Below are positions 1 through 64,000 of a stretch of DNA of 64,000 nucleotides, in pieces. Origin of the DNA: Cytophagales bacterium. Lineage in GTDB: Bacteria; Bacteroidota; Bacteroidia; Cytophagales; 172606-1. Numbering within the stretch: position 1 is the stretch's first letter; every line of letters starts with the position of its first letter. Under the pieces are notes generated by a model. The model was given only the letters and a program-made list of their open reading frames with translations, was not told the origin of the DNA and made no database searches. The translations under genes were made by a program, and so were the position numbers. The stretch is taken from NCBI GenBank assembly GCA_030446715.1, contig JAUJMU010000001.1, forward strand, positions 783,297 through 847,296, given 5' to 3'.

Positions 1-415
1 AAAAAGTAGAGTAAAAACCACACACAACACCCTGCTGAACGCCAACCCGTCCTGCCAAAGCCAACGGACAGGGTATGGCGTCAGCAGTTGATCCGTTGGC
101 TGCAAAACAATCAGGTAGCTTTGTATTTGCACCGCCTCTGGCAGAACACAGCCGGGTGCACCAGTACCTTGCGGACCCGGCAGGTTCTGCAAACTGCGTC
201 TGATCTGGTCGGAAAAACAGGACCGGTGAACGTAAACGAGAGGCTACAAAATTTACAAAACTTTTGTATTCTGACCTGGCCTGGAAGTAATGTGGCGGTC
301 TGTAGATTGCTGAGCGAGTTCAGATTGTGAATTCCAGTCTGTCAGGCAGGTCAAATTCAGAATGAATAGGTAATGCAGGGGTTACAGCATCATTGGTTCA
401 TAAAGTGTAATCTGC
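1..415. other. No gene recognised at left edge
   Basis: The only open frames here are short and their translations have no recognisable family features. No tRNA-like fold, clear promoter or repeat was found. The region lies beyond the terminator of the small minus-strand gene that follows, so it may be plain intergenic DNA or the far end of a neighbouring gene outside the window. Confidence 0.5.
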
Positions 416-448
416 AAAAAAAGCCTCCCCGGTTTTACCGGAGAGGCT
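416..448 (-). terminator. Rho-independent terminator of the 92-residue gene
   Basis: An 11-bp stem (422-432 with 438-448, one mismatch) and a 5-nt loop are followed, on the minus strand, by a run of T (416-421). It lies 24 nt past the stop codon of the small minus-strand gene. Confidence 0.85.
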
Positions 449-471
449 GATAATGGCAAGGCCAGATGCTT

Positions 472-750
472 TTACTCTGCGGCGGCGGCAGCGGCTGCCC
501 CGGCACCCCGGCTCTGATTTTCGACATTTACCTTCATTTCGTAGCGTTCAATGGCCTCGTTTAAATCCTGAGCGCACTGGGAAATTGTACTCACGGCCGT
601 ATCCACTGCGCCTTCCAGGTCCGCATCGGGTAAGTCAAACAACTCGATCTGAATGGAAGCCGCCTTTTCGATCAGTGCTTTCTGGCTATTCTGCACGTCC
701 TGCAATTTGGTCAGTACGTGGTTCATGATGTCGGCTTTGGTCTTTTCCAT
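472..750 (-). CDS. Small hypothetical protein, alanine-tailed
   Basis: A 92-residue protein of unknown function. The first 75 residues are acidic, helix-prone and low in aromatic residues, suggesting a small coiled or helical-bundle cytoplasmic protein; there is no signal peptide or membrane segment. The C-terminus is a low-complexity tail, GAGAAAAAAAE, encoded by a GC-rich GCN run (about 477-505) that could change length by slippage. A strong terminator follows, which supports it as a real transcription unit. It is the downstream neighbour of the eboD-like gene on the same strand, 146 nt away, but nothing ties their functions together. I do not recognise the family. Confidence 0.6.
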   Translation of the reverse strand: MEKTKADIMNHVLTKLQDVQNSQKALIEKAASIQIELFDLPDADLEGAVDTAVSTISQCAQDLNEAIERYEMKVNVENQSRGAGAAAAAAAE

Positions 751-896
751 AAGTTAAAATGCCCATTGACAGTCTTTGATATTCTCCAATGGTTTTGGTT
801 TATTCTCACTTATACGACTTGGGTCAGGTAAGGGTTATCTTCAAACCGACAGCCGGTGTCAGCCCTGGACCAAAACCAATAGTTACTCAAAACGCC

Positions 897-2063
897 CTAC
901 GCTACCTTCAGACTGTGTTTTTCAAGGACACCGATGGCTTCGGCCACCAGTTGCGGATTTACCTGGTGTACTTCCACACCCTTGCCGATCTTTTCGAGCA
1001 GCATGATGGTCAGGCGGCCACCCAGGTGCTCCCGGAACTCATGGAGGCCCTGCACTATGGCCAGCTCACCGGAAGTGGTGCGGTCCGAAAGGGCTGGTGT
1101 GTACAGCGGAAAGCCAAGGGCATCCAGTACGTCCAGAATAATCTGTAAATCATTGTCACCCAGCATGCCGGCTAAGTTGGCGTACACGCAGTCCAACGCC
1201 ATGCCGATGGCTACCGCCTCGCCGTGCCGGATTTCGTAATCAGTAAGCGCCTCCAGCTTGTGCGCCGACCAGTGCCCGAAGTCCAGCGGACGCGATGAAC
1301 CTTTCTCAAACGGGTCGCCACCGGCAATGTGATCGAGGTGCATCTGGGCGCATCGGTAGATCAGGTACTGCATGGCGGGCATGTCGCGGGCCGCCAGGGC
1401 CGGCGCATCGTGCCGGATGCGGTCAAAAAAGGCAGCGTCTTTGATCAGGGCAACCTTGATGGCTTCGGAAATGCCCGACCGCCAGTCGCGGTCATTGAGG
1501 GTGGTCAGGAAGCTGAAGTCGTTGAGGACCGCAAACGGCGGGGCAAACGTGCCGAGAAAGTTCTTTTTGTGGAAGGCGTTGACGCTGTTTTTTACGCCGA
1601 CCCCTGAGTCATTCTGCGCCAGCACGGTAGTGGGTATCCGGATCAGCCGCACGCCCCGGTGCGAAACTGCCGCTGCAAAACCCGCCATGTCCAGAAACGC
1701 ACCGCCGCCCACGGCCGCAATGTAACTGTGCCGGTCAATTCCGTAGTCGTTGACGGCCTGCTGGATCTGCTCCACCAGGGCCGGGTCGTTTTTACAGGCT
1801 TCACCACCGGGCATCACAAGGGGAGCGGCCGCGAGGCGGATCAGGGAGGCGTATGTTTTGGCGTAGCTGGTGATTTCTGCCTCCAGCTGCCCATGATGAG
1901 CTGCCACGCCGCTGTCAATCACGAAAAAAATGCGGCGCGGCACAGAGTTTCCATCCTGCCGGAGTACGTCGGCCAGCAGAGGGTTTTCAGGCCGGAACAG
2001 ACCATCCGTAAAATGGACCGGATACTGGAAAGGAACTTGAAATCGCTGTATAATCGGTTGCAT
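897..2063 (-). CDS. eboD: 3-dehydroquinate synthase family protein (EboD-like)
   Basis: A member of the sugar-phosphate cyclase family (3-dehydroquinate synthase fold, NAD- and metal-dependent). Visible motifs are the nucleotide-binding GGGAFLDMAGFAAA stretch, the IPTTVLAQNDSGVGVKN segment, and the metal-binding region with GHWSAHKLEAL and RHGEAVAIGMALD. At 388 residues from the ATG at 2063 it is longer than typical AroB, and its N-terminal segment (FTDGLFRPENPLL) resembles EboD of the eboABCDEF cluster, whose product helps export or localise certain small molecules and whose exact reaction is unclear. An upstream ATG at 2117 would add 18 residues. No other ebo gene lies in the window, so a housekeeping AroB role is possible but less likely. 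Confidence 0.72.
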   Translation of the reverse strand: MQPIIQRFQVPFQYPVHFTDGLFRPENPLLADVLRQDGNSVPRRIFFVIDSGVAAHHGQLEAEITSYAKTYASLIRLAAAPLVMPGGEACKNDPALVEQIQQAVNDYGIDRHSYIAAVGGGAFLDMAGFAAAVSHRGVRLIRIPTTVLAQNDSGVGVKNSVNAFHKKNFLGTFAPPFAVLNDFSFLTTLNDRDWRSGISEAIKVALIKDAAFFDRIRHDAPALAARDMPAMQYLIYRCAQMHLDHIAGGDPFEKGSSRPLDFGHWSAHKLEALTDYEIRHGEAVAIGMALDCVYANLAGMLGDNDLQIILDVLDALGFPLYTPALSDRTTSGELAIVQGLHEFREHLGGRLTIMLLEKIGKGVEVHQVNPQLVAEAIGVLEKHSLKVA

Positions 2064-2208
2064 GTCTTGATTAGCTAGAATTAGGGTGCTTTGCCCGGGA
2101 GTATATCTGATCAACAAATGAAGCTCCGGAAAAGTTGGTATGGGGCTCCCGTTGCCGGTACAATTGTAGTAATAGCCGTGTAAAGGCGCCGTTTACCGGG
2201 AATGGTAA

Positions 2209-2257
2209 ACAAAAATCGGTTTGCAGCCGGACGTTACTCCTTTTGCAAACCGATTTC
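2209..2257 (-). terminator. Terminator of the ThuA/dehydrogenase gene
   Basis: A perfect 13-bp stem (2213-2225 with 2244-2256) around an 18-nt loop, followed on the minus strand by TTTTTG. It begins 15 nt past the stop of the 1138-residue gene, cleanly separating it from eboD. Confidence 0.8.
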
Positions 2258-2271
2258 TGCGCATTTATTGC

Positions 2272-5200
2272 TTACATCCCGCTGGTGTTGAACCGGATCG
2301 TATCCAGAGAAAACAGGGGCTTGCCGCCCGCATTGGGATTCACGTACACAAAATACAGGTCTTGCATACCCGGGCTGGCAGCCACCGGGAAAGAAACCGG
2401 AGACGAAGCACTGGCCGGCACCTCGGCGGTTCCGAGCACTTTGCCATCCGGTGAACCAAGCCGCACCTCAAGCTTGCCTCCCGCGGTGCGGTCAGCCGAA
2501 GAGAAGGCCAGCACGTCAATGGAACTGATATCCGTCAGGTCTACTTTCCGGAAAGCCGCGTAAGAGCCGTTTTTTAATCCCACGGCTACTTCATTGCCTT
2601 CTGGTATTTTAAACTTCAGTATATCTTTCTGCGCATCAAACTCAACCGCCTTTACCTGTGGATTACGCAGATACACCGCCGTAGAGCCCGTCAGCGGCCG
2701 GACATTAGCTGATCCCTGATCGGTATAGGTGGCAGTGAGCGCAAATACTGTATTGTCCTTTTTCTTCGGATCGCCGGTTGGTGCAACCTTACCGCTGGGC
2801 GGGAGCGTCTTAGCTACATTATCTGTGCTGGCCAGCGACATGATCCACTTTACGACCTGTGTGGCATCGCTTTCCTTCAGCGTCGGGTGGGCCGGCATGG
2901 CTACTTCGCCCCATACGCCGGCACTGCCTTTGATCACCTTGGCGGTCAGGTAAGGTACAGCCTCGCGGTCCTTCTGGTACCGCTGGGCTACCTGCGTGAA
3001 TGCCGGACCTACGGACTTCTCGCTGATCTGGTGGCAGGCTTTGCAGTCAAGGGTCAGCATGATGTTCTTGCCAAGCGTGGCCTCTGAAACCACCTGGTGA
3101 CCCATGGAGGCTCCGGCAAGATCAATGCCTTTGATGTAATCGGTGGCAACGTACAGGTTGTTCATGTCCACCTTTTCGCCTTTGTCCGAAACTTTTACCT
3201 CGTACTCAACGGGCTTGCCGGGGAAATAGAAGCTGCGGTTGCCTTTGACGGCAATCTCCACTTTGGGCTGTTCGTTGCCGGCGTATACTTCTATCTGGCT
3301 GCTGCGGGCCGATAGCTTCTGGGGGTCTGCTACCTCTACACTCACCGGATAACCACCCGCTTCACTGAGGCTATATTGCAGGGTAGGCCCGGTGGTTTCT
3401 TTTTTGGTAGTGCCCACTGTCCAGACGTATGTCAGCTTATCTTTCTCCGGATCGGTGGCTTTTACCCTTGCAGTGAAGGAATAAGGCAGATTGCCGCTGG
3501 TTTTGTCTACGATCAGAGAGTCTGCTCTCGGCGGCCGGTTGCCGGGGAAGTAATCAATCCGGGCAAGGCCGGCATCAGGGTTTTTGCTGAACCAGCCTTT
3601 GCCGTATTCCAGCACGTACATCCGGCCGTCGGGTCCCATTTCCATGTCAATCGGAGCTGCAAACTGCGCACTGGCCATAAAGGGCTCCATTTTTTCATAA
3701 TCGCCGTTGGGCTTCATCGTCACTACCTTTATCCAGGCGCGGATCCAGTCGTAGATGAAGAGCTTGCCGTTGAAATAATCCGGGAAGCGGGTTTCCTTCG
3801 GATACGCATCGGCGTAGTAGACCGGCCCGGCCATTGCGTTGCGGCCGCCGGCACCCACCTGCGGAAATTCTTTTGACTCGGCGTACGGATACCAGATGAA
3901 AGCCGGGGAAGAAGCAGGCAGTTGCGTCAGCCCCGTATTGTTACGGGAAGTATTGACTGGTTTGGCCGGATCAAAAGCCTCGCTGCTTTTACCCGTTGCG
4001 TAATCGTAACTGCGGTAAGGTGCATTGTCGGCAATAAACAGCGGCCAGCCGAAGTTGGCGGCTTTACGGGCCTGGTTTACTTCGTCATAGCCGCGTGGCC
4101 CGCGGGTGCCGGTGCTGTCTTCGCGGGCATCGGGGCCTACTTCACCCCAGTAGACAAAGTTGGTCTTTTTATCAACCGACAGCCGGTAAGGGTTCCGGTG
4201 ACCCATCGTGTAGATTTCCGGCCGGGCTTTGTTGGTTCCTTTCGGGAACAGGTTACCTTCCGGAATTTCGTAGCTGCCGTCGGGCTTGATCCGTATCCGG
4301 ATGATCTTGCCGCGCAGATCGTTGGTGTTACCCGAAGAGCGGCGGGCATCGTACTGCTCCTTGCCGGGCAGATTGTTCAGCGGCGCGTAACCGTGGTTGA
4401 CAAACTTTGCCTTCGGCTCATTGAAAGGCGTGGAATTGTCGCCGGTAGAGAGGTAAAGCAGGTTGTCGTTGCCGAAGGCCATGGAGCCGCCCGTGTGGCA
4501 GCAGATGTTGCGCTGAGAATAAAACTGCAGCACAATCTTTTCGGATTTGGGATCAATGGCCTCATTCCGGTACTCGAACCGCGACACCCGGTTGACGGAA
4601 GTATCTATCGGGCTGTAGAAAACATATACGTAGTTGTTGCGGGCGAAATTTGGATCAATGACAAGGCCCATGATGCCTTCTTCAGCATTCACTTTGGGCA
4701 CGGTGGCCTTGTGGTACACGTTGAGGTAGCCAACCTGCTTCACCTCTTTGGTTTTCTCACTGTAGAGCATCAGTTCGCCGCGGCGCTGGGCAATCAGCAC
4801 GTCAAGGTGAGGCAGAATGGCCATTTCAGTGGGCTCGGTCTGGGTGCCCTGCGTGAGTTGGGTCTTCACGAACCGGTTTTCCTCGGGAACCCGCTGGCTG
4901 CGGGCTTTGCTGTAATCCAGCGGCCTGGGGTTGTCGCCGCCCATGACGTATTGCAGGCCGCCCCACAGGTGCTTGAGGAAAAGGTCTTCGGTGTAGGTTT
5001 CTTCGGTGTGACCAAAGTTGGTGTAGAATGCCCGGCCGCCGTCAAACTCGTGGTACCACGCCATGGGGTGGTTGTCGCCCATCTTACCGTCCTTGTAGGT
5101 CTTCTCGTCAATCTTGATGAGCACATTCACGTCCGTGTTGAGGCTCTTGAAGTCGTAAAATTCATCGGTGCGGGTCCATTTTTTGGGCAGGCCTTTGGTG

Positions 5201-5688
5201 GAGGGGTGCTTGCGGTTGACCACGTGAGCGGTGCCCTGCTGCACGTTGGGGTTACCGGGGTGACTGGCAAAGTAGGCACCGGACAATTTATTGTACCAGG
5301 GCCAGCCGTACTCGGTATCAGTTGCGGCGTGTACGCCCACGTAACCGCCGCCGGCCTGAATATAACGTTCAAAATCTGCCTCTTGGGTGGGGTTCAGTAC
5401 ATCCCCGGTGGTGTTGAGGAAAACCACCGCCGCGTATTGCCTGAGATTTTCTTCCGTGAATTTTTCGGCATTTTCGGTGGTATCCACCTGAAAGTTGCGC
5501 TCCCGGCCGAGTTTCTGCAGGGCGGCAATGCCATCGGGAATGGAGGCGTGGCGGAAGCCTTTGGTTCGGGAAAACACCAGCACTCTGGGTGTTTCTTTGG
5601 GCCGGAAATACGCGAATACGCTGATCACGCCACTCACCAGCAGGCAGACTGCAACGATTCGCATAAGGGAGACTTTATTAAATTGCAT
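2272..5688 (-). CDS. ThuA / PQQ-type sugar dehydrogenase / cytochrome c / CBM fusion
   Basis: A very large (1138-residue) exported protein. Domains in order: N-terminal membrane or signal segment (about 9-27); ThuA-like domain (about 34-255, starting RVLVFSRTKGFRHASI); a six-bladed soluble-glucose-dehydrogenase-type propeller (about 288-725, with CCHTGGSMAFGND and GHRNPYRLSVD); a PKD-like domain (about 730-820); a class I cytochrome c domain with the haem site CKACH near 880; and a C-terminal carbohydrate-binding-like domain (about 980-1138). This fits a periplasmic or surface enzyme that oxidises sugars or glycosides and passes electrons to its own haem. This fusion layout is common in Bacteroidota; substrate is unknown. 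It heads a minus-strand region with other sugar-modifying enzymes and has its own terminator. Confidence 0.85.
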   Translation of the reverse strand: MQFNKVSLMRIVAVCLLVSGVISVFAYFRPKETPRVLVFSRTKGFRHASIPDGIAALQKLGRERNFQVDTTENAEKFTEENLRQYAAVVFLNTTGDVLNPTQEADFERYIQAGGGYVGVHAATDTEYGWPWYNKLSGAYFASHPGNPNVQQGTAHVVNRKHPSTKGLPKKWTRTDEFYDFKSLNTDVNVLIKIDEKTYKDGKMGDNHPMAWYHEFDGGRAFYTNFGHTEETYTEDLFLKHLWGGLQYVMGGDNPRPLDYSKARSQRVPEENRFVKTQLTQGTQTEPTEMAILPHLDVLIAQRRGELMLYSEKTKEVKQVGYLNVYHKATVPKVNAEEGIMGLVIDPNFARNNYVYVFYSPIDTSVNRVSRFEYRNEAIDPKSEKIVLQFYSQRNICCHTGGSMAFGNDNLLYLSTGDNSTPFNEPKAKFVNHGYAPLNNLPGKEQYDARRSSGNTNDLRGKIIRIRIKPDGSYEIPEGNLFPKGTNKARPEIYTMGHRNPYRLSVDKKTNFVYWGEVGPDAREDSTGTRGPRGYDEVNQARKAANFGWPLFIADNAPYRSYDYATGKSSEAFDPAKPVNTSRNNTGLTQLPASSPAFIWYPYAESKEFPQVGAGGRNAMAGPVYYADAYPKETRFPDYFNGKLFIYDWIRAWIKVVTMKPNGDYEKMEPFMASAQFAAPIDMEMGPDGRMYVLEYGKGWFSKNPDAGLARIDYFPGNRPPRADSLIVDKTSGNLPYSFTARVKATDPEKDKLTYVWTVGTTKKETTGPTLQYSLSEAGGYPVSVEVADPQKLSARSSQIEVYAGNEQPKVEIAVKGNRSFYFPGKPVEYEVKVSDKGEKVDMNNLYVATDYIKGIDLAGASMGHQVVSEATLGKNIMLTLDCKACHQISEKSVGPAFTQVAQRYQKDREAVPYLTAKVIKGSAGVWGEVAMPAHPTLKESDATQVVKWIMSLASTDNVAKTLPPSGKVAPTGDPKKKDNTVFALTATYTDQGSANVRPLTGSTAVYLRNPQVKAVEFDAQKDILKFKIPEGNEVAVGLKNGSYAAFRKVDLTDISSIDVLAFSSADRTAGGKLEVRLGSPDGKVLGTAEVPASASSPVSFPVAASPGMQDLYFVYVNPNAGGKPLFSLDTIRFNTSGM

Positions 5689-5883
5689 TGGCAGAAAGTA
5701 ATGAATTGGAAGTTGTAAGGACAGAAGTTAAGGTCTTAGAAACCAGCTTCTAATTTAACCAAATTGGTCCAGAAATAAAATTGGTTATTGAAATCATCCT
5801 ATTGCCGGCCTTTAAGTCCACCAAATGGCTTATTCTCCATTGGTACAGGGCGAAGGGCATTTCCCGCAGTCGGCAGGGCAACG

Positions 5884-5980
5884 GGTATTTCTCGCAGATC
5901 GAACCGCAGATAAGCGCAGATTTTGATGGAATCAGCGAAAATCTGCGCCCTTATCCGCGGTTCGATCTGCGAGAAATAAC
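5884..5980. repeat. Stuttered CGCAGAT hairpin element, copy 1
   Basis: A long inverted repeat of about 40 nt per arm (left arm about 5885-5924, right arm about 5937-5979). Each arm repeats the word CGCAGAT or a close variant three times (CGCAGATCGAACCGCAGAT...). It lies in the gap upstream of the ThuA gene and downstream of the Hyi-like gene. A related, shortened copy occurs at 10918-10972. It could fold into a very stable cruciform or RNA hairpin. Confidence 0.8.
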
Positions 5981-5993
5981 GGTGAGCCAGTCA

Positions 5994-6025
5994 CAAAAAA
6001 ACAGGCCCCTCTCCGGAAGCCTGTC
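5994..6025 (-). terminator. Terminator of the Hyi-like gene
   Basis: Stem ACAGGC/GCCTGT (6001-6006 with 6019-6024) followed on the minus strand by a T run (5995-6000), 25 nt past the stop of the hydroxypyruvate-isomerase-like gene. Confidence 0.75.
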
Positions 6026-6049
6026 TTCTCTAAACAGCTTTCAATCCCG

Positions 6050-6934
6050 TTACACGTCGCAGATCTGAACACCCTGTTTCAGGGAGGCCAGCTTGTCATC
6101 GCGTTTAGGAATAAACTCCTGCCCCACATAGCCCTTGTAGCCGGTATCGGCAATGGCCTGCATGATGGCCGGGTAGTAGAGTTCCTGTGAATTGTCAATC
6201 TCATTGCGGCCCGGTACGCCGCCGGTGTGGAAGTGGGCAATGTACTGGATGTTGTCTTTGATCGTGCGGATCACATCGCCTTCCATGATCTGCATGTGGT
6301 AGATGTCGTAGAGCAGCCTGAAGCGGTCGGAGCCCACGCGTTTGCAGAGCTCAACGCCCCACGTGGTGCGGTCGCACATGTAGTCCTTGTGGTTCACCTT
6401 GCTGTTGAGCAGTTCCATGACCATCGTCACCTTGTGCTTTTCGGCGGTGCTCATCAGCCGCTTCAGGCCGGTGGCGGCGTTTTCGAGTCCCTGCTCATCC
6501 GACATGCCGTTGCGGTTGCCCGAGAAGCAGATGATCGTATTGTATCCGGCAGCGGCTACTTTCGGGATGACTTCTTCGAACGATTTTACCAGCTGATCGT
6601 GGTACTGAGGGTCGTTGAAGCCTTTTTCGATGCCCAGACCGGCACCCTGCGGCATGGCGCAGTACAGACCGTGCTTTTTCAGCACCGGCCACTCATCAGG
6701 GCCAAGCAGTTCAACCGAGTGCATGCCCATGGCTTTTACGGATTTGCAAAATTCGTCCAATGGAATCTTGTCGTAGCACCACTTGCAGACGGAGTGTTTG
6801 ATGCGGCCCTTCAGAGCCGCTCCCAGTGCTTGTTCAGTCGCTTCCATACGTTGTGCCAGAGAGGGGAAAGTGGTGAATACAGCCGCAGTGCCGGCCATTT
6901 TCTTCAGCGCCGAGCGGCGGGAGGAGGTTGCCAT
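6050..6934 (-). CDS. Hydroxypyruvate isomerase-like TIM-barrel protein, Tat-exported
   Basis: A 294-residue xylose-isomerase-like TIM barrel of the hydroxypyruvate isomerase family. The N-terminus SSRRSALKKMAG followed by a short hydrophobic run is a Bacteroidota-type twin-arginine signal, so the enzyme is probably folded in the cytoplasm and exported. Conserved barrel segments with likely metal ligands are visible: MVMELLNSK, LLYDIYHMQIMEGD, IAHFHTGGVPGRNE and GYVGQEF. The actual substrate may be a keto-sugar rather than hydroxypyruvate. It sits between the ThuA/dehydrogenase fusion and a DUF1080 enzyme, all on the minus strand, consistent with a role in sugar catabolism outside the cytoplasm. 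Confidence 0.85.
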   Translation of the reverse strand: MATSSRRSALKKMAGTAAVFTTFPSLAQRMEATEQALGAALKGRIKHSVCKWCYDKIPLDEFCKSVKAMGMHSVELLGPDEWPVLKKHGLYCAMPQGAGLGIEKGFNDPQYHDQLVKSFEEVIPKVAAAGYNTIICFSGNRNGMSDEQGLENAATGLKRLMSTAEKHKVTMVMELLNSKVNHKDYMCDRTTWGVELCKRVGSDRFRLLYDIYHMQIMEGDVIRTIKDNIQYIAHFHTGGVPGRNEIDNSQELYYPAIMQAIADTGYKGYVGQEFIPKRDDKLASLKQGVQICDV

Positions 6935-7055
6935 AGGTAAAAAGTTGAGTAGTTTGGAGGTGAAAGGGCTTGGGAGCCAAAGAGTACAGGAGGCGTGTGC
7001 AGAAGTATTTTTTCATTCACTCCCAGGCACTGTAACTCTCCGGCTCCATAACTCT

Positions 7056-7862
7056 CTATATCTCTCTGATGCGGATGTTGCGGTACCAGACTTTGTCGCC
7101 GTGGTCCTGCAGGGCAATGCGGCCTTTGGGGTACTTGCCAAAACCTTCCCAGCCCTTGAATTTGCTGTTCGCCACCATCTTCTCCCATCCCGGGCCACTG
7201 GTCGGGTATTCGACGGTCTTTACACCGTTCATCCAGTGCTCGGCTTTGTTGTTTTTCACGATCAGCTTTACCTTGTTCCACTGGCCGGCGGGTTTGGTGG
7301 CCTTTTTGGCGGGAGGCAGCATGTCGTACAGGGAGCCGGCCGTACGGTTGCCGTTTTTGCCCTGCTTGGCGTCGGGGTGACGTTCGTCGTCGAGCACCTG
7401 CATTTCGGGGCCAGTGTTGTAGGTAGCCTTGAATTTGGGATCTTCGTGCACGTGGTAAATGATGCCGCTGTTGCCGCCTTCGGAAATTTTCCACTCCATT
7501 TCCAGTTCAAAATCGCCATACTCCTTGTCAGTCACAATGTCACCGGCACCACCGCCAGCCAGTGTCAGGGCACCGTCTTCTACTTTCCACAGGGGGGAAA
7601 CGTCATTTTTCTGGTACGTGTGCCAGCCTTTGGTGGACTTGCCGTCAAACAGCGTCTGCCAGCTGCCTTTTTGGGTTTGGGTCGTCATACCGGAGTTGAA
7701 GGAGGCCGTCTGAGTGGCCGGTAAGCCATTCAGGGTACACCAGAGGTATTGTCCGAAGTTGCTCACGGTAGCAGTGCTTTGCGTGGAATAACTGAGCGTA
7801 AAACTGGTCAGGACTACCAGGCATACGGCCATAGCCGCAAAACGGAATGGGATGTTTTTCAT
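7056..7862 (-). CDS. DUF1080 (3-keto-disaccharide hydrolase-like) protein
   Basis: A 268-residue exported protein of the DUF1080 family (PF06439), a concanavalin-like fold. Characterised relatives act on 3-keto-glycosides. Seen here: an N-terminal signal peptide (MKNIPFRFAAMAVCLVVLTSF), the entry motif LFDGKSTKGWHTYQ, then DFELEMEWKISEGGNSGIIYH, PEMQVLDDERHPDAKQG, and the C-terminal HGDKVWYRNIRIREI, all standard family landmarks. The ATG at 7862 is chosen because it starts the signal peptide directly; the in-frame ATG at 7952 would add 30 residues and overlap the terminator of the upstream gene. Likely periplasmic. Confidence 0.88.
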   Translation of the reverse strand: MKNIPFRFAAMAVCLVVLTSFTLSYSTQSTATVSNFGQYLWCTLNGLPATQTASFNSGMTTQTQKGSWQTLFDGKSTKGWHTYQKNDVSPLWKVEDGALTLAGGGAGDIVTDKEYGDFELEMEWKISEGGNSGIIYHVHEDPKFKATYNTGPEMQVLDDERHPDAKQGKNGNRTAGSLYDMLPPAKKATKPAGQWNKVKLIVKNNKAEHWMNGVKTVEYPTSGPGWEKMVANSKFKGWEGFGKYPKGRIALQDHGDKVWYRNIRIREI

Positions 7863-7935
7863 AGAGAGAACAGGTAAAAGAGAATATGAGGATTTGAAAT
7901 TTTGCACTTTTTGCCAAAGTGCTCTACACAAACTT

Positions 7936-7977
7936 AAAAAAAACAGGAGCATAATACTATTTTTTTGTTCCTGTTTT
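7936..7977 (-). terminator. Terminator of the isomerase/epimerase gene
   Basis: A perfect 9-bp stem, AAAACAGGA with TCCTGTTTT (7940-7948 and 7969-7977), followed on the minus strand by more T. It lies 20 nt past the stop of the gene at 7998-9053 and supports starting the DUF1080 gene downstream at 7862. Confidence 0.75.
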
Positions 7978-7997
7978 GCAATTTTCTCCCGTTGCGG

Positions 7998-9053
7998 CTA
8001 TTGCAGCCCCAGCACCCGCTTATTGAAACTTTCGTCGGAACTGGTACCGGCAAAATCATCGAAAGCCTTCTCAGTCACCCGGATAATGTGACTTTTGATA
8101 AAATCTGAACCTTCGCGGGCACCGTCTTCAGGGTGTGTGAGGGCACACTCCCATTCCAGCACAGCCCAACCCTCATAGTTATACTGGGTCAGTTTGCTGA
8201 AAACAGAGGCAAAGTCTACCTGTCCGTCGCCGAGGGAGCGGAACCGGCCGGCTCTTTCCACCCAGCCCTGGTAGCCACCGTACACGCCCTGACGGCCAGA
8301 TGGATTGAACTCAGCATCCTTGACGTGGAACATCCGGATGCGTTCGTGGTAAATATCAATGTAGTCAAGGTAATCAAGCTGCTGCAGCACAAAGTGACTT
8401 GGGTCGTAGAGCAGGTTGGCGCGGGGGTGATTGTTTACGTGCTTCAGGAATATCTCGTAGGAGACACCGTCGTGCAGGTCTTCGCCCGGGTGGATTTCGT
8501 AGCAAAGGTCTACGCCGGCTTCGTCGAAGACATTGAGGATGGGCAGCCAGCGGTTGGCCAGTTCCCTAAAGCCGGTTTCGACCAGTCCGGCCGGACGCTG
8601 CGGCCAGGGATACATAAACGGCCAGAGCAGCGCACCGGAAAAGGTGGCATGAGCCTTCAGGCCGAGATTCTGGCTGGCTTTGGCGGCGTATTTCAGTTGC
8701 TGCACGGCCCATTCGGTACGGGCCCTGGGGTTGTTATGGTACTGAGCCGGCGCAAAACCGTCGAACATGGCATCGTACGCCGGGTGAACGGCCACCAGTT
8801 GCCCCTGCAGGTGCGTGGAGAGTTCAGTGATCTGCAGACCGGCACCGGCTACAGTGCCTTTTATTTCATCCGCGTAATCTTTGCTGGTAGCGGCTTTTTC
8901 CAAATCAATGCAACGGGCATCCCAGGAGGGAATCTGTACGCCGATGTAACCAAGGTCGGCGGCCCATTTGCAGATAGAAGAGAGCGAGTTGAAGGGGGCA
9001 GCATCGCCCATGAACTGCGCCAAAAAAATAGCAGGTCCTTTGATAGTCTTCAT
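7998..9053 (-). CDS. Sugar phosphate isomerase/epimerase family protein
   Basis: A 351-residue TIM barrel of the xylose isomerase/AP-endonuclease-2 superfamily, without a signal peptide and therefore probably cytoplasmic. Likely metal-binding segments are CYEIHPGEDL, LLYDPSHFVLQ, MFHVKDAEF and the C-terminal AVLEWECAL. Such proteins in Bacteroidota isomerise or epimerise sugars and keto-sugars. It is the first gene of the minus-strand block that continues with DUF1080 and the Hyi-like protein, but a terminator separates it from DUF1080, so the genes are clustered rather than strictly co-transcribed. Substrate cannot be assigned. Confidence 0.85.
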   Translation of the reverse strand: MKTIKGPAIFLAQFMGDAAPFNSLSSICKWAADLGYIGVQIPSWDARCIDLEKAATSKDYADEIKGTVAGAGLQITELSTHLQGQLVAVHPAYDAMFDGFAPAQYHNNPRARTEWAVQQLKYAAKASQNLGLKAHATFSGALLWPFMYPWPQRPAGLVETGFRELANRWLPILNVFDEAGVDLCYEIHPGEDLHDGVSYEIFLKHVNNHPRANLLYDPSHFVLQQLDYLDYIDIYHERIRMFHVKDAEFNPSGRQGVYGGYQGWVERAGRFRSLGDGQVDFASVFSKLTQYNYEGWAVLEWECALTHPEDGAREGSDFIKSHIIRVTEKAFDDFAGTSSDESFNKRVLGLQ

Positions 9054-9109
9054 GATCGGCGGAATGGATAGTTGGATAGTGGTCTGGCAAGTTTAAAGAA
9101 TCTTTGGGC

Positions 9110-9154
9110 AAATTGACAATTGAAAATTGATAACTGACAATGGAAAATGACAAC
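9110..9154. repeat. Stuttered GACAATTGAAAATTG element
   Basis: About 45 nt made of variants of one word: TTGACAATTGAAAATTGA, then TAACTGACAATGGAAAATGA. It lies upstream of the isomerase/epimerase start and downstream of the Uma2 gene. No clear inverted partner is present, so this may be half an element of the same general kind as the other stuttered repeats here. Confidence 0.6.
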
Positions 9155-9240
9155 TCCCCGGGAGATGCTTTGCGGGCAGGGTTACCGGGTTTCCTTCCTG
9201 TCTCCCCGGCTACCCGATCAGCAATTCAGTCATTCAATTA

Positions 9241-9822
9241 TTATTCCGGCCAGTCTATTTTATGAAAAATGGCTTTCAGCGAAATCTGGTTGCCGATGGT
9301 TTGCAGCCGGATGGTGGCGTCCATTCCTTCAGTGAGGGAGTACAGCCAGTGGTGGTCATCCTGCCGGAAGTACGTTTCGATGACGGGTTCAGTCTGGGAA
9401 ACCAGCACGTATTCGCGGAAAGTTGGCAAGCTTTGGTACTTTTTAAATTTGCGGCCCCGATCATAAGATTCAGTGGAGTCGGAAAGAACCTCCACGATCA
9501 GCACCGGGTTCCGGATCACGTCCTGCCGGCCGGCGGCAAATTCGGGCCTGCCGCAGATGACCATTGCATCCGGATACACGTATGATTTGTGCTCCGCTAC
9601 ATCCACTTTTACATCGCTGCCGACGGCGGTGCAGTTTTTAGAATCCAGTAATTCCTGCAGTCTCCGCAAAAAATTACCGGCAATGAGCCCGTGCCGGTAG
9701 GTTCCGCCGGACATGGCAAAGACCTCGCCGTTTTCGTACTCGTGTTTCTCTTCGGCAGTCTCCTCAAAAAGCAAATACTCTTCGGGGGAATAAAATTTTT
9801 TATCAGGCAGCGCATCTCCCAT
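9241..9822 (-). CDS. Uma2 family (PD-(D/E)XK-fold) protein
   Basis: A 193-residue Uma2/DUF820 protein of the restriction-endonuclease-like superfamily. Family landmarks: YSPEEYLLFEE near the start, KHEYENGEVFAMSGGTYRHGLIAGN, YVYPDAMVICG (core Asp), NPVLIVEVLSDSTESYDRGRKFKKYQSLPTFREYVLVSQ (core Glu and Lys-Tyr), all in the expected order. These genes are often present in multiple copies in Bacteroidota and cyanobacteria and their function is not established. It stands alone here between two stuttered repeats, with no restriction or toxin partner visible. Confidence 0.88.
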   Translation of the reverse strand: MGDALPDKKFYSPEEYLLFEETAEEKHEYENGEVFAMSGGTYRHGLIAGNFLRRLQELLDSKNCTAVGSDVKVDVAEHKSYVYPDAMVICGRPEFAAGRQDVIRNPVLIVEVLSDSTESYDRGRKFKKYQSLPTFREYVLVSQTEPVIETYFRQDDHHWLYSLTEGMDATIRLQTIGNQISLKAIFHKIDWPE

Positions 9823-9886
9823 AACAGATCCGGTTTACTCAAATATACCAAAACCTGATTTCGGATAAACTCCTAAAAAGTCACCA

Positions 9887-10016
9887 GTTGTAAGTCGTTA
9901 GTCGTAAGGGGCAGTGCCGGGAGGTGGCAGTTGGCAGCAGACACGCAGCCAGTGAATGACGCCGGTGTTTACGTACGCCAAACCCCTTACGACTTACGAC
10001 CGGCAACTTACGACTT
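9887..10016. repeat. Stuttered GTCGTAAGT hairpin element, copy 1
   Basis: Left arm (about 9889-9910) and right arm (about 9983-10015) are built from GTCGTAAGT words; GTCGTAAGTCGTAAGGGG on one strand pairs with its complement on the other side of a loop of about 70 nt. The element ends directly at the stop codon of the SDR gene. A 25-nt stretch that continues from GTCGTAAGTCGTAAGGGG into TTTGGCG is identical, on opposite strands, in this copy and the copy at 31152-31260. Confidence 0.8.
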
Positions 10017-10775
10017 CTATTGCGCCGTAAACCCGCCGTCAACCGCAATGGCGGCACCGGTTACAAAAGTGGCATGGTCTGAGGCCAGCCATAGAATGGC
10101 CCCGGGTACTTCTTCCGTTTTGCCCATGCGCTTCATGGCGTGCATATTGGAAATGGCCTGATGCAACTGGTCGTCGTGATCCAGGCCGGCGTTCTGAAGC
10201 ATCGGCGTCTCGATGAAGCCGGGACACACGGCGTTGACCCGGATGCCGCGCGGGGCATATTCAAGGGCGGCAGTCCGGGTGAGGCCGATTACGCCGTGCT
10301 TGGCCGCCACGTAACCCGGAGAGCCCATAAATCCGACCAGCCCCAGTACGGACGACACATTGATGATGCAGCCTCGTTTGGCCTTTAACATTTCCTGCAG
10401 TTCGTACTTCATGCACAGGAACACTCCCGTGAGGTTCACCCCGATCACCTTGTGCCATTCCTCCTCCGGATGCTCATCCGTATGGACAGCAGCGCCACCG
10501 ATACCGGCGTTGTTGACGGCGATGTCAATTTTACCAAACTTCTCCACCGTCTGCCGGATCATCGCCTGCACGCTGCCGCTGTCGGCTACATCGCAGGTAA
10601 CGAAGAGGCTGTCCTGGCTTTTGGCTTTGATTTCTTCCAGTGCGGCCTTGCCATCTTCTTCCGAAACGTCGGCGGCTACTACTTTGGCACCTCTTTCGGC
10701 AAACGCAAGGGCGGCGGCCTTTCCTATGCCCGAAGAGGCCCCGGTAATCAGTACTACTTTGTCTTTGAAATCCAT
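10017..10775 (-). CDS. SDR family NAD(P)-dependent oxidoreductase
   Basis: A 252-residue classical short-chain dehydrogenase/reductase. The cofactor motif TGASSGIGKA is at residues 10-19, the structural NNAGIGG motif near 88, and the catalytic Ser-Tyr-Lys in NVSSVLGLVGFMGSPGYVAAKHG (Ser near 140, YxxxK near 153-157). The C-terminal AAIAVDGGFTAQ is typical. Substrate is not predictable; glucose 1-dehydrogenase and 3-oxoacyl-ACP reductase-like proteins share this pattern. Its stop codon abuts a stuttered hairpin. Confidence 0.9.
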   Translation of the reverse strand: MDFKDKVVLITGASSGIGKAAALAFAERGAKVVAADVSEEDGKAALEEIKAKSQDSLFVTCDVADSGSVQAMIRQTVEKFGKIDIAVNNAGIGGAAVHTDEHPEEEWHKVIGVNLTGVFLCMKYELQEMLKAKRGCIINVSSVLGLVGFMGSPGYVAAKHGVIGLTRTAALEYAPRGIRVNAVCPGFIETPMLQNAGLDHDDQLHQAISNMHAMKRMGKTEEVPGAILWLASDHATFVTGAAIAVDGGFTAQ

Positions 10776-10917
10776 ATAGTGGTGGTTGAAGGTAAATGCT
10801 GTCCACTTCTACGGAGAAAAGAGCGTCGGGATAACAGGTAGTGAAGAAGTTTATGCGGGAAACAAAATTATGGCCTCTGTCGCTTTCAGGGCTAACGGGT
10901 GCAGGACAAGTTTAGTT

Positions 10918-10972
10918 TCCCGCAGATTGAACCGCAGATATGCGCGGATGAAAAGCAGTATCTGCGAGAACT
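10918..10972. repeat. Stuttered CGCAGAT element, copy 2 (shortened)
   Basis: The left arm resembles the element at 5884-5980 (CGCAGATTGAACCGCAGAT then ATGCGCGGAT), but only the outer end of the right arm (ATCTGCGAGAAC, 10960-10971) remains, so it looks like an internal deletion that kept the closing stem. It lies in the 281-nt gap upstream of the SDR gene; I saw no gene in that gap. Confidence 0.75.
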
Positions 10973-11056
10973 ATCCTCAGCGAAGCTAAATAATCAATGT
11001 CTTTGAAAACTTGTCTTATACCCAGGCTAACCGCTGACAAGTCAAAAGCCACTCCC

Positions 11057-11965
11057 CTAAAACAGACTTCCCTGCACGGCCTGGGCACTGATGCGGGGCT
11101 CCGCCAGTCCGAGGTTGAACTTCTGGTTCAGCAGCCGGATCAGGTAGAGGGACAGATCCGGGGAGAGGACGTTGTCAGGCTGGTGCACAAAAAAGTACAG
11201 GCTTTGCAGACCAGCGGCAAACCATTCCCCCAGCCGCCCGGTCCACTCTTCGATGCGCCGGAAATCGGTCGGGTGCAGGCCGTTGCCCACGAAACGGATA
11301 AAGGCAACCGGCGTAGTCAGCCGCATGTGCAGCACGTCGCGCCGTCCGGCCACGTCGGTAAGGACCGTACTGATGCCCAGCTGCTCCATCTGCCGGAAGG
11401 TATCTTCCACCAGCGAGGAAGGTTTGAACCAGTCTTCGTGCCGGAATTCGACGGCAACCGGAATCTCCTCCGGAACCGTTTCCAGAAAATCAATCAGCAC
11501 CGACGCCTGCCGGGGCGGGAAGTAAGGCGGCAACTGCAGAAAAGACGGCCCCAGATGTTCAGCCAGGCCCTTGATGGATTCGATAAAAGCACCCGCCGGT
11601 GCATCGGCATACTGCAGCGCCAGATCATGACTGATCTGCTGCGGCCATTTCGGGCAGAAGGTAAAGCCTTTGGCCGAAACTGTCCGCCAGCGGTTAATCG
11701 TGGTCACATCCGGAATCCGGTAGTGGGTGGTGTTGAGTTCAATGGTGTTGAACTGCCGGGAGTAATGGTAGAGATAATCCTTTTCCCGGGCAACGGAAGG
11801 GTAAATGCGGCCGTTCCACTCCCTGCAGGTCCAGACCGGGCAGCCGACGTATACCTGTGGTTTTGGTTTCCGGAGAGCATCAGCCAGCACCCGGGCGGTC
11901 TCAGGGGCGTCCGGCGGCAGTCTGAAATCTACTTTTGATATATCGGATAGTTTACCGAAGTCCAT
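11057..11965 (-). CDS. DUF72 domain-containing protein
   Basis: A 302-residue DUF72 (YecE-like) TIM-barrel protein. Landmarks: [19 protein letters not shown] near residue 38 (the usual VGCSGW entry), [50 protein letters not shown] and [13 protein letters not shown], with FFVHQPDN near the end. Function of the family is not settled. No signal peptide, likely cytoplasmic. It diverges from the pterin dehydratase gene, with about 105 nt between starts. Confidence 0.9.
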
Positions 11966-12070
11966 TTTGTTGGTTACCTTTTGCCCATTACTGTTTTTTT
12001 ATCTTTCTGGTTTTACTCATTTTTGGATTCTACAGGCATTACCCTTCATAAATCCTTACCCCAAAGCCGT

Positions 12071-12304
12071 ATGTGGAAAGAAGAAGACAACAAGTTAAAG
12101 AAATCCTTTCAGTTCGGGGATTTTACGGAGGCTTTTGCGTTTATGACCAAAGTAGCCTTTGCTGCCGAAAAAATGAACCATCATCCCTGGTGGGCCAACG
12201 TATACAACCGGGTAGATATCGAACTGAACACCCATGACGCCGGCAATATCGTAACGGATAAAGACCGCAAACTGGCGGAGAAAATTGATAAGATTTACGG
12301 GTAA
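12071..12304 (+). CDS. phhB: 4a-hydroxytetrahydrobiopterin dehydratase
   Basis: A 77-residue pterin-4a-carbinolamine dehydratase (PCD/DCoH). The family core [44 protein letters not shown] carries the active-site His-His-Pro motif and following Asn-Val-Tyr. It recycles the pterin cofactor of aromatic amino acid hydroxylases; a role in molybdopterin or other pterin chemistry is also possible. The ATG at 12071 gives a normal-length N-terminus; an upstream in-frame ATG at 11981 would add 30 residues with no family match. The stop codon is followed after 2 nt by a stuttered repeat. Confidence 0.9.
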
Positions 12305-12306
12305 CT

Positions 12307-12431
12307 GCTGAATTGTTGCTTTGCTAAATTGTTATAGAGTGGTATGGCCAAGTGGCCGGATGGCTGAATTGTTAAATTGTTGCATTGCTGAATTGTTCAG
12401 CTATTCAGCCTTCAGCCATTTAACAATTTAA
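12307..12431. repeat. Stuttered GCTGAATTGTT element, copy 1
   Basis: GCTGAATTGTT occurs three times (12307, 12363, 12387) with related words AAATTGTT, GGTATGGCC and GGATGGCTGAA between. The right end carries the inverted words TTCAGCC, CAGCCATTTAAC and AACAATTTAA (12422-12431), which pair with TTAAATTGTT (12372-12381). The element fills nearly the whole gap between phhB and rsmI. Related elements are at 30094-30143 and 37852-37934. Confidence 0.75.
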
Positions 12432-12442
12432 TCATACATCCT

Positions 12443-13120
12443 ATGCCGCCATCCCTGTACCTGGTCCCTACGCCCATCGGCAATCTGGAAGATATTACGC
12501 TGCGGGCCATCCGGGTGCTGAAGGAGGCCGATGTGGTGCTGGCGGAGGATACGCGCAATACGGGCATGTTGCTCAAACACCTGCAGCTTTCAAAGCCGCT
12601 GCAGAGCCACCATGCCTTCAATGAACACCAGACGCTGAATAATCTGGTGGAGCGGATGAAAAAGGGGGAGAAAATGGCCCTGGTGTCGGATGCGGGTACG
12701 CCGGCTATTTCGGACCCGGGATTCCTGCTGGTGCGGGCCTGCCTGCAGAACGGTCTGGAAGTAGAGTGCCTGCCCGGTCCCACGGCGTTTGTGCCGGCCC
12801 TGGTAAAATCCGGGCTGCCCTGCGACCGTTTTACGTTCGAGGGATTTCTGCCCCAGAAGAAAGGCCGCCAGACGCGGCTGCTGGCCCTGGCGGAGGAGGA
12901 ACGGACCATGATTTTTTACGAGTCGCCGCACCGGCTGGTGAAAACGCTGACGCAGTTTGCTGAATTCTGGGGAACTGACCGGCTGGCCTCCGTGTCGCGG
13001 GAGCTGACGAAATTATTCGAAGAAACTGTAAACGGTACCCTGAGTGAGATCATCACTCATTTTGCCGGTAAAACTGTAAAGGGAGAAATTGTCATTGTGG
13101 TCGGGGGTAAAAATGATTAA
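12443..13120 (+). CDS. rsmI: 16S rRNA (cytidine1402-2'-O)-methyltransferase
   Basis: A 225-residue RsmI, which uses S-adenosylmethionine to 2'-O-methylate C1402 of 16S rRNA. All family motifs are present: LYLVPTPIGNLEDITLRA at the N-terminus, VLAEDTRNTGMLLKHL, ALVSDAGTPAISDPG, CLPGPTAFVPALVKSGLP, and FYESPHRLVKTL. Length is slightly below the usual 270-290 because the C-terminal extension is absent, as in many Bacteroidota. Its 3' end overlaps the start of the Lnb-like gene by 8 nt, indicating translational coupling. Confidence 0.95.
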   Translation: MPPSLYLVPTPIGNLEDITLRAIRVLKEADVVLAEDTRNTGMLLKHLQLSKPLQSHHAFNEHQTLNNLVERMKKGEKMALVSDAGTPAISDPGFLLVRACLQNGLEVECLPGPTAFVPALVKSGLPCDRFTFEGFLPQKKGRQTRLLALAEEERTMIFYESPHRLVKTLTQFAEFWGTDRLASVSRELTKLFEETVNGTLSEIITHFAGKTVKGEIVIVVGGKND

Positions 13121-14327
13121 GTATCTTCTGTCAACTCTTCTTTTTTTGCTTTTGACCAGCATTTCACCCGGTCAGCAGCAGCATTTGGTGCTTTCGGAAC
13201 TGGCGGAAGTGAGTTTGCTCACCCTCGGGCCGGGAGAAGAGTTATACTCCAGCTTCGGGCATAGTGCGCTACGGATACAGGACCCGGTCAGCAGCCTGGA
13301 CCGGATTTATAATTTTGGCACCTTTGATTTCAACGAGCCTGGCTTCTATACTAAATTTGTCCGCGGGAAGCTGCTTTACCGACTGTCAGTACAAAATATC
13401 TCCGGTATGCTGGCAGAAGCTCAGTTTCAGAACCGGACTTTAACCGAGCAGACCCTGGGGCTGAGCCAGGCGCAGAAACAGCAACTGTTTTTGAATCTGG
13501 AAACCAATGCCCTTCCCGAAAACCGGTACTACCGGTATGATTTTTACTACGACAACTGTTCTACCCGGCTCCGGGACGCTGTAGAAAGTGTGTGTGGCAA
13601 TGAATTGCTGTTTAAGGGTGAGGCTGCAAAGACACTCTCTTTCCGACGATTACTGGACCCGTACCTGGCAGAAAAGCCTTATGCCGATCTGGGTATGGAC
13701 CTTGGTCAGGGTATGCCAGCTGACCGCCACGCTGACGCTTACCAGTCTATGTTTCTGCCGGATTACCTGATGGCTGGTTTTGGCTCAGCTACTCTGTCAC
13801 GCGAAGGGAAAACGGAGCCGCTTGTTAAAAACACCCGTGTTTTGTATCAGGCCCTTCCGGTAAAGCTGCCGGGCCGGAACTTCTTTCCGCCAGTGGCGTT
13901 GACCGGAACAGTGCTGATGCTGGTAGCAGGAATCACCTTTTGGGATTACCGGCGCGGAGAACGCAGCGTGTGGTTGGATGTAATTTTGTTTTTATTATCT
14001 GGTCTGGTGGGGGCGCTGCTATTGTTTCTCTGGACAGGCACTGACCATGTGGTTACAGCCCGTAACTGGAATTTGTTGTGGGCTCTTCCGACTCATCTGC
14101 CAGTCAGCTTTTTTCTTCTGAGGAAAAGAACCGGCCAGTTGGTAAAATACTACCTTTTTGGCAGTGGCATGCTGGTACTTCTGCTATTGCTGATATGGTC
14201 GGTTTTGCCGCAGAAACTGGACCCGGATTTAATTCCTTTTATTGCTGCTTTGGCGATCCGTTCCTTTTACATTTCGGTTATGCAGCGAAAACAGACAGCC
14301 TCAGCTACTATAGAGGTTAAAGCTTAA
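13113..14327 (+). CDS. Lnb-type lipoprotein N-acyltransferase (DUF4105)
   Basis: A 404-residue membrane protein with a signal peptide, a periplasmic DUF4105/Lnb N-terminal domain (about 25-235) and five predicted C-terminal membrane helices (about 252-395). The two conserved catalytic-looking sites are FGHS (His50) and DNCSTRLRD (Cys149), along with YNFGTFDFN. Lnb was described in Bacteroides as the enzyme that adds the N-acyl chain to lipoproteins in organisms lacking Lnt; the present protein has the same two-part layout. The ATG at 13113 is chosen since it starts the signal peptide; a GTG further upstream (13089) would only lengthen it inside rsmI. It is followed after 12 nt by an lnt gene, making a redundant pair in one operon. 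Membership is confident; activity is inferred. Confidence 0.82.
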   Translation: MIKYLLSTLLFLLLTSISPGQQQHLVLSELAEVSLLTLGPGEELYSSFGHSALRIQDPVSSLDRIYNFGTFDFNEPGFYTKFVRGKLLYRLSVQNISGMLAEAQFQNRTLTEQTLGLSQAQKQQLFLNLETNALPENRYYRYDFYYDNCSTRLRDAVESVCGNELLFKGEAAKTLSFRRLLDPYLAEKPYADLGMDLGQGMPADRHADAYQSMFLPDYLMAGFGSATLSREGKTEPLVKNTRVLYQALPVKLPGRNFFPPVALTGTVLMLVAGITFWDYRRGERSVWLDVILFLLSGLVGALLLFLWTGTDHVVTARNWNLLWALPTHLPVSFFLLRKRTGQLVKYYLFGSGMLVLLLLLIWSVLPQKLDPDLIPFIAALAIRSFYISVMQRKQTASATIEVKA

Positions 14328-14339
14328 CTTACCCAGAGA

Positions 14340-16010
14340 GTGGAATCTAAGTTTATTAATAACCGCCTGTATTACTGGCTGCTTGCCATTGTGAGCAGTG
14401 TACTGCTTTCGCTGGGCTGGCTGGTAAAGCCGCTGGCGTTTACGTTGCTTTTTGCGTTTGTGCCGCTGCTGCGGCTGGAGTCCAGCATTCTGTTCCGGAA
14501 GCTGCCGCGGCCGGGCCGTACATTTTTTGGATACGCGTACCTGACTATGTTCTTCTGGAACCTGCTGACCACCTGGTGGACAGGCAATACCCTTGCCGCC
14601 GGCGTGGGCACCATTGCCGGTGGTATTTTTGCCATACTTGCCAACTCGTTGCTGCAGTGCATTCCGCTGTTGCTCTTTCACTTTACCAAACGCGCCGCCG
14701 GAGTGCTGACTGGCTACCTTGCCCTGCCCGTTTACTGGATTGCCTTTGAATTCATACACCTGAACTGGGATCTGTCGTGGCCGTGGCTGACCCTGGGCAA
14801 TGGGTTTATGTATACGCCCGAGTGGGTGCAGTGGTACGAGTACACCGGCGCACTGGGTGGTACGCTGTGGATATGGGCGGCTAATCTGCTGACCTTTTTT
14901 GCCCTGGTGCGGCATACGGGCATTTATTCACGCACAGCCAAGGCCGGCGCCGACTTCTACGTGATTCTGGTGATGATCACGCCGATCATCATTTCCTACT
15001 ACCTCTACAACACGTACAAAGAACAGGGACCTACGGCAGAGTTTGTGGTGATTCAGCCGAATATTGACCCGTATACGGAAAAGTTTGCGGACACCCAGAA
15101 TTTCATTCCCTTCGATGAGCAGGTACGCCGTTTTATTCAGTTGACGGAAAAGCAGATCACCCCAAAGACAAACTTTGTACTCTGGCCCGAAACCGCCATT
15201 GACGGCCTGTATTGGGAGGAAAGGATTGAGAATGAAGAAATTATTGGTCAGATCAAGGCTTTCGTGCAGCGGCATCCGCAGATCAGCCTGCTGACCGGCG
15301 TTACCAGCCTGCGTCACTATGAAAGCAAAGCCGAAGCCACGCCCACCGCCCGGTTCCGCGCTGACCTCGGGTACTTCGATGTGTATAACACGGCCCTGTT
15401 TGTACGTCCCGACCAGCCGCTGCTGTTTTACCATAAATCAAAGCTGGTGCCGGGCGTGGAGATACTCCCTTATCCGGAAGTTTTCGGCGTACTGACCGAC
15501 CTGGTGTTCAGCTTCGGCGGTACTTCGGGCGGCTACGGCCGGCAAACCGAACGGACCGTTTTTCAGAACGAGGCCGGCACCGGCATTGCGCCGGCTATCT
15601 GCTACGAATCCATCTACGGCGATTTCATGACCAGCTACGTGCGCAACGGGGCTGACTTTATTACCATCATCACCAATGACGGCTGGTGGGGCAATACGCC
15701 CGGCCACCGCCAGCACCTGGCCATGGCTTCCCTGCGGGCCGTCGAAACCCGCCGGAGCATTGCCCGTTCCGCCAATACCGGTATTTCGGCATTCATCAAC
15801 CAGCGGGGCGACATGCTGCAGGCGACTGGGTATTGGGAAGAGGCAACAATCCGGGGAGAGTTGCAGCTAAACCGCGAACTCACTTTTTACATTCGTCACG
15901 GTGACTACATCGGCACTTTGGCAGTGTGGATTTCGCTGGCGGGTATTCTGTTTGCTCTTGTCACCGGACTATCCAAACGGCGGATGCGGCGCGTAGCGGC
16001 CAAAGTGTAA
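14340..16010 (+). CDS. lnt: Apolipoprotein N-acyltransferase
   Basis: A 556-residue Lnt: several membrane helices at the N-terminus (about 10-215), a periplasmic nitrilase-type domain (about 235-510) and a C-terminal helix (about 525-545). The nitrilase triad is visible as Glu284 in VLWPETAIDG, Lys366 in FYHKSKLVPGVE and Cys421 in APAICYESIYGD, so it appears active. It would transfer an acyl chain from phospholipid to the N-terminal cysteine of lipoproteins. Starts with GTG, 12 nt after the Lnb-like gene, and longer than the E. coli enzyme (512). Having both Lnb-like and Lnt genes together is notable. Confidence 0.93.
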   Translation: MESKFINNRLYYWLLAIVSSVLLSLGWLVKPLAFTLLFAFVPLLRLESSILFRKLPRPGRTFFGYAYLTMFFWNLLTTWWTGNTLAAGVGTIAGGIFAILANSLLQCIPLLLFHFTKRAAGVLTGYLALPVYWIAFEFIHLNWDLSWPWLTLGNGFMYTPEWVQWYEYTGALGGTLWIWAANLLTFFALVRHTGIYSRTAKAGADFYVILVMITPIIISYYLYNTYKEQGPTAEFVVIQPNIDPYTEKFADTQNFIPFDEQVRRFIQLTEKQITPKTNFVLWPETAIDGLYWEERIENEEIIGQIKAFVQRHPQISLLTGVTSLRHYESKAEATPTARFRADLGYFDVYNTALFVRPDQPLLFYHKSKLVPGVEILPYPEVFGVLTDLVFSFGGTSGGYGRQTERTVFQNEAGTGIAPAICYESIYGDFMTSYVRNGADFITIITNDGWWGNTPGHRQHLAMASLRAVETRRSIARSANTGISAFINQRGDMLQATGYWEEATIRGELQLNRELTFYIRHGDYIGTLAVWISLAGILFALVTGLSKRRMRRVAAKV

Positions 16011-16053
16011 CGGGTAGTTGTTTGTCTCAATATTCACATAACCCAACAAAAAA

Positions 16054-16845
16054 GTGAATCTGGAATCCATCAGCAGGCAGGTAGCGCAGCTCAGCCGCGA
16101 AGTAGGTCAGTTCCTTCTGAAAGAAGGAGCCGGTTTTGACGTAGCCCGGCTAGAGTACAAAGGCGTAAACAACCTGGTCTCCTACGTAGACAAGGAAGCC
16201 GAAAAAGCACTGGTAAAGGGCCTGCGGGATATTCTGCCGGAAGCTGGTTTCATCACCGAAGAAGGCACCGTAATGGAAAAGTCCGAAATTTTCAACTGGG
16301 TGATTGACCCGCTTGACGGCACCACCAACTTTGTGCACCAGGTACCGCTGTTCTGCATCAGCGTAGGGCTGATTGAGGGGCAGGTGCCGGTTGCCGGTGT
16401 TGTGCACGAGCCGCACCGCAATGAATGTTTCACCGCCTGGAAGGGCGGCGGCGCGTACTGCAACGACCAGTCAATCCGCGTCTCAGCGGTGAAGAAGCTG
16501 GAAGACAGCCTGCTGGCAACGGGTTTTCCATACGCGGAAGGCGACAAGATGGAAATTTACCTCTCGATTCTGAAGGAACTGCTGCGCCGTTCGCACGGAT
16601 TACGCCGGCTGGGTTCGGCGGCCATTGATCTGGCATGGGTGGCCTGCGGCCGTTTTCAGGCCTTCTACGAATATAACCTCAATCCCTGGGATGTGGCGGC
16701 CGGCGTACTGCTGGTGCAGGAGGCGGGCGGCGTAGTGACCGACTTCAAGGGCGGCGACAACTTCGTATTCGGCGGGCAACTGGTTGCCTCCGGGCACATT
16801 CAGCAGGAGTTGCTGGACGTAATTGGTATGCACTGGAAGGGATAG
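16054..16845 (+). CDS. Inositol monophosphatase family protein
   Basis: A 263-residue Mg-dependent phosphatase of the inositol monophosphatase/SuhB family. Metal-binding motifs: EEGTVMEKSEIFNWVIDPLDGTTNFVH (the DPxDGT signature near 88-95) and LNPWDVAAGVLLVQEAGG near 213-228, with GSAAIDLAWVACGRFQAFYE before it. It could dephosphorylate inositol phosphate, fructose bisphosphate, PAP or a related compound. The start is GTG at 16054. It sits 43 nt after lnt on the same strand and may be the last gene of that operon. Confidence 0.9.
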   Translation: MNLESISRQVAQLSREVGQFLLKEGAGFDVARLEYKGVNNLVSYVDKEAEKALVKGLRDILPEAGFITEEGTVMEKSEIFNWVIDPLDGTTNFVHQVPLFCISVGLIEGQVPVAGVVHEPHRNECFTAWKGGGAYCNDQSIRVSAVKKLEDSLLATGFPYAEGDKMEIYLSILKELLRRSHGLRRLGSAAIDLAWVACGRFQAFYEYNLNPWDVAAGVLLVQEAGGVVTDFKGGDNFVFGGQLVASGHIQQELLDVIGMHWKG

Positions 16846-16929
16846 AGAGTAACCTTGCAGAAAAAAGCCGCACTCAGGTGAATGTAAATGAAGCTAAACC
16901 CGTTATACTACCATAAAACCACTACCGTC

Positions 16930-17064
16930 ATGCACCATCAGCCAAAGGCCGCATCAGGATTCTTATCGGGAGCAGGCAGGTTGATTTCCAGAATTCCTTA
17001 TGCAGAAATGCCCGCTTACCTCGTTTTGGGGTTGATTGCGCTGATGGTGTCTGTCATTGGCTAA
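16930..17064 (+). CDS. Very small membrane protein
   Basis: A 44-residue open frame starting ATG. Residues 1-28 are polar to amphipathic (MHHQPKAASGF... ending PYAEMPA), followed by one hydrophobic helix (YLVLGLIALMVSVIG) that runs to the C-terminus. It is followed 28 nt later by the Cys-rich membrane protein on the same strand. The intact reading frame, a clean single membrane helix, and the position suggest a real small protein, but no family is recognised and this could be chance. Confidence 0.45.
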   Translation: MHHQPKAASGFLSGAGRLISRIPYAEMPAYLVLGLIALMVSVIG

Positions 17065-17092
17065 CTGGCCGAATTTATTCAATAAGAAGATT

Positions 17093-17284
17093 ATGATTGA
17101 GCAAATAGTCATTTTTCTGATCTTCCTTTCAGCGGTTACATACCTGTTTAACACGGTGCGGAAGAGTTTCAGTGCCAAAAGCGGAGGCTGTGCCAAAGGA
17201 TGCGGAGGCGGCTGCAGCACCATTGACTTCAGCAAGATTGAAGCGGAGATGAAAAAGAAGAAATTAGAAATGGCCGGAAAGTAG
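17093..17284 (+). CDS. Cys-rich single-pass membrane protein
   Basis: A 63-residue protein: a membrane helix (about 3-20), then CAKGCGGGC, a four-residue gap and a Lys-rich helical tail. Length and layout resemble FeoB-associated Cys-rich membrane proteins, small partners of ferrous-iron transporters, where three closely spaced cysteines may bind metal. No feoA or feoB lies in the window, so that role is unproven. The ATG at 17093 starts just before the helix; a TTG 36 nt upstream is less likely. A shared bidirectional terminator follows. Confidence 0.7.
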   Translation: MIEQIVIFLIFLSAVTYLFNTVRKSFSAKSGGCAKGCGGGCSTIDFSKIEAEMKKKKLEMAGK

Positions 17285-17321
17285 GTTCTACTGAACACTC
17301 CACTTCCGGTTGATAAACAAA

Positions 17322-17356
17322 GAAGCCATCCTTGTCTGAAGGATGGCTTCTTCTTT
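17322..17356. terminator. Bidirectional terminator between the Cys-rich and WG genes
   Basis: A perfect 10-bp stem, GAAGCCATCC with GGATGGCTTC (17322-17331 and 17341-17350), followed by T-rich sequence on the plus strand. It sits between two converging genes. Confidence 0.85.
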
Positions 17357-17378
17357 TATTTCACTTCTGTGTGTGGGT

Positions 17379-18836
17379 TTAATTTGCCGGTGCGGCAATG
17401 GCAATGCCTTCCACGTTGCAGTTATAACCCTTGTAGGGAACGCACTTTCCTTCCTTGTTCAGATAAAATACCGATTCGCCTTTGCTCACTTTCACCAGAC
17501 CGTCGGCGAAGTAATGGATTTCGTCGTACTCGGCCAGGATTACCAACTTGCCCGTCTGGTCAATGAAACCAAACTTGCCTTTGATTTTTACCCCAGCCAG
17601 TCCTTCGGAAAAGTCGTAGGCCTCATCAAAGTTGGTGGGGATCACCACTTGATTCTGGCGGTTGATGTAGCCCATCTTGTCGCCTTTCCGCACAATCGCC
17701 AGCTCGTTTACGAAGGGGTACACTTTATCGTAAGTCATCGGGATCACCGTTTTGCCGGTTTTGTCAATGAAGCCCTGCTTGTCGTTTTTGGTGGCTATGG
17801 CCAGGTCGCCGGAGAAATGCGAAACTTCGTCGAAGCTAAGGGGGATGGTTATCTTCCCGGCGCGGTCAATAAAGCCCCACTTGTTGTTCTTCCGCACCTT
17901 GGCGAGGTTATCCGAGAAGCTGGATACTTCGTCGTAGGGCAGGGAAATCTTCACCTCGCCATAATGGTTGATCAGGGCAAACACATCATTCGTTTTCACC
18001 AGCGCCAGGCTGTCCGAGAAGGAAGTGGCATAGTCGTATTCAAACGAAACAGCTACCCGGCCGCTGCGGTCAATGAAGCCAAACCGGCCGTCGCTTTCTA
18101 CCAGGGCCAGTCCTTCAGAAAAAGAAGAAATGTTGTTATAAAGCAGGGAAGCCATCTGGCGGCCCTTGTTGTCAATCAGCAGCCAGTGATAACCTTTTTT
18201 CACAAGCGCCTGCCCATCCATAAAGGGCGATACTTCTTCATAATTGAGGGCAATGGAAACGGCACCGGCTTTGTTGATGTATCCCCACTTATTGCCCCGG
18301 CGTACACCGCACAGGTCTTCTGAGAAATATAAGATTTCATCGTAGGCCAGCGGGATCACCGCCATTCCTTTTTTATCAATGAACCCCTTCTTACCCTTGC
18401 GCTCCACTATAGCCAGTCCTTCAGAGAAGGAGCCGGCAAAGTCAAATGTGGCCGGAATTACTACTTTGCCTTTTTTGTCGACAAAACCCCATTTCCTGGC
18501 TTGCTCGAAGCGGGCCATGCCTTCCACGAAGGAGGAAACGTAGTCAAATGAAAGCGGGATGATCTCCCGGCCCGTTGTGTCCACAAAGCCGGACTGGCCG
18601 TTTTTTACGACTTTGGCCAGCCCGTCGCGGAACTCGTAGGCCATGTCGTATTTAGGAGTTACCAGTTGGGTATTGGTAGCCTGATCTTTGAAACCATACA
18701 GGCCGCCTTCGGCATAAGGTATTTTCTGCTGGGCATGCACTGATACGGCAAGGGCTCCGCACAAAAATGTGTGCAGCATACCCTTCAGTCCTGTCCGGAC
18801 TGCCGGCATGGTACCGGGAGCGGTGAAAATTTTCAT
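17379..18836 (-). CDS. WG repeat-containing exported protein
   Basis: A 485-residue protein made of about a dozen WG repeats of roughly 35-37 residues after an N-terminal export signal. Each repeat carries a motif such as KWGFVDKKGKVVIP, GKFGFIDQTGKLVI or KMGYINRQNQVVIP followed by a YDE...FSEGLA segment. WG repeats probably form a beta-propeller or extended beta structure; function unknown. ATG at 18836 is taken as start; ATG at 18920 would add 28 residues. The C-terminus ends in a short Cys-containing segment (GKCVPYKGYNCNVEG). Confidence 0.85.
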   Translation of the reverse strand: MKIFTAPGTMPAVRTGLKGMLHTFLCGALAVSVHAQQKIPYAEGGLYGFKDQATNTQLVTPKYDMAYEFRDGLAKVVKNGQSGFVDTTGREIIPLSFDYVSSFVEGMARFEQARKWGFVDKKGKVVIPATFDFAGSFSEGLAIVERKGKKGFIDKKGMAVIPLAYDEILYFSEDLCGVRRGNKWGYINKAGAVSIALNYEEVSPFMDGQALVKKGYHWLLIDNKGRQMASLLYNNISSFSEGLALVESDGRFGFIDRSGRVAVSFEYDYATSFSDSLALVKTNDVFALINHYGEVKISLPYDEVSSFSDNLAKVRKNNKWGFIDRAGKITIPLSFDEVSHFSGDLAIATKNDKQGFIDKTGKTVIPMTYDKVYPFVNELAIVRKGDKMGYINRQNQVVIPTNFDEAYDFSEGLAGVKIKGKFGFIDQTGKLVILAEYDEIHYFADGLVKVSKGESVFYLNKEGKCVPYKGYNCNVEGIAIAAPAN

Positions 18837-19077
18837 ATAAGCAATTTTTATGGAGGCAGATTGGCTGAAAAAGACCATAGCTGGTTGAAGGCTATATGGC
18901 TGAATACTGCCGGAGCCCATACGGGGAATCGCGTACGCGCGGAAGGACGTAAGAAAGAGAGAAAAAGTGTGCCGGAAATGAAGTAAATTTTACCGGCAAT
19001 GCCGGAAACTGACGCACCGGCGTTCGACAAAAGAGATATTTTGTTCGATAAGAATAGCGGAAGTAACGACTAAAAAT

Positions 19078-20100
19078 TTACCCCCATACTTGAGTACCTT
19101 CGGTGCAGTTGCGGCACATCTCTACCTGATCCCGGGACTGCAGCAGGGTCTGGCGAAAATTGCGGTAGGGTTGCCCGTTCCATAATTGCCGGAAGGTATC
19201 TTTCTGTAGGTCACCGAGTTGGTAACGGGCATCTTTGTCAAAGCAGCAGGGTACCACCGCGCCGTTCCAGGTGATTACGCAGCTATGCCACATCTTCCAG
19301 CAGTGATTGAGCAGATGATTTTTCACCCTATAGCTGCCGTCAGCATTTTTACGATACCGTGAATATTCTTCCAGCGTAGGCAGCAATGGTGAGCCCTGCT
19401 GGTAATCATAGATCTGGGCGGTTTTGAGGCCGACTGAATCCACGCCCAGTTCCCGGGCCAGCTTTTTTACTTCCCCGATCTGGTGTTCGTTGGGCTTCAC
19501 CACCAGAAACTGAAAAACCACGTGCGGCGTACGGGAGCGGAGTTTCTTCTTCCATTTTATCACGTTCCGGGCTCCTTCCAGCACCTTTTCCAGCTTGCCG
19601 CCAACGCGGTACTGCTGGTAAACCTCCTGCGTAGTGCCGTCTACGGAAATAATCAACCGGTCAAGACCCGATTCTACGGTTTTGCGGGCATTGGCGTCGG
19701 TCAGGTAATGGCCATTGGTGGAGGTGGCGGTGTAAATTTTCCGGGAAGCGGCGTAACTGACCATTTCCAGAAACTTCGGGTGCAGGTAAGGTTCTCCCTG
19801 GAAATAGAAGGTTAAGTACAAGAGGGTGCTGCTCAGTTCATTGACGGTGCGCCGGAAAAAATCTTCGTCCAGCATGCCCGTCGGGCGGGTAAAAGACCGC
19901 AGGCCACTGGGGCATTCGGGGCAGCGCAGGTTGCAGGAGGTAGTAGGCTCAAAGGCGATGCTGACCGGCAGGCCCCGGTGTTCGGCTTTGCCCGTCAGCT
20001 TTGAATAGTAGTAACTGCCCAGCACCTGCAGGCCGTTCCACGCCCGGCGCGGGGTAACTTTAGTCAGCAGGTTCAGCGTATCCGTAAGGGAACCGGGCAT
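19078..20100 (-). CDS. Radical SAM/SPASM domain protein
   Basis: A 340-residue radical SAM enzyme. The [4Fe-4S]-SAM site is CNLRCPEC (Cys-x3-Cys-x2-Cys) near residue 57, followed by TGMLDEDFF and LYLTFYFQGEPYLHPKFLEM. The C-terminal SPASM region holds further cysteines (HCWKMWHSC, VVPCCFD, MCRNCTEG) for auxiliary clusters. Such proteins modify peptides, proteins or small substrates. No obvious precursor peptide or partner gene lies next to it; the neighbours are a WG-repeat protein and, divergently, a USP. Substrate unknown. Confidence 0.9.
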   Translation of the reverse strand: MPGSLTDTLNLLTKVTPRRAWNGLQVLGSYYYSKLTGKAEHRGLPVSIAFEPTTSCNLRCPECPSGLRSFTRPTGMLDEDFFRRTVNELSSTLLYLTFYFQGEPYLHPKFLEMVSYAASRKIYTATSTNGHYLTDANARKTVESGLDRLIISVDGTTQEVYQQYRVGGKLEKVLEGARNVIKWKKKLRSRTPHVVFQFLVVKPNEHQIGEVKKLARELGVDSVGLKTAQIYDYQQGSPLLPTLEEYSRYRKNADGSYRVKNHLLNHCWKMWHSCVITWNGAVVPCCFDKDARYQLGDLQKDTFRQLWNGQPYRNFRQTLLQSRDQVEMCRNCTEGTQVWG

Positions 20101-20108
20101 GGGCAGGG

Positions 20109-20172
20109 TTTGTCAGAATCGGGATTTGTCGGAATCAGGATGCGCAAGATTACCGGATTATCCGGATTCAGG
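20109..20172. repeat. Stuttered GTCAGAATCGGGATT element
   Basis: TTTGTCAGAATCGGGAT is directly followed by TTTGTCGGAATCAGGAT (20109-20141), then CCGGATTATCCGGATTCAGG (20153-20172). It sits between the start of the radical SAM gene and the USP gene, which are divergent. Same general design as the other stuttered repeats but different words. The rest of the 279-nt gap shows no gene. Confidence 0.6.
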
Positions 20173-20379
20173 TACCGGTCATTTTTCTTTATTGGAGAAT
20201 CTATAACACTACTGCCCGTACTGCTTTCATTACTACCAGGACCGCACGTAGATTTCACGGAATGTTAATGGATTTAACTTATTGGGAACTGACGAAATAT
20301 TTTATAATTGTATCACCAAGTCCTTACTCCCGTTCCGGCCTGTTCCGGCTGATACTGGTAAACCTTAACCGGAAGTCTC

Positions 20380-21186
20380 ATGTTCACCATCCTGTTTCCT
20401 ACTGATTTTTCCGCACCAGCTGCCCATGCCCTGCAGTACGCCGTGTCTCTGGCCGAGAAAATAGCGGCCAGAGTGGTGCTTTTCCACGCAGTGCCCGTAC
20501 CGCTGCAGGACCCGAATACCTTTTTTAAACCCTCGGAGATATACAGCCGCGATGAATCACAGGCTAAGCTGGAAGCGTTGAGGGCCCAGGTGGTTACCCG
20601 GGTTCCCTGCGACACGGTGCTCAAGGTGGGCTACTCCGTCACGGAGCTGACCGATTTTATGGAGGAGAATCTGGTGGATCTGGTGGTGATCGGCACCCGT
20701 GGCGCCGGTGATACACCCGATACGCTGGTGGGCAGTACCACCGCCGGCCTGATCCAGAAATCAAAAAGACCAGTGCTGGTAATTCCGGCCGGGGCCTCAT
20801 TTGTGCTCCCGCAACGGATTGTGCTGGGTGCCGACCTGAAAGAAACGGCCCGCACCTCACTTGAACCGCTGATTGCGCTGGCCCGGCTCTTCAGAGCGGA
20901 AATACTGGTGGTAAATGTAACTTCGGATGCCAGCGAACTGCCGGAGGAAAAAGCGGTGGAGGCGCTGAAGCTGGAAGACTACCTGGAGGAGGTACCCGCC
21001 TCGGTACACGTAGTGGTGGACGACGAAGTGTACGAAGCCATTGAAGATTTTGCCTTGGCGAACAATGCCCAACTACTGGCAGTGGTAGCCCGCCGGCGTG
21101 GGTTCTTCGCCTCCTTTTTCCACGACAGTGTTACCCGTAAGCTGACGCTGCATACTGACCTGCCGCTGCTGGCGCTGGTAGAATAA
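20380..21186 (+). CDS. Universal stress protein, tandem domains
   Basis: A 268-residue protein with two USP domains (about 1-140 and 145-268). The first has the full ATP-binding motif pattern G-x2-G-x9-G-[ST] (GTRGAGDTPDTLVGST) followed by KRPVLVIP. The second lacks that motif at its usual place (VVARRRGFFASFFHDSVTRKL), so it probably does not bind ATP in the standard way. Cytoplasmic; role in stress or energy-limited survival is inferred from the family. Confidence 0.9.
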   Translation: MFTILFPTDFSAPAAHALQYAVSLAEKIAARVVLFHAVPVPLQDPNTFFKPSEIYSRDESQAKLEALRAQVVTRVPCDTVLKVGYSVTELTDFMEENLVDLVVIGTRGAGDTPDTLVGSTTAGLIQKSKRPVLVIPAGASFVLPQRIVLGADLKETARTSLEPLIALARLFRAEILVVNVTSDASELPEEKAVEALKLEDYLEEVPASVHVVVDDEVYEAIEDFALANNAQLLAVVARRRGFFASFFHDSVTRKLTLHTDLPLLALVE

Positions 21187-21252
21187 TTGCAGAGTGAAGA
21201 AAAATGCCTTGTCACCAGAATGTCTATTGTCTCATGTCTTACGTAGGGCTGC

Positions 21253-21993
21253 TTATTCTCCTCCGTGTAGATGACGGCTGGTCAGTCTGCTTTCCGTAAG
21301 TATCCGCCTGATGGTCATGAAGCGACGCCGGTAACCGGGCCTGGTCAGAGAATCGTATTTGACGTAAGGTGCCTGGACACCCGACGAAGAGTGGATAAAC
21401 TTGATGTCGTCGCCTTTGTTTTTCACAATGATGCCGGCATGGCCAACTTCCTGGCTGTCTTCACTGGTGCCAGTAAAAAAGATCAGGTCGCCCGGGCGGG
21501 CCGCGGCTTCAGATACTTCTTCGCCTTCCCGGATCATAAACTGGGTAGAGGGCGGTAAGTCTATGCCAAAGTTTTTAAACACGTGCGCAATGTAGCCCGA
21601 GCAGTCAAACCCGTCGTTGCCCTGCCCCCGGGGCCGGTAAGGCGTACCCAGGAAGGTAGCGGCATAATTCGCAACTTCATCACCTAGGCCCGGTCTGGGA
21701 GGCAATGAATCGGCCCGGAAAGCAGGTTTTACTTTCTGCTCCGGGTCTTTTTCCGGCGCGGCGTCCGGTTCAGGCATCACCTCTTCCCGTACTTCCTGAT
21801 CGGCTGGCTGGTCGTACGCCAAAGGTGTTGTGCTGTTCTGGCTTTTGCCCCACTGGTACCCCACGGCCAGGCCGGAAAGGAAGCCTACCAGCAGCAGGAC
21901 CAGTATACCAATTATCAGAGGCTTGATGTCTTTTTTGCCGTGCCACCCACCGGGCAGGTAACTACCGGTCTGATTGAGGGATGTTGCGCTCAT
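21253..21993 (-). CDS. NlpC/P60 (C40) peptidase, membrane-anchored
   Basis: A 246-residue peptidase with one N-terminal membrane helix (about 26-46), an acidic Pro/Glu linker, and a C-terminal NlpC/P60 domain (about 107-235). The catalytic Cys is in GFDCSGYIAHVF and the His in EVGHAGIIVK, followed by FIHSSSG. It would cleave peptide stems of peptidoglycan in the periplasm. Its start overlaps the end of the upstream L,D-transpeptidase gene by 32 nt in a different frame, so the two are co-transcribed and probably coupled. Confidence 0.9.
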   Translation of the reverse strand: MSATSLNQTGSYLPGGWHGKKDIKPLIIGILVLLLVGFLSGLAVGYQWGKSQNSTTPLAYDQPADQEVREEVMPEPDAAPEKDPEQKVKPAFRADSLPPRPGLGDEVANYAATFLGTPYRPRGQGNDGFDCSGYIAHVFKNFGIDLPPSTQFMIREGEEVSEAAARPGDLIFFTGTSEDSQEVGHAGIIVKNKGDDIKFIHSSSGVQAPYVKYDSLTRPGYRRRFMTIRRILTESRLTSRHLHGGE

Positions 21994-23701
21994 AAGCTTG
22001 GGAATTTTGGCTCGTAATCTGTTCTTTCAATTGAATGGCCTGGATCTGTTTCTGGTCCAGGCCGTAGATGTCATGGCGCATCTGCAGCCGGTTCTGTTCA
22101 TCTACCCACGCGGTATGGTACGTAATGGCAATCGGCACCTTATCGTGCAGATCCACCCGCTTCGGCTCTTTTAATTTCGTGTATCGGACCAGTTGTTCAC
22201 CCGTCCAGCCCGGGTTGCCAGCCAGTACATAGTTTACAAGTTCATCGGGCTGCTCCACCCGGATACAGCCGTGACTGACGGCCCGGTTGTTTGCCTCGAA
22301 TAAATGAGATGCCGGTGTATCATGCAGGTAAATAAACAACGGATTAGGCAGCATGAACTTCATCCGGCCCATCGGGTTGTCGGGTCCCGGCTTCTGCACA
22401 ATGCGGTATTCAAACGTTGAGGCCGGCATATTGCGCCAGTTGATCTGCCGAGGATTCAGTTTTTTGGCATTCAGCGTATCCCAGCTGTCGTACAGCACCA
22501 TGTTCCGCTTTTCCAGGTAGCCCGGGTTCTGCTGCAGCATGGGCAGGATTTCGCGGCGGGCAATGGTCAGCGGAATCGTCCAGTCGGGGCTGAACATAAT
22601 GTATTCCAGCGTATCCGTAAAAATGGGCGTGGCCGCGTACTCATCGCCCACGATCACCCGCATATCCATGGTCTGGGCCCCGTTTTCGTACGCCTTCAGC
22701 CGGGACTCAGGTACGTTGACCGTCAGGTATCTGTCGCCGGAGCTTTCGGGCCTCCAGCGGAGGTGTTCCATGTTGATCTGAATGGTTCCGATTACTTCCT
22801 CCACCGGCCGGTTCAGTGCCTTCAGGGTGGCTTCGTCCAGCATTCCGGTTGTGTCCAGGCCGTGTAATTGCTGAAACTGCCTCAGGCGGATGCTTTCGTC
22901 GATGACAGGGATTTGCCGGTTGTTGCCGGAGCCTGATGCAGCCGCAGAGTCTGCCAGTCTATCGAAAGCGAGTCGTTGGCGCAGCAGGGCATTGTTTGAG
23001 TTCAAACTGCTTCTTTGGGTGCTGTTGCCTGCCGAAACAGCGGCCCAGCCACCGCCTGCCGCAATTTTGCGATAGCGGGCCAGCTCATTTTTAAGCAATG
23101 CATACTGAGGATGATCCGGCGAAAGTTTCTGTAAGGATTGCCGGATGTTGTTATTCTGCAAGGCGTTCTGCAGATGTTCATTCAGGTCCATTTGTCGGGG
23201 GTGGGCAATCCAGTTGGTATCAATGGTGTGCGGGTCAAGGCGGCCGGCAAGCAGGTGCGAGGCATATTTCAGGTACTGGGTTGTAGCCAGTATTTCCAGC
23301 TGTTTGGTTGTTTCGGGACGGTTGGCTGCCGAATCCTCCTTTGCAGCGTCCCGCAGGCGCTTCAGTTCAGTTATCTGATAGATTTTGGGATCAAGGCCTT
23401 CCGCTCCGGCGCTGTCCAGTGCCACAATCAATGAATCAACCAGCGGAAGAACAGTGTCGCCACGGCTCCAGGCCGTTTCGTAATTGCGGCTGCTGTAAAA
23501 CCTTTCCAACTCCTGCTGCTGCAGGGGCCTGAGTTCCTGCTCGGTAAAAAAGCTGGTGCCTTTTATGGAGTCAATGCCTGCTCTGAGGGGACTTGTGGTC
23601 TGGCGCTGCCCTTCATTGCCATCTCCGCTTCCACAGGCAGCCATCCAGCAGGAAGCTACTACTCCTAAACCGTAAGCCAGCAGATTTCTTCCCTTTTTCA
23701 T
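21962..23701 (-). CDS. L,D-transpeptidase (YcbB-like)
   Basis: A 579-residue exported protein: lipoprotein-like signal (VASCWMAAC near residue 22), an N-terminal scaffold region, a peptidoglycan-binding domain (about 275-310, SIRLRQFQQLHGLDTTGMLDEATLKAL), and a YkuD catalytic domain (about 330-520). The catalytic motif is HDTPASHLFEANNRAVSHGCIRVEQPDELVNYVL, with the nucleophile Cys in SHGCIR. It forms 3-3 cross-links in peptidoglycan. It precedes and overlaps an NlpC/P60 peptidase gene, giving a cell-wall remodelling pair. Confidence 0.92.
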   Translation of the reverse strand: MKKGRNLLAYGLGVVASCWMAACGSGDGNEGQRQTTSPLRAGIDSIKGTSFFTEQELRPLQQQELERFYSSRNYETAWSRGDTVLPLVDSLIVALDSAGAEGLDPKIYQITELKRLRDAAKEDSAANRPETTKQLEILATTQYLKYASHLLAGRLDPHTIDTNWIAHPRQMDLNEHLQNALQNNNIRQSLQKLSPDHPQYALLKNELARYRKIAAGGGWAAVSAGNSTQRSSLNSNNALLRQRLAFDRLADSAAASGSGNNRQIPVIDESIRLRQFQQLHGLDTTGMLDEATLKALNRPVEEVIGTIQINMEHLRWRPESSGDRYLTVNVPESRLKAYENGAQTMDMRVIVGDEYAATPIFTDTLEYIMFSPDWTIPLTIARREILPMLQQNPGYLEKRNMVLYDSWDTLNAKKLNPRQINWRNMPASTFEYRIVQKPGPDNPMGRMKFMLPNPLFIYLHDTPASHLFEANNRAVSHGCIRVEQPDELVNYVLAGNPGWTGEQLVRYTKLKEPKRVDLHDKVPIAITYHTAWVDEQNRLQMRHDIYGLDQKQIQAIQLKEQITSQNSQAYERNIPQSDR

Positions 23702-23770
23702 AGGCCGTTATACGTTGGAAAGGGATCTGAGTTCCCGGACAGCTGCTGATCACACCCACTGTAGCCATAA

Positions 23771-23827
23771 AAATACTTCTTGACTTGTACTGAAGTATTT
23801 AATACTATTGTGATATCAAAATACTAT
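23771..23827 (+). promoter_or_regulatory. Promoter with four AATACT/AGTATT half-sites upstream of SPFH-Arc
   Basis: AATACT words occur at 23772, 23801 and 23820 and its complement AGTATT at 23794; 23794-23806 forms the palindrome AGTATTTAATACT, and AAATACTT (23771-23778) is an exact inverted repeat of AAGTATTT (23793-23800). A promoter overlaps: CTTG (23779-23782) with N20 and TACTATTG (23803-23810), or alternatively TTGACT-N17-TACTAT. This looks like an operator for a dimeric repressor, possibly the Arc-like protein of the same operon. Inference from sequence only. Confidence 0.55.
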
Positions 23828-23831
23828 CATT

Positions 23832-24686
23832 ATGATAAAGGAGAAAAACTACAGTACCATTTCCGGTTACGTAATGCTGCTGGTGCATCTGGCGTTGCCG
23901 GCAGCGATCTACCTGGTGCTGGTACAAGATCTGCTCTGGCTGGCCATTTTGTTGGGCGTAATCTGGTTGTTTACACTTTTTGGCTATTTTATCAATAACC
24001 CGAATCAGTCAAAGGTATTGCTGCTGTTTGGCGCCTACAAGGGTACCTCACGGGACGTAGGTTTGCGGTGGACCAACCCTTTTTACACCAAAAAGCATAT
24101 CTCTCTCCGGGCACGTAACTTCAATGGCAGTACGCTGAAGGTAAATGACAAACTTGGCAACCCCATTGAAATTGCGGCCGTACTGGTGTGGCAAGTGCAG
24201 GATACGGCCAGGGCCATGCTGGAGGTAGACGACTTCGGGCAATACGTGGTAATCCAGAGCGAAGCAGCCGTGCGGCATCTGGCCAATACATTCCCTTACG
24301 ACAACTTTGAAGACGAGGTAGTTGACCTCACCCTGCGGGCCAGTACGGAGCAGGTAAATGAACTGCTGGAGCATGAACTGAACGCACGGCTGGCCCGGGC
24401 AGGCATCCATGTGCTGGAAGCGCGGATCAGCCACCTGGCCTATGCCCAGGAGATTGCCGGAGCCATGCTGCAGCGACAGCAAGCCACTGCCGTGGTTGCC
24501 GCCCGCCGTCAGATTGTGGAGGGCGCCGTCGGGATGGTAGAGATGGCACTTGAGCGGCTTTCCGAAAAGCAGATCGTGAATCTGGATGAGGAGCGGAAGG
24601 CGGCAATGGTCAGCAACCTGCTGGTGGTGTTGTGCGGCGAGAAAGGTACTCAGGCGGTTGTGAATGCAGGTACATTACACCATTGA
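23832..24686 (+). CDS. SPFH domain (band 7/slipin-like) membrane protein
   Basis: A 284-residue protein with two closely spaced N-terminal membrane segments (about 10-60), then an SPFH/band 7 domain (about 75-235): [104 protein letters not shown]. It resembles flotillin/slipin scaffold proteins that organise membranes or regulate proteases. Followed after 12 nt by a ribbon-helix-helix (Arc-like) gene. The ATG at 23832 follows directly on the candidate operator. Confidence 0.9.
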
Positions 24687-24702
24687 TATGGCATTGATAT
24701 GG
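24681..24702 (+). repeat. 11-bp tandem duplication at the SPFH/Arc junction
   Basis: CATTGATATGG occurs twice in direct succession (24681-24691, 24692-24702). The first copy holds the stop codon of the SPFH gene; the second holds the ATG of the Arc-like gene. It looks like a recent slip duplication. Confidence 0.9.
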
Positions 24703-24896
24703 CGCAAAAAAAACCTTTTGTACTGCGGCTTAATCCCGAAATGCTGAAGGCACTTGAGAGGTGGGCGGAGGATGAATTCCGCAGCGTAAACGGGCAGATC
24801 GAATACCTGCTGCAGCAAGCCCTGAAAGAGAACAACCGGCTGTACACGGCAGAACCGGATCAGATGGAGGAGGGCGGGGAGGAGAAAAGTCCCTGA
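24699..24896 (+). CDS. Arc-like ribbon-helix-helix protein
   Basis: A 65-residue protein with an Arc/MetJ-type ribbon-helix-helix fold: FVLRLNPEMLKALERWAEDEFRSVNGQIEYLLQQALKE, where the short strand FVLRL contacts DNA in the family and SVNGQIEYLLQQAL is the second helix. The tail is acidic. Next to an SPFH gene, this pair recurs in Bacteroidota; the protein is a candidate autorepressor acting at the AATACT sites upstream. It is not clearly an antitoxin, since no toxin-like gene is present. A terminator follows. Confidence 0.82.
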   Translation: MAQKKPFVLRLNPEMLKALERWAEDEFRSVNGQIEYLLQQALKENNRLYTAEPDQMEEGGEEKSP

Positions 24897-24918
24897 GAAA
24901 CAGATGCCCTTAAAATGG

Positions 24919-24944
24919 AGAAGCCTGCTGTTGAGCAGGCTTCT
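24919..24944. terminator. Terminator between Arc and DUF4136 genes
   Basis: A perfect 11-bp stem (AGAAGCCTGCT, 24919-24929, with 24934-24944) and 4-nt loop between the converging Arc-like and DUF4136 genes. Confidence 0.8.
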
Positions 24945-24962
24945 GTAGGTTTATCTCGTAAA

Positions 24963-25598
24963 TTAGCTGGCTAAGGGTTGTTGCGGATACACATCATCAG
25001 AAATGTCGCCCGGCTTCACCGGATACTTCTTCATAATGGCCTGCACCGCCTTATCCACCTGCTTCTGCAGACGATTCACATTGTCTACATCACCTTCGAC
25101 AGAACCGCGCCAGATCAGTTCATTGCTGCGGTTATCGATTACGTCAAGCACCAGCGTACCGGCGGTATAGGTTTGCTCCCGGTTAAAGCCATTGCCACCC
25201 CAGGGGCCTCCCCACGCACCGTAACCGTAGTACGGCCAACCCCAACCCATCCGGAAGGGCATCATGCCCCAGCCGCCGTAGAAAGGATAAGGGCTGTAGT
25301 TGCTGTAGCTTTGCTCCTTCTTTTCAGTAAAGGTATGGTACTTCACCAGCAGATCAGGTTGCGCCTGACTTTGGGCAATCCCCCTTTTGGCAAATTCCTG
25401 CTCTACTGCATATTTGATGTTCCGGTCAATCAGTTGGCTGTTGTACACCGGATTTTTCACTTTCACTTCGGCGGGCAACCAACCGAAGGTTCTATACTGG
25501 CTGAAATTGGCACTCCGGTCAAGATCTGTGCTCACCAGCGAAGCACAACCACTCAGACCCATCACAAGGGCCAGAGCAATTACTAAATAACTTCTCAT
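24963..25598 (-). CDS. DUF4136 lipoprotein
   Basis: A 211-residue lipoprotein. The ATG at 25598 gives a short signal peptide ending in the lipobox LSGC, so the mature protein is lipid-anchored (an in-frame ATG at 25628 would disrupt this). The DUF4136 domain follows (DLDRSANFSQYRTFGWLP...), with a Tyr/Gly/Trp-rich stretch in the middle (SNYSPYPFYGGWGMMPFRMGWGWPYYGYGAWGGPWGG). Function unknown; such proteins are common outer-membrane-associated lipoproteins in Bacteroidota and would be substrates of the lipoprotein pathway enzymes encoded nearby. Confidence 0.88.
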   Translation of the reverse strand: MRSYLVIALALVMGLSGCASLVSTDLDRSANFSQYRTFGWLPAEVKVKNPVYNSQLIDRNIKYAVEQEFAKRGIAQSQAQPDLLVKYHTFTEKKEQSYSNYSPYPFYGGWGMMPFRMGWGWPYYGYGAWGGPWGGNGFNREQTYTAGTLVLDVIDNRSNELIWRGSVEGDVDNVNRLQKQVDKAVQAIMKKYPVKPGDISDDVYPQQPLAS

Positions 25599-25628
25599 GA
25601 ATGAACGATTAAAAATGTGAAAAAACAT

Positions 25629-26060
25629 ATAAACTGGTTACATTATATCAACACTAACCAGCGTAGTAATCGTTCAATATAGAAAGGGTGTAATATGTTA
25701 AAAAGTGTAAAAAACGGTTTTAAAGCTGTGTATCGTTTTCGTACAGCAGATGATACATCAACGCTGGGGAAATTGTGATTATTGTATTATTTATATAAAA
25801 GCCTGACGGCACAGCTTTAAAGGCAAAAGATTATCAAACACAGTGCCAGAAATATTCTTCAGGATAAAAATAGACCGGAATGCTGCGGATGACCTGCTTT
25901 TCCGGATGTACATGCCTGACAGGATTGGGTAAGGCCAAGGGTTCCGGACTACCAGCGAAGCCGGCAGCAGGTAATTGCCAGTAACGAAAAAGCGTTGGAT
26001 AAAGCATTCCCGCCCGGATTCTGAATCAACCGGGTCTGGTGCAGTGAGGTACACGTTATA
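25629..26060. other. AT-rich gap, no gene supported
   Basis: This gap holds only short open frames. The 87-residue minus-strand frame at 25791-26054 has no family feature and odd composition. There is no tRNA here, although tRNA genes and tuf often lie next to hpf in Bacteroidota. Confidence 0.5.
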
Positions 26061-26100
26061 AATTGCCGGGGCCCCGTCTGTAAACGGGGCCCCGGCAATT
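26061..26100 (-). terminator. Strong GC-rich hairpin after hpf
   Basis: A perfect 17-bp stem (26061-26077 with 26084-26100) and 6-nt loop, 17 nt past the hpf stop. There is no T run after it on the minus strand, so it may act as an RNA 3' end protector or a factor-dependent stop rather than a simple terminator. Confidence 0.75.
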
Positions 26101-26117
26101 CTCAGGAAAGAAGTTGT

Positions 26118-26456
26118 TTATACATCCTGCATGATGTCCAGAATCACCTGTTTATTGACTGGCTCTTTTTCTTTATCCTTATGTCTGCTTAATTGTTTAC
26201 GAACCGCATCTATGGCCAGGTCGGCGGCAGCTTCAAAAGAAGTGGCTTTTTCCCGGGCGAAAAGCCGGTTGCCTGGCACGTGCAACGTAATTTCAAATAC
26301 CTTATTCACCCGGGTTTCATCCTTTTCCAGTCGCAGCACTACATCGCCGCTGATGATGTGCCCGTAGAAGGTGTCGAGCTTATCAGCTTTTTTCTGGATG
26401 AATTCAAGCAACTTCCGGTCGGCATCGAAATGTACGGATTGCATTTGAATTTTCAT
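26118..26456 (-). CDS. hpf: Ribosome hibernation-promoting factor / RaiA family
   Basis: A 112-residue short-form HPF/RaiA (sigma-54 modulation family) protein: MKIQMQSVHFDADRKLLEFIQKKADKLDTFYGHI at the start and GNRLFAREKATSFEAAADLAIDAVRKQLSRHKDK in the core, with the basic helix that binds the ribosome decoding centre. It silences ribosomes in stationary phase. It follows xerC and rpsU on the same strand, a conserved Bacteroidota order. Confidence 0.93.
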   Translation of the reverse strand: MKIQMQSVHFDADRKLLEFIQKKADKLDTFYGHIISGDVVLRLEKDETRVNKVFEITLHVPGNRLFAREKATSFEAAADLAIDAVRKQLSRHKDKEKEPVNKQVILDIMQDV

Positions 26457-26574
26457 GGTACTGTAATTTAAGGGTTGAACATAGAAAAAAAGAGGTCGTT
26501 AATAAATTGGAGAGCAGCCTTGGGTCATAGAGAAAAATCAGGTGAGACAATAGTGAATAAATCCAAAGCTGAAT

Positions 26575-27450
26575 TTACCCTTTCGGGTGCGCCTTTTCGT
26601 AGATTTCCTTCAGCTTGCTGATCGAGTGATGGGTGTATACCTGGGTAGCCGCAAGGCTGCTGTGGCCCAGCAGATCTTTTACCGCATTCAGGTCCGCGCC
26701 GCGGTTGAGCAGGTGCGTGGCAAACGTATGGCGCAGCACGTGAGGGCTGCGTCTTTCGTGCGTTGTGGCGAGATCAAGGTATTTGCGTACCAGCCGGTAA
26801 ACCATCATGGGGTAGGCCTGTTTTCCCTCGTCGGTGACAATCAACCAGGGCTGGTCACAAGTAAGGGTTTTTCGGGAGTCCTGGTAGCGGCTGATGAGGC
26901 TGGCCAGGCTGCGGCTGATGGGAACTATACGTTGTTTGTTCCTTTTGCCGGTGACCTTGATGGTCCGTTCTGGCAAACTTACCTCGCTTTGCTTCAGGCC
27001 GGTCATTTCCGACAGACGCATTCCGGTACCGTACAGCAGTTCCATCACCAGCCGGTCGCGGACGCCGGTAAAATTGTCCGGAAAATCAAACGTGTCCAGG
27101 ATATGATTCAAACGGCTTTCTTCCACGAAGGGAGGCAGCGGTTTACCCGTCTTCAGGGACTTCACCTTCAGGGTCGGGTCAACGGAGATGGTTCCTTTTT
27201 TGAGCAGGTATTTGTAGTACGCCCGGAGGGTGGCAATTTTCCGGTTTACGGACCGGGCACTCATGCCGCCATCCACCAGGGATACAATCCAGCTGCGGAT
27301 GGCCGCAAAATCTGCTCCTTCCGGTTCCTTGAATTCACCGGAGGTTTGCAAAAAAGTGTTGAATTGAGTCAGATCGGTTTCGTACGAAGTGAGCGTATGG
27401 GGGCTGCACCTTTTTTCGTACTGGAGGTATTTCAGGAAGGATTCGATCAT
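26575..27450 (-). CDS. xerC: Tyrosine recombinase XerC
   Basis: A 291-residue tyrosine recombinase with an N-terminal SAM-like core-binding domain (about 1-85) and a catalytic domain (about 100-285). The active-site set is complete: Arg in GTGMRLSEMTGL, Lys in VTGKRNKQRIVP, HxxR in SPHVLRHTFATHLLNRG, His in LLGHSSLAATQVYTH and the nucleophile Tyr in QVYTH. It resolves chromosome dimers at dif together with XerD. A hairpin ends 3 nt before the ATG and could hide the ribosome entry site. Confidence 0.92.
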   Translation of the reverse strand: MIESFLKYLQYEKRCSPHTLTSYETDLTQFNTFLQTSGEFKEPEGADFAAIRSWIVSLVDGGMSARSVNRKIATLRAYYKYLLKKGTISVDPTLKVKSLKTGKPLPPFVEESRLNHILDTFDFPDNFTGVRDRLVMELLYGTGMRLSEMTGLKQSEVSLPERTIKVTGKRNKQRIVPISRSLASLISRYQDSRKTLTCDQPWLIVTDEGKQAYPMMVYRLVRKYLDLATTHERRSPHVLRHTFATHLLNRGADLNAVKDLLGHSSLAATQVYTHHSISKLKEIYEKAHPKG

Positions 27451-27453
27451 GCC

Positions 27454-27485
27454 AGTATCACGAAGCTTTACTCCTTCGTGATACT
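27454..27485 (-). promoter_or_regulatory. Hairpin in front of xerC start
   Basis: A perfect 12-bp inverted repeat, AGTATCACGAAG with CTTCGTGATACT (27454-27465 and 27474-27485), with an 8-nt loop containing GGAG (minus strand GAGTAAAG preceded by G). It ends 3 nt before the xerC ATG. No T run follows, so it is not a simple terminator; a translation-control or RNA-processing site between rpsU and xerC is possible. Confidence 0.6.
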
Positions 27486-27523
27486 AACATAATGAAAAAT
27501 AAATATAGTGCTAAGCTAAAGGC

Positions 27524-27718
27524 TTATGAATTTTCTTCGGCACGCATCTTTTCGCGGTACGCCGCACGGATCACTTCGCTTCTGCGGGAGATGGAAGGCT
27601 TCTCAAAGTAGGTACGGGAACGCAGCTCCTTCAGAACGCCGGTTTTTTCAAACTTCTTCTTGAACCGCTTCAGGGCTTTGTCGATAGATTCGTTTTCTTT
27701 TATGTTGATGATGATCAT
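27524..27718 (-). CDS. rpsU: 30S ribosomal protein S21
   Basis: A 64-residue S21: MIIINIKENESIDKALKRFKKKFEKTGVLKELRSRTYFEKPSISRRSEVIRAAYREKMRAE. Full length for the Bacteroidota version, basic and helical, part of the 30S platform near the anti-Shine-Dalgarno region. Followed by xerC and hpf. Its promoter is one of the best matches to the Bacteroidota consensus here. Confidence 0.97.
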   Translation of the reverse strand: MIIINIKENESIDKALKRFKKKFEKTGVLKELRSRTYFEKPSISRRSEVIRAAYREKMRAEENS

Positions 27719-27750
27719 AGAGGTAATAAAGTCTTATGCCAAAAGGACTG

Positions 27751-27781
27751 CAAATTTAAGACAAAGGTTTCAAAATGCAAA
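27751..27781 (-). promoter_or_regulatory. rpsU promoter
   Basis: On the minus strand, TTTG (27778-27781) is followed by exactly 19 nt and TAAATTTG (27751-27758), a full match to the Bacteroidota TTTG-N19-TAnnTTTG consensus. The predicted transcript starts about 25 nt upstream of the rpsU ATG. Confidence 0.8.
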
Positions 27782-27794
27782 TGTTTTTCTTTTC

Positions 27795-27841
27795 AGGAGT
27801 GAGAAGTGAGAATAAAATCAGACTGCTCGCTTCTCACTCCT
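27795..27841. repeat. Stuttered GAGAAGTGAGAA hairpin, copy 1
   Basis: AGGAGTGAGAAG (27795-27806) pairs perfectly with CTTCTCACTCCT (27830-27841), and GTGAG words are repeated within. The right arm overlaps the first two bases of the acyl-CoA dehydrogenase stop codon. A related one-sided copy lies at 32574-32600. Confidence 0.75.
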
Positions 27842-28979
27842 ACTTCAATATATTCCGGGCAATTACCAGTTTCTGAATTTCCGAGGTGCCTTCTCCGATG
27901 GTGCAGAGTTTAGCGTCGCGGTAAAACTTCTCCACCGGAAAGTCCTTGATGTACCCGTATCCGCCGAAAATCTGAATGGCCTCGTTGGCCACTTTAACGG
28001 CGGTTTCGGAAGCGTAGTACTTCGCCATGGCGGCTTCTTTGGTTACACTTTCGCCGTTGTCCTTGCGCTGGGCGGCGTACCAGGTGAGCATCCGGGAGGC
28101 TTCGATTTCGGTAGCCATTTCGGCCAGCTTGAACGAAATAGCCTGAAACTGCGAAATAGGCTGACCAAACTGCTGCCGTTCTTTGGAATACTGAAGGGCC
28201 GCGTCGTAAGCACCCACCGCCGTGCCAAGGCTCAGTGCCGCAATGGAAATACGCCCGCCGTCCAGAATCTTCAGGGCCTGCACAAATCCGTCGCCGGGGT
28301 CGCCCAGCATCTGACTCTTGTGTACGCGGCAATCCTGAAAAATCAGTTCGGCCGTTTCGGAAGCCCGCATGCCGAGTTTATCTTCTTTCTTGCCCGCTGA
28401 GAAGCCGGGCGTGCCTCTTTCTATGACAAACGTGCTGGCATTGCGTGACGTGTTGGGTTCGCCGGTGCGGACCACTACTACGGCTACGTGACCCGATTTG
28501 CCGTGGGTAATGAAGTTTTTAGCGCCGTTGATGATCCAGTAGTCGCCATCCTGTACGGCGGTGGTGCACATATTGCCGGCATCAGAGCCGGTGTTGGGTT
28601 CGGTAAGTCCCCACGCGCCGATCCACTCGCCGGTAGCCAGCCGGGGCAGCCAGTTTTGTTTCTGCTCTTCGTTGCCGAACATCAGAATATGGTTGGTGCA
28701 AAGCGAGTTATGCGCCGCCATCGACAGACCGATGGCCGGGTCCACCCGCGACAGCTCCACGATGGCCGTTACGTATTCGGCATAGCCGAGGCCCGAGCCG
28801 CCGTAGATTTCCGGCACAAGTATGCCCATCAGGCCCAGTTCGCCCAGTTCGTGGAATACCTGTGCCGGAAATTCCTGCGTTTCGTCCCACCTCCTCACGT
28901 TGGGGGTAATCTTCTTTTCACAATATTGCCGCACCGTGTGGGCAATGGCTTCTAAATTTTCGGTTACTTCGAGCAGCAT
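27840..28979 (-). CDS. Acyl-CoA dehydrogenase
   Basis: A 379-residue FAD-dependent acyl-CoA dehydrogenase. Landmarks: [15 protein letters not shown] (FAD/substrate loop; here [13 protein letters not shown]), [82 protein letters not shown] and [42 protein letters not shown], where the Glu after TIGEGTSE region matches the catalytic area. Likely butyryl/isovaleryl-type chain length; exact substrate uncertain. Its 3' end abuts a stuttered hairpin. Confidence 0.93.
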
Positions 28980-29359
28980 AGTAAATGGTATCTCCTGTAA
29001 ATTTAACTAATATTGAGCGGACTGGTTCGATAAATTCAATTCTGTATTAATTGATTACAATTTGCTAAAGTAAACGATCTTAGGCAGATGAAGTTTATCG
29101 TGCTGGCCTGAATTGGCATAAACGGCTGTGCCGGATAAGGCCATGCTCTTAGGGCCGGAAAAACTTTATACGGTTACTTCCCGTGCGGCACAATACAAAA
29201 TTTCACGAACCTGCGCATTGACTTTTTGAAAATGCCGCATCAGCAAAACGGGTACCCGGGATACAAGAAATAAAAATATTTTTGTTGCAGTGCGTTTTCC
29301 TGTGAATGGCCAGATCAGGCCCATACTTTTACACACCATTTCCCATTTGTCATCTGCTT
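28980..29359. other. Divergent intergenic region, no gene
   Basis: This gap between the divergent acyl-CoA dehydrogenase and SGNH hydrolase genes is AT-rich at both ends. I see no family-like open frame, RNA gene or clear repeat. It should hold promoters for both neighbours, but no box matches the consensus well enough to name. Confidence 0.5.
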
Positions 29360-30025
29360 ATGAACCCCAAAAATTTTGCATTTCTGGTTCTTATTATTTT
29401 GCCTGTTCTGAACAGCCCGGCGCAAACGGCTCATGATCCGGCGCAGTGGGAAAAAGAAATTGCTGCCTTCGAACGGTCAGATAGCCTGCAGCCGCCGGTA
29501 AAAAAAGGAGTTCTCTTTGTGGGCAGTTCTTCCGTGCGGCTATGGGACGATTTGCCGCAGCGTTTCCCGGGCCAGAAAACCCTCAACCGCGGCTTCGGCG
29601 GTTCGTGGCTCTCGGATGCCGTGCATTACTTCGACCGGATTATACTCCCGTACGAACCCAAAACGATTGTGGTCTATTCGGGAGAAAACGATATTGCGGG
29701 CGGAAAATCAGCCCGGTTGCTGCTGAAAGACTTCAAGAAACTGCTCGCCCTCAAAGGGAAGCATCTGCCCGGCAGCAGACTGATTTTTATTTCCCTGAAG
29801 CCCAGCCCCAGCCGCTTTGCCAAAATGAAGGAGATGAAAAAAGCCAATCATCTGATCAGCGCGCGGATGAAAAAGAAAAAACGTGCAGTTTTCGTGGATG
29901 TATTCACGCCCATGCTGGATGCACAGGGCAAGCCCCGGGAGGAATTATTCCGCGCCGACCGGCTGCACATGAACAGCAGCGGCTATGACCTTTGGACGCA
30001 AATTGTCAGGCCACACCTTGATTAA
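29360..30025 (+). CDS. SGNH/GDSL hydrolase, exported
   Basis: A 221-residue exported SGNH-fold hydrolase. Signal peptide MNPKNFAFLVLIILPVLNSPAQ precedes the domain. Catalytic blocks: GVLFVGSSSVRLWDDL (nucleophile Ser), NRGFGGSWLSDAVHYFDR (oxyanion Gly), VVYSGENDIAGG (Asn) and DRLHMNSSGYDLW (Asp-x-x-His). Likely a carbohydrate esterase or acetylesterase acting in the periplasm. The ATG at 29360 is taken because it opens the signal peptide; an earlier ATG (29306) lacks one. Confidence 0.9.
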   Translation: MNPKNFAFLVLIILPVLNSPAQTAHDPAQWEKEIAAFERSDSLQPPVKKGVLFVGSSSVRLWDDLPQRFPGQKTLNRGFGGSWLSDAVHYFDRIILPYEPKTIVVYSGENDIAGGKSARLLLKDFKKLLALKGKHLPGSRLIFISLKPSPSRFAKMKEMKKANHLISARMKKKKRAVFVDVFTPMLDAQGKPREELFRADRLHMNSSGYDLWTQIVRPHLD

Positions 30026-30093
30026 TTGACAATGGGTGCAGCCGGGCAAATCTGGATTTAAGAACCCTCTTCTGGTCATTTCCCGAACCTCTG

Positions 30094-30143
30094 ACGATTC
30101 AACAGTTAAACAATTCAACCATATAACCACATATAACCATTCA
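30094..30143. repeat. Stuttered AACCAT/GATTCAAC element, copy 2
   Basis: About 50 nt of overlapping words: CGATTCAACAG, AACAATTCAACCATATAACC and ACATATAACCATTCAG. These are the complements of the words in the elements at 12307-12431 and 37852-37934. Only one arm is present here. Confidence 0.6.
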
Positions 30144-30184
30144 GGTACAACCTCATTTGTCAGTACACCTAACACCTACTTACC

Positions 30185-31150
30185 ATGAAAGCAGTCCAGA
30201 TTTTTGAGTACGGCGGTCCGGAAGTAATGCAGTACCGCGAAGCAGACGTGCCCCAGCCGAAGGCCGGAGAAGCGTTGGTACGGATAAAAGCGGTTGGCGT
30301 CAATTTCATTGATGTGTACCACCGCACCGGCCGGTACCCCGGCAACCTACCCTTTACGCCGGGAATGGAAGGAGCCGGCGTGGTGGAAGCTGTAGGGCCG
30401 GAAGTAACGGAGGTGAAGCCCGGCGACCGGGTGGCGTACGCCATGCAACCGGGCAGCTACGGAGAGTACACAATCGTGCCGGCTGCTAAACTGGTGCCTG
30501 TTCCCGGCAACGTTGATGACCAGGCGGCAGCGGCCGTTATGCTGCAGGGCCTGACGGCGCATTACCTCTCGTACAGCACGTATCCGGTCCGCAATGGCGA
30601 CACAGTATTGGTGCACGCTGGTGCCGGTGGCGTGGGGTTGCTGCTGACGCAGATGGCAAAGAAACTGGGGGCTCAGGTGATCACAACCGTGTCCGCGGAA
30701 GAAAAAGCCGAACTGTCCCGGCAAGCCGGTGCCGACCATGTGATCTTATATACGCAGGCCGACTTTACGGCGGAAGTAAAGAAAATCACACAGGGGAAAG
30801 GTGTACAGGCTGTGTATGATTCGGTGGGCAAAACCACTTTTGAGGGGAGTCTTAATTGCCTGCGTCCGAGAGGCTATCTGGTGCTGTTCGGGGCGTCCAG
30901 CGGACCGGTGCCGCCGCAAGACCCGATGGTGCTGATCAAAGGTTCTTTTTTCCTCACCCGGCCGACACTGGCCCACTACGCACTTGACCGTCAGGAGCTG
31001 CTGAGCCGGGCCGGGGATCTGTTCCGGTGGCTGGAAGATGGCAGCCTGCACCTGCGGATCGAACACAAGTACCCGCTTTCGGATGCCGCCCAGGCCCACC
31101 GTGACCTGGAAGCCCGGGCTACTACCGGTAAGTTGCTGTTGTTGCCGTAG
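30185..31150 (+). CDS. NADPH:quinone reductase / zinc-independent MDR oxidoreductase
   Basis: A 321-residue medium-chain oxidoreductase of the quinone reductase (QOR) type. N-terminal GroES-like domain (VNFIDVYHRTGRYP, FTPGMEGAGVVEAVGPEV, VKPGDRVAYAM), then a Rossmann domain with the nucleotide motif VLVHAGAGGVGLLLTQMAKKLGA near 145-167 and YDSVGKTTFEGSLNCLRPRGYLVLFGASSG. The zinc-binding residues of alcohol dehydrogenases are absent. It reduces quinones with NADPH. Its stop codon is followed at once by a stuttered hairpin. Confidence 0.92.
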   Translation: MKAVQIFEYGGPEVMQYREADVPQPKAGEALVRIKAVGVNFIDVYHRTGRYPGNLPFTPGMEGAGVVEAVGPEVTEVKPGDRVAYAMQPGSYGEYTIVPAAKLVPVPGNVDDQAAAAVMLQGLTAHYLSYSTYPVRNGDTVLVHAGAGGVGLLLTQMAKKLGAQVITTVSAEEKAELSRQAGADHVILYTQADFTAEVKKITQGKGVQAVYDSVGKTTFEGSLNCLRPRGYLVLFGASSGPVPPQDPMVLIKGSFFLTRPTLAHYALDRQELLSRAGDLFRWLEDGSLHLRIEHKYPLSDAAQAHRDLEARATTGKLLLLP

Positions 31151-31151
31151 A

Positions 31152-31260
31152 TCAGTCGTAAGTCGTAAGGGGTTTGGCGGGAGGAAACCGGGGCGTCAGT
31201 CCCTGCCAACTGCTTACTGCAAACTTACGACTGGCGACTTACGACTCTGGACTTACGACT
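31152..31260. repeat. Stuttered GTCGTAAGT hairpin element, copy 2
   Basis: GTCGTAAGTCGTAAGGGG on the left (31155-31172) and three ACTTACGACT words on the right (about 31223-31260) flank a loop of about 50 nt. It starts 2 nt after the quinone reductase stop and ends 17 nt before the converging amidohydrolase stop, so it could serve both genes as a 3'-end structure. It is a sister of the element at 9887-10016. Confidence 0.8.
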
Positions 31261-31276
31261 ACCACTGCCATCAAGC

Positions 31277-32557
31277 CTACTCTGACTTATAGACTACGCC
31301 GTCCTTCATCACGAAGGTGACGTTGCGCAGCAGACCAATGTCCTGTAAGGGGTTGCCGTTCACTGCCACGAGGTCGGCTAGTTTGCCGCCTTCCACGGAG
31401 CCCAGCTGATCCCGCATACCCACCAGTTCGGCAGCCACTACAGTAGCCGACCGGATGGCTTCCATCGGCGGCATCCCGGCCTCGACCATGAACCCGAATT
31501 CCAGCGCATTCTTGCCATGCACCGATACGCCCGAATCCGTGCCGAAAGCAATCTTTACGCCAGCTTTGTAGGCTTTGGCGAAAGTGCCCTGAATCTGCGG
31601 GCCCACCGCCAGTGCCTTGGGCACCACCACCGGTGCGTAATACCCCGCTACTTTGGCCGAGTCAGCTACGGTGCGTCCGGCAAGAATGGTGGGTACGTAA
31701 TAGGTGCCGTTTTTCTTGCACAACGCAATGGTTTCATCGTCCATGTAGGTGCCGTGCTCGATTGAAGTCACGCCTGCCCGTACCGCCCGTTTCATGCCTT
31801 CTGCGCCGTGGGCGTGGGCGGCTACCGTAAAGCCATAGTCTTTGGCAGCCTGCACCAGTGCCCGTAGTTCTTCTTCCGTAAACTGCGGGCCGGAGCCGTC
31901 TTTGGCCAGACTCAGCACGCCGCCCGTAGCGGTGATCTTGATCAGGTCAACACCGTCTTTGTACCGCTGGCGTACTGCTTTGCGGCAGTCATCCGGTCCG
32001 TTGACCACGCCTTGTTCTGGACCCGGATCACCCATGAGGTCGCGGCGGTAGCCGTTGGTGGGGTCGCCGTGGCCGCCGGTAGTGGCAATGGTTTTGCCCG
32101 AAGTGAAAACGCGCGGCCCCGGCACGTAGCCTTTGCTGATGGCGTTGCGCAGGGCAATGTTGGCTCCCGTACCGCCAAGGTCGCGTACGGTCGTGAAGCC
32201 TGCCATCAGCGTGGTGCGGGCGTGTTTGGCGGCTTCCAGCGCCAGATCGGCAGGGTTTTGCGTGAACCGGTTGATGGCACCGCCCTTGCTGGTTTCGCCT
32301 TCCAGGTGTACGTGCATGTCCATCAGGCCGGGCATTACGGTTTTGTTTTTGAGGTCAATTACTTTGTCGCCGGTGCCCGGGGCCGTGTAGCCGCGGGCCA
32401 CCCGCACGATGCGGTTGCCATTGACAACGACCGTTACCTGGGAAAGTGGCTGGTTTTGCACGCCGTCAATCAGGCTGCCGCAGTGAAGGAGGGTTTGCTG
32501 GGCAAGGGAGGGGAACGCCAACAGAAAAAATAAGGCTGCAGTGTAGAATTTGTGCAT
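31277..32557 (-). CDS. Amidohydrolase family protein, exported
   Basis: A 426-residue metal-dependent amidohydrolase (imidazolonepropionase/prolidase-like branch) with a signal peptide [20 protein letters not shown], hence periplasmic. Metal-site segments: [12 protein letters not shown] (HxH), [11 protein letters not shown] (Lys), [15 protein letters not shown] (His), [10 protein letters not shown] (His), and [13 protein letters not shown] (Asp). Preceded by a small SnoaL-like gene on the same strand. Substrate likely an X-Pro or acyl-amino-acid type compound, but not certain. ATG at 32557 chosen for the signal peptide over 32683. Confidence 0.9.
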
Positions 32558-32573
32558 GAGTTTTAAGAAGCCA

Positions 32574-32600
32574 GAAGTGAGAAGCGGGGAGTGAGAATGG
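32574..32600. repeat. Stuttered GAAGTGAGAA element, copy 2
   Basis: GAAGTGAGAAGCGGGGAGTG then AGAATGG, a one-sided relative of the hairpin at 27795-27841. It lies between the SnoaL-like gene and the amidohydrolase gene. Confidence 0.6.
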
Positions 32601-32606
32601 ATGAGG

Positions 32607-33041
32607 CTAGCTGGTATGGTCGGCCACGATCTTCCACTGGCCTTTGATTTTGCGCCAGTAAAGCGTAAAGTAGCCGGTGGCATTTCCTTTTTCGGGACGG
32701 GTCAGGAAAAACTGTCCGACCACAAAAGCGGCATCCCTGCCCGTTACGTCTACGCTGATGATCTCAAAGCGCAGCGTGCCGCGGGATGCCGGGTCCGGAT
32801 AGTTTTTGCGGTAGCGGTCCAGGGTATTCTGCCAGCCATAAACAATGCCGTTTTTGCCAATAAACTTCAGGGAGTCTGACTGCCAGTAGCCCTGCATGAA
32901 GATTTCCATATTACCGGCGTTCCACGCTTTCGTTTGCGCACCGAGCACCTGTATAATGGCCCGGCGGTCGTTGTCAGACTGGGCATGCACCGGCAATACG
33001 GAAAGAAAAGAGAGTAGAGAAAAGAGTAAGATTTTAGCCAT
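32607..33041 (-). CDS. SnoaL/DUF4440-like exported protein
   Basis: A 144-residue NTF2-fold protein with a signal peptide ([21 protein letters not shown]). The core [35 protein letters not shown] and [15 protein letters not shown]...[22 protein letters not shown] is typical of DUF4440/SnoaL-like domains. Such domains bind small ligands or act as enzymes; no function can be given. It precedes the exported amidohydrolase on the same strand with a 49-nt gap and may share its transcript. Confidence 0.88.
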
Positions 33042-33149
33042 TTAAGCGGAATGTTGAAGCGGGCAATATACTGACAAATGCTCTTTTATTATTTATCTTG
33101 CTTTAGCTACAGGTGAAATCATTTTTACGCCTGATGAATGCCATCGCAT

Positions 33150-33866
33150 ATGAATAGAGTACAAAAAGGAACCTACCGGGCAGTGGTGTTTGATATGGAT
33201 GGCGTGGTCATTGATACCCGCACCCCGATTGAAGCCTTCTGGCACCACCACGCCGAGGCGCACGGAATCTCTATCAGCCGGGAGGTAATGGAGGGCAGGA
33301 TTCACGGCTGCCCGGCGCGGCAAACAGTAGAAGGCGTATTTGGGCACATCAGCAAAGAGGAGCGGGAGCACCTGCTGGAAGCCTGCGAAACGTTTGAAAA
33401 CGGTTTAGACTACGTAGCCATGCGTGGGATTCAGCTTTTGCTCGGGCAGTTGAAAGACGCGGACATTCCCATCGCCCTGGTGACGTCGTCGCTGCCGCCG
33501 AAGGTGCGCAAAGTACAAGGCGTGCTGGGGCTCGAAGAAGCTTTTGCCGCCATCGTAACCGCCGATCTGGTGGAGCGGGGCAAACCTGATCCGGCCTGTT
33601 ACCGGCTGGCCGCCCGGAAGTTGGGCTTCCATCCGGCGCAGTGCATCGCCTTTGAAGATGCGTACAGTGGCGTAAAAGCCGCAGCCGGTGCGGGCATGTA
33701 TACGGTCGGCGTTGGTCCGGCGGCGCAGCAAGGTCTCCTCCGGGAAGCCGGCGCGCAGTTGCTGGTGCCTCACTTCGGAGAGGTAACGCTGCGGAAAGAA
33801 GAAAACGGACTGGTGCTGCAACTGACCTCTTCGGTTTTGTTGCCGCTATCCAGGGCTGATGTATAA
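33150..33866 (+). CDS. HAD family hydrolase (beta-phosphoglucomutase-like)
   Basis: A 238-residue HAD phosphatase/mutase. Motif I VVFDMDGVVIDT (nucleophile Asp) is near residue 13, motif II in PIALVTSSLPP, motif III Lys in VERGKPDPACYRLAARKLG, and motif IV CIAFEDAYSGVKAAAGAGM. The cap domain type fits beta-phosphoglucomutase-like phosphatases. Two ATGs, 33138 and 33150, are both possible starts. Its last codons overlap the region upstream of the SemiSWEET gene. Confidence 0.9.
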   Translation: MNRVQKGTYRAVVFDMDGVVIDTRTPIEAFWHHHAEAHGISISREVMEGRIHGCPARQTVEGVFGHISKEEREHLLEACETFENGLDYVAMRGIQLLLGQLKDADIPIALVTSSLPPKVRKVQGVLGLEEAFAAIVTADLVERGKPDPACYRLAARKLGFHPAQCIAFEDAYSGVKAAAGAGMYTVGVGPAAQQGLLREAGAQLLVPHFGEVTLRKEENGLVLQLTSSVLLPLSRADV

Positions 33867-33894
33867 ACTTTATAAAAACAGATTACTGATTTTC

Positions 33895-34152
33895 ATGATT
33901 TCCATTCAACTGATTGGCATTGTAGCGGGCATACTCACCACGGTTGCGTTTGTGCCGCAGGTATTGAAAACGTGGCGGTCCCGGTCGGCCAAAGACCTGT
34001 CGCTGGGCATGTTTTCGCTGTTTTGCGCCGGAGTAGTACTCTGGCTGGTATACGGCATGGCAACCAAAGACTTGCCGATCATTCTGGCCAACAGCTTTAC
34101 GCTGATGTTGTCCCTGACGCTGCTGTATTTCAAGTTTAGTTTCAAGGATTGA
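33895..34152 (+). CDS. SemiSWEET sugar transporter
   Basis: An 85-residue, three-helix membrane protein of the SemiSWEET/PQ-loop family, working as a homodimer. The PQ motif is in TTVAFVPQVLKTWRSRSAKDLSLGMF, then two more helices (FCAGVVLWLVYGMA and IILANSFTLMLSLTLLYFKF). It moves mono- or disaccharides down their gradient. The ATG at 33895 starts MISIQLIG; an in-frame ATG at 33859 would add 12 residues and overlap the HAD gene's end. Position after a HAD sugar-phosphatase-like gene suggests joint use in sugar uptake or release. Confidence 0.9.
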   Translation: MISIQLIGIVAGILTTVAFVPQVLKTWRSRSAKDLSLGMFSLFCAGVVLWLVYGMATKDLPIILANSFTLMLSLTLLYFKFSFKD

Positions 34153-34161
34153 AAGGACACC

Positions 34162-34227
34162 GGTGATGGGGATTACGAAAGCGTAGTGGCCGACCCGGAC
34201 GGCAATCTGATTGAAATCACTATCTGA
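34162..34227 (+). pseudogene. Remnant of a glyoxalase/VOC family gene (C-terminus)
   Basis: In one frame, right after the SemiSWEET stop, the DNA reads GDGDYESVVADPDGNLIEIT then I and a stop codon, which is the usual last strand and end of VOC/glyoxalase-fold proteins (pattern YxxxVxDPDGNxIExT). There is a stop 12 nt upstream in the same frame and no start, so only a 3' fragment is left. It suggests a deletion that fused the neighbours here. Confidence 0.75.
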
Positions 34228-34374
34228 CCGCGCCTGTTTCTCCTCCGGTTTTTGAGAAGATGTTCGCCCCGCCGGGAGGCTACGCAACCCCATATCCGGT
34301 TGTGCGTAGGATGAAGGTACTACAGTTATTCCGCTGTAGGTAAAAGCCTGGTGCTCATTCTAAACACAACCCTC

Positions 34375-35907
34375 ATGCAATCCAAAAATGCTTCGATCTG
34401 GACCGAAAAGGCACAGTTTCCCTCTTTCCCGACCCTGAACAATGACCTTCAGGCGGAAGTAGCCATTGTGGGCGGCGGCCTCACCGGCATTACCACGGCT
34501 TATCTGCTGGCCAAAAAAGGCGTAAAAGTAGCGGTGCTTGAATCCGAAAAAGTGGGTTCGGGCACGACTGGTTTCAGCACCGGTCACCTTACCTCGTGGC
34601 TTGACGCCGACTACAGTTTCATTGCTTCCCGCTTCAGCAAGGAAACGGCGCGGCTGGTCGCCCAATCCATGAACAATGCCATTAATCTCGTAGAGAACAT
34701 CTGCCGCCAGGAAAACATAGATGCCGATTTTGTGCGGCTGCCCGCTTACCAGTTTGCGGAAGATGAAAGTCAGGTGAAAGAACTGGAAGATGAGGCTTTT
34801 GCCACTACCGAAGCCGGTCTGATCAACCAGCTGATGGATTCGGTTCCCCTGCCGTTTTCCGTAAAGAGAGGATTGAAGCTCGAAGAGCAGGGCGAATTCA
34901 ATGCCCTCAGATTTGTGGAGGGCCTGTCGCAAAAGGTCACGCAGCTGGGCGGACAAATCTTTGAGCAAACCCACGTAACGGATGTGGATGACAGCAGTCC
35001 CTGCGTGATTTCAACCAAAAATGGCCCTAAAGTAACGGCGCAGCACGTGGTACTGGCTACGCATACGCCCATTCAGTTCAACATCGTGCAGACCGAGCTG
35101 CTGCCGTATATGTCGTACGTGGTAGTGGCTAAATCAAACGGCCGGGCCATTCCCAAGGCCCTTTACTGGGATACGCTGGAGTTTTACCACTACATCCGCA
35201 CGTACGAGGTGGACGGACAGTCTTACCTGATCGTGGGCGGTGAAGACCACAAGGTAGGGGAGCGCAGCGTAGACGAACACGAGCCTTTCCGGAAGCTGGA
35301 AGAATACATCCGCAGTCACTTCGGCAATCTGGAAATCACGCACCGCTGGTCAGCAGAATATTTTTATTCGGCGGATGGCTTACCGTACATCGGCCGGAGT
35401 CCGTTTGGCCGGAACAAATATATTGCCACCGGTTATACAGGAGACGGCCTGACGTTCAGTGTAGCGGCGGCAACCGTACTGTCTGATCTGGTCACGGAAG
35501 TCAAAAATCCGATGGCCCGCATTTATGATCCGGCCCGGTTCAACCTGTTGGCTTCTGCCACCGATCTGGCCGAGCAGAATCTGGAATTTCTCTATAAGTT
35601 CGTAAAAGACCGCTTTTCTACCGATGCAAAGGACGTAGCAGATGTACCCCGGGGCGAAGGCCGGCTGGTGCGGGTAGAAGGCCGGCAACTGGCCGTGTAC
35701 CGCGACGAAAAGGACACGGTACATATGATGTCACCGGTTTGTACGCACATGCACTGCGTTGTGCAGTGGAATGGTGCAGAAAAGTCGTGGGATTGCCCCT
35801 GCCACGGCGGAAGGTTCCACGCCACTGGCGAAGTGCTGGTAGGGCCACCCGTAAAGGCCCTGGTCAAACACGAAATTCTCGCCAAAGACCAGTTGCGCAA
35901 AGAGTAG
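34375..35907 (+). CDS. FAD-dependent oxidoreductase with C-terminal Rieske domain
   Basis: A 510-residue fusion: a DAO-type FAD oxidoreductase (about 1-400) and a Rieske [2Fe-2S] domain (about 420-505). The FAD motif VAIVGGGLTGITTAYLLAKKG is near residue 30. The Rieske ligands are CTHMHCVVQW (Cys-x-His) and CPCHGGRFHATGEV (Cys-x2-His). Family members of this layout are annotated as gamma-glutamylputrescine oxidase-like, but the substrate is unknown; the Rieske cluster may pass electrons onward. The ATG at 34375 is preferred (MQSKNAS...); ATG 34351 would add eight residues. A terminator follows. Confidence 0.9.
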   Translation: MQSKNASIWTEKAQFPSFPTLNNDLQAEVAIVGGGLTGITTAYLLAKKGVKVAVLESEKVGSGTTGFSTGHLTSWLDADYSFIASRFSKETARLVAQSMNNAINLVENICRQENIDADFVRLPAYQFAEDESQVKELEDEAFATTEAGLINQLMDSVPLPFSVKRGLKLEEQGEFNALRFVEGLSQKVTQLGGQIFEQTHVTDVDDSSPCVISTKNGPKVTAQHVVLATHTPIQFNIVQTELLPYMSYVVVAKSNGRAIPKALYWDTLEFYHYIRTYEVDGQSYLIVGGEDHKVGERSVDEHEPFRKLEEYIRSHFGNLEITHRWSAEYFYSADGLPYIGRSPFGRNKYIATGYTGDGLTFSVAAATVLSDLVTEVKNPMARIYDPARFNLLASATDLAEQNLEFLYKFVKDRFSTDAKDVADVPRGEGRLVRVEGRQLAVYRDEKDTVHMMSPVCTHMHCVVQWNGAEKSWDCPCHGGRFHATGEVLVGPPVKALVKHEILAKDQLRKE

Positions 35908-35975
35908 ATAGGGCGAATATTTGAAGGAGCGCATGCCCGGTAATTACCGGCCAGCAGACGCGTCATCTGCACAGA

Positions 35976-36005
35976 AAGCCATTCCAAAGCGGAATGGCTT
36001 CTTTA
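35976..36005 (+). terminator. Terminator of the FAD/Rieske gene
   Basis: A perfect 10-bp stem, AAGCCATTCC with GGAATGGCTT (35976-35985 and 35991-36000), followed by CTTTATT. Confidence 0.8.
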
Positions 36006-36069
36006 TTAAGTATAAGGTGCTGTAAATAAAACCCGCTAATTTTACCCATCCAACTTACACCCGTTTCCA

Positions 36070-37824
36070 TTGGCACTACCACAGCCCATCGTTGACATTG
36101 CCGAAATCTGCGCCCGGAAGGGAGTCACGGAATTTGTGCTCTCTCCGGGTTCGCGGTGTGCGCCGCTGACCATTGCCCTGGCGCGGCATCCGCAGATAAA
36201 GACGAGAACAGTCAGCGATGAACGGTCAGCAGCCTTTATTGCCCTGGGCATGGCCCAGCAACTGGGGCGGCCCGTGGGGCTGGTGTGTACATCGGGTACG
36301 GCGGTGCTTAACTACGGGCCGGCAATTGCCGAAGCGTACTACCAGCACGTGCCGCTGCTGATTCTTACCGCCGACCGGCCTCCGGAATGGATTGAGCAGC
36401 AGGACGGCCAGACGCTGAACCAGCGGGAAGTGTACGGCAAGCACGTAAAAGCCAGTTACCAGCTGCCCGCCGATTACGTGCATCCCGACGCCGCCTGGTA
36501 CGCGGCAAGGGTGCTGAACGAAGCCATCAATCTTGCCAGCCAATACCCCAAAGGACCCGTGCACATCAATGTGCCGCTGCGGGAGCCACTGTATCCGGCA
36601 CCGGGAGAAGAAATCCCTTTTGGCAAGGTGCGGATCATCGAGCAACTAGCTTCGGGGGCTATCTTATCTCCGGAGCAGTGGATTTCGCTGCGCGAAGTAT
36701 GGGACGACTGCGACCGGAAGCTGATTGTGGTGGGGCAGTATCCTGATTCGCCCGCGTTGCTGGAGGTACTGCGGCAGATGCAGTCCGAAATGCAGATTCC
36801 GGTAGTGGGAGATATTATTTCCAATACTCATACGCTGCCTGGTGCGTACCGGTATGCCGATTCTTTTCTGATGCGTAAAGAGGAGGCGTGGCAGGAAACT
36901 CTCCGGCCCGACCTGCTGATTACCTTCGGCAATTCAGTCATTTCCAAAAACCTCAAGCTGTTCCTGCGGAAAAATAAACCTGATTTCCACTGGCACCTGC
37001 AGCCGTCAGGCACGGCCGCTGATCCTTTCCAGACCGTTACGCACGTGCTGCCGGTGGGGCCGGAGTATTTCTTCGGCACTTTATTCGCAGACCTTGACTA
37101 TCAGCATTTTCTGAGCGGCGACGAGGCGGACGGAGACGGAGCCTACTTCCGGGATTGGCAGAAAGCAGAGCAGGAGGCAGCCCGGAGGCTGGGAAAATTA
37201 TTCCGGGGCGCTGCTTTCGGTGACTTTGGCGCCGTAGTGGAAGTAATGAACAGCCTGCCCGACAACAGTATTCTTCACGTTGCCAACAGCATGCCCGTGC
37301 GGTACGCCAACTTCGCGGGCCTGCAGCCGCAGCAACGGGTAGAGGTATTTGCCAACCGGGGCACCAGCGGCATTGATGGCTGCACCGCTACGGCCGTCGG
37401 TGCCGCCCTGCAGACCGGTAAGGTGGTGGTACTCCTTACGGGCGACGTCGCCTTCTTCTACGACCGCAACGGCTTGTGGCACAATTATCTGCCGCCCAAC
37501 CTGCGGATTGTATTGCTCAACAACCACGGCGGCGGCATCTTCCGGCTGATCGACGGCCCGGCTGGTCAGCCGGAACTGGAGGAGTACTTCGAAACGAGGC
37601 AGGTGCTACGGGCGGAGCGTGCAGCCGGAGACTTTGGCCTGGAGTACCTGAGTTGCCAGACGCTGGAGGAATTACTCAAACATTTGCCCGCGTTTTTTGC
37701 TTCTGATGGAAAAGCCAAACTGCTGGAAATCGAAACCGACCCGCAGGTAAATGCGCAGGTGTACCGGCAGTTTAAAGAGTTAAATGGCGGCAGCGGGGCC
37801 AGTTTCACCCAAAATGCCAGCTGA
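36070..37824 (+). CDS. menD: 2-succinyl-5-enolpyruvyl-6-hydroxy-3-cyclohexene-1-carboxylate synthase
   Basis: A 584-residue ThDP-dependent MenD, which condenses isochorismate with 2-oxoglutarate in menaquinone biosynthesis. N-terminal Pyr domain (FVLSPGSRCAPLTIALARHP, VCTSGTAVLNYGPAIAEAYYQHVPLLILTADRPPE), central domain, and PP domain with the ThDP/Mg motif LLTGDVAFFYDRNGLWHNYLPPNLRIVLLNNHGGGIF. The start codon is TTG at 36070. It is followed by a stuttered repeat and then menB. Confidence 0.95.
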   Translation: MALPQPIVDIAEICARKGVTEFVLSPGSRCAPLTIALARHPQIKTRTVSDERSAAFIALGMAQQLGRPVGLVCTSGTAVLNYGPAIAEAYYQHVPLLILTADRPPEWIEQQDGQTLNQREVYGKHVKASYQLPADYVHPDAAWYAARVLNEAINLASQYPKGPVHINVPLREPLYPAPGEEIPFGKVRIIEQLASGAILSPEQWISLREVWDDCDRKLIVVGQYPDSPALLEVLRQMQSEMQIPVVGDIISNTHTLPGAYRYADSFLMRKEEAWQETLRPDLLITFGNSVISKNLKLFLRKNKPDFHWHLQPSGTAADPFQTVTHVLPVGPEYFFGTLFADLDYQHFLSGDEADGDGAYFRDWQKAEQEAARRLGKLFRGAAFGDFGAVVEVMNSLPDNSILHVANSMPVRYANFAGLQPQQRVEVFANRGTSGIDGCTATAVGAALQTGKVVVLLTGDVAFFYDRNGLWHNYLPPNLRIVLLNNHGGGIFRLIDGPAGQPELEEYFETRQVLRAERAAGDFGLEYLSCQTLEELLKHLPAFFASDGKAKLLEIETDPQVNAQVYRQFKELNGGSGASFTQNAS

Positions 37825-37851
37825 GATTCCAGTGTTGACGGGCAGGTCAAA

Positions 37852-37934
37852 AGGTAATGGTTATATGGTCGAATGGCTGAATGGTTGTTGAGTTGACCAT
37901 CCAGCCATATGACCATACAACCATTCAGCCATAA
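37852..37934. repeat. Stuttered TGGCTGAATGGTTG hairpin, copy 3
   Basis: TGGCTGAATGGTTG (37874-37887) pairs perfectly with CAACCATTCAGCCA (37918-37931). Around the loop lie further variants: GGTTATATGGTCGAATGG on the left and CATCCAGCCATATGACCATA on the right. It fills most of the gap between menD and menB. Confidence 0.8.
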
Positions 37935-37985
37935 TTACTTTTGTTATTTCAACTAACCGCTATTCATAACCCATATTCTAGTACT

Positions 37986-38810
37986 ATGCAGTCAAATTTC
38001 GATTGGGAAACGATAAAAGAGTACAAGGAAATTAAGTTTCAGTACTTTGAGGGCATTGGCAAGATCACCATCAACCGGCCGGAAAAGCGCAACGCCTTTA
38101 CGCCGCTTACCGTGCAGGAAATGATGGAGGCCATGGACCACTGCCGCTACGACAACCGCATTGGGGTAGTCGTACTCACCGGCGAAGGCCCTGATGCCTT
38201 CTGTTCGGGCGGTGACCAGAGTGTGCGCGGCCACGGCGGTTACGTAGGTGAAGACCAGGTGCCCCGGCTGAACGTGCTTGACCTGCAAAAGCAGATCCGG
38301 TCCATTCCCAAGCCGGTAGTGGCTATGGTGGCTGGCTGGGCCATAGGTGGTGGCCACGTGCTGCACGTGGTGTGCGACCTCTCCATTGCGGCTGACAACG
38401 CGAAGTTCGGGCAGACCGGCCCTATGGTGGGCAGCTTCGACGGTGGCTTTGGTACCTCTTACCTCGCCCGGGTCGTGGGCCAGAAAAAGGCCCGCGAAAT
38501 CTGGTTCCTGTGCGATAAGTACAATGCTCAGGAGGCGCTGGATATGGGATTGGTAAATAAAGTAGTGCCTTTGGCGCAACTGGAGGAAACCACCGTAGAA
38601 TGGTGCAGGAAAATACTGGAAAAAAGTCCGATTGCCCTGCGGATGCTCAAATCAGCCTTCAATGCAGAGCTGGACGGGCAGGCAGGCATACAGGAACTGG
38701 CTGGTAATGCAACGCTGCTGTACTACCTGACCGAAGAAGCAAAGGAGGGCAAGAACGCCTTTATGGAAAAGCGGAAGCCGGATTTCTCGAAGTTTCCGAA
38801 GTTCCCCTGA
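37986..38810 (+). CDS. menB: 1,4-dihydroxy-2-naphthoyl-CoA synthase
   Basis: A 274-residue crotonase-family MenB. Signature segments: [116 protein letters not shown], and the C-terminal [20 protein letters not shown] typical of MenB. It closes the naphthoate ring in menaquinone synthesis, two steps after MenD. The ATG at 37986 gives the family-length start. Confidence 0.96.
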
Positions 38811-38825
38811 TTCACATCTGGCACG

Positions 38826-38859
38826 AAAAGCCCGTAAGTGTAATTGCTTGCGGGCTTTT
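38826..38859 (+). terminator. Terminator of menB
   Basis: A 13-bp stem with one G-T pair (38826-38838 with 38847-38859), ending in TTTT on the plus strand, 15 nt past the menB stop. Confidence 0.8.
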
Positions 38860-39334
38860 ACCATTTTGACCGGACGAGCTCACCATTTTTTGGCAAAGGC
38901 AACGGTCATAAGTGCCGGTGATGGCTGTTCTGACAGAAGAAGAGGTGAACAGGTGGTGCTAACGGCTGCACGCTGAAAAATAGTAATTTTCGTTCAGTAG
39001 TTGTATTATACTTAGTTCAGAAGATGATGGCCCTATAATTGCATAAACATCTTAAAGAAAGAAACGGCAGTGTAAAAGTCTGCCTGGCTTGCTTTGGGTA
39101 ACTTTTTTGTATATTTGATTTCTTCCAAAAGCCATGACTTGTACCCATCCGGTTTTACGGGAGAAAGTCTCGCAGAATAAGACTTATCCCATTTGTTTTA
39201 AAACATTTTAAATAAAATTAAGATAAGCACTTTATTAAAGCAACCCGACAGGCAGAAGTGAAGTATATCCCACCTGACACCAACAGGTCCGACAAGCAAA
39301 GGCGCTTGCATATACCCTTCCAAAGGTCAAGTTT
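38860..39334. other. AT-rich leader region, candidate promoter
   Basis: No gene is supported here apart from a 25-codon frame at 39134-39211, which has no recognisable feature. TATATTTG at 39110-39117 with CTTG at 39088-39091 (18 nt apart) is a plausible Bacteroidota promoter for the GNAT gene, but would leave a leader of over 200 nt. Confidence 0.4.
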
Positions 39335-39864
39335 ATGATAGATATGGTCACCTCAAATAAAACAGAAGTAGTTGTAAAGCAGGCTACTTCTGACGACATA
39401 CCGAATATCCTCGATGTTGCCAAAGCTACCTGGGAGCCAACCTACCGGGAAATTTTGTCAAAGACGCAGATTGATTTCATGTATGATGAAATCTACACGC
39501 CTGCTTCTCTTGAAAATCAGATGAGTGAGCAGGAGCACACCTTCCTGATTCTGTACAAAGGTGATCTGCCCGCAGGTTACGCTTCTTTTGGCTTCAAATC
39601 CAACGGAGATAAAAAGTTTATAAACTGCACAAACTCTATATCCGGCCCGAACTACAGGGAGGTGGTCATGGTCGTATCCTGCTTACTGCCGTGGAGAAAG
39701 AAGTACGGCACCTCGGCGCTTCCACACTGGAGCTGAACGTAAACCGGTACAATCCGGCCATCCGGTTCTATGAGCGTTGTGGCTATTCGCAGTACAAGGT
39801 AGAGGACCTGCCGATGGGAGAGTTCTGGATGAATGACTTTGTAATGCGGAAGGAACTGCGCTGA
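39335..39864 (+). pseudogene. GNAT N-acetyltransferase, one frameshift
   Basis: The N-terminal part (VVVKQATSDDIPNILDVAKATWEPTYREIL...) runs in one frame to a stop at 39736. The rest of a GNAT domain lies in another frame from about 39611: KLHKLYIRPELQGGGHGRIL (acetyl-CoA P-loop Q-x-x-G-x-G/A), then LELNVNRYNPAIRFYERCGY and DFVMRKELR to a stop at 39864. The switch is at the A run 39611-39615 (five A; six would restore the frame). A ribosomal -1 slip at AAA AAG would also give the intact protein. So this is a decayed gene, a read error or, less likely, a programmed shift. Confidence 0.8.
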
Positions 39865-39902
39865 AAAGAAACTATTTTTAACCCTTGATTCGCATTTAAA
39901 AT

Positions 39903-39942
39903 AAGAAGCCTCATGAAAGATTAATTTCATGAGGCTTCTTTT
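39903..39942. terminator. Bidirectional terminator between GNAT and tyrS
   Basis: A perfect 16-bp stem (39903-39918 with 39925-39940), 6-nt loop, T runs on both strands, between converging genes. Confidence 0.9.
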
Positions 39943-39974
39943 GGCCTGCCCGGAGCCTGCAAAGTTGTCGTTGG

Positions 39975-41246
39975 CTATGCTATTTTCAGCAGGTAATAGT
40001 TTTTGGCCCCTTTCTGTACCAGCAAAAACTTCCCCTGGATCAGCGAAAAATCTGCCGGCTGATCGGGTTTCTCAACTTTCACTTTATTGACCCGGACGCC
40101 GCCGCCCTGAATCATTTTCCGCGCTTCACCTTTAGAAGGGAATATCTGAGACTCCGTAACGGTAGAAAGTAATTCAGTTATGTCTTTTGCGCCGTTAAGA
40201 GTGTCTTTCGTAATCTGTATCTGTGGCACGCCTTCACACACTTCCAGCAGGGTGGCCTCATCTATGCTCTGCAGTTCGTCCAGCGTTGATTTGCCGAACA
40301 GCAGGTTGCTGGCCCCGATTGCCTTCTGCGTGGCTTCGGCACCGTGCACGCGGGTGGTGATTTCCTGCGCCAGTGCCATCTTGGCGTTGTTTGGATTGGG
40401 ATCATTTTCCAGCGCCTCGATCTGCCCGCGGCCAAAAAGCGTAAAGACCCGCAGCAGCTTCGGAATCTCCCGATCAGCCACAGTGCGCCAGAACTGATAA
40501 AATTTGTATGGCGATGTCATGGTCGGGTCCAGCCACACGTTGCCGCCTTCACTTTTGCCGAATTTATTGCCATCCGCTTTGGTCAGCAGGGGAGCCGTAA
40601 GCGCAAAAGCATCGCCCCCGTCTTTGCGGCGGATCAGTTCGGTACCGGCCGTGATGTTGCCCCACTGGTCGGAGCCGCCCATCTGCAGTCTGATGCCTTT
40701 GGTCTTGTACAGGTGGTAGAAGTCGTAGCCCTGCAGCAGCTGATACGAGAATTCGGTAAAGGAAATGCCTGTTTCCAGCCTTTTCTTTACGCTGTCCTTG
40801 GCCATCATGTAATTTACCGTCAGGTGCTTGCCCACTTCCCGCAGAAATTGCAAAAAGCCCATTTCCCGGAACCAGTCGTAATTATTGACGATTTCCGCTG
40901 CATTGGTACCGCTGCTGAAGTCCAGAAATTTCTCCAGTTGCCGGCGGGTGCTTTCCTGATTGTGGCGCAGGGTTTCTTCGGACAAAAACTCCCGTTCGGC
41001 CGACTTTCCCGAAGGGTCGCCGATCATGCCGGTGGCTCCACCGATGAGGGCCACCGGTTTGTGACCGGCCCGCTGAAAGTGTACCAGCAGCATCACCATG
41101 GTCAGGTGGCCGATGTGCAGGGAAGACGCCGTCGGGTCAAAGCCAATGTATCCCGGCGTCATTTCCTTCTTCAATTGCTCTTCCGTACCGGGCATTACGT
41201 CGTGGAGCATTCCCCGCCAGGTGAGTTCTTCAATGAAATTCTGCAT
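39975..41246 (-). CDS. tyrS: Tyrosyl-tRNA synthetase
   Basis: A 423-residue class I TyrRS. The HIGH signature is in [20 protein letters not shown], the KMSKS-equivalent in [16 protein letters not shown], tyrosine-binding segments in [31 protein letters not shown], and a C-terminal S4 RNA-binding domain ([26 protein letters not shown]). Charges tRNA-Tyr. No T-box or other leader structure was seen. Confidence 0.97.
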
Positions 41247-41271
41247 GGGCGCAAAAGTACGGATCTGCCGC

Positions 41272-43225
41272 TTATTCTACCCGAAACACGTGAACGGGCA
41301 GGTTACCGGGATTCAGCTCTACGTAATTCCATTCGTGGTGCCAGTTGTACCGGTTACCGCTCAAAAGATCATTTACTACGTATGCATTGCCCGGCAAAAT
41401 GCGCAGAAACTGAATCGGTACCTTGATCCAGCCGGCCTGTACGTGGTGCGGGTCCAGGTTGACGACCATCAGCATCCGGTTGGTACCGCTTTCGTCCACT
41501 TTGGCGTAGCACAGCAACTGCTGGTTATCGGTTTCGCCGAACTGGATATTCCAGGTAGTCTGCAGGGCCGGATTTTCCTTCCGGATCTGGTTGATGCGGG
41601 TAATTATCCGGCTGATTTTGGTTTCGCGGGTCCAGTCCCAGAGTTTGATTTCATATTTTTCGGAATCAAGGTACTCTTCCTTGCCCGGAGCAGTTGGCGT
41701 ATTGATACCAAACTCATACACCGGGCCGTAGAGGCCGTAATTGGAAGACAGCGTTGCCGCCATTACTACGCGGGTGACAAATGCAGGTTCGCCACCGTTT
41801 TGCAGTATTTCGGGCAGAATGTCGGGCGTATTGGGCCAGAAGTTGGGCCGGAAGTATTCCCGCTGTTCCGTCTTGGTGAGTTCGGTCAGGTACTGGATCA
41901 GTTCGTACTGGGTGTTGCGCCAGGTAAAGTAGGTATAGGACTGATTGAAACCGATTTTGGCCAGCCGCTCCATAATGCGCGGCCGCGTAAAGGCTTCGGA
42001 AAGAAAAATAATTTCCGGATGCTCCTCCCGTACCTCCCGGATCAGCCACTCCCAGAAGGCAAAGGGTTTGGTATGCGGATTGTCTACGCGGAATACCGTT
42101 ACGCCTTTTTCGATCCAGAAGTCAAAGATGCTCTTCAGTTCATGCCATAAGCTTTCCCAGTCTTCGGTTTCAAAATTGATGGGCAGCACGTCCTGGTATT
42201 TCTTGGGAGGGTTTTCGGCGTACTGCACCGTACCATCGGGGCGCCACTTGAACCATTGCGGGTGATTCTTTTACGTAAGGGTGGTCAGGGGCGCACTGAA
42301 GGGCAATGTCTATGGCAACTTCAATGCCCGTTTCGTTGGCTTTACGGACAAAGTCAATAAAATCTTCCATCGTGCCCAGGTCTGGATTGATGGCTTTGTG
42401 GCCGCCTTCCGAAGCACCAATGGCCCAGGGTGAACCAGGTTCACCGGGTTGTGAAGTAACAGAGTTGTTGCGTCCCTTGCGGAAACTGCGGCCAATCGGG
42501 TGAATGGGTGGCAGGTAAACAATATCAAAACCCATCCGGGCAATACGTGGCAAAATACGTTCGGAGTCTTTGAAGGTACCGTGAATACCGGGCTCCTGCG
42601 CTGTAGAACGTGGAAAAAATTCGTACCAGCTGCTGAAAAGTGCTTTTTTGCGTTCCACTTCCACTACCAGCACTTTGTGGTACTGAGTAGCCGAGCTATG
42701 GTCAGCGTACTGGTTCATCAGATTGGTTACGTCGGTGCTGAGGGCAAGGCTTACCAGCGGTGATGCCTCCTGGGGATCTTTCAGCTGACCAGCCCAGTGT
42801 TGCAACTGATTGCGGTTCTGGTCGCCGGCGCGGTCGGCGGCTTCCCGGAGCAACTGGGCACCGATCATCAGTTCTACCCGTATATCCTGCCCGGCGTCGA
42901 ACTTTTTCCGGAGACCCTTCTGCCAGGTAGTAAAATGATCTACCCAGCCCAGCACGGTATATTCATATTTGCCGGTAGCTTCCGGCGTGAACCAGGCTTC
43001 CCAGTGATCATTGCCGAGAGAAGTCATCGGCAGTTGTTCCCACTTTTCTGCATGGAGAGGCCGGTACAGCAGCATCGCCTTTACTTCATCATGTCCGTCG
43101 CTGAAAACGTCGGCGCTTATGGTCAGCTTTTCGCCGATGGCTCTTTTCACCGGAAAACGTCCGCTGCCGATCTGGGGACTGATGTGCTCAATAACAACTC
43201 TTTTTTTGCCTTCCAATTCTCTCAT
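41272..43225 (-). pseudogene. glgE (maltosyltransferase), single-base frameshift
   Basis: GlgE elongates alpha-1,4-glucan from maltose 1-phosphate. The N-terminal half (MRELEGKKRVVIEHI... to ALQCAPDHPYVKE) and the C-terminal half ([18 protein letters not shown]... to HVFRVE) are both well preserved, with the nucleophile Asp in VFRVDNPHTKPFAFWEW and the acid/base Glu in FLSEAFTRPRIME. One extra A on the plus strand at 42265 changes GAA-CAC to GAA-T-CAC; removing it restores [26 protein letters not shown]. Reading stops at 42170 otherwise. The full protein would be about 650 residues. A recent mutation or read error is likely. No treS or other glg gene is near. Confidence 0.88.
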
Positions 43226-43378
43226 GTGGGATATTTACGGTTGGTGGTAGTCAGATTTCTGAGGCCGGTCTGAAAAAGCAGAATCGGGGTGGCTAAAATA
43301 GGTACATAAATCGGCATCGTCAACCCGGTGCGGCCTTTTTCGGCTCAAGTAGTTTTACTTCAACTATAAATGGAAGGT

Positions 43379-43672
43379 TCACCCTTTGCGGCCTTTATTC
43401 GTGATCCGCTCGGTTTTTTTGGTGCGAATCCATTGAATGTACTTCCGCAGCCGGTCGGCCCTGCGCAGGCGTTCCACCGAGTAAAACTCTTTCTGTAGTT
43501 CCTTATTGGTGAAAAGAGAATGCAGCGTGACGTGGCAGAGCTGGCATAGCGGGACCCTTTCACCGTACCGGCCGCCTTCCTGCTTTGGAATCAGGTGATG
43601 AAGGGTTACATAACTTACCTGGCGCTCACAAAGGGCACATTGGTATTGGCTTTCTGGTGCTGGCTGGTACAT
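43379..43672 (-). CDS. Small HNH endonuclease-like protein
   Basis: A 97-residue HNH/zinc-binding nuclease domain: CALCERQ, then TLHHLIPKQEGGRYGERVPLCQLCHVTLHSLFTNKELQ, with four zinc-binding Cys (CxxC and CxxC) and the HH...H catalytic set, followed by a basic tail. Such small HNH proteins occur singly in Bacteroidota; the role is unknown and no restriction or mobile partner is present. It follows glgE on the same strand direction only upstream in order (153 nt apart). Confidence 0.85.
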   Translation of the reverse strand: MYQPAPESQYQCALCERQVSYVTLHHLIPKQEGGRYGERVPLCQLCHVTLHSLFTNKELQKEFYSVERLRRADRLRKYIQWIRTKKTERITNKGRKG

Positions 43673-44033
43673 ATCCGGTCACGCAGTTTTTACTAGTCAG
43701 AAAGGAAGAAAAAGATAATTACCTAAACGTAAATAATTCTTTGAACGGGAAATACTGCGTTTTGGTAGCGGGATGGATAGGGAGCGGAACAGGTGGCTTC
43801 AGGCAGAAAAAGCCAGATAGAAGAATAATCACGGAAAAGTATAAACCTCTTTATATGCTTCAGCGCTGGCTGCTCAGGCCGAAAAAAAATCTCCAAATTC
43901 ACGGGATAACTTTGTATTGGAAGGCAAGATTAGCTTACTTCGTGGAACTGATGCGTGCTTTGGTCGAAAAGACCGGACATGTACTCAATCCAATTTGTAG
44001 TTTAGCCCTTGGTAAAGAATTATCAGCAACAGG
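43673..44033. other. AT-rich gap with a possible promoter
   Basis: The open frame across this gap (43585-44037) begins antisense to the HNH gene and has no family features, so I do not call it. TAACTTTG at 43907-43914 fits the -7 box consensus and could serve the 105-residue gene that follows, but its upstream box is poor. Confidence 0.35.
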
Positions 44034-44351
44034 ATGAGAAGAACAATCAGCAACAAATTAGCAGTCGCCTATGTAAATGAACAGGCAACCATCGCCGTGC
44101 AGCAGGAATGGTTGGCTTCCGGATGTGGCGTCCCGGCAGTGAGTCTGAGCAAGGGAGAATTTTACGTGAAGTCTCTGGCCAGTCTTTCAGTCTGCAGTCA
44201 ATTGCTGCTTAACAATGCCCAATTGAAGGAAATGAATTACAATAAAATAAAAATGCTGCATTCACGGATCGGCGAAGTGGCTCTGCGGATTCAAAACTTT
44301 AAAACTTTTCTGAAACTGGCCGCAAATAGGCCCGGCAACGAACAGCCATAA
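44034..44351 (+). CDS. Hypothetical protein
   Basis: A 105-residue, basic, helix-rich protein with no signal peptide (MRRTISNKLAVAYVNEQ...KEMNYNKIKMLHSRIGEVALRIQNFKTFLKL). I do not recognise it. The terminator placed correctly at its 3' end and the leucine-rich helical pattern favour a real gene, but the composition is not strongly coding. It converges on pgk. Confidence 0.45.
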   Translation: MRRTISNKLAVAYVNEQATIAVQQEWLASGCGVPAVSLSKGEFYVKSLASLSVCSQLLLNNAQLKEMNYNKIKMLHSRIGEVALRIQNFKTFLKLAANRPGNEQP

Positions 44352-44368
44352 GCTGGGCTGACTTCAGT

Positions 44369-44404
44369 AAAAAGCCGGCGTGTAGTTATACACACCGGCT
44401 TTTT
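44369..44404. terminator. Bidirectional terminator before pgk
   Basis: A 16-bp stem with one mismatch (44369-44384 with 44389-44404), starting in AAAAA and ending in TTTTT, between the converging hypothetical and pgk genes. Confidence 0.88.
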
Positions 44405-44409
44405 ACTTT

Positions 44410-45597
44410 TTATGCCTCCAGCGCCTTTACGCCCGGCAGCTCTTTGCCTTCCATATATTCCAGCAAGGCTCCGCCACCGGTAGATACGTAAGAAACCCTT
44501 TCACCGAATCCGAGGTTATTGATTGCTGCCGCTGAATCGCCGCCGCCGATCAGGGAGAAGCCTCCTTTTTCGGTAGCTTTCACCACCGCCTCAGCAACCC
44601 GTATGGTGCCGCGGGCAAAGTTGGGTAACTCAAATACGCCCATCGGGCCATTCCAGAGAATGGTGCGGGAGTCTTCAATAATTTTGGAAAAGTCAGCCCG
44701 GGATTTAGGCCCGATGTCGAGTCCCATCCAGCCATCCGGAATGTTGTGGTTGTCTGCTTCCTTCTGGCTGGCGTCATTCTTGAAAGCATCCGCAATGATT
44801 GAATCCGCCGGCAGCACCAGATTCACGCCTTTCGCTCTTGCCTGCTCAATCAGTTGCCGGGCAAGGTCTACTTTATCGGCTTCGAGCAGCGAGTTGCCGA
44901 TGTTGCCTCCCATGGCTTTGATGAAAGTGTACGTCATGCCGCCGCCGATGAGCAGATTGTCCACGCGGTCGAGCAGTTTTTCGATGATGAGGATCTTGTC
45001 TGATATTTTAGCCCCGCCCATGATTGCCGTAAAAGGCCGTTCCGCGTTTTCGAGCACTTTGCGGGCATTGTCCAGTTCCGCCTGCATCACGTAGCCGCAC
45101 ACTTTATCCGCAAAGAACTGCGCAATTACCGCCGTAGAAGCGTGGGCGCGGTGAGCAGTACCAAAGGCGTCGTTCACGTATACATCTCCCAGGGCGGCCA
45201 GCTTTTCGGCAAAGGCGGCGTCTCCTTTTTCTTCCTCCTTGTAAAAACGCAGGTTTTCCAGAAGCAGTATTTCACCGGGTTTCAGGGCAGCCGCTTTCTT
45301 GCGGGCTTCATCACCGATGCAGTCATCGGCAAACCTGACCTGAGTCTGGAAAATATCGTCAAGGTACTTGACCAGATGCTTGAGGGAAAACTCTTCCGAA
45401 GGACCACTTTTCGGCCGGCCTAGATGCGACATCAGAATGACTGCCCCACCTTCCTTACGGATTTTGTTGATGGTCGGTATTGTAGCTTGGATGCGGGTAT
45501 CGTCCGTTACAAGAAAGTTGTTATCGAGCGGGACATTGTAATCTACCCGGACGAGGGCTTTTTTACCCGAAAAGTTGAACTGGTCGATTGTTTTCAT
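44410..45597 (-). CDS. pgk: Phosphoglycerate kinase
   Basis: A 395-residue glycolytic kinase converting 1,3-bisphosphoglycerate and ADP to 3-phosphoglycerate and ATP. Signatures: [96 protein letters not shown] and [16 protein letters not shown]. Complete length. Just upstream lies the Sua5 gene on the same strand, 100 nt away. Confidence 0.97.
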
Positions 45598-45697
45598 ATG
45601 ATCGTTGAAAAGGGTTTCCAGAAGTCAGACAGTCTTTTGTACTGCGGTTGCAAAATAAGGTTTCCAGTAACTCAGGACAAATGGGAATTGCAGTTGG

Positions 45698-46654
45698 TCA
45701 GTTGGCGGCTGCCCGGCGGATACGGTCATTTACGGCACGGCCAAGTTCTTTTTCCAGCAGTAGTTCGGCATAGATCACGTCCACGGACAAGCTATCCAGG
45801 TAACGCAGGCCGGCAAACAGCCGCTGAGCTGCTTCCGTAACGCTTCCGCTACCGGATAAAATAAACTGATTCTGCGCCGGAACGGAGTGATGCGGATGCT
45901 GAAAGGCAAGAATGCCAATCCGTTCGGGAGCGTGCCGGGACAACAGTTCCGGCAGGCCCTCTGTTTGCAGCGGTTTTCGGGGCGCATAATGGCTTTTGAG
46001 CATACCGGGGGCCCTGGGGTTTGATGAAGAATGAGCTATTATCTTCACCCTGCCCATGATTTTTTCAATCTCTTCTACCGGTATACCTCCCAGCCGGTAA
46101 ATGACGGCTTCGCCATCCCCAAAACCGACAATGGTACTTTCAATGCCTATTGTACAGGGACCGCCATCCAGAATATAGGGGATTTTATCACCCAGCTGAG
46201 CCTGCACATGGGCTGCCTGAGTAGGACTGATGTACCCAAAGGGATTGGCGCTGGGAGCAGCCAGAGGAAAGTCAAGTTCGCCCAGCAATTGCCGGGTCAG
46301 AGGATGCGCCGGAATGCGCACGGCTAAGGTATCCAGCCCGGCAGTGACAAGATCAGGGATTACGTCCGTTTTTGGCAGCAGCAGGGTAAGCGGACCTGGC
46401 CAGAAATGCGCTGCCAGTTTCAGGCCGGCAGCAGGAATTTCCTGCACAAAATGACTGATCTTTTCAATACTGCTGCTGTGTACGATCAAAGGGTCGAAGG
46501 TTGGCCGGTTTTTGGTTTCAAAGATCCGGGTCACCGCCTGCAGATTCAACGCATTGCCGGCCAGTCCGTACACCGTCTCCGTGGGGATACCCACTACCTG
46601 GCCGGCCTCCAGCCACTTTTTTGCTTCCGCTATGTTTGTTCCGATTACAGACAT
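45698..46654 (-). CDS. Threonylcarbamoyl-AMP synthase (Sua5/YwlC type)
   Basis: A 318-residue protein of the long Sua5 form: an N-terminal YrdC-like domain (VVGIPTETVYGLAGNALN, IFETKNRPTFDPLIVH, FWPGPLTLLLPK, RIPAHPLTRQLLGELDFPLAAPSANPFGYISPTQAAHV) and a C-terminal Sua5 domain (APGMLKSHYAPRKPLQ and on). It makes the TC-AMP intermediate for the t6A base of tRNA. Starts directly after the atpC terminator, so it has its own promoter or read-through. Confidence 0.94.
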   Translation of the reverse strand: MSVIGTNIAEAKKWLEAGQVVGIPTETVYGLAGNALNLQAVTRIFETKNRPTFDPLIVHSSSIEKISHFVQEIPAAGLKLAAHFWPGPLTLLLPKTDVIPDLVTAGLDTLAVRIPAHPLTRQLLGELDFPLAAPSANPFGYISPTQAAHVQAQLGDKIPYILDGGPCTIGIESTIVGFGDGEAVIYRLGGIPVEEIEKIMGRVKIIAHSSSNPRAPGMLKSHYAPRKPLQTEGLPELLSRHAPERIGILAFQHPHHSVPAQNQFILSGSGSVTEAAQRLFAGLRYLDSLSVDVIYAELLLEKELGRAVNDRIRRAAAN

Positions 46655-46682
46655 AATCCTTTTTACGTAAGGGGGTGGTAAA

Positions 46683-46722
46683 CAGCAGAAAAGCCATCCG
46701 ATTAAGAATGGCTTTTCTGCTG
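46683..46722 (-). terminator. Terminator of the atpDC operon
   Basis: A perfect 15-bp stem (46683-46697 with 46708-46722) that starts 15 nt past the atpC stop. Confidence 0.85.
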
Positions 46723-46736
46723 GATAATTTGCCGGG

Positions 46737-46982
46737 TCAACCGATTATTGCTTCGGCCAGCACAATGATCTGGTTATTCAAAACTTCTACCACTCCTCCA
46801 TCTACCATCATTGACTGCTCACCCTGAGCCGTCCGGAGACTGATCTTGCCTTTGTCCAGAGTACTGATCAGCGGAGCATGATTGTTCAGCACTTGAAAAG
46901 AGCCTTTGGAGCCAGGGAATGTAGCGACTACTACTTCTCCGGAAAACACCTTTTTATCAGGAGTGATAATTTCTAAATACAT
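46737..46982 (-). CDS. atpC: ATP synthase F1 epsilon subunit
   Basis: An 81-residue epsilon subunit containing only the N-terminal beta-sandwich (MYLEIITPDKKVFSGEVVVATFPGSKGSFQVLNNHAPLISTLDKGKISLRT...). It lacks the C-terminal helical hairpin that inhibits the enzyme in E. coli, as is common in Bacteroidota. It lies 75 nt after atpD; other ATP synthase genes are not in this window, as expected for the split operon in this group. Confidence 0.95.
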   Translation of the reverse strand: MYLEIITPDKKVFSGEVVVATFPGSKGSFQVLNNHAPLISTLDKGKISLRTAQGEQSMMVDGGVVEVLNNQIIVLAEAIIG

Positions 46983-47057
46983 TTCTGCGCGAAAAAATTG
47001 GTGAATGAATGGGCGTAAAAGTAACTTTTCCTGCCTTTACGCCCATCAGCTTGAAAT

Positions 47058-48623
<1,566 letters not shown>

Positions 48624-48664
48624 TTATAAGAAGATTTAGATTCGTCAATACCTGATTTGCGGTG

Positions 48665-48696
48665 CAAAACTAAACTATTATCTGAGGATTACCAAG
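48665..48696 (-). promoter_or_regulatory. atpD promoter
   Basis: On the minus strand, CTTG (48693-48696), 20 nt, then TAGTTTTG (48665-48672), a match to TTTG-N19/20-TAnnTTTG with one change in the first box. Confidence 0.75.
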
Positions 48697-48804
48697 TTCT
48701 GAATTTTGGTGGAAGCGACTGCTGAAGCCCAGCGTCTGACGGAACCATCAGACATTTTTTCAACCAGGTAAACTCTTCTGGCAGTGGGAGAAGGCCTAAA
48801 ACAG

Positions 48805-48830
48805 AAAAACCACCGGTGCGGACCAGTGGC
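48805..48830 (-). terminator. Terminator of the LysM transglycosylase gene
   Basis: Stem of eight bp with one G-T pair (48810-48817 with 48822-48829), followed on the minus strand by TTTTTCTG; 44 nt past the stop of the gene at 48874. Confidence 0.7.
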
Positions 48831-48834
48831 TCTT

Positions 48835-48864
48835 ATGATATGCAGACTGATGATATGCAGACTG
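48835..48864 (-). repeat. 15-bp tandem duplication after the transglycosylase gene
   Basis: ATGATATGCAGACTG is perfectly duplicated (48835-48849, 48850-48864), 9 nt past the stop codon of the transglycosylase gene. It looks like a recent slip. Confidence 0.9.
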
Positions 48865-48873
48865 AACTGCCGT

Positions 48874-50403
48874 TTAACCCAGGATCAGCTTCTGGCCGGG
48901 CTTCAGAGAATTGCTCCTGAGATTATTCATTCTTTTGATTTTATCTACTGGTATTCCACCGTGAACTTTGGATATGCTCCACAGGGTATCGCCGGGCTGT
49001 ACAAGGTATACCCTTCTTTTCACGGGAGCTTTCTGTACCGAAGCAGTTGTCGTTTTCTTCACGGCAGCGGAAGCCGCTGCAACCGGCTTGTCAGTCTTGC
49101 TAGTGGTTGTGTGTTGGGTAGCTTGCTCCTGTACCCAGATAGCCAGTCTTTGACCGGCTTTAATAGTGCTTCCTCTGAGTTTGTTCCACTTGCGGATGTC
49201 AGCTACGGCTACATTGTAGTATTCGGCAATCTTGCCCAACGCATCACCTTTCTTCACTTTGTGGGTGATTTTGGCAGGACCATCGGAGGAAGTTGCCCGG
49301 TACTGCTGACTCTTTTCTTCGCCATTTCCCGCAACCTGAGCTGCCAGCATTTCCGTTTCCTGATGGGAAAAATGACGGGAGGCTGAGTCCAGAATGGCTT
49401 CGCGGTTTGCAGCCAGAGTGATTAAAGCATCTTTAGGTATCCGCAGGGCGTAGTTTTTCAGATGGGCAGGCACCTCGTTGCGCTTCAGTTGCGGGTTGAG
49501 CAACTTGAAATCTTCCAGTGGTACTTCCAGCTGTTTGGCAAACAATTCCAGATCCAGGCGCTGATTTACGTGAATGGTATCGTAGGCAATATATCTTTCC
49601 AGAGAATCCGGACGGATGTTGTATTCCTTGTGGTGGTTCATCACGTAGGTGACGGCAACGAACATGGGCACGTAAGAACGTGTTTCGCGTGGCAGGTATG
49701 GATAAATATCCCAGAAGGCAGTTTTGTTGCCGGATCTCCGGATGGCCCGGCGCACGTTGCCCGGGCCGCAGTTGTAAGCAGACAGGGCAAGTTCCCAGTC
49801 GCCGAAAGTATTGTAAAGCGTCTGCAGATACCGGCACCCTGCCTCGGTAGCTTTTACGGGGTCCATCCGCTCATCAATGTAACTGTCTTGACGCAGTCCG
49901 TGCTCACGGCCGGTAGATGATATGAACTGCCAGAGCCCTGCTGCTCTTGCCGGGGAAACTGCCCGGGGATTGAGGCCAGATTCAACAATGGACAGGTACT
50001 TCAGTTCGTCCGGGAGGTTGTTCTTCTTCAGTGTTTCTTCAAACAAGGGGAAGTAAACGTGTTTCCGGGAGAGCATAGTCCGGGTATAGCTGCGCTTCCG
50101 GATGGTGAAGTAATTGATAAAAGCCTGTATTGTATTGTTGTAGCTGAGCGGAATCTCATTCTGGAGGCAGGCAAGCTGATCAGCAATCAGTTCTGGGGGA
50201 TATTTGAAAATAGTATCTTCGACAGAGGCCGAGGGATACCCCTCTATATCAAAGGGGATAGAATCACCGGGAGCCGGTAAAACCGGATTGGGAGCAATAC
50301 CTTCCTGAGCAATTGCCGATTGAAAAGAAAAGAAAGAAATACAAGCCAGAGCAAGAAAAAAAAGCTTTTTGCGGCAGGGCTGAACGACCATATCCGGTGT
50401 CAT
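48874..50403 (-). CDS. Membrane-bound lytic transglycosylase with LysM domains (MltD-like)
   Basis: A 509-residue exported protein: signal peptide (about 8-32), a transglycosylase SLT domain (about 100-270) with the catalytic Glu in SIVESGLNPRAVSPARAAGLWQFISSTGREHGL, and two LysM domains near the C-terminus (HKVKKGDALGKIAEYYNVAVADIRKWNKLRGSTIKAGQRLAIW and YLVQPGDTLWSISKVHGGIPVDKIKRMNNLRSNSLKPGQKLILG). It cleaves glycan strands of peptidoglycan. Follows gatA by about 210 nt on the same strand; a short AT-rich gap (50404-50614) shows no other gene. Confidence 0.94.
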   Translation of the reverse strand: MTPDMVVQPCRKKLFFLALACISFFSFQSAIAQEGIAPNPVLPAPGDSIPFDIEGYPSASVEDTIFKYPPELIADQLACLQNEIPLSYNNTIQAFINYFTIRKRSYTRTMLSRKHVYFPLFEETLKKNNLPDELKYLSIVESGLNPRAVSPARAAGLWQFISSTGREHGLRQDSYIDERMDPVKATEAGCRYLQTLYNTFGDWELALSAYNCGPGNVRRAIRRSGNKTAFWDIYPYLPRETRSYVPMFVAVTYVMNHHKEYNIRPDSLERYIAYDTIHVNQRLDLELFAKQLEVPLEDFKLLNPQLKRNEVPAHLKNYALRIPKDALITLAANREAILDSASRHFSHQETEMLAAQVAGNGEEKSQQYRATSSDGPAKITHKVKKGDALGKIAEYYNVAVADIRKWNKLRGSTIKAGQRLAIWVQEQATQHTTTSKTDKPVAAASAAVKKTTTASVQKAPVKRRVYLVQPGDTLWSISKVHGGIPVDKIKRMNNLRSNSLKPGQKLILG

Positions 50404-50614
50404 TTAAGGTGATTTGAGTGTGCAAACAAGTAGCTCCCCGAACCTAAAAGTACAAACTATATTATTTTACGACAACGGGCATGTACAGAATAAGCCTGTT
50501 TGTATAAGAACCTGCCCGTTGCTTCAGGTAAGAGAACCCGCCTATAAAACCACAGGACTCATGAAATATTGTATATATATTCCGGAGTCTTCGGGGCTGT
50601 AACCCTCCGGCCTC

Positions 50615-52039
50615 CTACTGGTGCTGCATCAGATAGTGCGCAAAAGCCAGCAGTCTTGCTTCTTCAAAGCGGTTGGCCATGATCTGCAGCCCAATAGGTA
50701 AGCCATTCTGGTCTTTGCCTGCAGGGATGGAAATGGCAGGAATGCCCGCTACATTTGCTTGTACGGAATAGATATCGGCGAGATACATTTTCAGGGGATC
50801 TTCTGTATGCTCACCCAGCCGGAAGGCGGTGGTGGGGGCGGTAGGCAGGATCAGGAAGTCATACTGAGCAAAGATATTATCCGTTTTCTCCTTGATCAAC
50901 CGCCTTACTTTCTGTGCTTTGGTATAATAGGCATCGTAGTAGTCGGCACTGAGCACAAAGGTTCCCAGCATGATCCGGCGCTTTACCTCTTCACCAAATG
51001 CATAGGAGCGGGTGCTTTTGTACATGCTCTCCAGAGAACCCGCCGGAGTACTGCGGTACCCGTACCTGACGCCATCATAGCGGGCAAGGTTGGAGCTTGC
51101 CTCTGCAGTCGTAAGGATGTAGTAAGCAGGCAGAATAAAGTCCAGCAACGGAAAGACTACGGCATCCACCCGATGCCCGTCTTCTTTAAGTGAGGAAATG
51201 TTGCGGAGTATAGTCTGCCGGATTTCTTCACTCAGTCCGGCACTTTGAATGGTTTCGGGTATGTAAGCAATCCGCGGTTTTTCATCCAGCCGGAGCTGTC
51301 TTGAATAAGCAGGCACCGGCGACTGCGAAACCGTACTATCATAGTCATCTTTACCGGCAATAACCTCCAGCAGCAGAGCAGCATCAGGGACTGAGCGGGC
51401 GATGATGCCAATTGTATCAAATGAGGAGGCGTAGGCAATCAGGCCCCACCGGGAAACGCGTGAGTAAGTGGGCTTAAGCCCGACAAGGCCGCAAAAAGCT
51501 GCAGGTTGCCTTACAGAGCCTCCTGTGTCGGAGCCCAGAGAAGCAAGGCACATGCCAGTTTGAACGGCTACGGCGGACCCCCCCGAAGAACCACCCGGTA
51601 CCCGGGAGGGATCTGCTCCGTTCCGCACCGGACCAAAAGCAGAATTTTCGTTAGAAGAGCCCATGCCGAACTCATCGCAATTCTGCCGCCCAATGACAAT
51701 GGCATCTTCGGCAAGAAGACGTTCTACGGCAGTAGCGTTGAATTGTGCCCTGAAGCCTTCCAGTATCCGGCTGCCCGCCTGCAGGCCATGATCCTGATGG
51801 CTGATCACATCCTTAAGGCCAACGACCATACCCGCAAGCCTGCCCTGGGTTCCACCGGCAATTTTCCGGTCAATTTCTTGGGCACGCTGCAAAGCTTCGG
51901 CCTCATAGACCTCAAGAAAAACATTGAGATGAGAGTTGGCTTTTATAGCAGAAAGGTAATACATCACCAATTGCTTGCATGATACATTACCTTTCTTGAT
52001 TTGAGCAGTTATTTCCTGAAAGGAAGAATATTTTTCCAA
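50615..52039 (-). CDS. gatA: Asp-tRNA(Asn)/Glu-tRNA(Gln) amidotransferase subunit A
   Basis: A 474-residue amidase-signature enzyme. The Ser-cisSer-Lys catalytic triad is seen in GLKDVISHQDH (Lys), and RVPGGSSGGSAVAVQTGMCLASLGSDTGGSVRQPAAFCGLVGLKPTYSRVSRWG (two Ser and cis-Ser). As part of GatCAB it supplies ammonia to amidate misacylated tRNA. The start is TTG at 52039, 3 nt after tatA. gatB and gatC are not in the window. Confidence 0.95.
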   Translation of the reverse strand: MEKYSSFQEITAQIKKGNVSCKQLVMYYLSAIKANSHLNVFLEVYEAEALQRAQEIDRKIAGGTQGRLAGMVVGLKDVISHQDHGLQAGSRILEGFRAQFNATAVERLLAEDAIVIGRQNCDEFGMGSSNENSAFGPVRNGADPSRVPGGSSGGSAVAVQTGMCLASLGSDTGGSVRQPAAFCGLVGLKPTYSRVSRWGLIAYASSFDTIGIIARSVPDAALLLEVIAGKDDYDSTVSQSPVPAYSRQLRLDEKPRIAYIPETIQSAGLSEEIRQTILRNISSLKEDGHRVDAVVFPLLDFILPAYYILTTAEASSNLARYDGVRYGYRSTPAGSLESMYKSTRSYAFGEEVKRRIMLGTFVLSADYYDAYYTKAQKVRRLIKEKTDNIFAQYDFLILPTAPTTAFRLGEHTEDPLKMYLADIYSVQANVAGIPAISIPAGKDQNGLPIGLQIMANRFEEARLLAFAHYLMQHQ

Positions 52040-52042
52040 AGA

Positions 52043-52270
52043 CTACCGGGTGATTTTACGATGATCGTCGTTCACGCCGTTGGCGCTTTCTTCAATTTCG
52101 TCTTTTATTTCGCGGGTAGCATCCTTAAACTCACGTATGCCGCGACCAAGGCCACGTGCCAGTTCAGGGATCTTTTTAGCGCCGAAGAAAATCAGGACAA
52201 ACAGAACGATGAGGAAGATTTCCGGTCCGCCTAAGTTCCCCAGAAAGGCAAAAATGGATGCAATGTTCAT
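52043..52270 (-). CDS. tatA: Twin-arginine translocase TatA subunit
   Basis: A 75-residue TatA/E: an N-terminal membrane helix (about 14-34, EIFLIVLFVLIFFG), the FGAKKIPELARGLGRGIREFKDA hinge and amphipathic helix, and an acidic tail. It forms the Tat pore that exports folded proteins such as the Hyi-like protein at 6050-6934. Coupled to gatA (3-nt gap). A TATCTTTG box at 52294-52301 on the minus strand fits the -7 consensus. Confidence 0.95.
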   Translation of the reverse strand: MNIASIFAFLGNLGGPEIFLIVLFVLIFFGAKKIPELARGLGRGIREFKDATREIKDEIEESANGVNDDHRKITR

Positions 52271-52367
52271 GACGGTTTATTTAGTATAGAAGACAAAGAT
52301 AACAAGGAAAACTCTTAAGATGCAGAGGTAATAACCAATATACGAAAAACTTTGGCCTTCCGGTTTT

Positions 52368-52805
52368 CTATTCAGTAAAATTTACTGAATCGGCGGTTGA
52401 GGACTTTGCTTCCCATGCCTGAAATGCCTCAATATCTCCCGCAAAAGACCCTAGTGCCCATATAATCAGCGCAAAATCATCGGTAAAGCCCAATACCGGC
52501 AGCACATCAGGCACAAAATCGAAAGGCAGTACAAAATAAGTAAGTATAGCCACAATCTTTGTGAGCGTCTGCCATGGTACGGTGCGGTAAGTACCCAAAC
52601 GGTAAGCATTTACCATCCGCATCATCGTCCGGAGGCTATCCAGTACTGGCACATTGGTTTGCTTCTGGGCAATGGTGTTAATATGCCTGCCCACCTGCTG
52701 GAGCAGAAATAATAACTTACTGCGGTCCTTCAGGTAAGCAGAGGCTCTTTGTTGCGCCTTCCGGTAAAAAACCGACTGAATTACTTTTTGTGCTAATCCC
52801 GGCAT
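52368..52805 (-). CDS. YkvA family (DUF1232) membrane protein
   Basis: A 145-residue protein with the YkvA/DUF1232 core AILTYFVLPFDFVPDVLPVLGFTDDFALIIWALGS, a re-entrant or membrane-associated helical pair, after an N-terminal polar half. Function is unknown. It is the upstream neighbour of tatA, 97 nt away on the same strand. Confidence 0.9.
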   Translation of the reverse strand: MPGLAQKVIQSVFYRKAQQRASAYLKDRSKLLFLLQQVGRHINTIAQKQTNVPVLDSLRTMMRMVNAYRLGTYRTVPWQTLTKIVAILTYFVLPFDFVPDVLPVLGFTDDFALIIWALGSFAGDIEAFQAWEAKSSTADSVNFTE

Positions 52806-53153
52806 AGAGACTAAAGGATTAATAAGTTCGGGTTGGAAAATCAGGTATGATCCAGAAACATCCGGTTAACAACTGTACCACCGTATGCGTTCGGATTCTT
52901 CAAAGAATCGGAAAATAATTGTATACAGAGAAGCAAAAAGAACTTTTCAAAAATATTTTTATCTAATTAATCATCAGCTTGAACGACATAAAACACTCAG
53001 TGGTAGAAAATAAAAGTTGCATGATTCTTATAGATGTTATACTTGGATCATATTTGATTGGACAAATATCCGAAGACTGTCGCCGAAGAGCTTTTTCATT
53101 TGAAAAAACAACTCTTTGGTAACTGGCTTACCACTCTCAGCCTGATTTAATGG
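52806..53153. other. AT-rich intergenic region, no gene
   Basis: The gap between YkvA and the 520-residue gene is markedly AT-rich compared with the flanking sequence. It contains short palindromes such as TTTTTCATTTGAAAAA near 53093 but no open frame with family features. It probably contains promoters for the two diverging genes. Confidence 0.45.
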
Positions 53154-54716
53154 ATGAAGTACAATGCTTTAACCGGATACAACAAAATGGATTCATTAAC
53201 GGAACTAATACGATTAGTAACCAAAAAGAGAATTAAGAAAGTAGAATTATTCGATGAAAGCAGTCGGAATAAGTCTAGTAATTATTTTAAACTTTTTGAA
53301 GGTATTCACTCAGGACATTACCGTTCGGATTCGGATGCGGCAAGGGACATCTACAATTGCGATCCCTCCGAAAAAAAGTATCTGATCTTAAAAACACGTC
53401 TCAAACAAAAGCTGCTGAACACCCTGTTCTTCTTAGATTTTGAAGATGACAGTATCCCTGAATACCAGAATGCCCAGTACGAATGCAATAAACAACTCTA
53501 CTGCGCCAAAGTGCTGCTGATGAGCGGCTCCAAGCGGATTGCCATTCCCACGCTGGAAAAAACGCTGCGCCGGGCTCAGGAAAGCCAGTTAATAGACATC
53601 GAGTTGGAGTGCGCTAAAATATTGCGGGCTCATTTCAGCACCAGTAATCAATATAAGGAATTTCTGATCTACAAGAGCATTGCTGAACAGGCTGAGCAAA
53701 AGCTTCACGCAGAAAATTTATCTGACAAGTATTATCAGGAATTAGTAGCCATATATGCCAAATCGAAGGCCAATCGCGTAAAAGTGAAAAAACTGGCCGA
53801 AAAATACAGCAGAATCCTACAGGATGACTTCAAGCGATACGATAGCATTAAGCTGAGCATGAACTTCTTTCGTATTAAAACGATGTTTCATCAGTTTTCC
53901 GATGATTATCAGGCAGCTGTGGAAATTACTACCCAGACGGAAGAATACGTAAAGCGTACGCTTAAATTTCAGCCCCCAACCCGCCTTGAGGAGCTAGCCA
54001 TTCAGAAGATGAACTTTTTCCTGCACCTGAAGGATTTTTCGCGGGGAGGGGCTCATGCCGAGAATGCAGCGACGGTTTTTGAAGAAGGCAACAGCAACTG
54101 GTTTACTTTCCACGAGTACTACTTTCTGCTGTGCATGCACACGGAGCATTACATGCAGGCTGCCGAAGTGTTCCATAAAGTGGTGGAGCGGCCCAATTTC
54201 CGGCTGCTGCCGGAGGGCCGCAAAGAGCGGTGGAAAGTTTTTCAGGCGTACATCCATTACATATACAAGACGCAGAAGATACGGGAAATCCGGCCGGTTA
54301 TCCAGAACGCCAAGACGCATTTCCGCCTCAACGAGTTTCTGCTGCAGAAGCCGGCTTTTGCCAAGGAGAAGCGCGGACTGAACACTGCCGTACTGAGCAT
54401 TCAGATTCTGTTTCTGCTCGAGAAGATGGAAATTGATCAGATCAGCGAACGCGTAACTGCTATTGAGAAGTACTGCCGCCGGTATCCCAAAAAAGACGTT
54501 AATTTCCGGAGCGAGTGTTTTATCAGTCTGCTGGTAAACATGAAAAGTGAAAATTACCGGTTCTACCAAACCCGGAAGGCATCCGAAAAGATGCATGAGG
54601 AATTGAAGTCCATGTTGATGGAATACCACGGCGGTAACCGGGCTCTGGAAGTGCTGCCCTACGAATTCATGTGGAACCGGGTGCTGGAAAAGCTGAAAAG
54701 TTATAAGTATGGTTAA
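53154..54716 (+). CDS. Hypothetical protein, possibly helical-repeat
   Basis: A 520-residue cytoplasmic-looking protein without signal peptide or membrane helix. It is Lys/Glu-rich and helical throughout, with pairs of amphipathic helices (for example TLEKTLRRAQESQLIDIELECAKILRAHF and AAEVFHKVVERPNFRLLPEGRKERWKVFQAYIHY) in the style of TPR-like repeats, but I cannot name a family. The first third is AT-rich while the last third has the GC content of its neighbours, which could reflect a foreign or rapidly changing N-terminus. The start may be ATG 53154 or ATG 53187 (MDSLTELIR). A bidirectional terminator follows. Confidence 0.75.
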   Translation: MKYNALTGYNKMDSLTELIRLVTKKRIKKVELFDESSRNKSSNYFKLFEGIHSGHYRSDSDAARDIYNCDPSEKKYLILKTRLKQKLLNTLFFLDFEDDSIPEYQNAQYECNKQLYCAKVLLMSGSKRIAIPTLEKTLRRAQESQLIDIELECAKILRAHFSTSNQYKEFLIYKSIAEQAEQKLHAENLSDKYYQELVAIYAKSKANRVKVKKLAEKYSRILQDDFKRYDSIKLSMNFFRIKTMFHQFSDDYQAAVEITTQTEEYVKRTLKFQPPTRLEELAIQKMNFFLHLKDFSRGGAHAENAATVFEEGNSNWFTFHEYYFLLCMHTEHYMQAAEVFHKVVERPNFRLLPEGRKERWKVFQAYIHYIYKTQKIREIRPVIQNAKTHFRLNEFLLQKPAFAKEKRGLNTAVLSIQILFLLEKMEIDQISERVTAIEKYCRRYPKKDVNFRSECFISLLVNMKSENYRFYQTRKASEKMHEELKSMLMEYHGGNRALEVLPYEFMWNRVLEKLKSYKYG

Positions 54717-54748
54717 CCGGGAGTGAGTTATAAGTATTGAGTAGTGAA

Positions 54749-54776
54749 AAAGAGGCGGTTATTCCGCCTCTTTTTT
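54749..54776. terminator. Bidirectional terminator before pyrF
   Basis: A perfect 10-bp stem (54749-54758 with 54764-54773) ending in TTTTTT, between two converging genes. Confidence 0.9.
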
Positions 54777-54780
54777 GGAA

Positions 54781-55638
54781 TCAGGCAAAGTATTCACCAA
54801 GCAGCCGTTCCATATGAGCCTGCACTTTCTGAGCCTCGCTTCGTGCCTGCCGGCCAAAGTCAGTACCGCCGGAAGCATAGATGATAGCCCTCGACAAGTT
54901 GACCAGCAGACCGCACCTGCTGTTCATGCCAGCCCGGCTTACAGCTTCCAGATCACCGCCCTGCGCACCCACACCAGGGACCAGCAGAAAGTGATCCGGA
55001 ATCATTCTGCGGATTCCCGCCAGTTGATCGGCCCGCGTAGCTCCCACCACATACATCATCCTGTCCGTGTCAGCCCAGCCTGCTGAGGTGCTGATCACCC
55101 GCTCAAAAAGATATTCTTTTTGCGGCGTCCCATCCCCAATGCCCGTTTCAACGGAGTCCGGCTGCAGGGTCAGTTTCTGAAAATCACCACTACCTGTGTT
55201 GGAAGTGAGTGCCAGCAGAATTACCCACTTACCGGCACAGTCAAGAAAAGGAGTAACGGAGTCAGCGCCCATATACGGCGCTACTGTAACCGCATCAAAG
55301 GGCATCTGCTCAAAGAACGCCCTTGCGTACAAACCGGAGGTGTTGCCGATATCGCCCCGCTTTGCATCAGCGATGGTAAAAAAATGTTCCGGTATGTATT
55401 CGGCTGTTTTCTGCAGGCTTTCCCAGCCTTTCGGACCCATTGCCTCATAGAAAGCCGTATTCAGTTTATAGGCAACGCAGTAGTCGGCGGTGGCATCAAT
55501 AATCTGTTTATTGAAGGCAAAAATCGGGTCCGGCTCCTGGTGCAGGTGCGGAGGAATCTTCCGGATGTCGGTGTCAAGCCCTACGCACAGGTAAGTGTGT
55601 TTCAGGCTGATCTGGTTGAATAGTTCTTCCGCGGTCAC
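54781..55638 (-). CDS. pyrF: Orotidine 5'-phosphate decarboxylase
   Basis: A 285-residue type 2 OMP decarboxylase, last step of UMP synthesis. Core: [46 protein letters not shown], the catalytic [24 protein letters not shown] (Asp-Lys-x-x-Asp), and [35 protein letters not shown]. Start is taken as GTG at 55638; the longer frame to 55704 overlaps a terminator-like hairpin and has no family match. pyrD lies three genes upstream. Confidence 0.93.
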
Positions 55639-55702
55639 GTGGTAGGAGTTTGGATGAAGAAGAAAACCGGCCCGTAAATTCCGAGGAATGATCCGGAAAA
55701 AC

Positions 55703-55743
55703 AAAAGTCCTGCCGGACATGGGTGACGACCAGGAGGACTTTT
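55703..55743 (-). terminator. Terminator-like hairpin after lolA
   Basis: A perfect 9-bp stem, AAAAGTCCT with AGGACTTTT (55703-55711 and 55735-55743), then GTTTTT on the minus strand. It lies between lolA and pyrF. Confidence 0.65.
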
Positions 55744-55765
55744 TTGAATAAGAAAGGAGCAGTGA

Positions 55766-56407
55766 TCAGCGAAGATCTACTACCTCTACATTCCGGTATT
55801 TCGCCTTGTCAAATACAAAAGTTTTATCATCCACATCTACCGGAGTAAAATTGGTAATAAGATAGTTTTGGCGGTTTCCATTTTTCTCAAAAGTCTTAAA
55901 ACTTTTGATTGAACGGTCCTTACGGTTCACCATGAGTCTGATCTTGTAAATCTGATTGTTTTTACTTTCCGGAGTCAGGTCAATGACGTCGTACATCTGG
56001 CCACCTTCCTTTTTCTGTTCCACATACGTGTACTTATACCCTTTCTTGTAGATGGTATAGATATTGGTCGGCGTGATGGCATCTTCTTCCGGCTGATAGT
56101 CGGAAATATTCACCTCGTTAGATTCTTTCAGATACGTCCATACGGTAGAGCCGTTATTAATCACTTCCTGATCAGCCATTTTCAGGTAAAATTTACCATT
56201 CTTGACAGTGATATTGCCCGAAGTATTTTCCTTGACGCCCGAGTTTTGATTCTCAAGCGTATAGGTAAAAGCCGCCCGAAAGGCAGGTATGGTTTTGTAC
56301 TTGGCACTCATTGCCTCCAGAATCTCTCCGGCTTTCGGATCATTCTGCGCCTGAGCAGTCATGAAAACAGCGGCCAGCAATACCGCCAAAAGCTTAAATT
56401 TTCTCAT
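55766..56407 (-). CDS. lolA: Outer membrane lipoprotein carrier protein LolA
   Basis: A 213-residue periplasmic LolA: signal peptide ([21 protein letters not shown]), then the half-barrel domain ([64 protein letters not shown]...). It ferries lipoproteins released from the inner membrane to the outer membrane. It follows ftsK by 95 nt, a conserved order in Bacteroidota, and links with the lipoprotein enzymes elsewhere in the window. Confidence 0.92.
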
Positions 56408-56502
56408 TTTATTGTTTTAAAGTATTTCGATACAATTCACAAAGAACCGGGACAAGACCGGTGCCTGGTCACACCTGGCAGGTATCTCCAGCCGGCTTGG
56501 CC

Positions 56503-59001
56503 TTATTCATCTGTCTTTTTCAATAATTGTTCCAAACTGTGCTCGTCCGGAATTAAAACTTCCCGTGCCTTGCTTCCTTCAAAAGGTCCTACAACACCGG
56601 ATGCCTCCAGTTGATCAATCAGGCGGCCGGCACGGTTATAGCCTAATTTGAGACGGCGTTGCAGCAGTGAGGTGCTGCCCTGCTGGTGCGTAACGATGAT
56701 GCGGGCAGCATCCTCAAACAGGGGATCGCGGTTCCTGGGATCAAAGTCTTCTTTGGCTTCCCCGCTGTCATCCCCCTCAAATTCGGGCAACTGATAAGCT
56801 GAAGTGTAGCCTCGCTGTGAACCGATGAACTCGCAGATACGCTCTACTTCGGGCGTATCTACAAAGGCACACTGCAGACGGGTCATGTCGGAGCCCATCT
56901 TTAACAGCATATCTCCTTGTCCGACAAGCTGTTCGGCACCACCTTCGTCGAGGATTGTACGCGAATCGATTTTTGAGGTTACCCGAAACGACAATCGGGC
57001 CGGAAAGTTGGCTTTGATCAGGCCCGTAATTACGTTTACGGACGGCCGCTGCGTGGCGACCACCAGGTGGATACCGGTAGCCCGGGCAAGCTGAGCCAAA
57101 CGGGCAATGGGAAGTTCTACCTCCTTGCCCGCCGTCATCATCAGATCAGCCAACTCATCAATGACCAGTACGATATAGGGCAAAAAGCGGTGGCCTCTCT
57201 CAGGATTCAGGCGGCGGCCGATAAACTTGTGGTTATACTCTTTGATCTGGCGTACATTGGCTTCTTTCAGCAGCTCGTAACGCGTATCCATCTCAATGCA
57301 GAGTGAATTAAGCGTGTGCACTACCTTTTTGGTGTCGGTGATGATCGCATCTTCATTGCCGGGCAGCATGGCCAGGTAGTGCCGCTCAATTTTGTTAAAC
57401 AGCGTCAGTTCTACCTTCTTGGGGTCAACCAGAATGAATTTCAGCTGAGAAGGGTGTTTCTTGTAAATCAGTGAGGTAAGAATTACGTTGAGTCCCACCG
57501 ACTTCCCCTGACCGGTAGCCCCTGCCATCAGCAGGTGCGGCATTTTGGCCAGATCCGTTATGTATACTTCATTGGAGATGGTTTTGCCCAGCACGATGGG
57601 CAGGTCACGGTCATTCTTCAGGAACGCCGGTGAAGCCAGCACCGACCGCATGGAAACCATCTCGCGGTTTTTATTCGGCACTTCAATGCCGATGGTGCCC
57701 TTGCCGGGGATAGGTGCAATGATACGGATGCCCAAAGCAGCCAGGTTAAGGGCAATGTCATCTTCCAGACTTTTGATCTTGGAGATACGCACCCCCGCTT
57801 CGGGAATGATCTCGTAGAGGGTAACGGTAGGCCCGATGGTCGCCTTGATGGAGGCAATGCCGATGCCGTAGTGCCCCAGCGTTTCCACGATCTTGTCTTT
57901 ATTGGCCTGCAGTTCTTCTACCGATACCTGCGCCCTGGTCACTTCGTACTCACTCATCAGGTCAAGCGTGGGGTACTGAAAGTGCGGCAGGTCTAAGGTA
58001 GGGTCGTAATCGGGAAGGTCGGCCAGCGGGAAGTTTTCTTCGGGGCCGGGTCTTTCCACCACCATCACCGGCTCACGGACGGGTTCTATATTCTCGTCCT
58101 CAAAACGGGGCTCAATGCTGAATTCGACCTCTCCGCCGCCCCGTTGTATTTTGGCTGCTCCGTTGGCCGCGCGCCCAACCGTCCCGATGGCCAGTTCCAC
58201 GGTTTCTTCCGCAAACCGCTCCTGCGGGACAGGGTCCGGAAAAGTACCCATATCCAGTTCTTCAAGTACAGCGGGCTGAGGTACGGTACGGACAGCCATT
58301 GGTGGCGGAACCATGGTGATTTCTTCCTGCCGGGCCAGCTCAATTTCCTGAATAGCCGTGTTTATTTTCGTATTGAAACCTTTGATGGAGGTTACATTGA
58401 AAAAATAGATAATGAATACGATCAGGGAAAACGCAATCAGCAGCAGGGTGCCCCAGCCGACCAGACTATCTGACCACACGGCGGCTTCGTAGCCGATGCC
58501 GCCGCTCAGGAAGCCCAGCGTTTCCGCTTTTCTGGAAGAAAGCACCAGATAACCCAGCAGAAAGCTGATCCATAAAGCGGCAAACAGGCAAAAACGGGTC
58601 AGTGAACCGACCGGAAACAACTCGCGGCGGAACACTACTTTGTAACCACCGAGAAAGAAGATTGGAATAAACAGAAAAGCGGCTATGCCAAACCATTTAA
58701 AAATGAACCAATGGGAAACAATAGCCCCAAGCAGGCCAAGCCAGTTTTCCGTATCCGCGCCCGACTCACGTACGGAGGCATCCAGCAGCCCTTCCACCGT
58801 ACTTTGATCTGCTTTGCCGGTAAACAGGTACGAGATAAAGGCAATGGTCAGGAAAACAGAAGCAAAAAGTCCGAAAAAACCAAAGGTCAGCTGGAAGCGC
58901 CGGTCGAACCGCATGATGCCCAGGGGAGCCTTTTCCGGCTTCTTTTTCTCTTCTTCTTTCCGGGGGGGCGGGGTATTTTGCCGGAGGGTATTTTTTGCCA
59001 T
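56503..59001 (-). CDS. ftsK: DNA translocase FtsK/SpoIIIE
   Basis: An 832-residue translocase: N-terminal membrane helices (about 40-210), a linker, then the motor domain with Walker A MAGATGQGKSVGLNVILTSL, Walker B YIVLVIDELADLMM, and a C-terminal gamma (winged-helix) domain (TSLLQRRLKLGYNRAGRLIDQLEASGVVGPFEGSKAREVLI). It pumps DNA during division and activates XerCD recombination; xerC lies in the same window. The ATG at 59001 is preferred to 59022. Confidence 0.96.
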   Translation of the reverse strand: MAKNTLRQNTPPPRKEEEKKKPEKAPLGIMRFDRRFQLTFGFFGLFASVFLTIAFISYLFTGKADQSTVEGLLDASVRESGADTENWLGLLGAIVSHWFIFKWFGIAAFLFIPIFFLGGYKVVFRRELFPVGSLTRFCLFAALWISFLLGYLVLSSRKAETLGFLSGGIGYEAAVWSDSLVGWGTLLLIAFSLIVFIIYFFNVTSIKGFNTKINTAIQEIELARQEEITMVPPPMAVRTVPQPAVLEELDMGTFPDPVPQERFAEETVELAIGTVGRAANGAAKIQRGGGEVEFSIEPRFEDENIEPVREPVMVVERPGPEENFPLADLPDYDPTLDLPHFQYPTLDLMSEYEVTRAQVSVEELQANKDKIVETLGHYGIGIASIKATIGPTVTLYEIIPEAGVRISKIKSLEDDIALNLAALGIRIIAPIPGKGTIGIEVPNKNREMVSMRSVLASPAFLKNDRDLPIVLGKTISNEVYITDLAKMPHLLMAGATGQGKSVGLNVILTSLIYKKHPSQLKFILVDPKKVELTLFNKIERHYLAMLPGNEDAIITDTKKVVHTLNSLCIEMDTRYELLKEANVRQIKEYNHKFIGRRLNPERGHRFLPYIVLVIDELADLMMTAGKEVELPIARLAQLARATGIHLVVATQRPSVNVITGLIKANFPARLSFRVTSKIDSRTILDEGGAEQLVGQGDMLLKMGSDMTRLQCAFVDTPEVERICEFIGSQRGYTSAYQLPEFEGDDSGEAKEDFDPRNRDPLFEDAARIIVTHQQGSTSLLQRRLKLGYNRAGRLIDQLEASGVVGPFEGSKAREVLIPDEHSLEQLLKKTDE

Positions 59002-59024
59002 AGCAGAACAGGAAATGACCAAAT

Positions 59025-60062
59025 TTAAACATTCCGCTCCACAATTGCCCGATTAATCTCCTTTATTAAACCCGGTCCTTCGTAAATAAACCCGGTGTAC
59101 AACTGCACAAGCGCAGCACCGGCTTCAAGCTTCTGAAGGGCATCTTCAGCGGAGCCGATGCCCCCAACCCCGATAATGGGAAAACTGCCGCCCGACTTCT
59201 GGTGCAGGTACCGGATCACTTCCGTAGAACGTTTCTTCAGGGGCTGACCGCTCAAGCCACCCTGGCCAATTGACTGAATGAGAGGTTCAGCGGTGCGCAG
59301 GCCACTCCGGCTGACGGTGGTATTGGCGGCGATTACTCCACTGATGCCCGTGGCCTGCACAATGTCAATGATATCATCCAGCTGGCTGTCGGTAAGGTCG
59401 GGTGCAATCTTGAGCAGTATCGGTTTGGGGCTGCGCTTTTCGCGGTTGCGTGCCTGCAGCGTCTGGAGAATATGCGTGAGTGGGCCTTTTTCCTGCAGTT
59501 CACGCAGATTGGGCGTATTGGGTGAACTTACATTCACCACAAAGTAATCGACCACGTCAAACAGGCCGTCGAAGCACAGAATGTAGTCCTTGACCGCGTT
59601 TTCGTTGGGCGTGAATTTATTCTTACCGATGTTACCGCCGATGATAATATCCGTATGTCGCTTGCGGAGCCGGCGGGCTACTTCCGTGACGCCATCATTG
59701 TTGAATCCCATGCGGTTGATCAGAGCTTTGTCTTCGGGCAGCCGGAAGAGACGCGGCTTATCGTTGCCGCTCTGCGCCTGCGGGGTTACCGTGCCAATCT
59801 CAATGAAGCCGAAGCCCATCTGAGCCAGTTCTTCTACCAGTTCGGCATTCTTATCCAGACCGGCTCCCAGGCCAACGGGGTTTTGAAGGTAAGCCCGAAT
59901 ACTTCGCGTCTGAGCGCCGGGTGATCTGCGGTATAGAGGGGCTTTGAAAAGGGAGGGCACAAGGGGAGCCGGAAAAGCGACCGGGTGCGGGCAAATACAA
60001 AATGGTGGGCTTTTTTCGGCGTCTAACTGAAATAAGACGGGTTTCAGCAGCAACTTATACAT
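59025..60062 (-). CDS. pyrD: Dihydroorotate dehydrogenase (quinone), with internal compensating frameshifts
   Basis: A class 2 DHODH, oxidising dihydroorotate with quinone. From residue 60 on it is normal: [34 protein letters not shown], catalytic Ser in [17 protein letters not shown], and GVIAANTT, with [19 protein letters not shown] near the end. Residues about 17-60 ([17 protein letters not shown]... to SIRAYLQ) do not match the family, but another frame over the same DNA reads [20 protein letters not shown] then [20 protein letters not shown] and GLTF, the expected sequence. An extra base in the T run 60011-60016 and a missing base in the T run 59881-59884 explain this. The gene start [16 protein letters not shown] is typical. 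Confidence 0.85.
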
Positions 60063-60188
60063 AGTGCAAAGATACTGAAATCACCCGCACCACGGGATTT
60101 GCGCGCCGGCGATACCAGAAACACCGGTGCCCTCAATAACCTGTTTGAGCAGGCTATCCGCGCTGTTGTGTGGCTGGATTACGCCGTT

Positions 60189-60536
60189 TTACATGGATTG
60201 TCCGGCTTTGGAAAGCCAGCTGCCCAGTTTGGAAAGCCGGTCAGCAATTTCTTTTTCTGCCAGGGATGCCTGGGTGGTCAGTTCGCCCAGTGTCGTCATC
60301 ACTTTGCCAATGGCTTTGCCATCCAGCTGGTCTCCGGACAGGAGTTGCCGCAGGTTCTGTAACTCACCGGCAATTTTTGTCAATTCAGGACGGCCATCAT
60401 CTTTAAGCGTTTCAATCCAGCCTCCGATACTTTCCACGGCTGATTCGGTCTCCACGCCGGTAGGCAGGCCTTCGAGGTAGGCAGTAGTAGAATCAATGAC
60501 TTCGGCTTTTTCGGAGGGAGAAGGCTCTCTGTTCAT
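60189..60536 (-). CDS. Small helical hypothetical protein
   Basis: A 115-residue acidic, helical cytoplasmic protein (MNREPSPSEKAEVIDSTTAYLEG... TLGELTTQASLAEKEIADRLSKLGSWL). No family recognised. The ATG at 60536 is taken; upstream sequence in frame overlaps the start region of aroK and is not credible as protein. It is divergent from aroK and 126 nt upstream of pyrD. Confidence 0.65.
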   Translation of the reverse strand: MNREPSPSEKAEVIDSTTAYLEGLPTGVETESAVESIGGWIETLKDDGRPELTKIAGELQNLRQLLSGDQLDGKAIGKVMTTLGELTTQASLAEKEIADRLSKLGSWLSKAGQSM

Positions 60537-60694
60537 AATGCTTTGGTTCGGGTTTATAGGATAGCTTGCTGGGTAGAGTGTACGCAGGGCTAGTACTGAG
60601 GGCAGCGGATTTTCACCGTTGGCGGTCTTCCAGATGGTTGAGGGCAATTTTCCTGCTCTATTGGAGGAGGTGGGCACACTGCTTAATTTCGGGC

Positions 60695-61213
60695 ATGAGG
60701 ATAATTTTGGTCGGCATGCCCGGCTCCGGGAAAAGCACTTTAGGAAGAACAGTAGCAAAACGTCTGAATTACGGTTTTTTTGATCTTGATACGTTGATCG
60801 TACAGCAGGAGGGAATGTCTATCCCTGATATTTTTGCCCGGTATGGAGAGGCACATTTCCGCGAAGCCGAACGGACGGCTTTAGCCCGCACCGGGTTCCT
60901 GCAAGGGGCAGTAATCGCGACGGGAGGCGGCACGCCCTGTTTCTTCGATAATATGGATTGGATGAAAAGCCGGGGTATGGTGGTCTGGCTCGATATAGCA
61001 CCCGCAATCATTGCCTCCCGGCTGACGGGAAGCCTGAAAGCCAGCCAGCAACGTCCCCTGTTTGCCGGCAAGAGCAAGGAGGAGATTATCGAAACCCTGA
61101 ATAGCATGCATCAGCAGAGGCAACCCTTTTACCGGCTGGCGCAGATCAGGGTGGGGGAGAAGGAGGCGCGGCCCGGTCTGGTGTTGCAGAAACTGAAAGA
61201 CCTCGCAGGTTAA
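60695..61213 (+). CDS. aroK: Shikimate kinase
   Basis: A 172-residue shikimate kinase. Walker A GMPGSGKSTLGRTVAKRL starts at residue 7, followed by the shikimate-binding FFDLDTLIVQQEGMSIPDIFARYGEAHFREAERTAL, the IATGGGTPCF segment, LDIAPAIIASRL and the RPLF lid residue. It phosphorylates shikimate in aromatic amino acid synthesis. The ATG at 60695 gives the standard short N-terminus; an upstream frame start at 60566 is not supported. The stop codon is inside a terminator stem. Confidence 0.95.
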   Translation: MRIILVGMPGSGKSTLGRTVAKRLNYGFFDLDTLIVQQEGMSIPDIFARYGEAHFREAERTALARTGFLQGAVIATGGGTPCFFDNMDWMKSRGMVVWLDIAPAIIASRLTGSLKASQQRPLFAGKSKEEIIETLNSMHQQRQPFYRLAQIRVGEKEARPGLVLQKLKDLAG

Positions 61214-61227
61214 GCTCCTGCGAGGTC
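61199..61227 (+). terminator. Terminator overlapping the end of aroK
   Basis: A perfect 11-bp stem, GACCTCGCAGG with CCTGCGAGGTC (61199-61209 and 61217-61227). The first arm codes for the last aroK residues. Few T follow, so it may be bidirectional or factor-dependent. Confidence 0.7.
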
Positions 61228-61250
61228 TCCAAAACAGTCTTGCGGAGGGA

Positions 61251-62834
61251 TCAGAAAAACGTACCAAATGAAATTACGGCATTGGTAAATGCATTCTTTA
61301 CCGTAGCCGTCGGGGCCGTATAATTTTGGGTATAGAACGGATCGTACTGGAAACTATACGGCGTACGGGCAGAGTTGAACCGGCTGTGCACCAGTGCCAG
61401 ATCCACGTAAAAACCGGGCAGCCGGAAACCGGCACCACCGGTAAAGCTCCACTGGGCACGGTTCAGTTTATCAGTATCTTTCTTGTCGTATGGATCACCA
61501 AAATAAGCGGTACCGCCCCTTACCCGAAATATGCCTACCCGGTATTCGCCGCCAATCCGCGCATTGACAGTCGGATTATAAATACTTCGAATTTCAGTAT
61601 TGAATTCAGATTCGTCCACTAGGTTAGTCACCCGGGCTGAAGGGTAAGCAACATATTCCGCATCAGCCGAGATGAAGCCGTTCTTGCCCGCAAAAACGGC
61701 AATGCCACCCGATACCCGCAGGGGGGTAGTCAACTGGTAATCGTTATCAGTAGTCACTGTCTCCAGATTGATCCGGTTCAGGACGTTGCCGTTATTCACT
61801 GGGACATTGTCAAAATTGGCATTCAGGGTAGAACGGTACGATTCGCGCAGATTCCAGTAGTAGGTAGGCGTAGTAACAGAGGCACCGAGCCTGATGATGT
61901 CATTGGGTTTGTAAATGGCCCCGACCGTACCACTGATCCCACTGCCGGATACATCATAGAAGTCGGTAAATCTGAAATTGAGCAGACCAGGATAATCAGT
62001 ATTTACAACGGTTTCGGTGAAGGCATTTTCGTAGCCGTACCGCAGTGAACTGAGGCCAAGGGAAGCACCGAAGTAAAATTTATCGTCCACATTGCCGCCA
62101 TAGCTCAGGTTCCACCTGCTTTGCGAACCCGTGGTTTCTACCGTTTCCTGCTGATTGGTTTCGAGCAGATTTTTGCCGGCGCCGCTTTCCCATGCTCCTG
62201 GTGAATTGGGGACCGGATCTATCAGGTAGCCCAGATAAGCAATCTGGGCCCGCGCCACGCTTTCATCGACGTTCAGACCGATTTCACTTTCCGGGACGTC
62301 CAGCCGGGGCAGTGAATTTCCTGTTTCCGGAATCCGGTAAGCCTGATCAGCCAGATAATCAGTGAAAGAACTCCGGTCATTCAACCCGCGGTAAGTAAAC
62401 CGGTTCTGGAAAGAATTGATCCGCGAGTAACTGATGCCAAATGCACCACCGCGCCATTTACTGCCATTGGTCCCGGAGGCAGGCGATGCAAACACAACGC
62501 CCATGTTGGCTATATTGAAATTGACCTTGCTGTCACGGTTATTGGTGGAAGCAGCATCGGCGTAGGGACGATAAGCCGCATTGGTGCCTGCAAAACTCAG
62601 GGCGGGAGAAAAACTCCACTCCGACTTCCGGAAGAACCCCAGCCCGGCCGGGTTACCGGAAACGGAGGAAACATCGGCGCCCAGGGCCGTGTTGACACCG
62701 CCCATGGCCTGAAAGCGGGCAGTTCCGTTAACACCGGTCTGCGAAAACCGCAAAGCATCCTGGGCGTATTGGGCGTGTGCTGTCAGCACGGGAAAAACGA
62801 GTCCCGTGAGGATAATGATATGCCTTAATTTCAT
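61251..62834 (-). CDS. OmpP1/FadL/TodX family outer membrane protein
   Basis: A 527-residue outer membrane beta-barrel of the OmpP1/FadL type. Signal peptide MKLRHIIILTGLVFPVLTAHAQ, then an N-terminal plug-like segment (YAQDALRFSQTGVNGTARFQAMGGVNTALGADVSSVSGNPAGLGFFRKSEWSFSPAL), where NPAGL is the usual FadL-family landmark, and alternating hydrophobic strands to a C-terminal aromatic (ISFGTFF). It takes up long-chain fatty acids or other hydrophobic compounds. Confidence 0.9.
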   Translation of the reverse strand: MKLRHIIILTGLVFPVLTAHAQYAQDALRFSQTGVNGTARFQAMGGVNTALGADVSSVSGNPAGLGFFRKSEWSFSPALSFAGTNAAYRPYADAASTNNRDSKVNFNIANMGVVFASPASGTNGSKWRGGAFGISYSRINSFQNRFTYRGLNDRSSFTDYLADQAYRIPETGNSLPRLDVPESEIGLNVDESVARAQIAYLGYLIDPVPNSPGAWESGAGKNLLETNQQETVETTGSQSRWNLSYGGNVDDKFYFGASLGLSSLRYGYENAFTETVVNTDYPGLLNFRFTDFYDVSGSGISGTVGAIYKPNDIIRLGASVTTPTYYWNLRESYRSTLNANFDNVPVNNGNVLNRINLETVTTDNDYQLTTPLRVSGGIAVFAGKNGFISADAEYVAYPSARVTNLVDESEFNTEIRSIYNPTVNARIGGEYRVGIFRVRGGTAYFGDPYDKKDTDKLNRAQWSFTGGAGFRLPGFYVDLALVHSRFNSARTPYSFQYDPFYTQNYTAPTATVKNAFTNAVISFGTFF

Positions 62835-62936
62835 CGGATTGTTGTATGGATTGTAAGAAAAAAGGTATTCCGCTTCGGGAGCTGATGGCGAAGAAGCAGA
62901 ATACCTTATGTGAATTCAAAAAACTGAGCAGATAGC

Positions 62937-64000
62937 TTACTGCCCGCGGGGTGAACGTCCACCACCGCCGCTGCTGCCACTACTACCACTACTGCTTCCG
63001 CCGGAACGTCCGCCGGAGTAGCTTCCACTACTGCCGCTGCTGCCCGAAGACTGGCTGCCGGAACCACTGCTGTAGGTGTCGGTGCGGGACGGACGTGAGT
63101 AGCTGCCGCCACTGTTGCCGTCACTGCGGGGAGCAGAGTAGGTCGGGCGGGAATAGGTTCCGCTTCCGGTGCTTCCGCTGTTGCTATCGGTGCCGCTGTT
63201 ATTATAATACGTGCTGCTGCGTTGATTGTACGTATTGCTGCTGTTTGTATTGGACTCATTGCCCTGTGGCCGCACTGCCCGCGAAGGTCTTGCATATTCC
63301 TGACCAGAAGTGTTGCCCTCGGCAGGAGCAGCCGGCCGTGTTGTAATCACATCCGGATTGGCACTGGAACGACCATTGCCGCGGTTGTAGTCACTCTGGC
63401 CGCGTCCACCGTACGAATCAGGCGTGGATACTCTTTCGGGACGGGTTGGTCTTACCGGTGAGGCAACTGCATCCGGATTGGTATTGACACCGGCATTTGG
63501 CTGGTCTACCCGGCCGCTTCTGCCTCCGCCGCCATTGGCACCGCCACGTGGCAGGCTACCCTCATTCTGATCGGTCACCAGTTCAGAGCCGCGGCTGCTG
63601 CGCTGACCGTAGTTACGGTAGTTGGTATTGTCACGTCCGTTGTTGCCGCCGTTGCCCACGATCACCGTGTTGCCACCCCAGCCGCCCCCATAGTAGCCGC
63701 CACCCCAGCCCATACCCGGACCGTAGCCTGCGCCCATGCCCGGTCCCCAGAACGGATCATTCCAGCCCCAGGAGTTCCAGGCGCTGTAACCCCACCCGCC
63801 GCCACCCCATGCCATGCCGGGACCGTAGAACGGATCATGCCAGCCCCACGGGCGGCCCCAGCCTCCCCAGTTGTTGTAGGCAATGTTTATGCTTACTCCC
63901 GGACGGAAGCCCCAGTACGGGCGGTAGGAGAAAAACGGATCGTAATAGAAGGAAGACCACGCATTACGTGCGTAGAAAGGATCGAAGCCCACCGGGCTGA
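62937..64000 (-). CDS. Gly/Ser/Trp-rich protein, cut by the right edge
   Basis: The reading frame enters from beyond position 64000 and ends at 62937, so only the C-terminal part (about 354 residues) is seen. The visible part starts with a Trp/Tyr/Phe/Gly-rich stretch (DPFFSYRPYWGFRPGVSI, many WG and GPGM words) and continues into low-complexity Asn/Ser/Gly/Arg sequence, ending in runs such as SGSSGSSGSYSGGRSGGSSS. Related proteins in Bacteroidota are often annotated as hypothetical or prolyl-rich surface proteins. Function unknown; the repetitive GC-rich DNA could vary in length. Confidence 0.75.
   Translation of the reverse strand, partial: SPVGFDPFYARNAWSSFYYDPFFSYRPYWGFRPGVSINIAYNNWGGWGRPWGWHDPFYGPGMAWGGGGWGYSAWNSWGWNDPFWGPGMGAGYGPGMGWGGGYYGGGWGGNTVIVGNGGNNGRDNTNYRNYGQRSSRGSELVTDQNEGSLPRGGANGGGGRSGRVDQPNAGVNTNPDAVASPVRPTRPERVSTPDSYGGRGQSDYNRGNGRSSANPDVITTRPAAPAEGNTSGQEYARPSRAVRPQGNESNTNSSNTYNQRSSTYYNNSGTDSNSGSTGSGTYSRPTYSAPRSDGNSGGSYSRPSRTDTYSSGSGSQSSGSSGSSGSYSGGRSGGSSSGSSGSSGGGGRSPRGQ

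Follow-up and report, generated by a model that had tools for sequence, protein, structure and literature searches.

Hairpins with heptameric arms form a dispersed repeat family adjoining stop codons in a Cytophagales genome

Two intergenic hairpins that adjoin stop codons within one stretch of a 6.43 Mb Bacteroidota genome (G000) raise the question of whether they are copies of a mobile element with a preference for gene ends, as a first-pass annotation had proposed, or a feature belonging to the genes that they follow. The window analyzed here, a stretch of 64,000 nucleotides, covers positions 783297–847296 of contig C18 (G000:C18:783297-847296); all gene calls used here, in the window and elsewhere, are dicodon-based predictions and not annotation. 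Both hairpins were confirmed and lie far above chance expectation (Table 1). Element 1 occupies most of the spacer between the genes at 9241–9822 and 10017–10775, which are both located on the minus strand. It folds into a single hairpin of −62 kcal/mol (z approximately −5 whichever strand is folded), and its inverted arms of 34 nt (9878–9911 and 9983–10016) are 79% complementary. Element 2 fills the spacer between the convergent genes at 30185–31150 (+) and 31277–32557 (−); its arms of 16 nt (31154–31169 and 31224–31239) are 88% complementary, and its fold has a z-score of −2.6 to −2.7. As the first-pass annotation had stated, both hairpins abut a stop codon and share an exact 25-nt stretch. 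They lie on opposite genomic strands, yet each is oriented in the same way towards the gene that it abuts, which corrects the earlier view that their orientation to the neighboring gene differs. A search of the window against Rfam found no RNA family above the gathering score. The gene adjoined by element 1 carries the motif VNAVCPGFIETPM, which suggests that its product is an SDR-type oxidoreductase.

Table 1. Positions of the two hairpin elements and of adjoining features in the window.
Feature	Position	Strand	Remark	Basis
Element 1, heptad-armed hairpin	9878..10016	-		arms, fold, profile match
TAG stop of gene 10017-10775	10017..10019	-	directly adjoins element 1	sequence and gene call
Gene neighboring element 1	10017..10775	-	ortholog G001:C626, 77% nucleotide identity	
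25-nt block GTCGTAAGTCGTAAGGGGTTTGGCG in element 1	9976..10000	-		read directly
Element 2, heptad-armed hairpin	31151..31262	+		sequence, arms, profile match, fold
TAG stop of gene 30185-31150	31148..31150	+	directly adjoins element 2	sequence and gene call
25-nt block GTCGTAAGTCGTAAGGGGTTTGGCG in element 2	31155..31179	+	exact match to element 1	read directly
Convergent gene	31277..32557	-	stop ~15 nt from far arm of element 2	

The arms had been described as repeats of a 9-nt word. This word was rejected because the period is 7 nt: the repeat unit is GTCGTAA, with the arm variants GTCCAGC, GTCGCCA, and GTGGTAA, and the 9-mer consists of this unit plus two bases. The sequence GTCGTAAGT occurs six times in the window (0.21 expected), a count attained in 0 of 100 shuffles, and GTCGTAAGTCGTAAG is over-represented in the whole genome, with nine occurrences against about 0.01 expected at random by simple arithmetic. 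As the copies are also intergenic, neither of the two conditions under which the first-pass annotation would have been refuted holds. A reversed control pattern matched three times; it spells GAATGCTGAATGCTG, which is also a heptad word of G000, so that this control is not neutral. In another genome of the same phylum (G157), the reversed pattern GSTGAATGCTGAATGCTG was found 20 times and represents the heptad word AATGCTG, which is present also in G000. A spread of the exact word across the phylum was rejected, since GTCGTAAGTCGTAAGTSG was present in only one of 247 sampled genomes, there as a single tandem array. Elsewhere, the two-arm pattern was detected in Saprospiraceae SJ15, Lewinella, the uncultured Cytophagales AVDCRST_MAG56, and one Ruminococcaceae MAG. 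In the latter (RUG13427, Firmicutes; L158, 6909–7047), a GTCGTAA heptad hairpin is located approximately 40 nt past a stop codon, which is possibly a cross-phylum occurrence or a binning error.

A covariance model was constructed from ten copies and matched G000 82 times, mostly on both strands, at no fewer than 40 distinct places. In the congener AVDCRST_MAG56 (G001; contig CADCTQ010000684.1) it gave 92 matches with both strands counted, indicating a sister family of similar scale, and profile searches of the 1.05 Mb contig C18 yielded 13 members. The elements have a length of about 110–170 nt and form a hairpin over their whole length, in which 7-nt repeats make up the arms together with a lineage-specific inner block (GGGGTTTGGCG in G000, TGGGATCGGGAAGG in G001) and the core is diverged. 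In G001 the layout is AGTCGTAAGTCCAGC-GTCGTAAGTCGTAAG-TGGGATCGGGAAGGAA, followed by the core and then the reverse complement. The arms are near-identical across dozens of unrelated loci of this genome (93–100% identity between loci, vs. 52–72% in the core), and the inner consensus is a palindrome of 120 nt with a folding energy of −90 kcal/mol; the best copy (L042) reached −109.5 kcal/mol (z = −16). The subtype of the outer heptads matched between both arms in 18 of 23 cases (p = 0.013). Since the G001 loci were fetched by exact match to GTCGTAAGTCGTAAG, the conservation of this sequence partly reflects data selection; the inner block TGGGATCGGGAAGG was absent from the search word, and its conservation thus is no selection artefact. 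The consensus core is palindromic, unlike the individual cores, which as a set were not significantly so (z below −2 in 3 of 28). The conserved arms showed no compensatory pairs in RNAalifold. Terminal inverted repeats of the kind found in MITEs are present. Target-site duplications (TSDs), whether of the TA type or other, were rejected because none of 32 elements had one of at least 3 nt, and T…A ends occurred on both sides in only four of the 32.

The placement of the family relative to genes is highly uneven. None of the 40 classifiable clusters in G001 lies inside a gene; 25 are situated in tandem, 13 in convergent, and two in divergent spacers (convergent vs. divergent, p = 0.004), which agrees with the earlier statement that the hairpins are not decayed genes. 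The median gap is 5 nt to the stop codon and 68 nt to the next start, and between tandem genes the element lies nearer the stop side in 23 of 25 cases (p = 2e-5). Of 51 stop codons in G001, 15 overlap the element and use its bases, either in a TAG composed of T plus AG or as the TAA of GTCGTAA. Of the 13 members on C18, 11 have a stop codon no more than 16 nt away on at least one side; orientation across the contig is mixed. The hairpin and its 3′ position are as in an intrinsic terminator, and a U-run after the hairpin was absent in the inspected copies of G000 and G001. A U-run is present in the cores of the SJ15 elements: enclosed by GTCGTAA arms and bordered by runs of A and T on either side, these cores are terminator-like and resemble a bidirectional terminator. 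A role of the heptads as an all-frame stop is an idea only: as 7 is coprime to 3, three TAA-bearing units would close every reading frame, but some heptad words, such as GTTATTC, have no stop codon on the sense arm.

The stop codons orthologous to those with elements were compared in a small sample of distant species (67–87% DNA identity in the flanking genes). Past the same stop codon as element 1, G001:C626 carries a perfect 48-nt palindrome (ACAGTCGTAAG-TAGAGACGCGG...CTTACGACTGT; z = −11.7), a hairpin with the same GTCGTAAG arms as element 1 and a different, REP-like core. The sites orthologous to element 2 contain a hairpin of CAGTNNG-type heptads in G001:C360 and one of AGTCCAT type in G002:C47, and those orthologous to C18:869134 contain a TAGAGACG-type palindrome in G001 and another heptad-phased hairpin in G002 (C57). 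C18:624675 and L043 both have GTCGTAA elements and share the flanking sequence TTTTAAACA, and elements are likewise present at L042 and L008, which flank one and the same gene, although L008 had been fetched for its element. No element was found at the ortholog of C18:385480 in G001 or at that of C18:880248 in G002. A second, GTAG-tagged and REP-like palindrome, TAGAGACGCGATnnATCGCGTCTCTA, is sometimes enclosed as core by a hairpin with GTCGTAAG arms and sometimes replaces such a hairpin at an orthologous stop codon; it was observed at G001:C626 (L164), at L003, L051, L055, and L072, and at the ortholog of C18:869134 in G001:C312. Among these distant congeners, sites were occupied, replaced, or empty, and no clean pair of an empty and a filled site was found. 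As judged from these sequences, orthologous sites show persistence with replacement, which does not in itself prove a mechanism, and their frequent occupation suggests age or hot-spots and not recent hopping. What is supported of the proposed mobile gene-end element is its dispersal, its intergenic location, and its very strong preference for 3′ ends; present mobility finds no support in TSDs or in an empty/filled pair. The palindromes at the stops orthologous to those of element 1, element 2, C18:869134, and C18:624675 would also be expected of a vertically inherited module owned by the host, a bidirectional terminator or mRNA 3′ stabilizer at fixed stop codons whose position and hairpin are kept while its sequence drifts or is homogenized by gene conversion between sites. 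The SJ15 core with its A and T runs between heptad arms fits such a module as well, but the two empty orthologous sites, the lack of a U-tract in most elements of G000 and G001, and the species-wide identical arms, which require copying between loci, make it a rather unlikely explanation of the family.

We lean, with some reservation, towards a REPIN/MITE-like palindromic repeat family that was copied in trans and retained at the 3′ ends of genes. This reading builds on features observed directly, namely the dispersal, the full-length hairpin, the conserved arms around a diverged core, the placement at stop codons, and the absence of TSDs. Identical arms at unrelated loci require the copying of whole hairpins, and the missing TSDs together with conserved ends and a variable spacer fit a REPIN-like single-strand route (PMC3116915). 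A machinery acting in trans would copy whole hairpins to new places, making the elements mobile, and copies would persist where they are harmless or useful, that is, at gene 3′ ends. Retained copies would supply a stop codon and a stable 3′ hairpin to transcripts on either strand, with the hairpin acting as terminator or exonuclease barrier, and the number of 7-nt units could shift by slippage. At the RNA level, the hairpin probably terminates or protects transcripts at their 3′ ends. Alternatively, it may exert stop-proximal effects on ribosomes by analogy with the REPs of E. coli, which at a distance of up to 15 nt from the stop codon are said to stall ribosomes, according to work cited in PMC12306157.

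Slippage could also be the sole origin of the repeats, which would then be heptameric simple repeats of local, non-mobile origin that became palindromic through template switching. Polymerase slippage has already been proposed for heptameric repeats (PMC4692102), a period of 7 recurs in 3′-end spacers with many unrelated words, and the arrays in Lewinella (L160), SJ15 (L161), and G009, a genome of the same order but another family, are long and unequal. This leaves unexplained, however, how the non-repetitive block TGGGATCGGGAAGG and the 120-nt consensus came to be shared by dozens of unrelated loci, and we regard a purely local origin as improbable. That the family is a true REPIN mobilized by a RAYT of G000, an association the first-pass annotation had raised, is most improbable: the architecture, the spacer divergence, the TSD absence, and the gene-end placement agree with it (PMC3116915, PMC3733652) and a RAYT-like Y1 transposase gene exists (L011), but no element and no GTCGTAAG word was found within 1.5 kb of the two Y1 genes of G000 or their counterparts in G001 and G002. 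Y1 genes were found in G007 as well, and one of them has a heptad element at a distance of about 0.6 kb, which is explicable by chance.

Among known systems, REPINs consist of conserved inverted ends and a less conserved spacer that form a long hairpin in intergenic DNA (PMC3116915), and REPs near convergent genes lie less than 20 bp from the 3′ end and can provide a TAG stop codon (PMC3733652). The family resembles the GTAG and CGTC families of REPIN/REP elements in its inverted conserved ends, variable spacer, intergenic location, high copy number, and gene-end placement, but differs by its arms of tandem 7-nt units, the lack of a linked RAYT, and a word that varies between related genomes. 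DDE-type MITEs have similar terminal inverted repeats, whereas their target-site duplication is wanting here. For YPAL, ERIC, NEMIS/Correia, and RUP, TSDs or TA ends are reported, and these elements are not built of heptads. YPAL inserts just after stop codons. All four are, like the present elements, intergenic long hairpins of about 100–170 bp (PMC2229807). Heptameric simple repeats have been described as TAACTGA in Beggiatoaceae, cyanobacteria, and Bacteroidetes, GGGAATC in Xanthomonas, and GGGGA(C/T)T in Nostoc; those of Xanthomonas often form inverted pairs and lie closer to the end of the upstream gene (PMC4692102, PMC4679880), and their place but not their sequence is kept between species (PMC4692102). 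Such STRR-type repeats likewise are tandem 7-nt units in intergenic DNA, but most of them form plain tandem arrays or G-quadruplexes or are located near start codons, whereas the present arms surround a conserved inner block and a core, all within a single long hairpin that abuts stop codons. In the open-access literature, to which the survey was confined, no description of the family or of stop-abutting heptad-armed hairpins was found. The family seems to be a further, new relative of the small repeat elements already known and not a new type of system: the gene-end preference is already published for REPs, and what is new is the heptad grammar and the turnover of words at fixed sites. The literatures on heptameric repeats and on REP/REPIN hairpins are thereby joined. 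The role of the heptameric intergenic repeats of Xanthomonas, cyanobacteria, Beggiatoaceae, and a few Bacteroidetes has so far been without agreement; function becomes testable now that heptads are seen as the arms of stop-codon hairpins and other words have been found to re-occupy orthologous sites.

The 7-nt period extends beyond this family. In the spacers of C18, exact 8-mers recurred 171, 226, and 105 times at lags of 7, 14, and 21 nt and mostly 2–50 times elsewhere, and the base-match excess at lags 7 and 14 was found in convergent and tandem but not in divergent spacers. Heptad lags were detected in 72 of 621 stop-bearing vs. 6 of 136 divergent spacers (p = 0.012); a shifted-lag control gave 14–35 spacers in all. 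The words in these spacers vary (AATGCTC, AATTTTG, GTTATTC, AGATGGC, GAGTGAG, AATTGAC), and the same layout occurs with AGTCGGC in G009 and with AGTCAGA-like words in G002. One tentative and rather doubtful generalization is that the 3′-end hairpins of many Bacteroidota, with sporadic cases in other phyla, keep position, palindrome, and period while each lineage exchanges the word completely (AGTCGTA, AGTCGGC, AGTCCAT, AATGCTG, and GTTATTC, among others). If true, this would imply a so far undescribed machinery that reads or copies DNA or RNA at stop codons in steps of 7 nt.

Long AGTCGGC heptad hairpins were observed in G009 at L227, L238, L241, L244, and L250, and at L227, L241, and L247 the array begins directly at a stretch of N, which looks like a break in the assembly. 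Other dispersed palindromes and repeats on C18 are TATACTACGGTACATT, CAGGACTTTCTCAAAA, AAGCGTGGACGCTT, and AAACCTTCCGGGTTT, with example sites at 452.9–453.1 kb, 74301, 274412, and 440167. Within the window, an intergenic array of AATTGAN-type heptads (AATTGACAATTGAAAATTGATAACTGACAATGG) at 9111–9149 has several matching places in G001, and a dispersed repeat at 10896–10995, upstream of the gene adjoined by element 1, has many in G002.

Follow-up and report, generated by a model that had tools for sequence, protein, structure and literature searches.

Three intergenic elements in the window, the 64,000-nucleotide stretch of a Cytophagales bacterium genome analyzed here, belong to a genome-wide family whose arms are tandem arrays of degenerate octamers, and inverted arrays of 7- or 8-nt words flank many genes of IVP (S23p), a small orphan protein known from the intervening sequences (IVS) of 23S rRNA, in this and other genomes. 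Some of these IVP arms share their vocabulary with ORF-less arrays in the genome of the window (G000). We hypothesize that the elements of the window, which carry no ORF, are intergenic relatives of IVS/S23p elements, with arms that change by unit slippage, a reading in which we place about even confidence.

Octamer-word elements and their placement

G000 comprises 6.43 Mb in 25 contigs and is 98% complete; judged by the RsmI protein, its closest named relative is a Cytophagales MAG (78% identity), in a search that may not have included the record of G000 itself. The following word arrays were found in the window, the first three sharing one vocabulary:

12307..12431, + strand: element 1, octamer words with inverted repeat, folding z -2.9
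30074..30143, - strand: element 2, half element delimited by eye, no inverted repeat, z +0.7
37852..37934, + strand: element 3, hairpin of octamer words with inverted repeat, z -7.6
31154..31262, + strand: hairpin of another vocabulary (heptamers AGTCGTA / ACTTACG), z -2.5, words repeated in the sister species G001
9111..9155, + strand: period-7 array of AATTGAC words, no inverted partner found
20104..20141, + strand: period-16 (8 + 8) array of CAGGATTTGTCAGAAT words
32566..32597, + strand: short period-7/14 array of AGAAGTG words

The original prediction described a small vocabulary shared in differing order by 12307-12431, 30094-30143 and 37852-37934, with or without an inverted arm. The words are present at all three places, with inverted arms in elements 1 and 3 and none in element 2, and the differing order of a common vocabulary is seen across elements. 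The observation is real and extends genome-wide, with the correction that the words are degenerate octamers in strict period 8, with the skeleton ATKGYYNN. The elements were also said to make up almost the whole gap in two cases, which is true of element 1 (125 of 138 bp, between an ORF ending at 12304 and an RsmI-like ORF starting at 12443) but not of the others: element 3 takes up 83 of 161 bp, and element 2, counted together with its half core, about 70 of 159 bp.

In element 1 direct words at 12312-12397 are followed by inverted words to about 12431, while the arms of element 3 (37856-37885 and 37896-37925) are 87% complementary, with inverted words running on to 37933; both elements fold better than their dinucleotide shuffles. 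Element 2 consists, by eye, of half of a core (core A, about 30074-30095) and a single octamer arm (30094-30143), its half status resting on comparison by eye with the core of other copies; a search for an inverted repeat in it found none, and it does not fold better than dinucleotide shuffles. An outer box, TTGTCAGTACA or close variants, recurs by eye near elements (30157-30168 of the window, about 151.2 kb of contig C2 and about 253.6 kb of C4), in a AACCTTNCTTGTCA-like context.

Across the genome the word family recurs in both orientations: a degenerate four-unit pattern built on the skeleton matched 154 times (74 + 80 by orientation), and the same pattern read backward gave 0 + 0 matches. 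Most elements are imperfect hairpins of an arm, a short core and an inverted arm. A chain finder, which misses element 2, returned 25 elements in 1.10 Mb of contiguous sequence (the window, 240 kb of C10 and 400 kb each of C2 and C4), which extrapolates to about 145 per genome. The skeleton is kept in 119 of the 159 units that stand between two skeleton units; position 3 of the octamer is divided between two bases, as is position 5, and the final letter pair varies with the word that follows (AT before ATGG in 26 of 28, GC before ATTG in 22 of 25). Two core types recur, and by eye core A is present in about 11 elements, one copy having lost exactly one 8-nt unit relative to the others. This one-unit deletion and the perfect octamer runs of 20 and more units in a sister genome are compatible with unit slippage. 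Perfect runs of ATTGTTGA reach 22 skeleton units in locus L255 (G002:C39) and 7 in L040 (G004). At C2 96667 and C8 about 87604 of G000, stretches of about 100 N stand immediately next to word arrays or ATGGT/CCAT words; the assembly may therefore break at long arrays, and their count may be too low.

The original prediction was to be given up if the words were equally common inside genes. Among 52 elements compared with our own simple gene calls (1,379 genes), 2 could not be placed and none of the remaining 50 lies inside a called gene, so the prediction stands on this point. Codirectional gaps hold 36 elements, convergent gaps 13 and divergent gaps 1, compared with 578, 160 and 211 among all 949 gaps, and divergent gaps are thus avoided (1/50 versus 211/949, Fisher p = 1.2e-4). 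Such avoidance is not significant for the period-7 arrays (9/70, p = 0.07; 4 more lie in called genes), nor is the nearness of the octamer elements to stop rather than start codons (median 31 versus 52 nt, n = 34, p = 0.08). How core A is oriented relative to genes was uninformative. Intrinsic terminators were rejected as candidates, since TTTT within 20 nt to the right (5 of 52) and AAAA within 20 nt to the left (4 of 52) show no excess over random intergenic 20-mers (15.6% and 15.1% of 749), as were known RNA families, with 0 Rfam matches in the window at gathering score.

Word arrays of other vocabularies and other genomes

The octamers are one among several vocabularies of G000. In 853 of its gaps (80-600 bp), self-similar stretches with at least 21 of 30 self-matches had period 7 in 55 gaps, 8 in 38, 14 in 30 and 16 in 26, the remaining periods from 4 to 15 accounting for at most 3 each and shuffles for about 0.3 or fewer; the period-7 arrays themselves draw on several vocabularies. 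Over the whole sequence of 80 other loci, coding regions included, there were 47, 14 and 15 arrays at periods 7, 8 and 9, and given the 15 of period 9 the clean 7/8 spectrum has been shown only in the gaps of G000. An inverted partner lay within 250 bp of 54 of 137 arrays in G000, 24 of 47 in genome G002 and 29 of 82 in a set of 80 named loci from Bacteroidota and neighbors. When flanks were exchanged with those of other arrays, the rates were 5%, 10% and 1.5%, and random stretches gave at most 1%. Copies in direct orientation numbered 6, 0 and 10, respectively.

Besides G000, the octamer pattern was matched in 5 of 58 relatives and, across the phylum, in 20 of 295 genomes, some of these being perfect repeats or single matches, and was absent from the sister species G001. 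Because the reversed control pattern was matched in 3 of 59 relatives and 9 of 296 phylum genomes, genomes with one or two octamer matches may owe them to chance. For 4 of the 5 word-array gaps of the window with a G001 counterpart, that counterpart contains, by eye, another word array or a palindrome. The G001 counterparts were as follows:

9.1 kb gap: palindrome without word array
30.0 kb gap: GCAAAG-type words (word hairpins, L236, G001:C360)
31.15 kb gap: TGCCTACTGCC-type words
32.57 kb gap: AACATCG-type heptamers
37.8 kb gap: GACGCGATTCATCGCGTC palindrome (L236, G001:C360)

The AGTCGTA heptamer family found at 31.15 kb of the window recurs in G001, often as inverted pairs. In G002 the element 1 gap holds an octamer element with other words and the element 3 gap holds none, while the gap of one G002 octamer element is without one in G000; another two pairings were too remote to be relied on. 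The single gap filled in both G000 and G002 may be a coincidence.

IVP genes between inverted word arrays

At loci L269 and L271, two inverted octamer arrays whose starts lie about 415 bp apart enclose an ORF that matches 23S_rRNA_IVP (PF05635, E 1e-20 and 8e-23) and TIGR02436, and at L464 and L471 an IVP gene likewise lies between octamer arrays; the four genomes belong to a single family and the site is apparently the same, so that these cases may represent one event. We therefore scored the flanks of 75 IVP genes that had both flanks present and were not chosen by them (30 loci of best family matches, further loci by list place and genes in other DNA examined, about 20 of the genes coming from genomes with octamer arrays), a set in which orthologues were retained so that cases are not independent. 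Inverted flanks were found at 49 of these genes at score 12, 37 at score 14 and 28 at score 16, with 2.5%, 0.9% and 0.4% for mismatched flank pairs. Among controls they were found at 2 of 349 small genes of G000 that have a gap on either side, and at 1 of 67 RsmI genes (from 80 loci, 13 left out); an earlier IVP subset had given 17 of 31. The inverted flanks are mostly 7/8-nt word arrays, the arrays lying mostly close to the IVP start and stop. Period 7 was present in 46 and period 8 in 14 of 150 IVP flank windows, and about 8 and 4 times more rarely in control flanks (28 and 16 of 710). Of 14 IVP genes on named plasmids of cyanobacteria, 7 have inverted flanks (6.6% of mismatched pairs); examples are Nostoc edaphicum, with AGTAGGG words, and Picosynechococcus PCC 7003, in which the IVP gene has a Cmr gene on either side.

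Several observations argue against the view that the window elements are relatives of IVS elements. No inverted flanks at threshold were found for 26 of the 75 IVP genes, or for 7 of the 14 on plasmids, and G001 has 2 IVP genes but no octamers. G000 has 7 IVP genes, and among the 5 inspected none uses the octamer (ATKG) vocabulary. Of the 10 arms of G000 IVP genes, two match 18 and 21 other places in 1.66 Mb (reversed control 0), but six match only 0-3 other places and two were uninformative; at one gene the reversed control produced as many matches as the arms did (6 vs 7, 4 vs 4). We noticed no likeness of element cores to IVP genes. In favor of the view, genomes with octamer arrays carry more IVP genes (median 8, n = 26) than those without (median 3, n = 54; p = 3e-5), a comparison in which the 54 genomes were hand-picked and kinship was uncontrolled.

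We note that genes other than IVP also occur beside word arrays. GxxExxY (PDDEXK_3) nuclease genes have arrays nearby in L477 (G002), L164, L518 (Bernardetia plasmid) and L519, with inverted flanks at threshold in 2 of 4 scored, which we regard as a lead only. In L467 and L468 (G127), small ORFs lie between same-direction octamer arrays; by eye, those of L467 resemble an antitoxin/RelE-type pair and that of L468 a HEPN-type protein. IVP genes themselves sit, by eye, between nuoC/nuoD-like operon genes in L417 and L420 and precede a leuD-like gene in L435 and L445; by annotation they lie between cas/cmr genes on plasmids (L506, L508, L515).

Known systems and the origin of the elements

Some known IVS lack the S23p/IVP ORF, as do the window copies; a model built for this analysis found no IVP ORF of at least 80 aa anywhere in the window. 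In L269, L271, L464 and L471 the ORF lies between octamer arms. Elements 1 and 3, but not element 2, resemble rRNA IVS in being stem-loops with inverted termini, and the likeness extends to a PF05635 gene in the full form, seen here in other genomes, and to a patchy distribution. Unlike rRNA IVS, the three elements lie between protein-coding ORFs, with no rRNA match in the window. Outside rRNA and without an ORF, they are not IVS elements by membership, yet they have the IVS architecture. As described in the parts of PMC4990558 considered here, the IVS of Coxiella burnetii is a 428-nt stem-loop element in 23S rRNA with the S23p ORF inside, preceded by tandem heptamers whose number is strain dependent, and RNase III cuts its stem at the first heptamer repeat; the paper regards the function and origin of the element as unclear. 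The tandem words are heptamers in Coxiella and octamers in the three window elements; heptamers also make up the hairpin at 31154-31262 and most of the other IVP flanks that have a clear period. Apart from the heptamers inside the Coxiella IVS, the portion of the literature searched showed no paper that connects S23p/IVP genes with word arrays in gaps.

Cyanobacterial heptamer arrays are known as STRR. With these and with long simple sequence repeats the G000 arrays share intergenic tandem short units, patchiness and several vocabularies, but they are often inverted pairs, strongly degenerate, also of 8 nt and enriched at IVP genes; against a unit of about 7 nt in STRR and long simple sequence repeats, the octamer family has 8 and other G000 arrays 7. 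The portion of PMC4679880 considered here describes TAACTGA arrays as direct repeats with a single indirect one, and reports from Mrazek et al. that heptamers are the commonest long-repeat unit in most genomes, with polymerase slippage proposed.

REP/BIME elements are intergenic palindromes of mosaic composition that are rare in divergent gaps. The octamer elements share all three properties, and the genome has two Y1_Tnp genes, but the arms are period-8 word arrays of variable length, and the 3.3-kb locus of each Y1_Tnp gene (0 of 2) holds no octamer chain. This bears out the view that the elements are unlike REPs and makes their movement by a Y1 (RAYT) transposase exceedingly improbable.

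Under the reading that we favor, an element comprises a pair of inverted arms, both built of degenerate 7- or 8-nt words in tandem, and between them a centre that may be a short core, as in the window copies, or an IVP/S23p gene of about 125 codons. Copies occupy gaps and almost without exception follow at least one gene, a position in which the transcript can fold into a long hairpin. Arm length and diversity would change mainly by whole-unit slippage, probably the main mutational route, and by substitution within a fixed skeleton, so that any arm could pair with any other of the same vocabulary. The ORF-less copies may derive from IVP elements or have been spread by them, and RNase III may cut intergenic hairpins in mRNA by analogy with rRNA IVS. 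Descent and mobility are inferences, and no movement was observed.

Arms are in fact interchangeable, each able to pair with any other. The likeness of a left arm to the reverse-complemented right arm was 0.49 within elements and 0.51 between them (28 pairs, p = 0.85), and RNA duplexes had an energy of -27.1 kcal/mol between the two arms of an element, compared with -28.6 when arms were exchanged (26 pairs, p = 0.87). Selection for a hairpin of matched arms is unsupported, own arms being no more alike and no better paired than arms of different elements. The same results leave without support the proposal that local template switching produced the shuffled words: inverted arms are present and the words stand in differing order, but arms do not match within elements, and word order is kept between congeners. 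In the two congeneric comparisons made, orthologous arms retained both words and order. An ORF-less hairpin in G178/G089 is identical at 73 of 78 positions (neighbor gene 323/400, adjoining spacer 26/62), and an IVP cassette in G137/G229 at 32/34 and 32/32 in the arms (ORF 349/381, flanking stretches 241/310 and 259/300). Word order thus persists between congeners. At the element 1 gap, the sole gap filled in both G000 and G002, words and order differ, which argues against simple vertical stability. We consider template switching highly improbable as the source of the word order; it may have acted in the remote origin of an inverted arm. The conservation of the ORF-less hairpin above its neighbor gene and spacer, the strong fold of element 3 and the scarcity in divergent gaps (1/50 versus 211/949) would fit hairpins kept as RNA-processing or mRNA-stabilizing structures at 3' ends and between operon genes, their likeness to IVP flanks being secondary. 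We regard this as rather improbable given that exchanged arms pair as well as own arms, that position relative to stop and start is not significant (p = 0.08), and that presence in relatives is patchy, the same gaps holding other contents in the sister species.

The main rival to descent from IVS-like elements is that word hairpins arise and persist independently, slippage-prone, structured gaps being their source, and that IVP and other small genes insert into existing hairpin loops, much as rRNA IVS occupy the loops of rRNA helices, where they replace tetraloops (PMC4990558, in the parts considered). There are many more arrays (137 in 1.66 Mb) than IVP genes (7 in the whole genome), and other small genes lie between arrays (the GxxExxY nuclease of L164 and L518, the small ORFs of L467 and L468). 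Against this, the arrays lie mostly close to the IVP start and stop, and inverted flanks are far commoner at IVP genes than at other small genes, and we judge such insertion somewhat unlikely.

More broadly, and as a tentative possibility, the orphan heptamer and octamer gap arrays of Bacteroidota and Cyanobacteria, taken as a class, could be the arms of a single, widespread type of mobile element. In its full form this element would contain an S23p/IVP gene or, in some cases, a GxxExxY nuclease or other small gene instead, and rRNA IVS would be the special case that landed in rRNA. If so, the arrays would gain an origin and S23p a role, in the recognition or mobilization of word-array hairpins. 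Two old puzzles, the short-unit arrays of gaps and the function and mobility of S23p, are treated apart in the literature that we found, and the mirrored word arrays at IVP genes hint at a shared origin. Were hairpins and IVP genes one element, arm binding by S23p, processing by RNase III and movement of ORF-less copies would become testable. The near-exclusive 7/8-nt periodicity of the G000 arrays constrains the slippage or recognition machinery that makes them.
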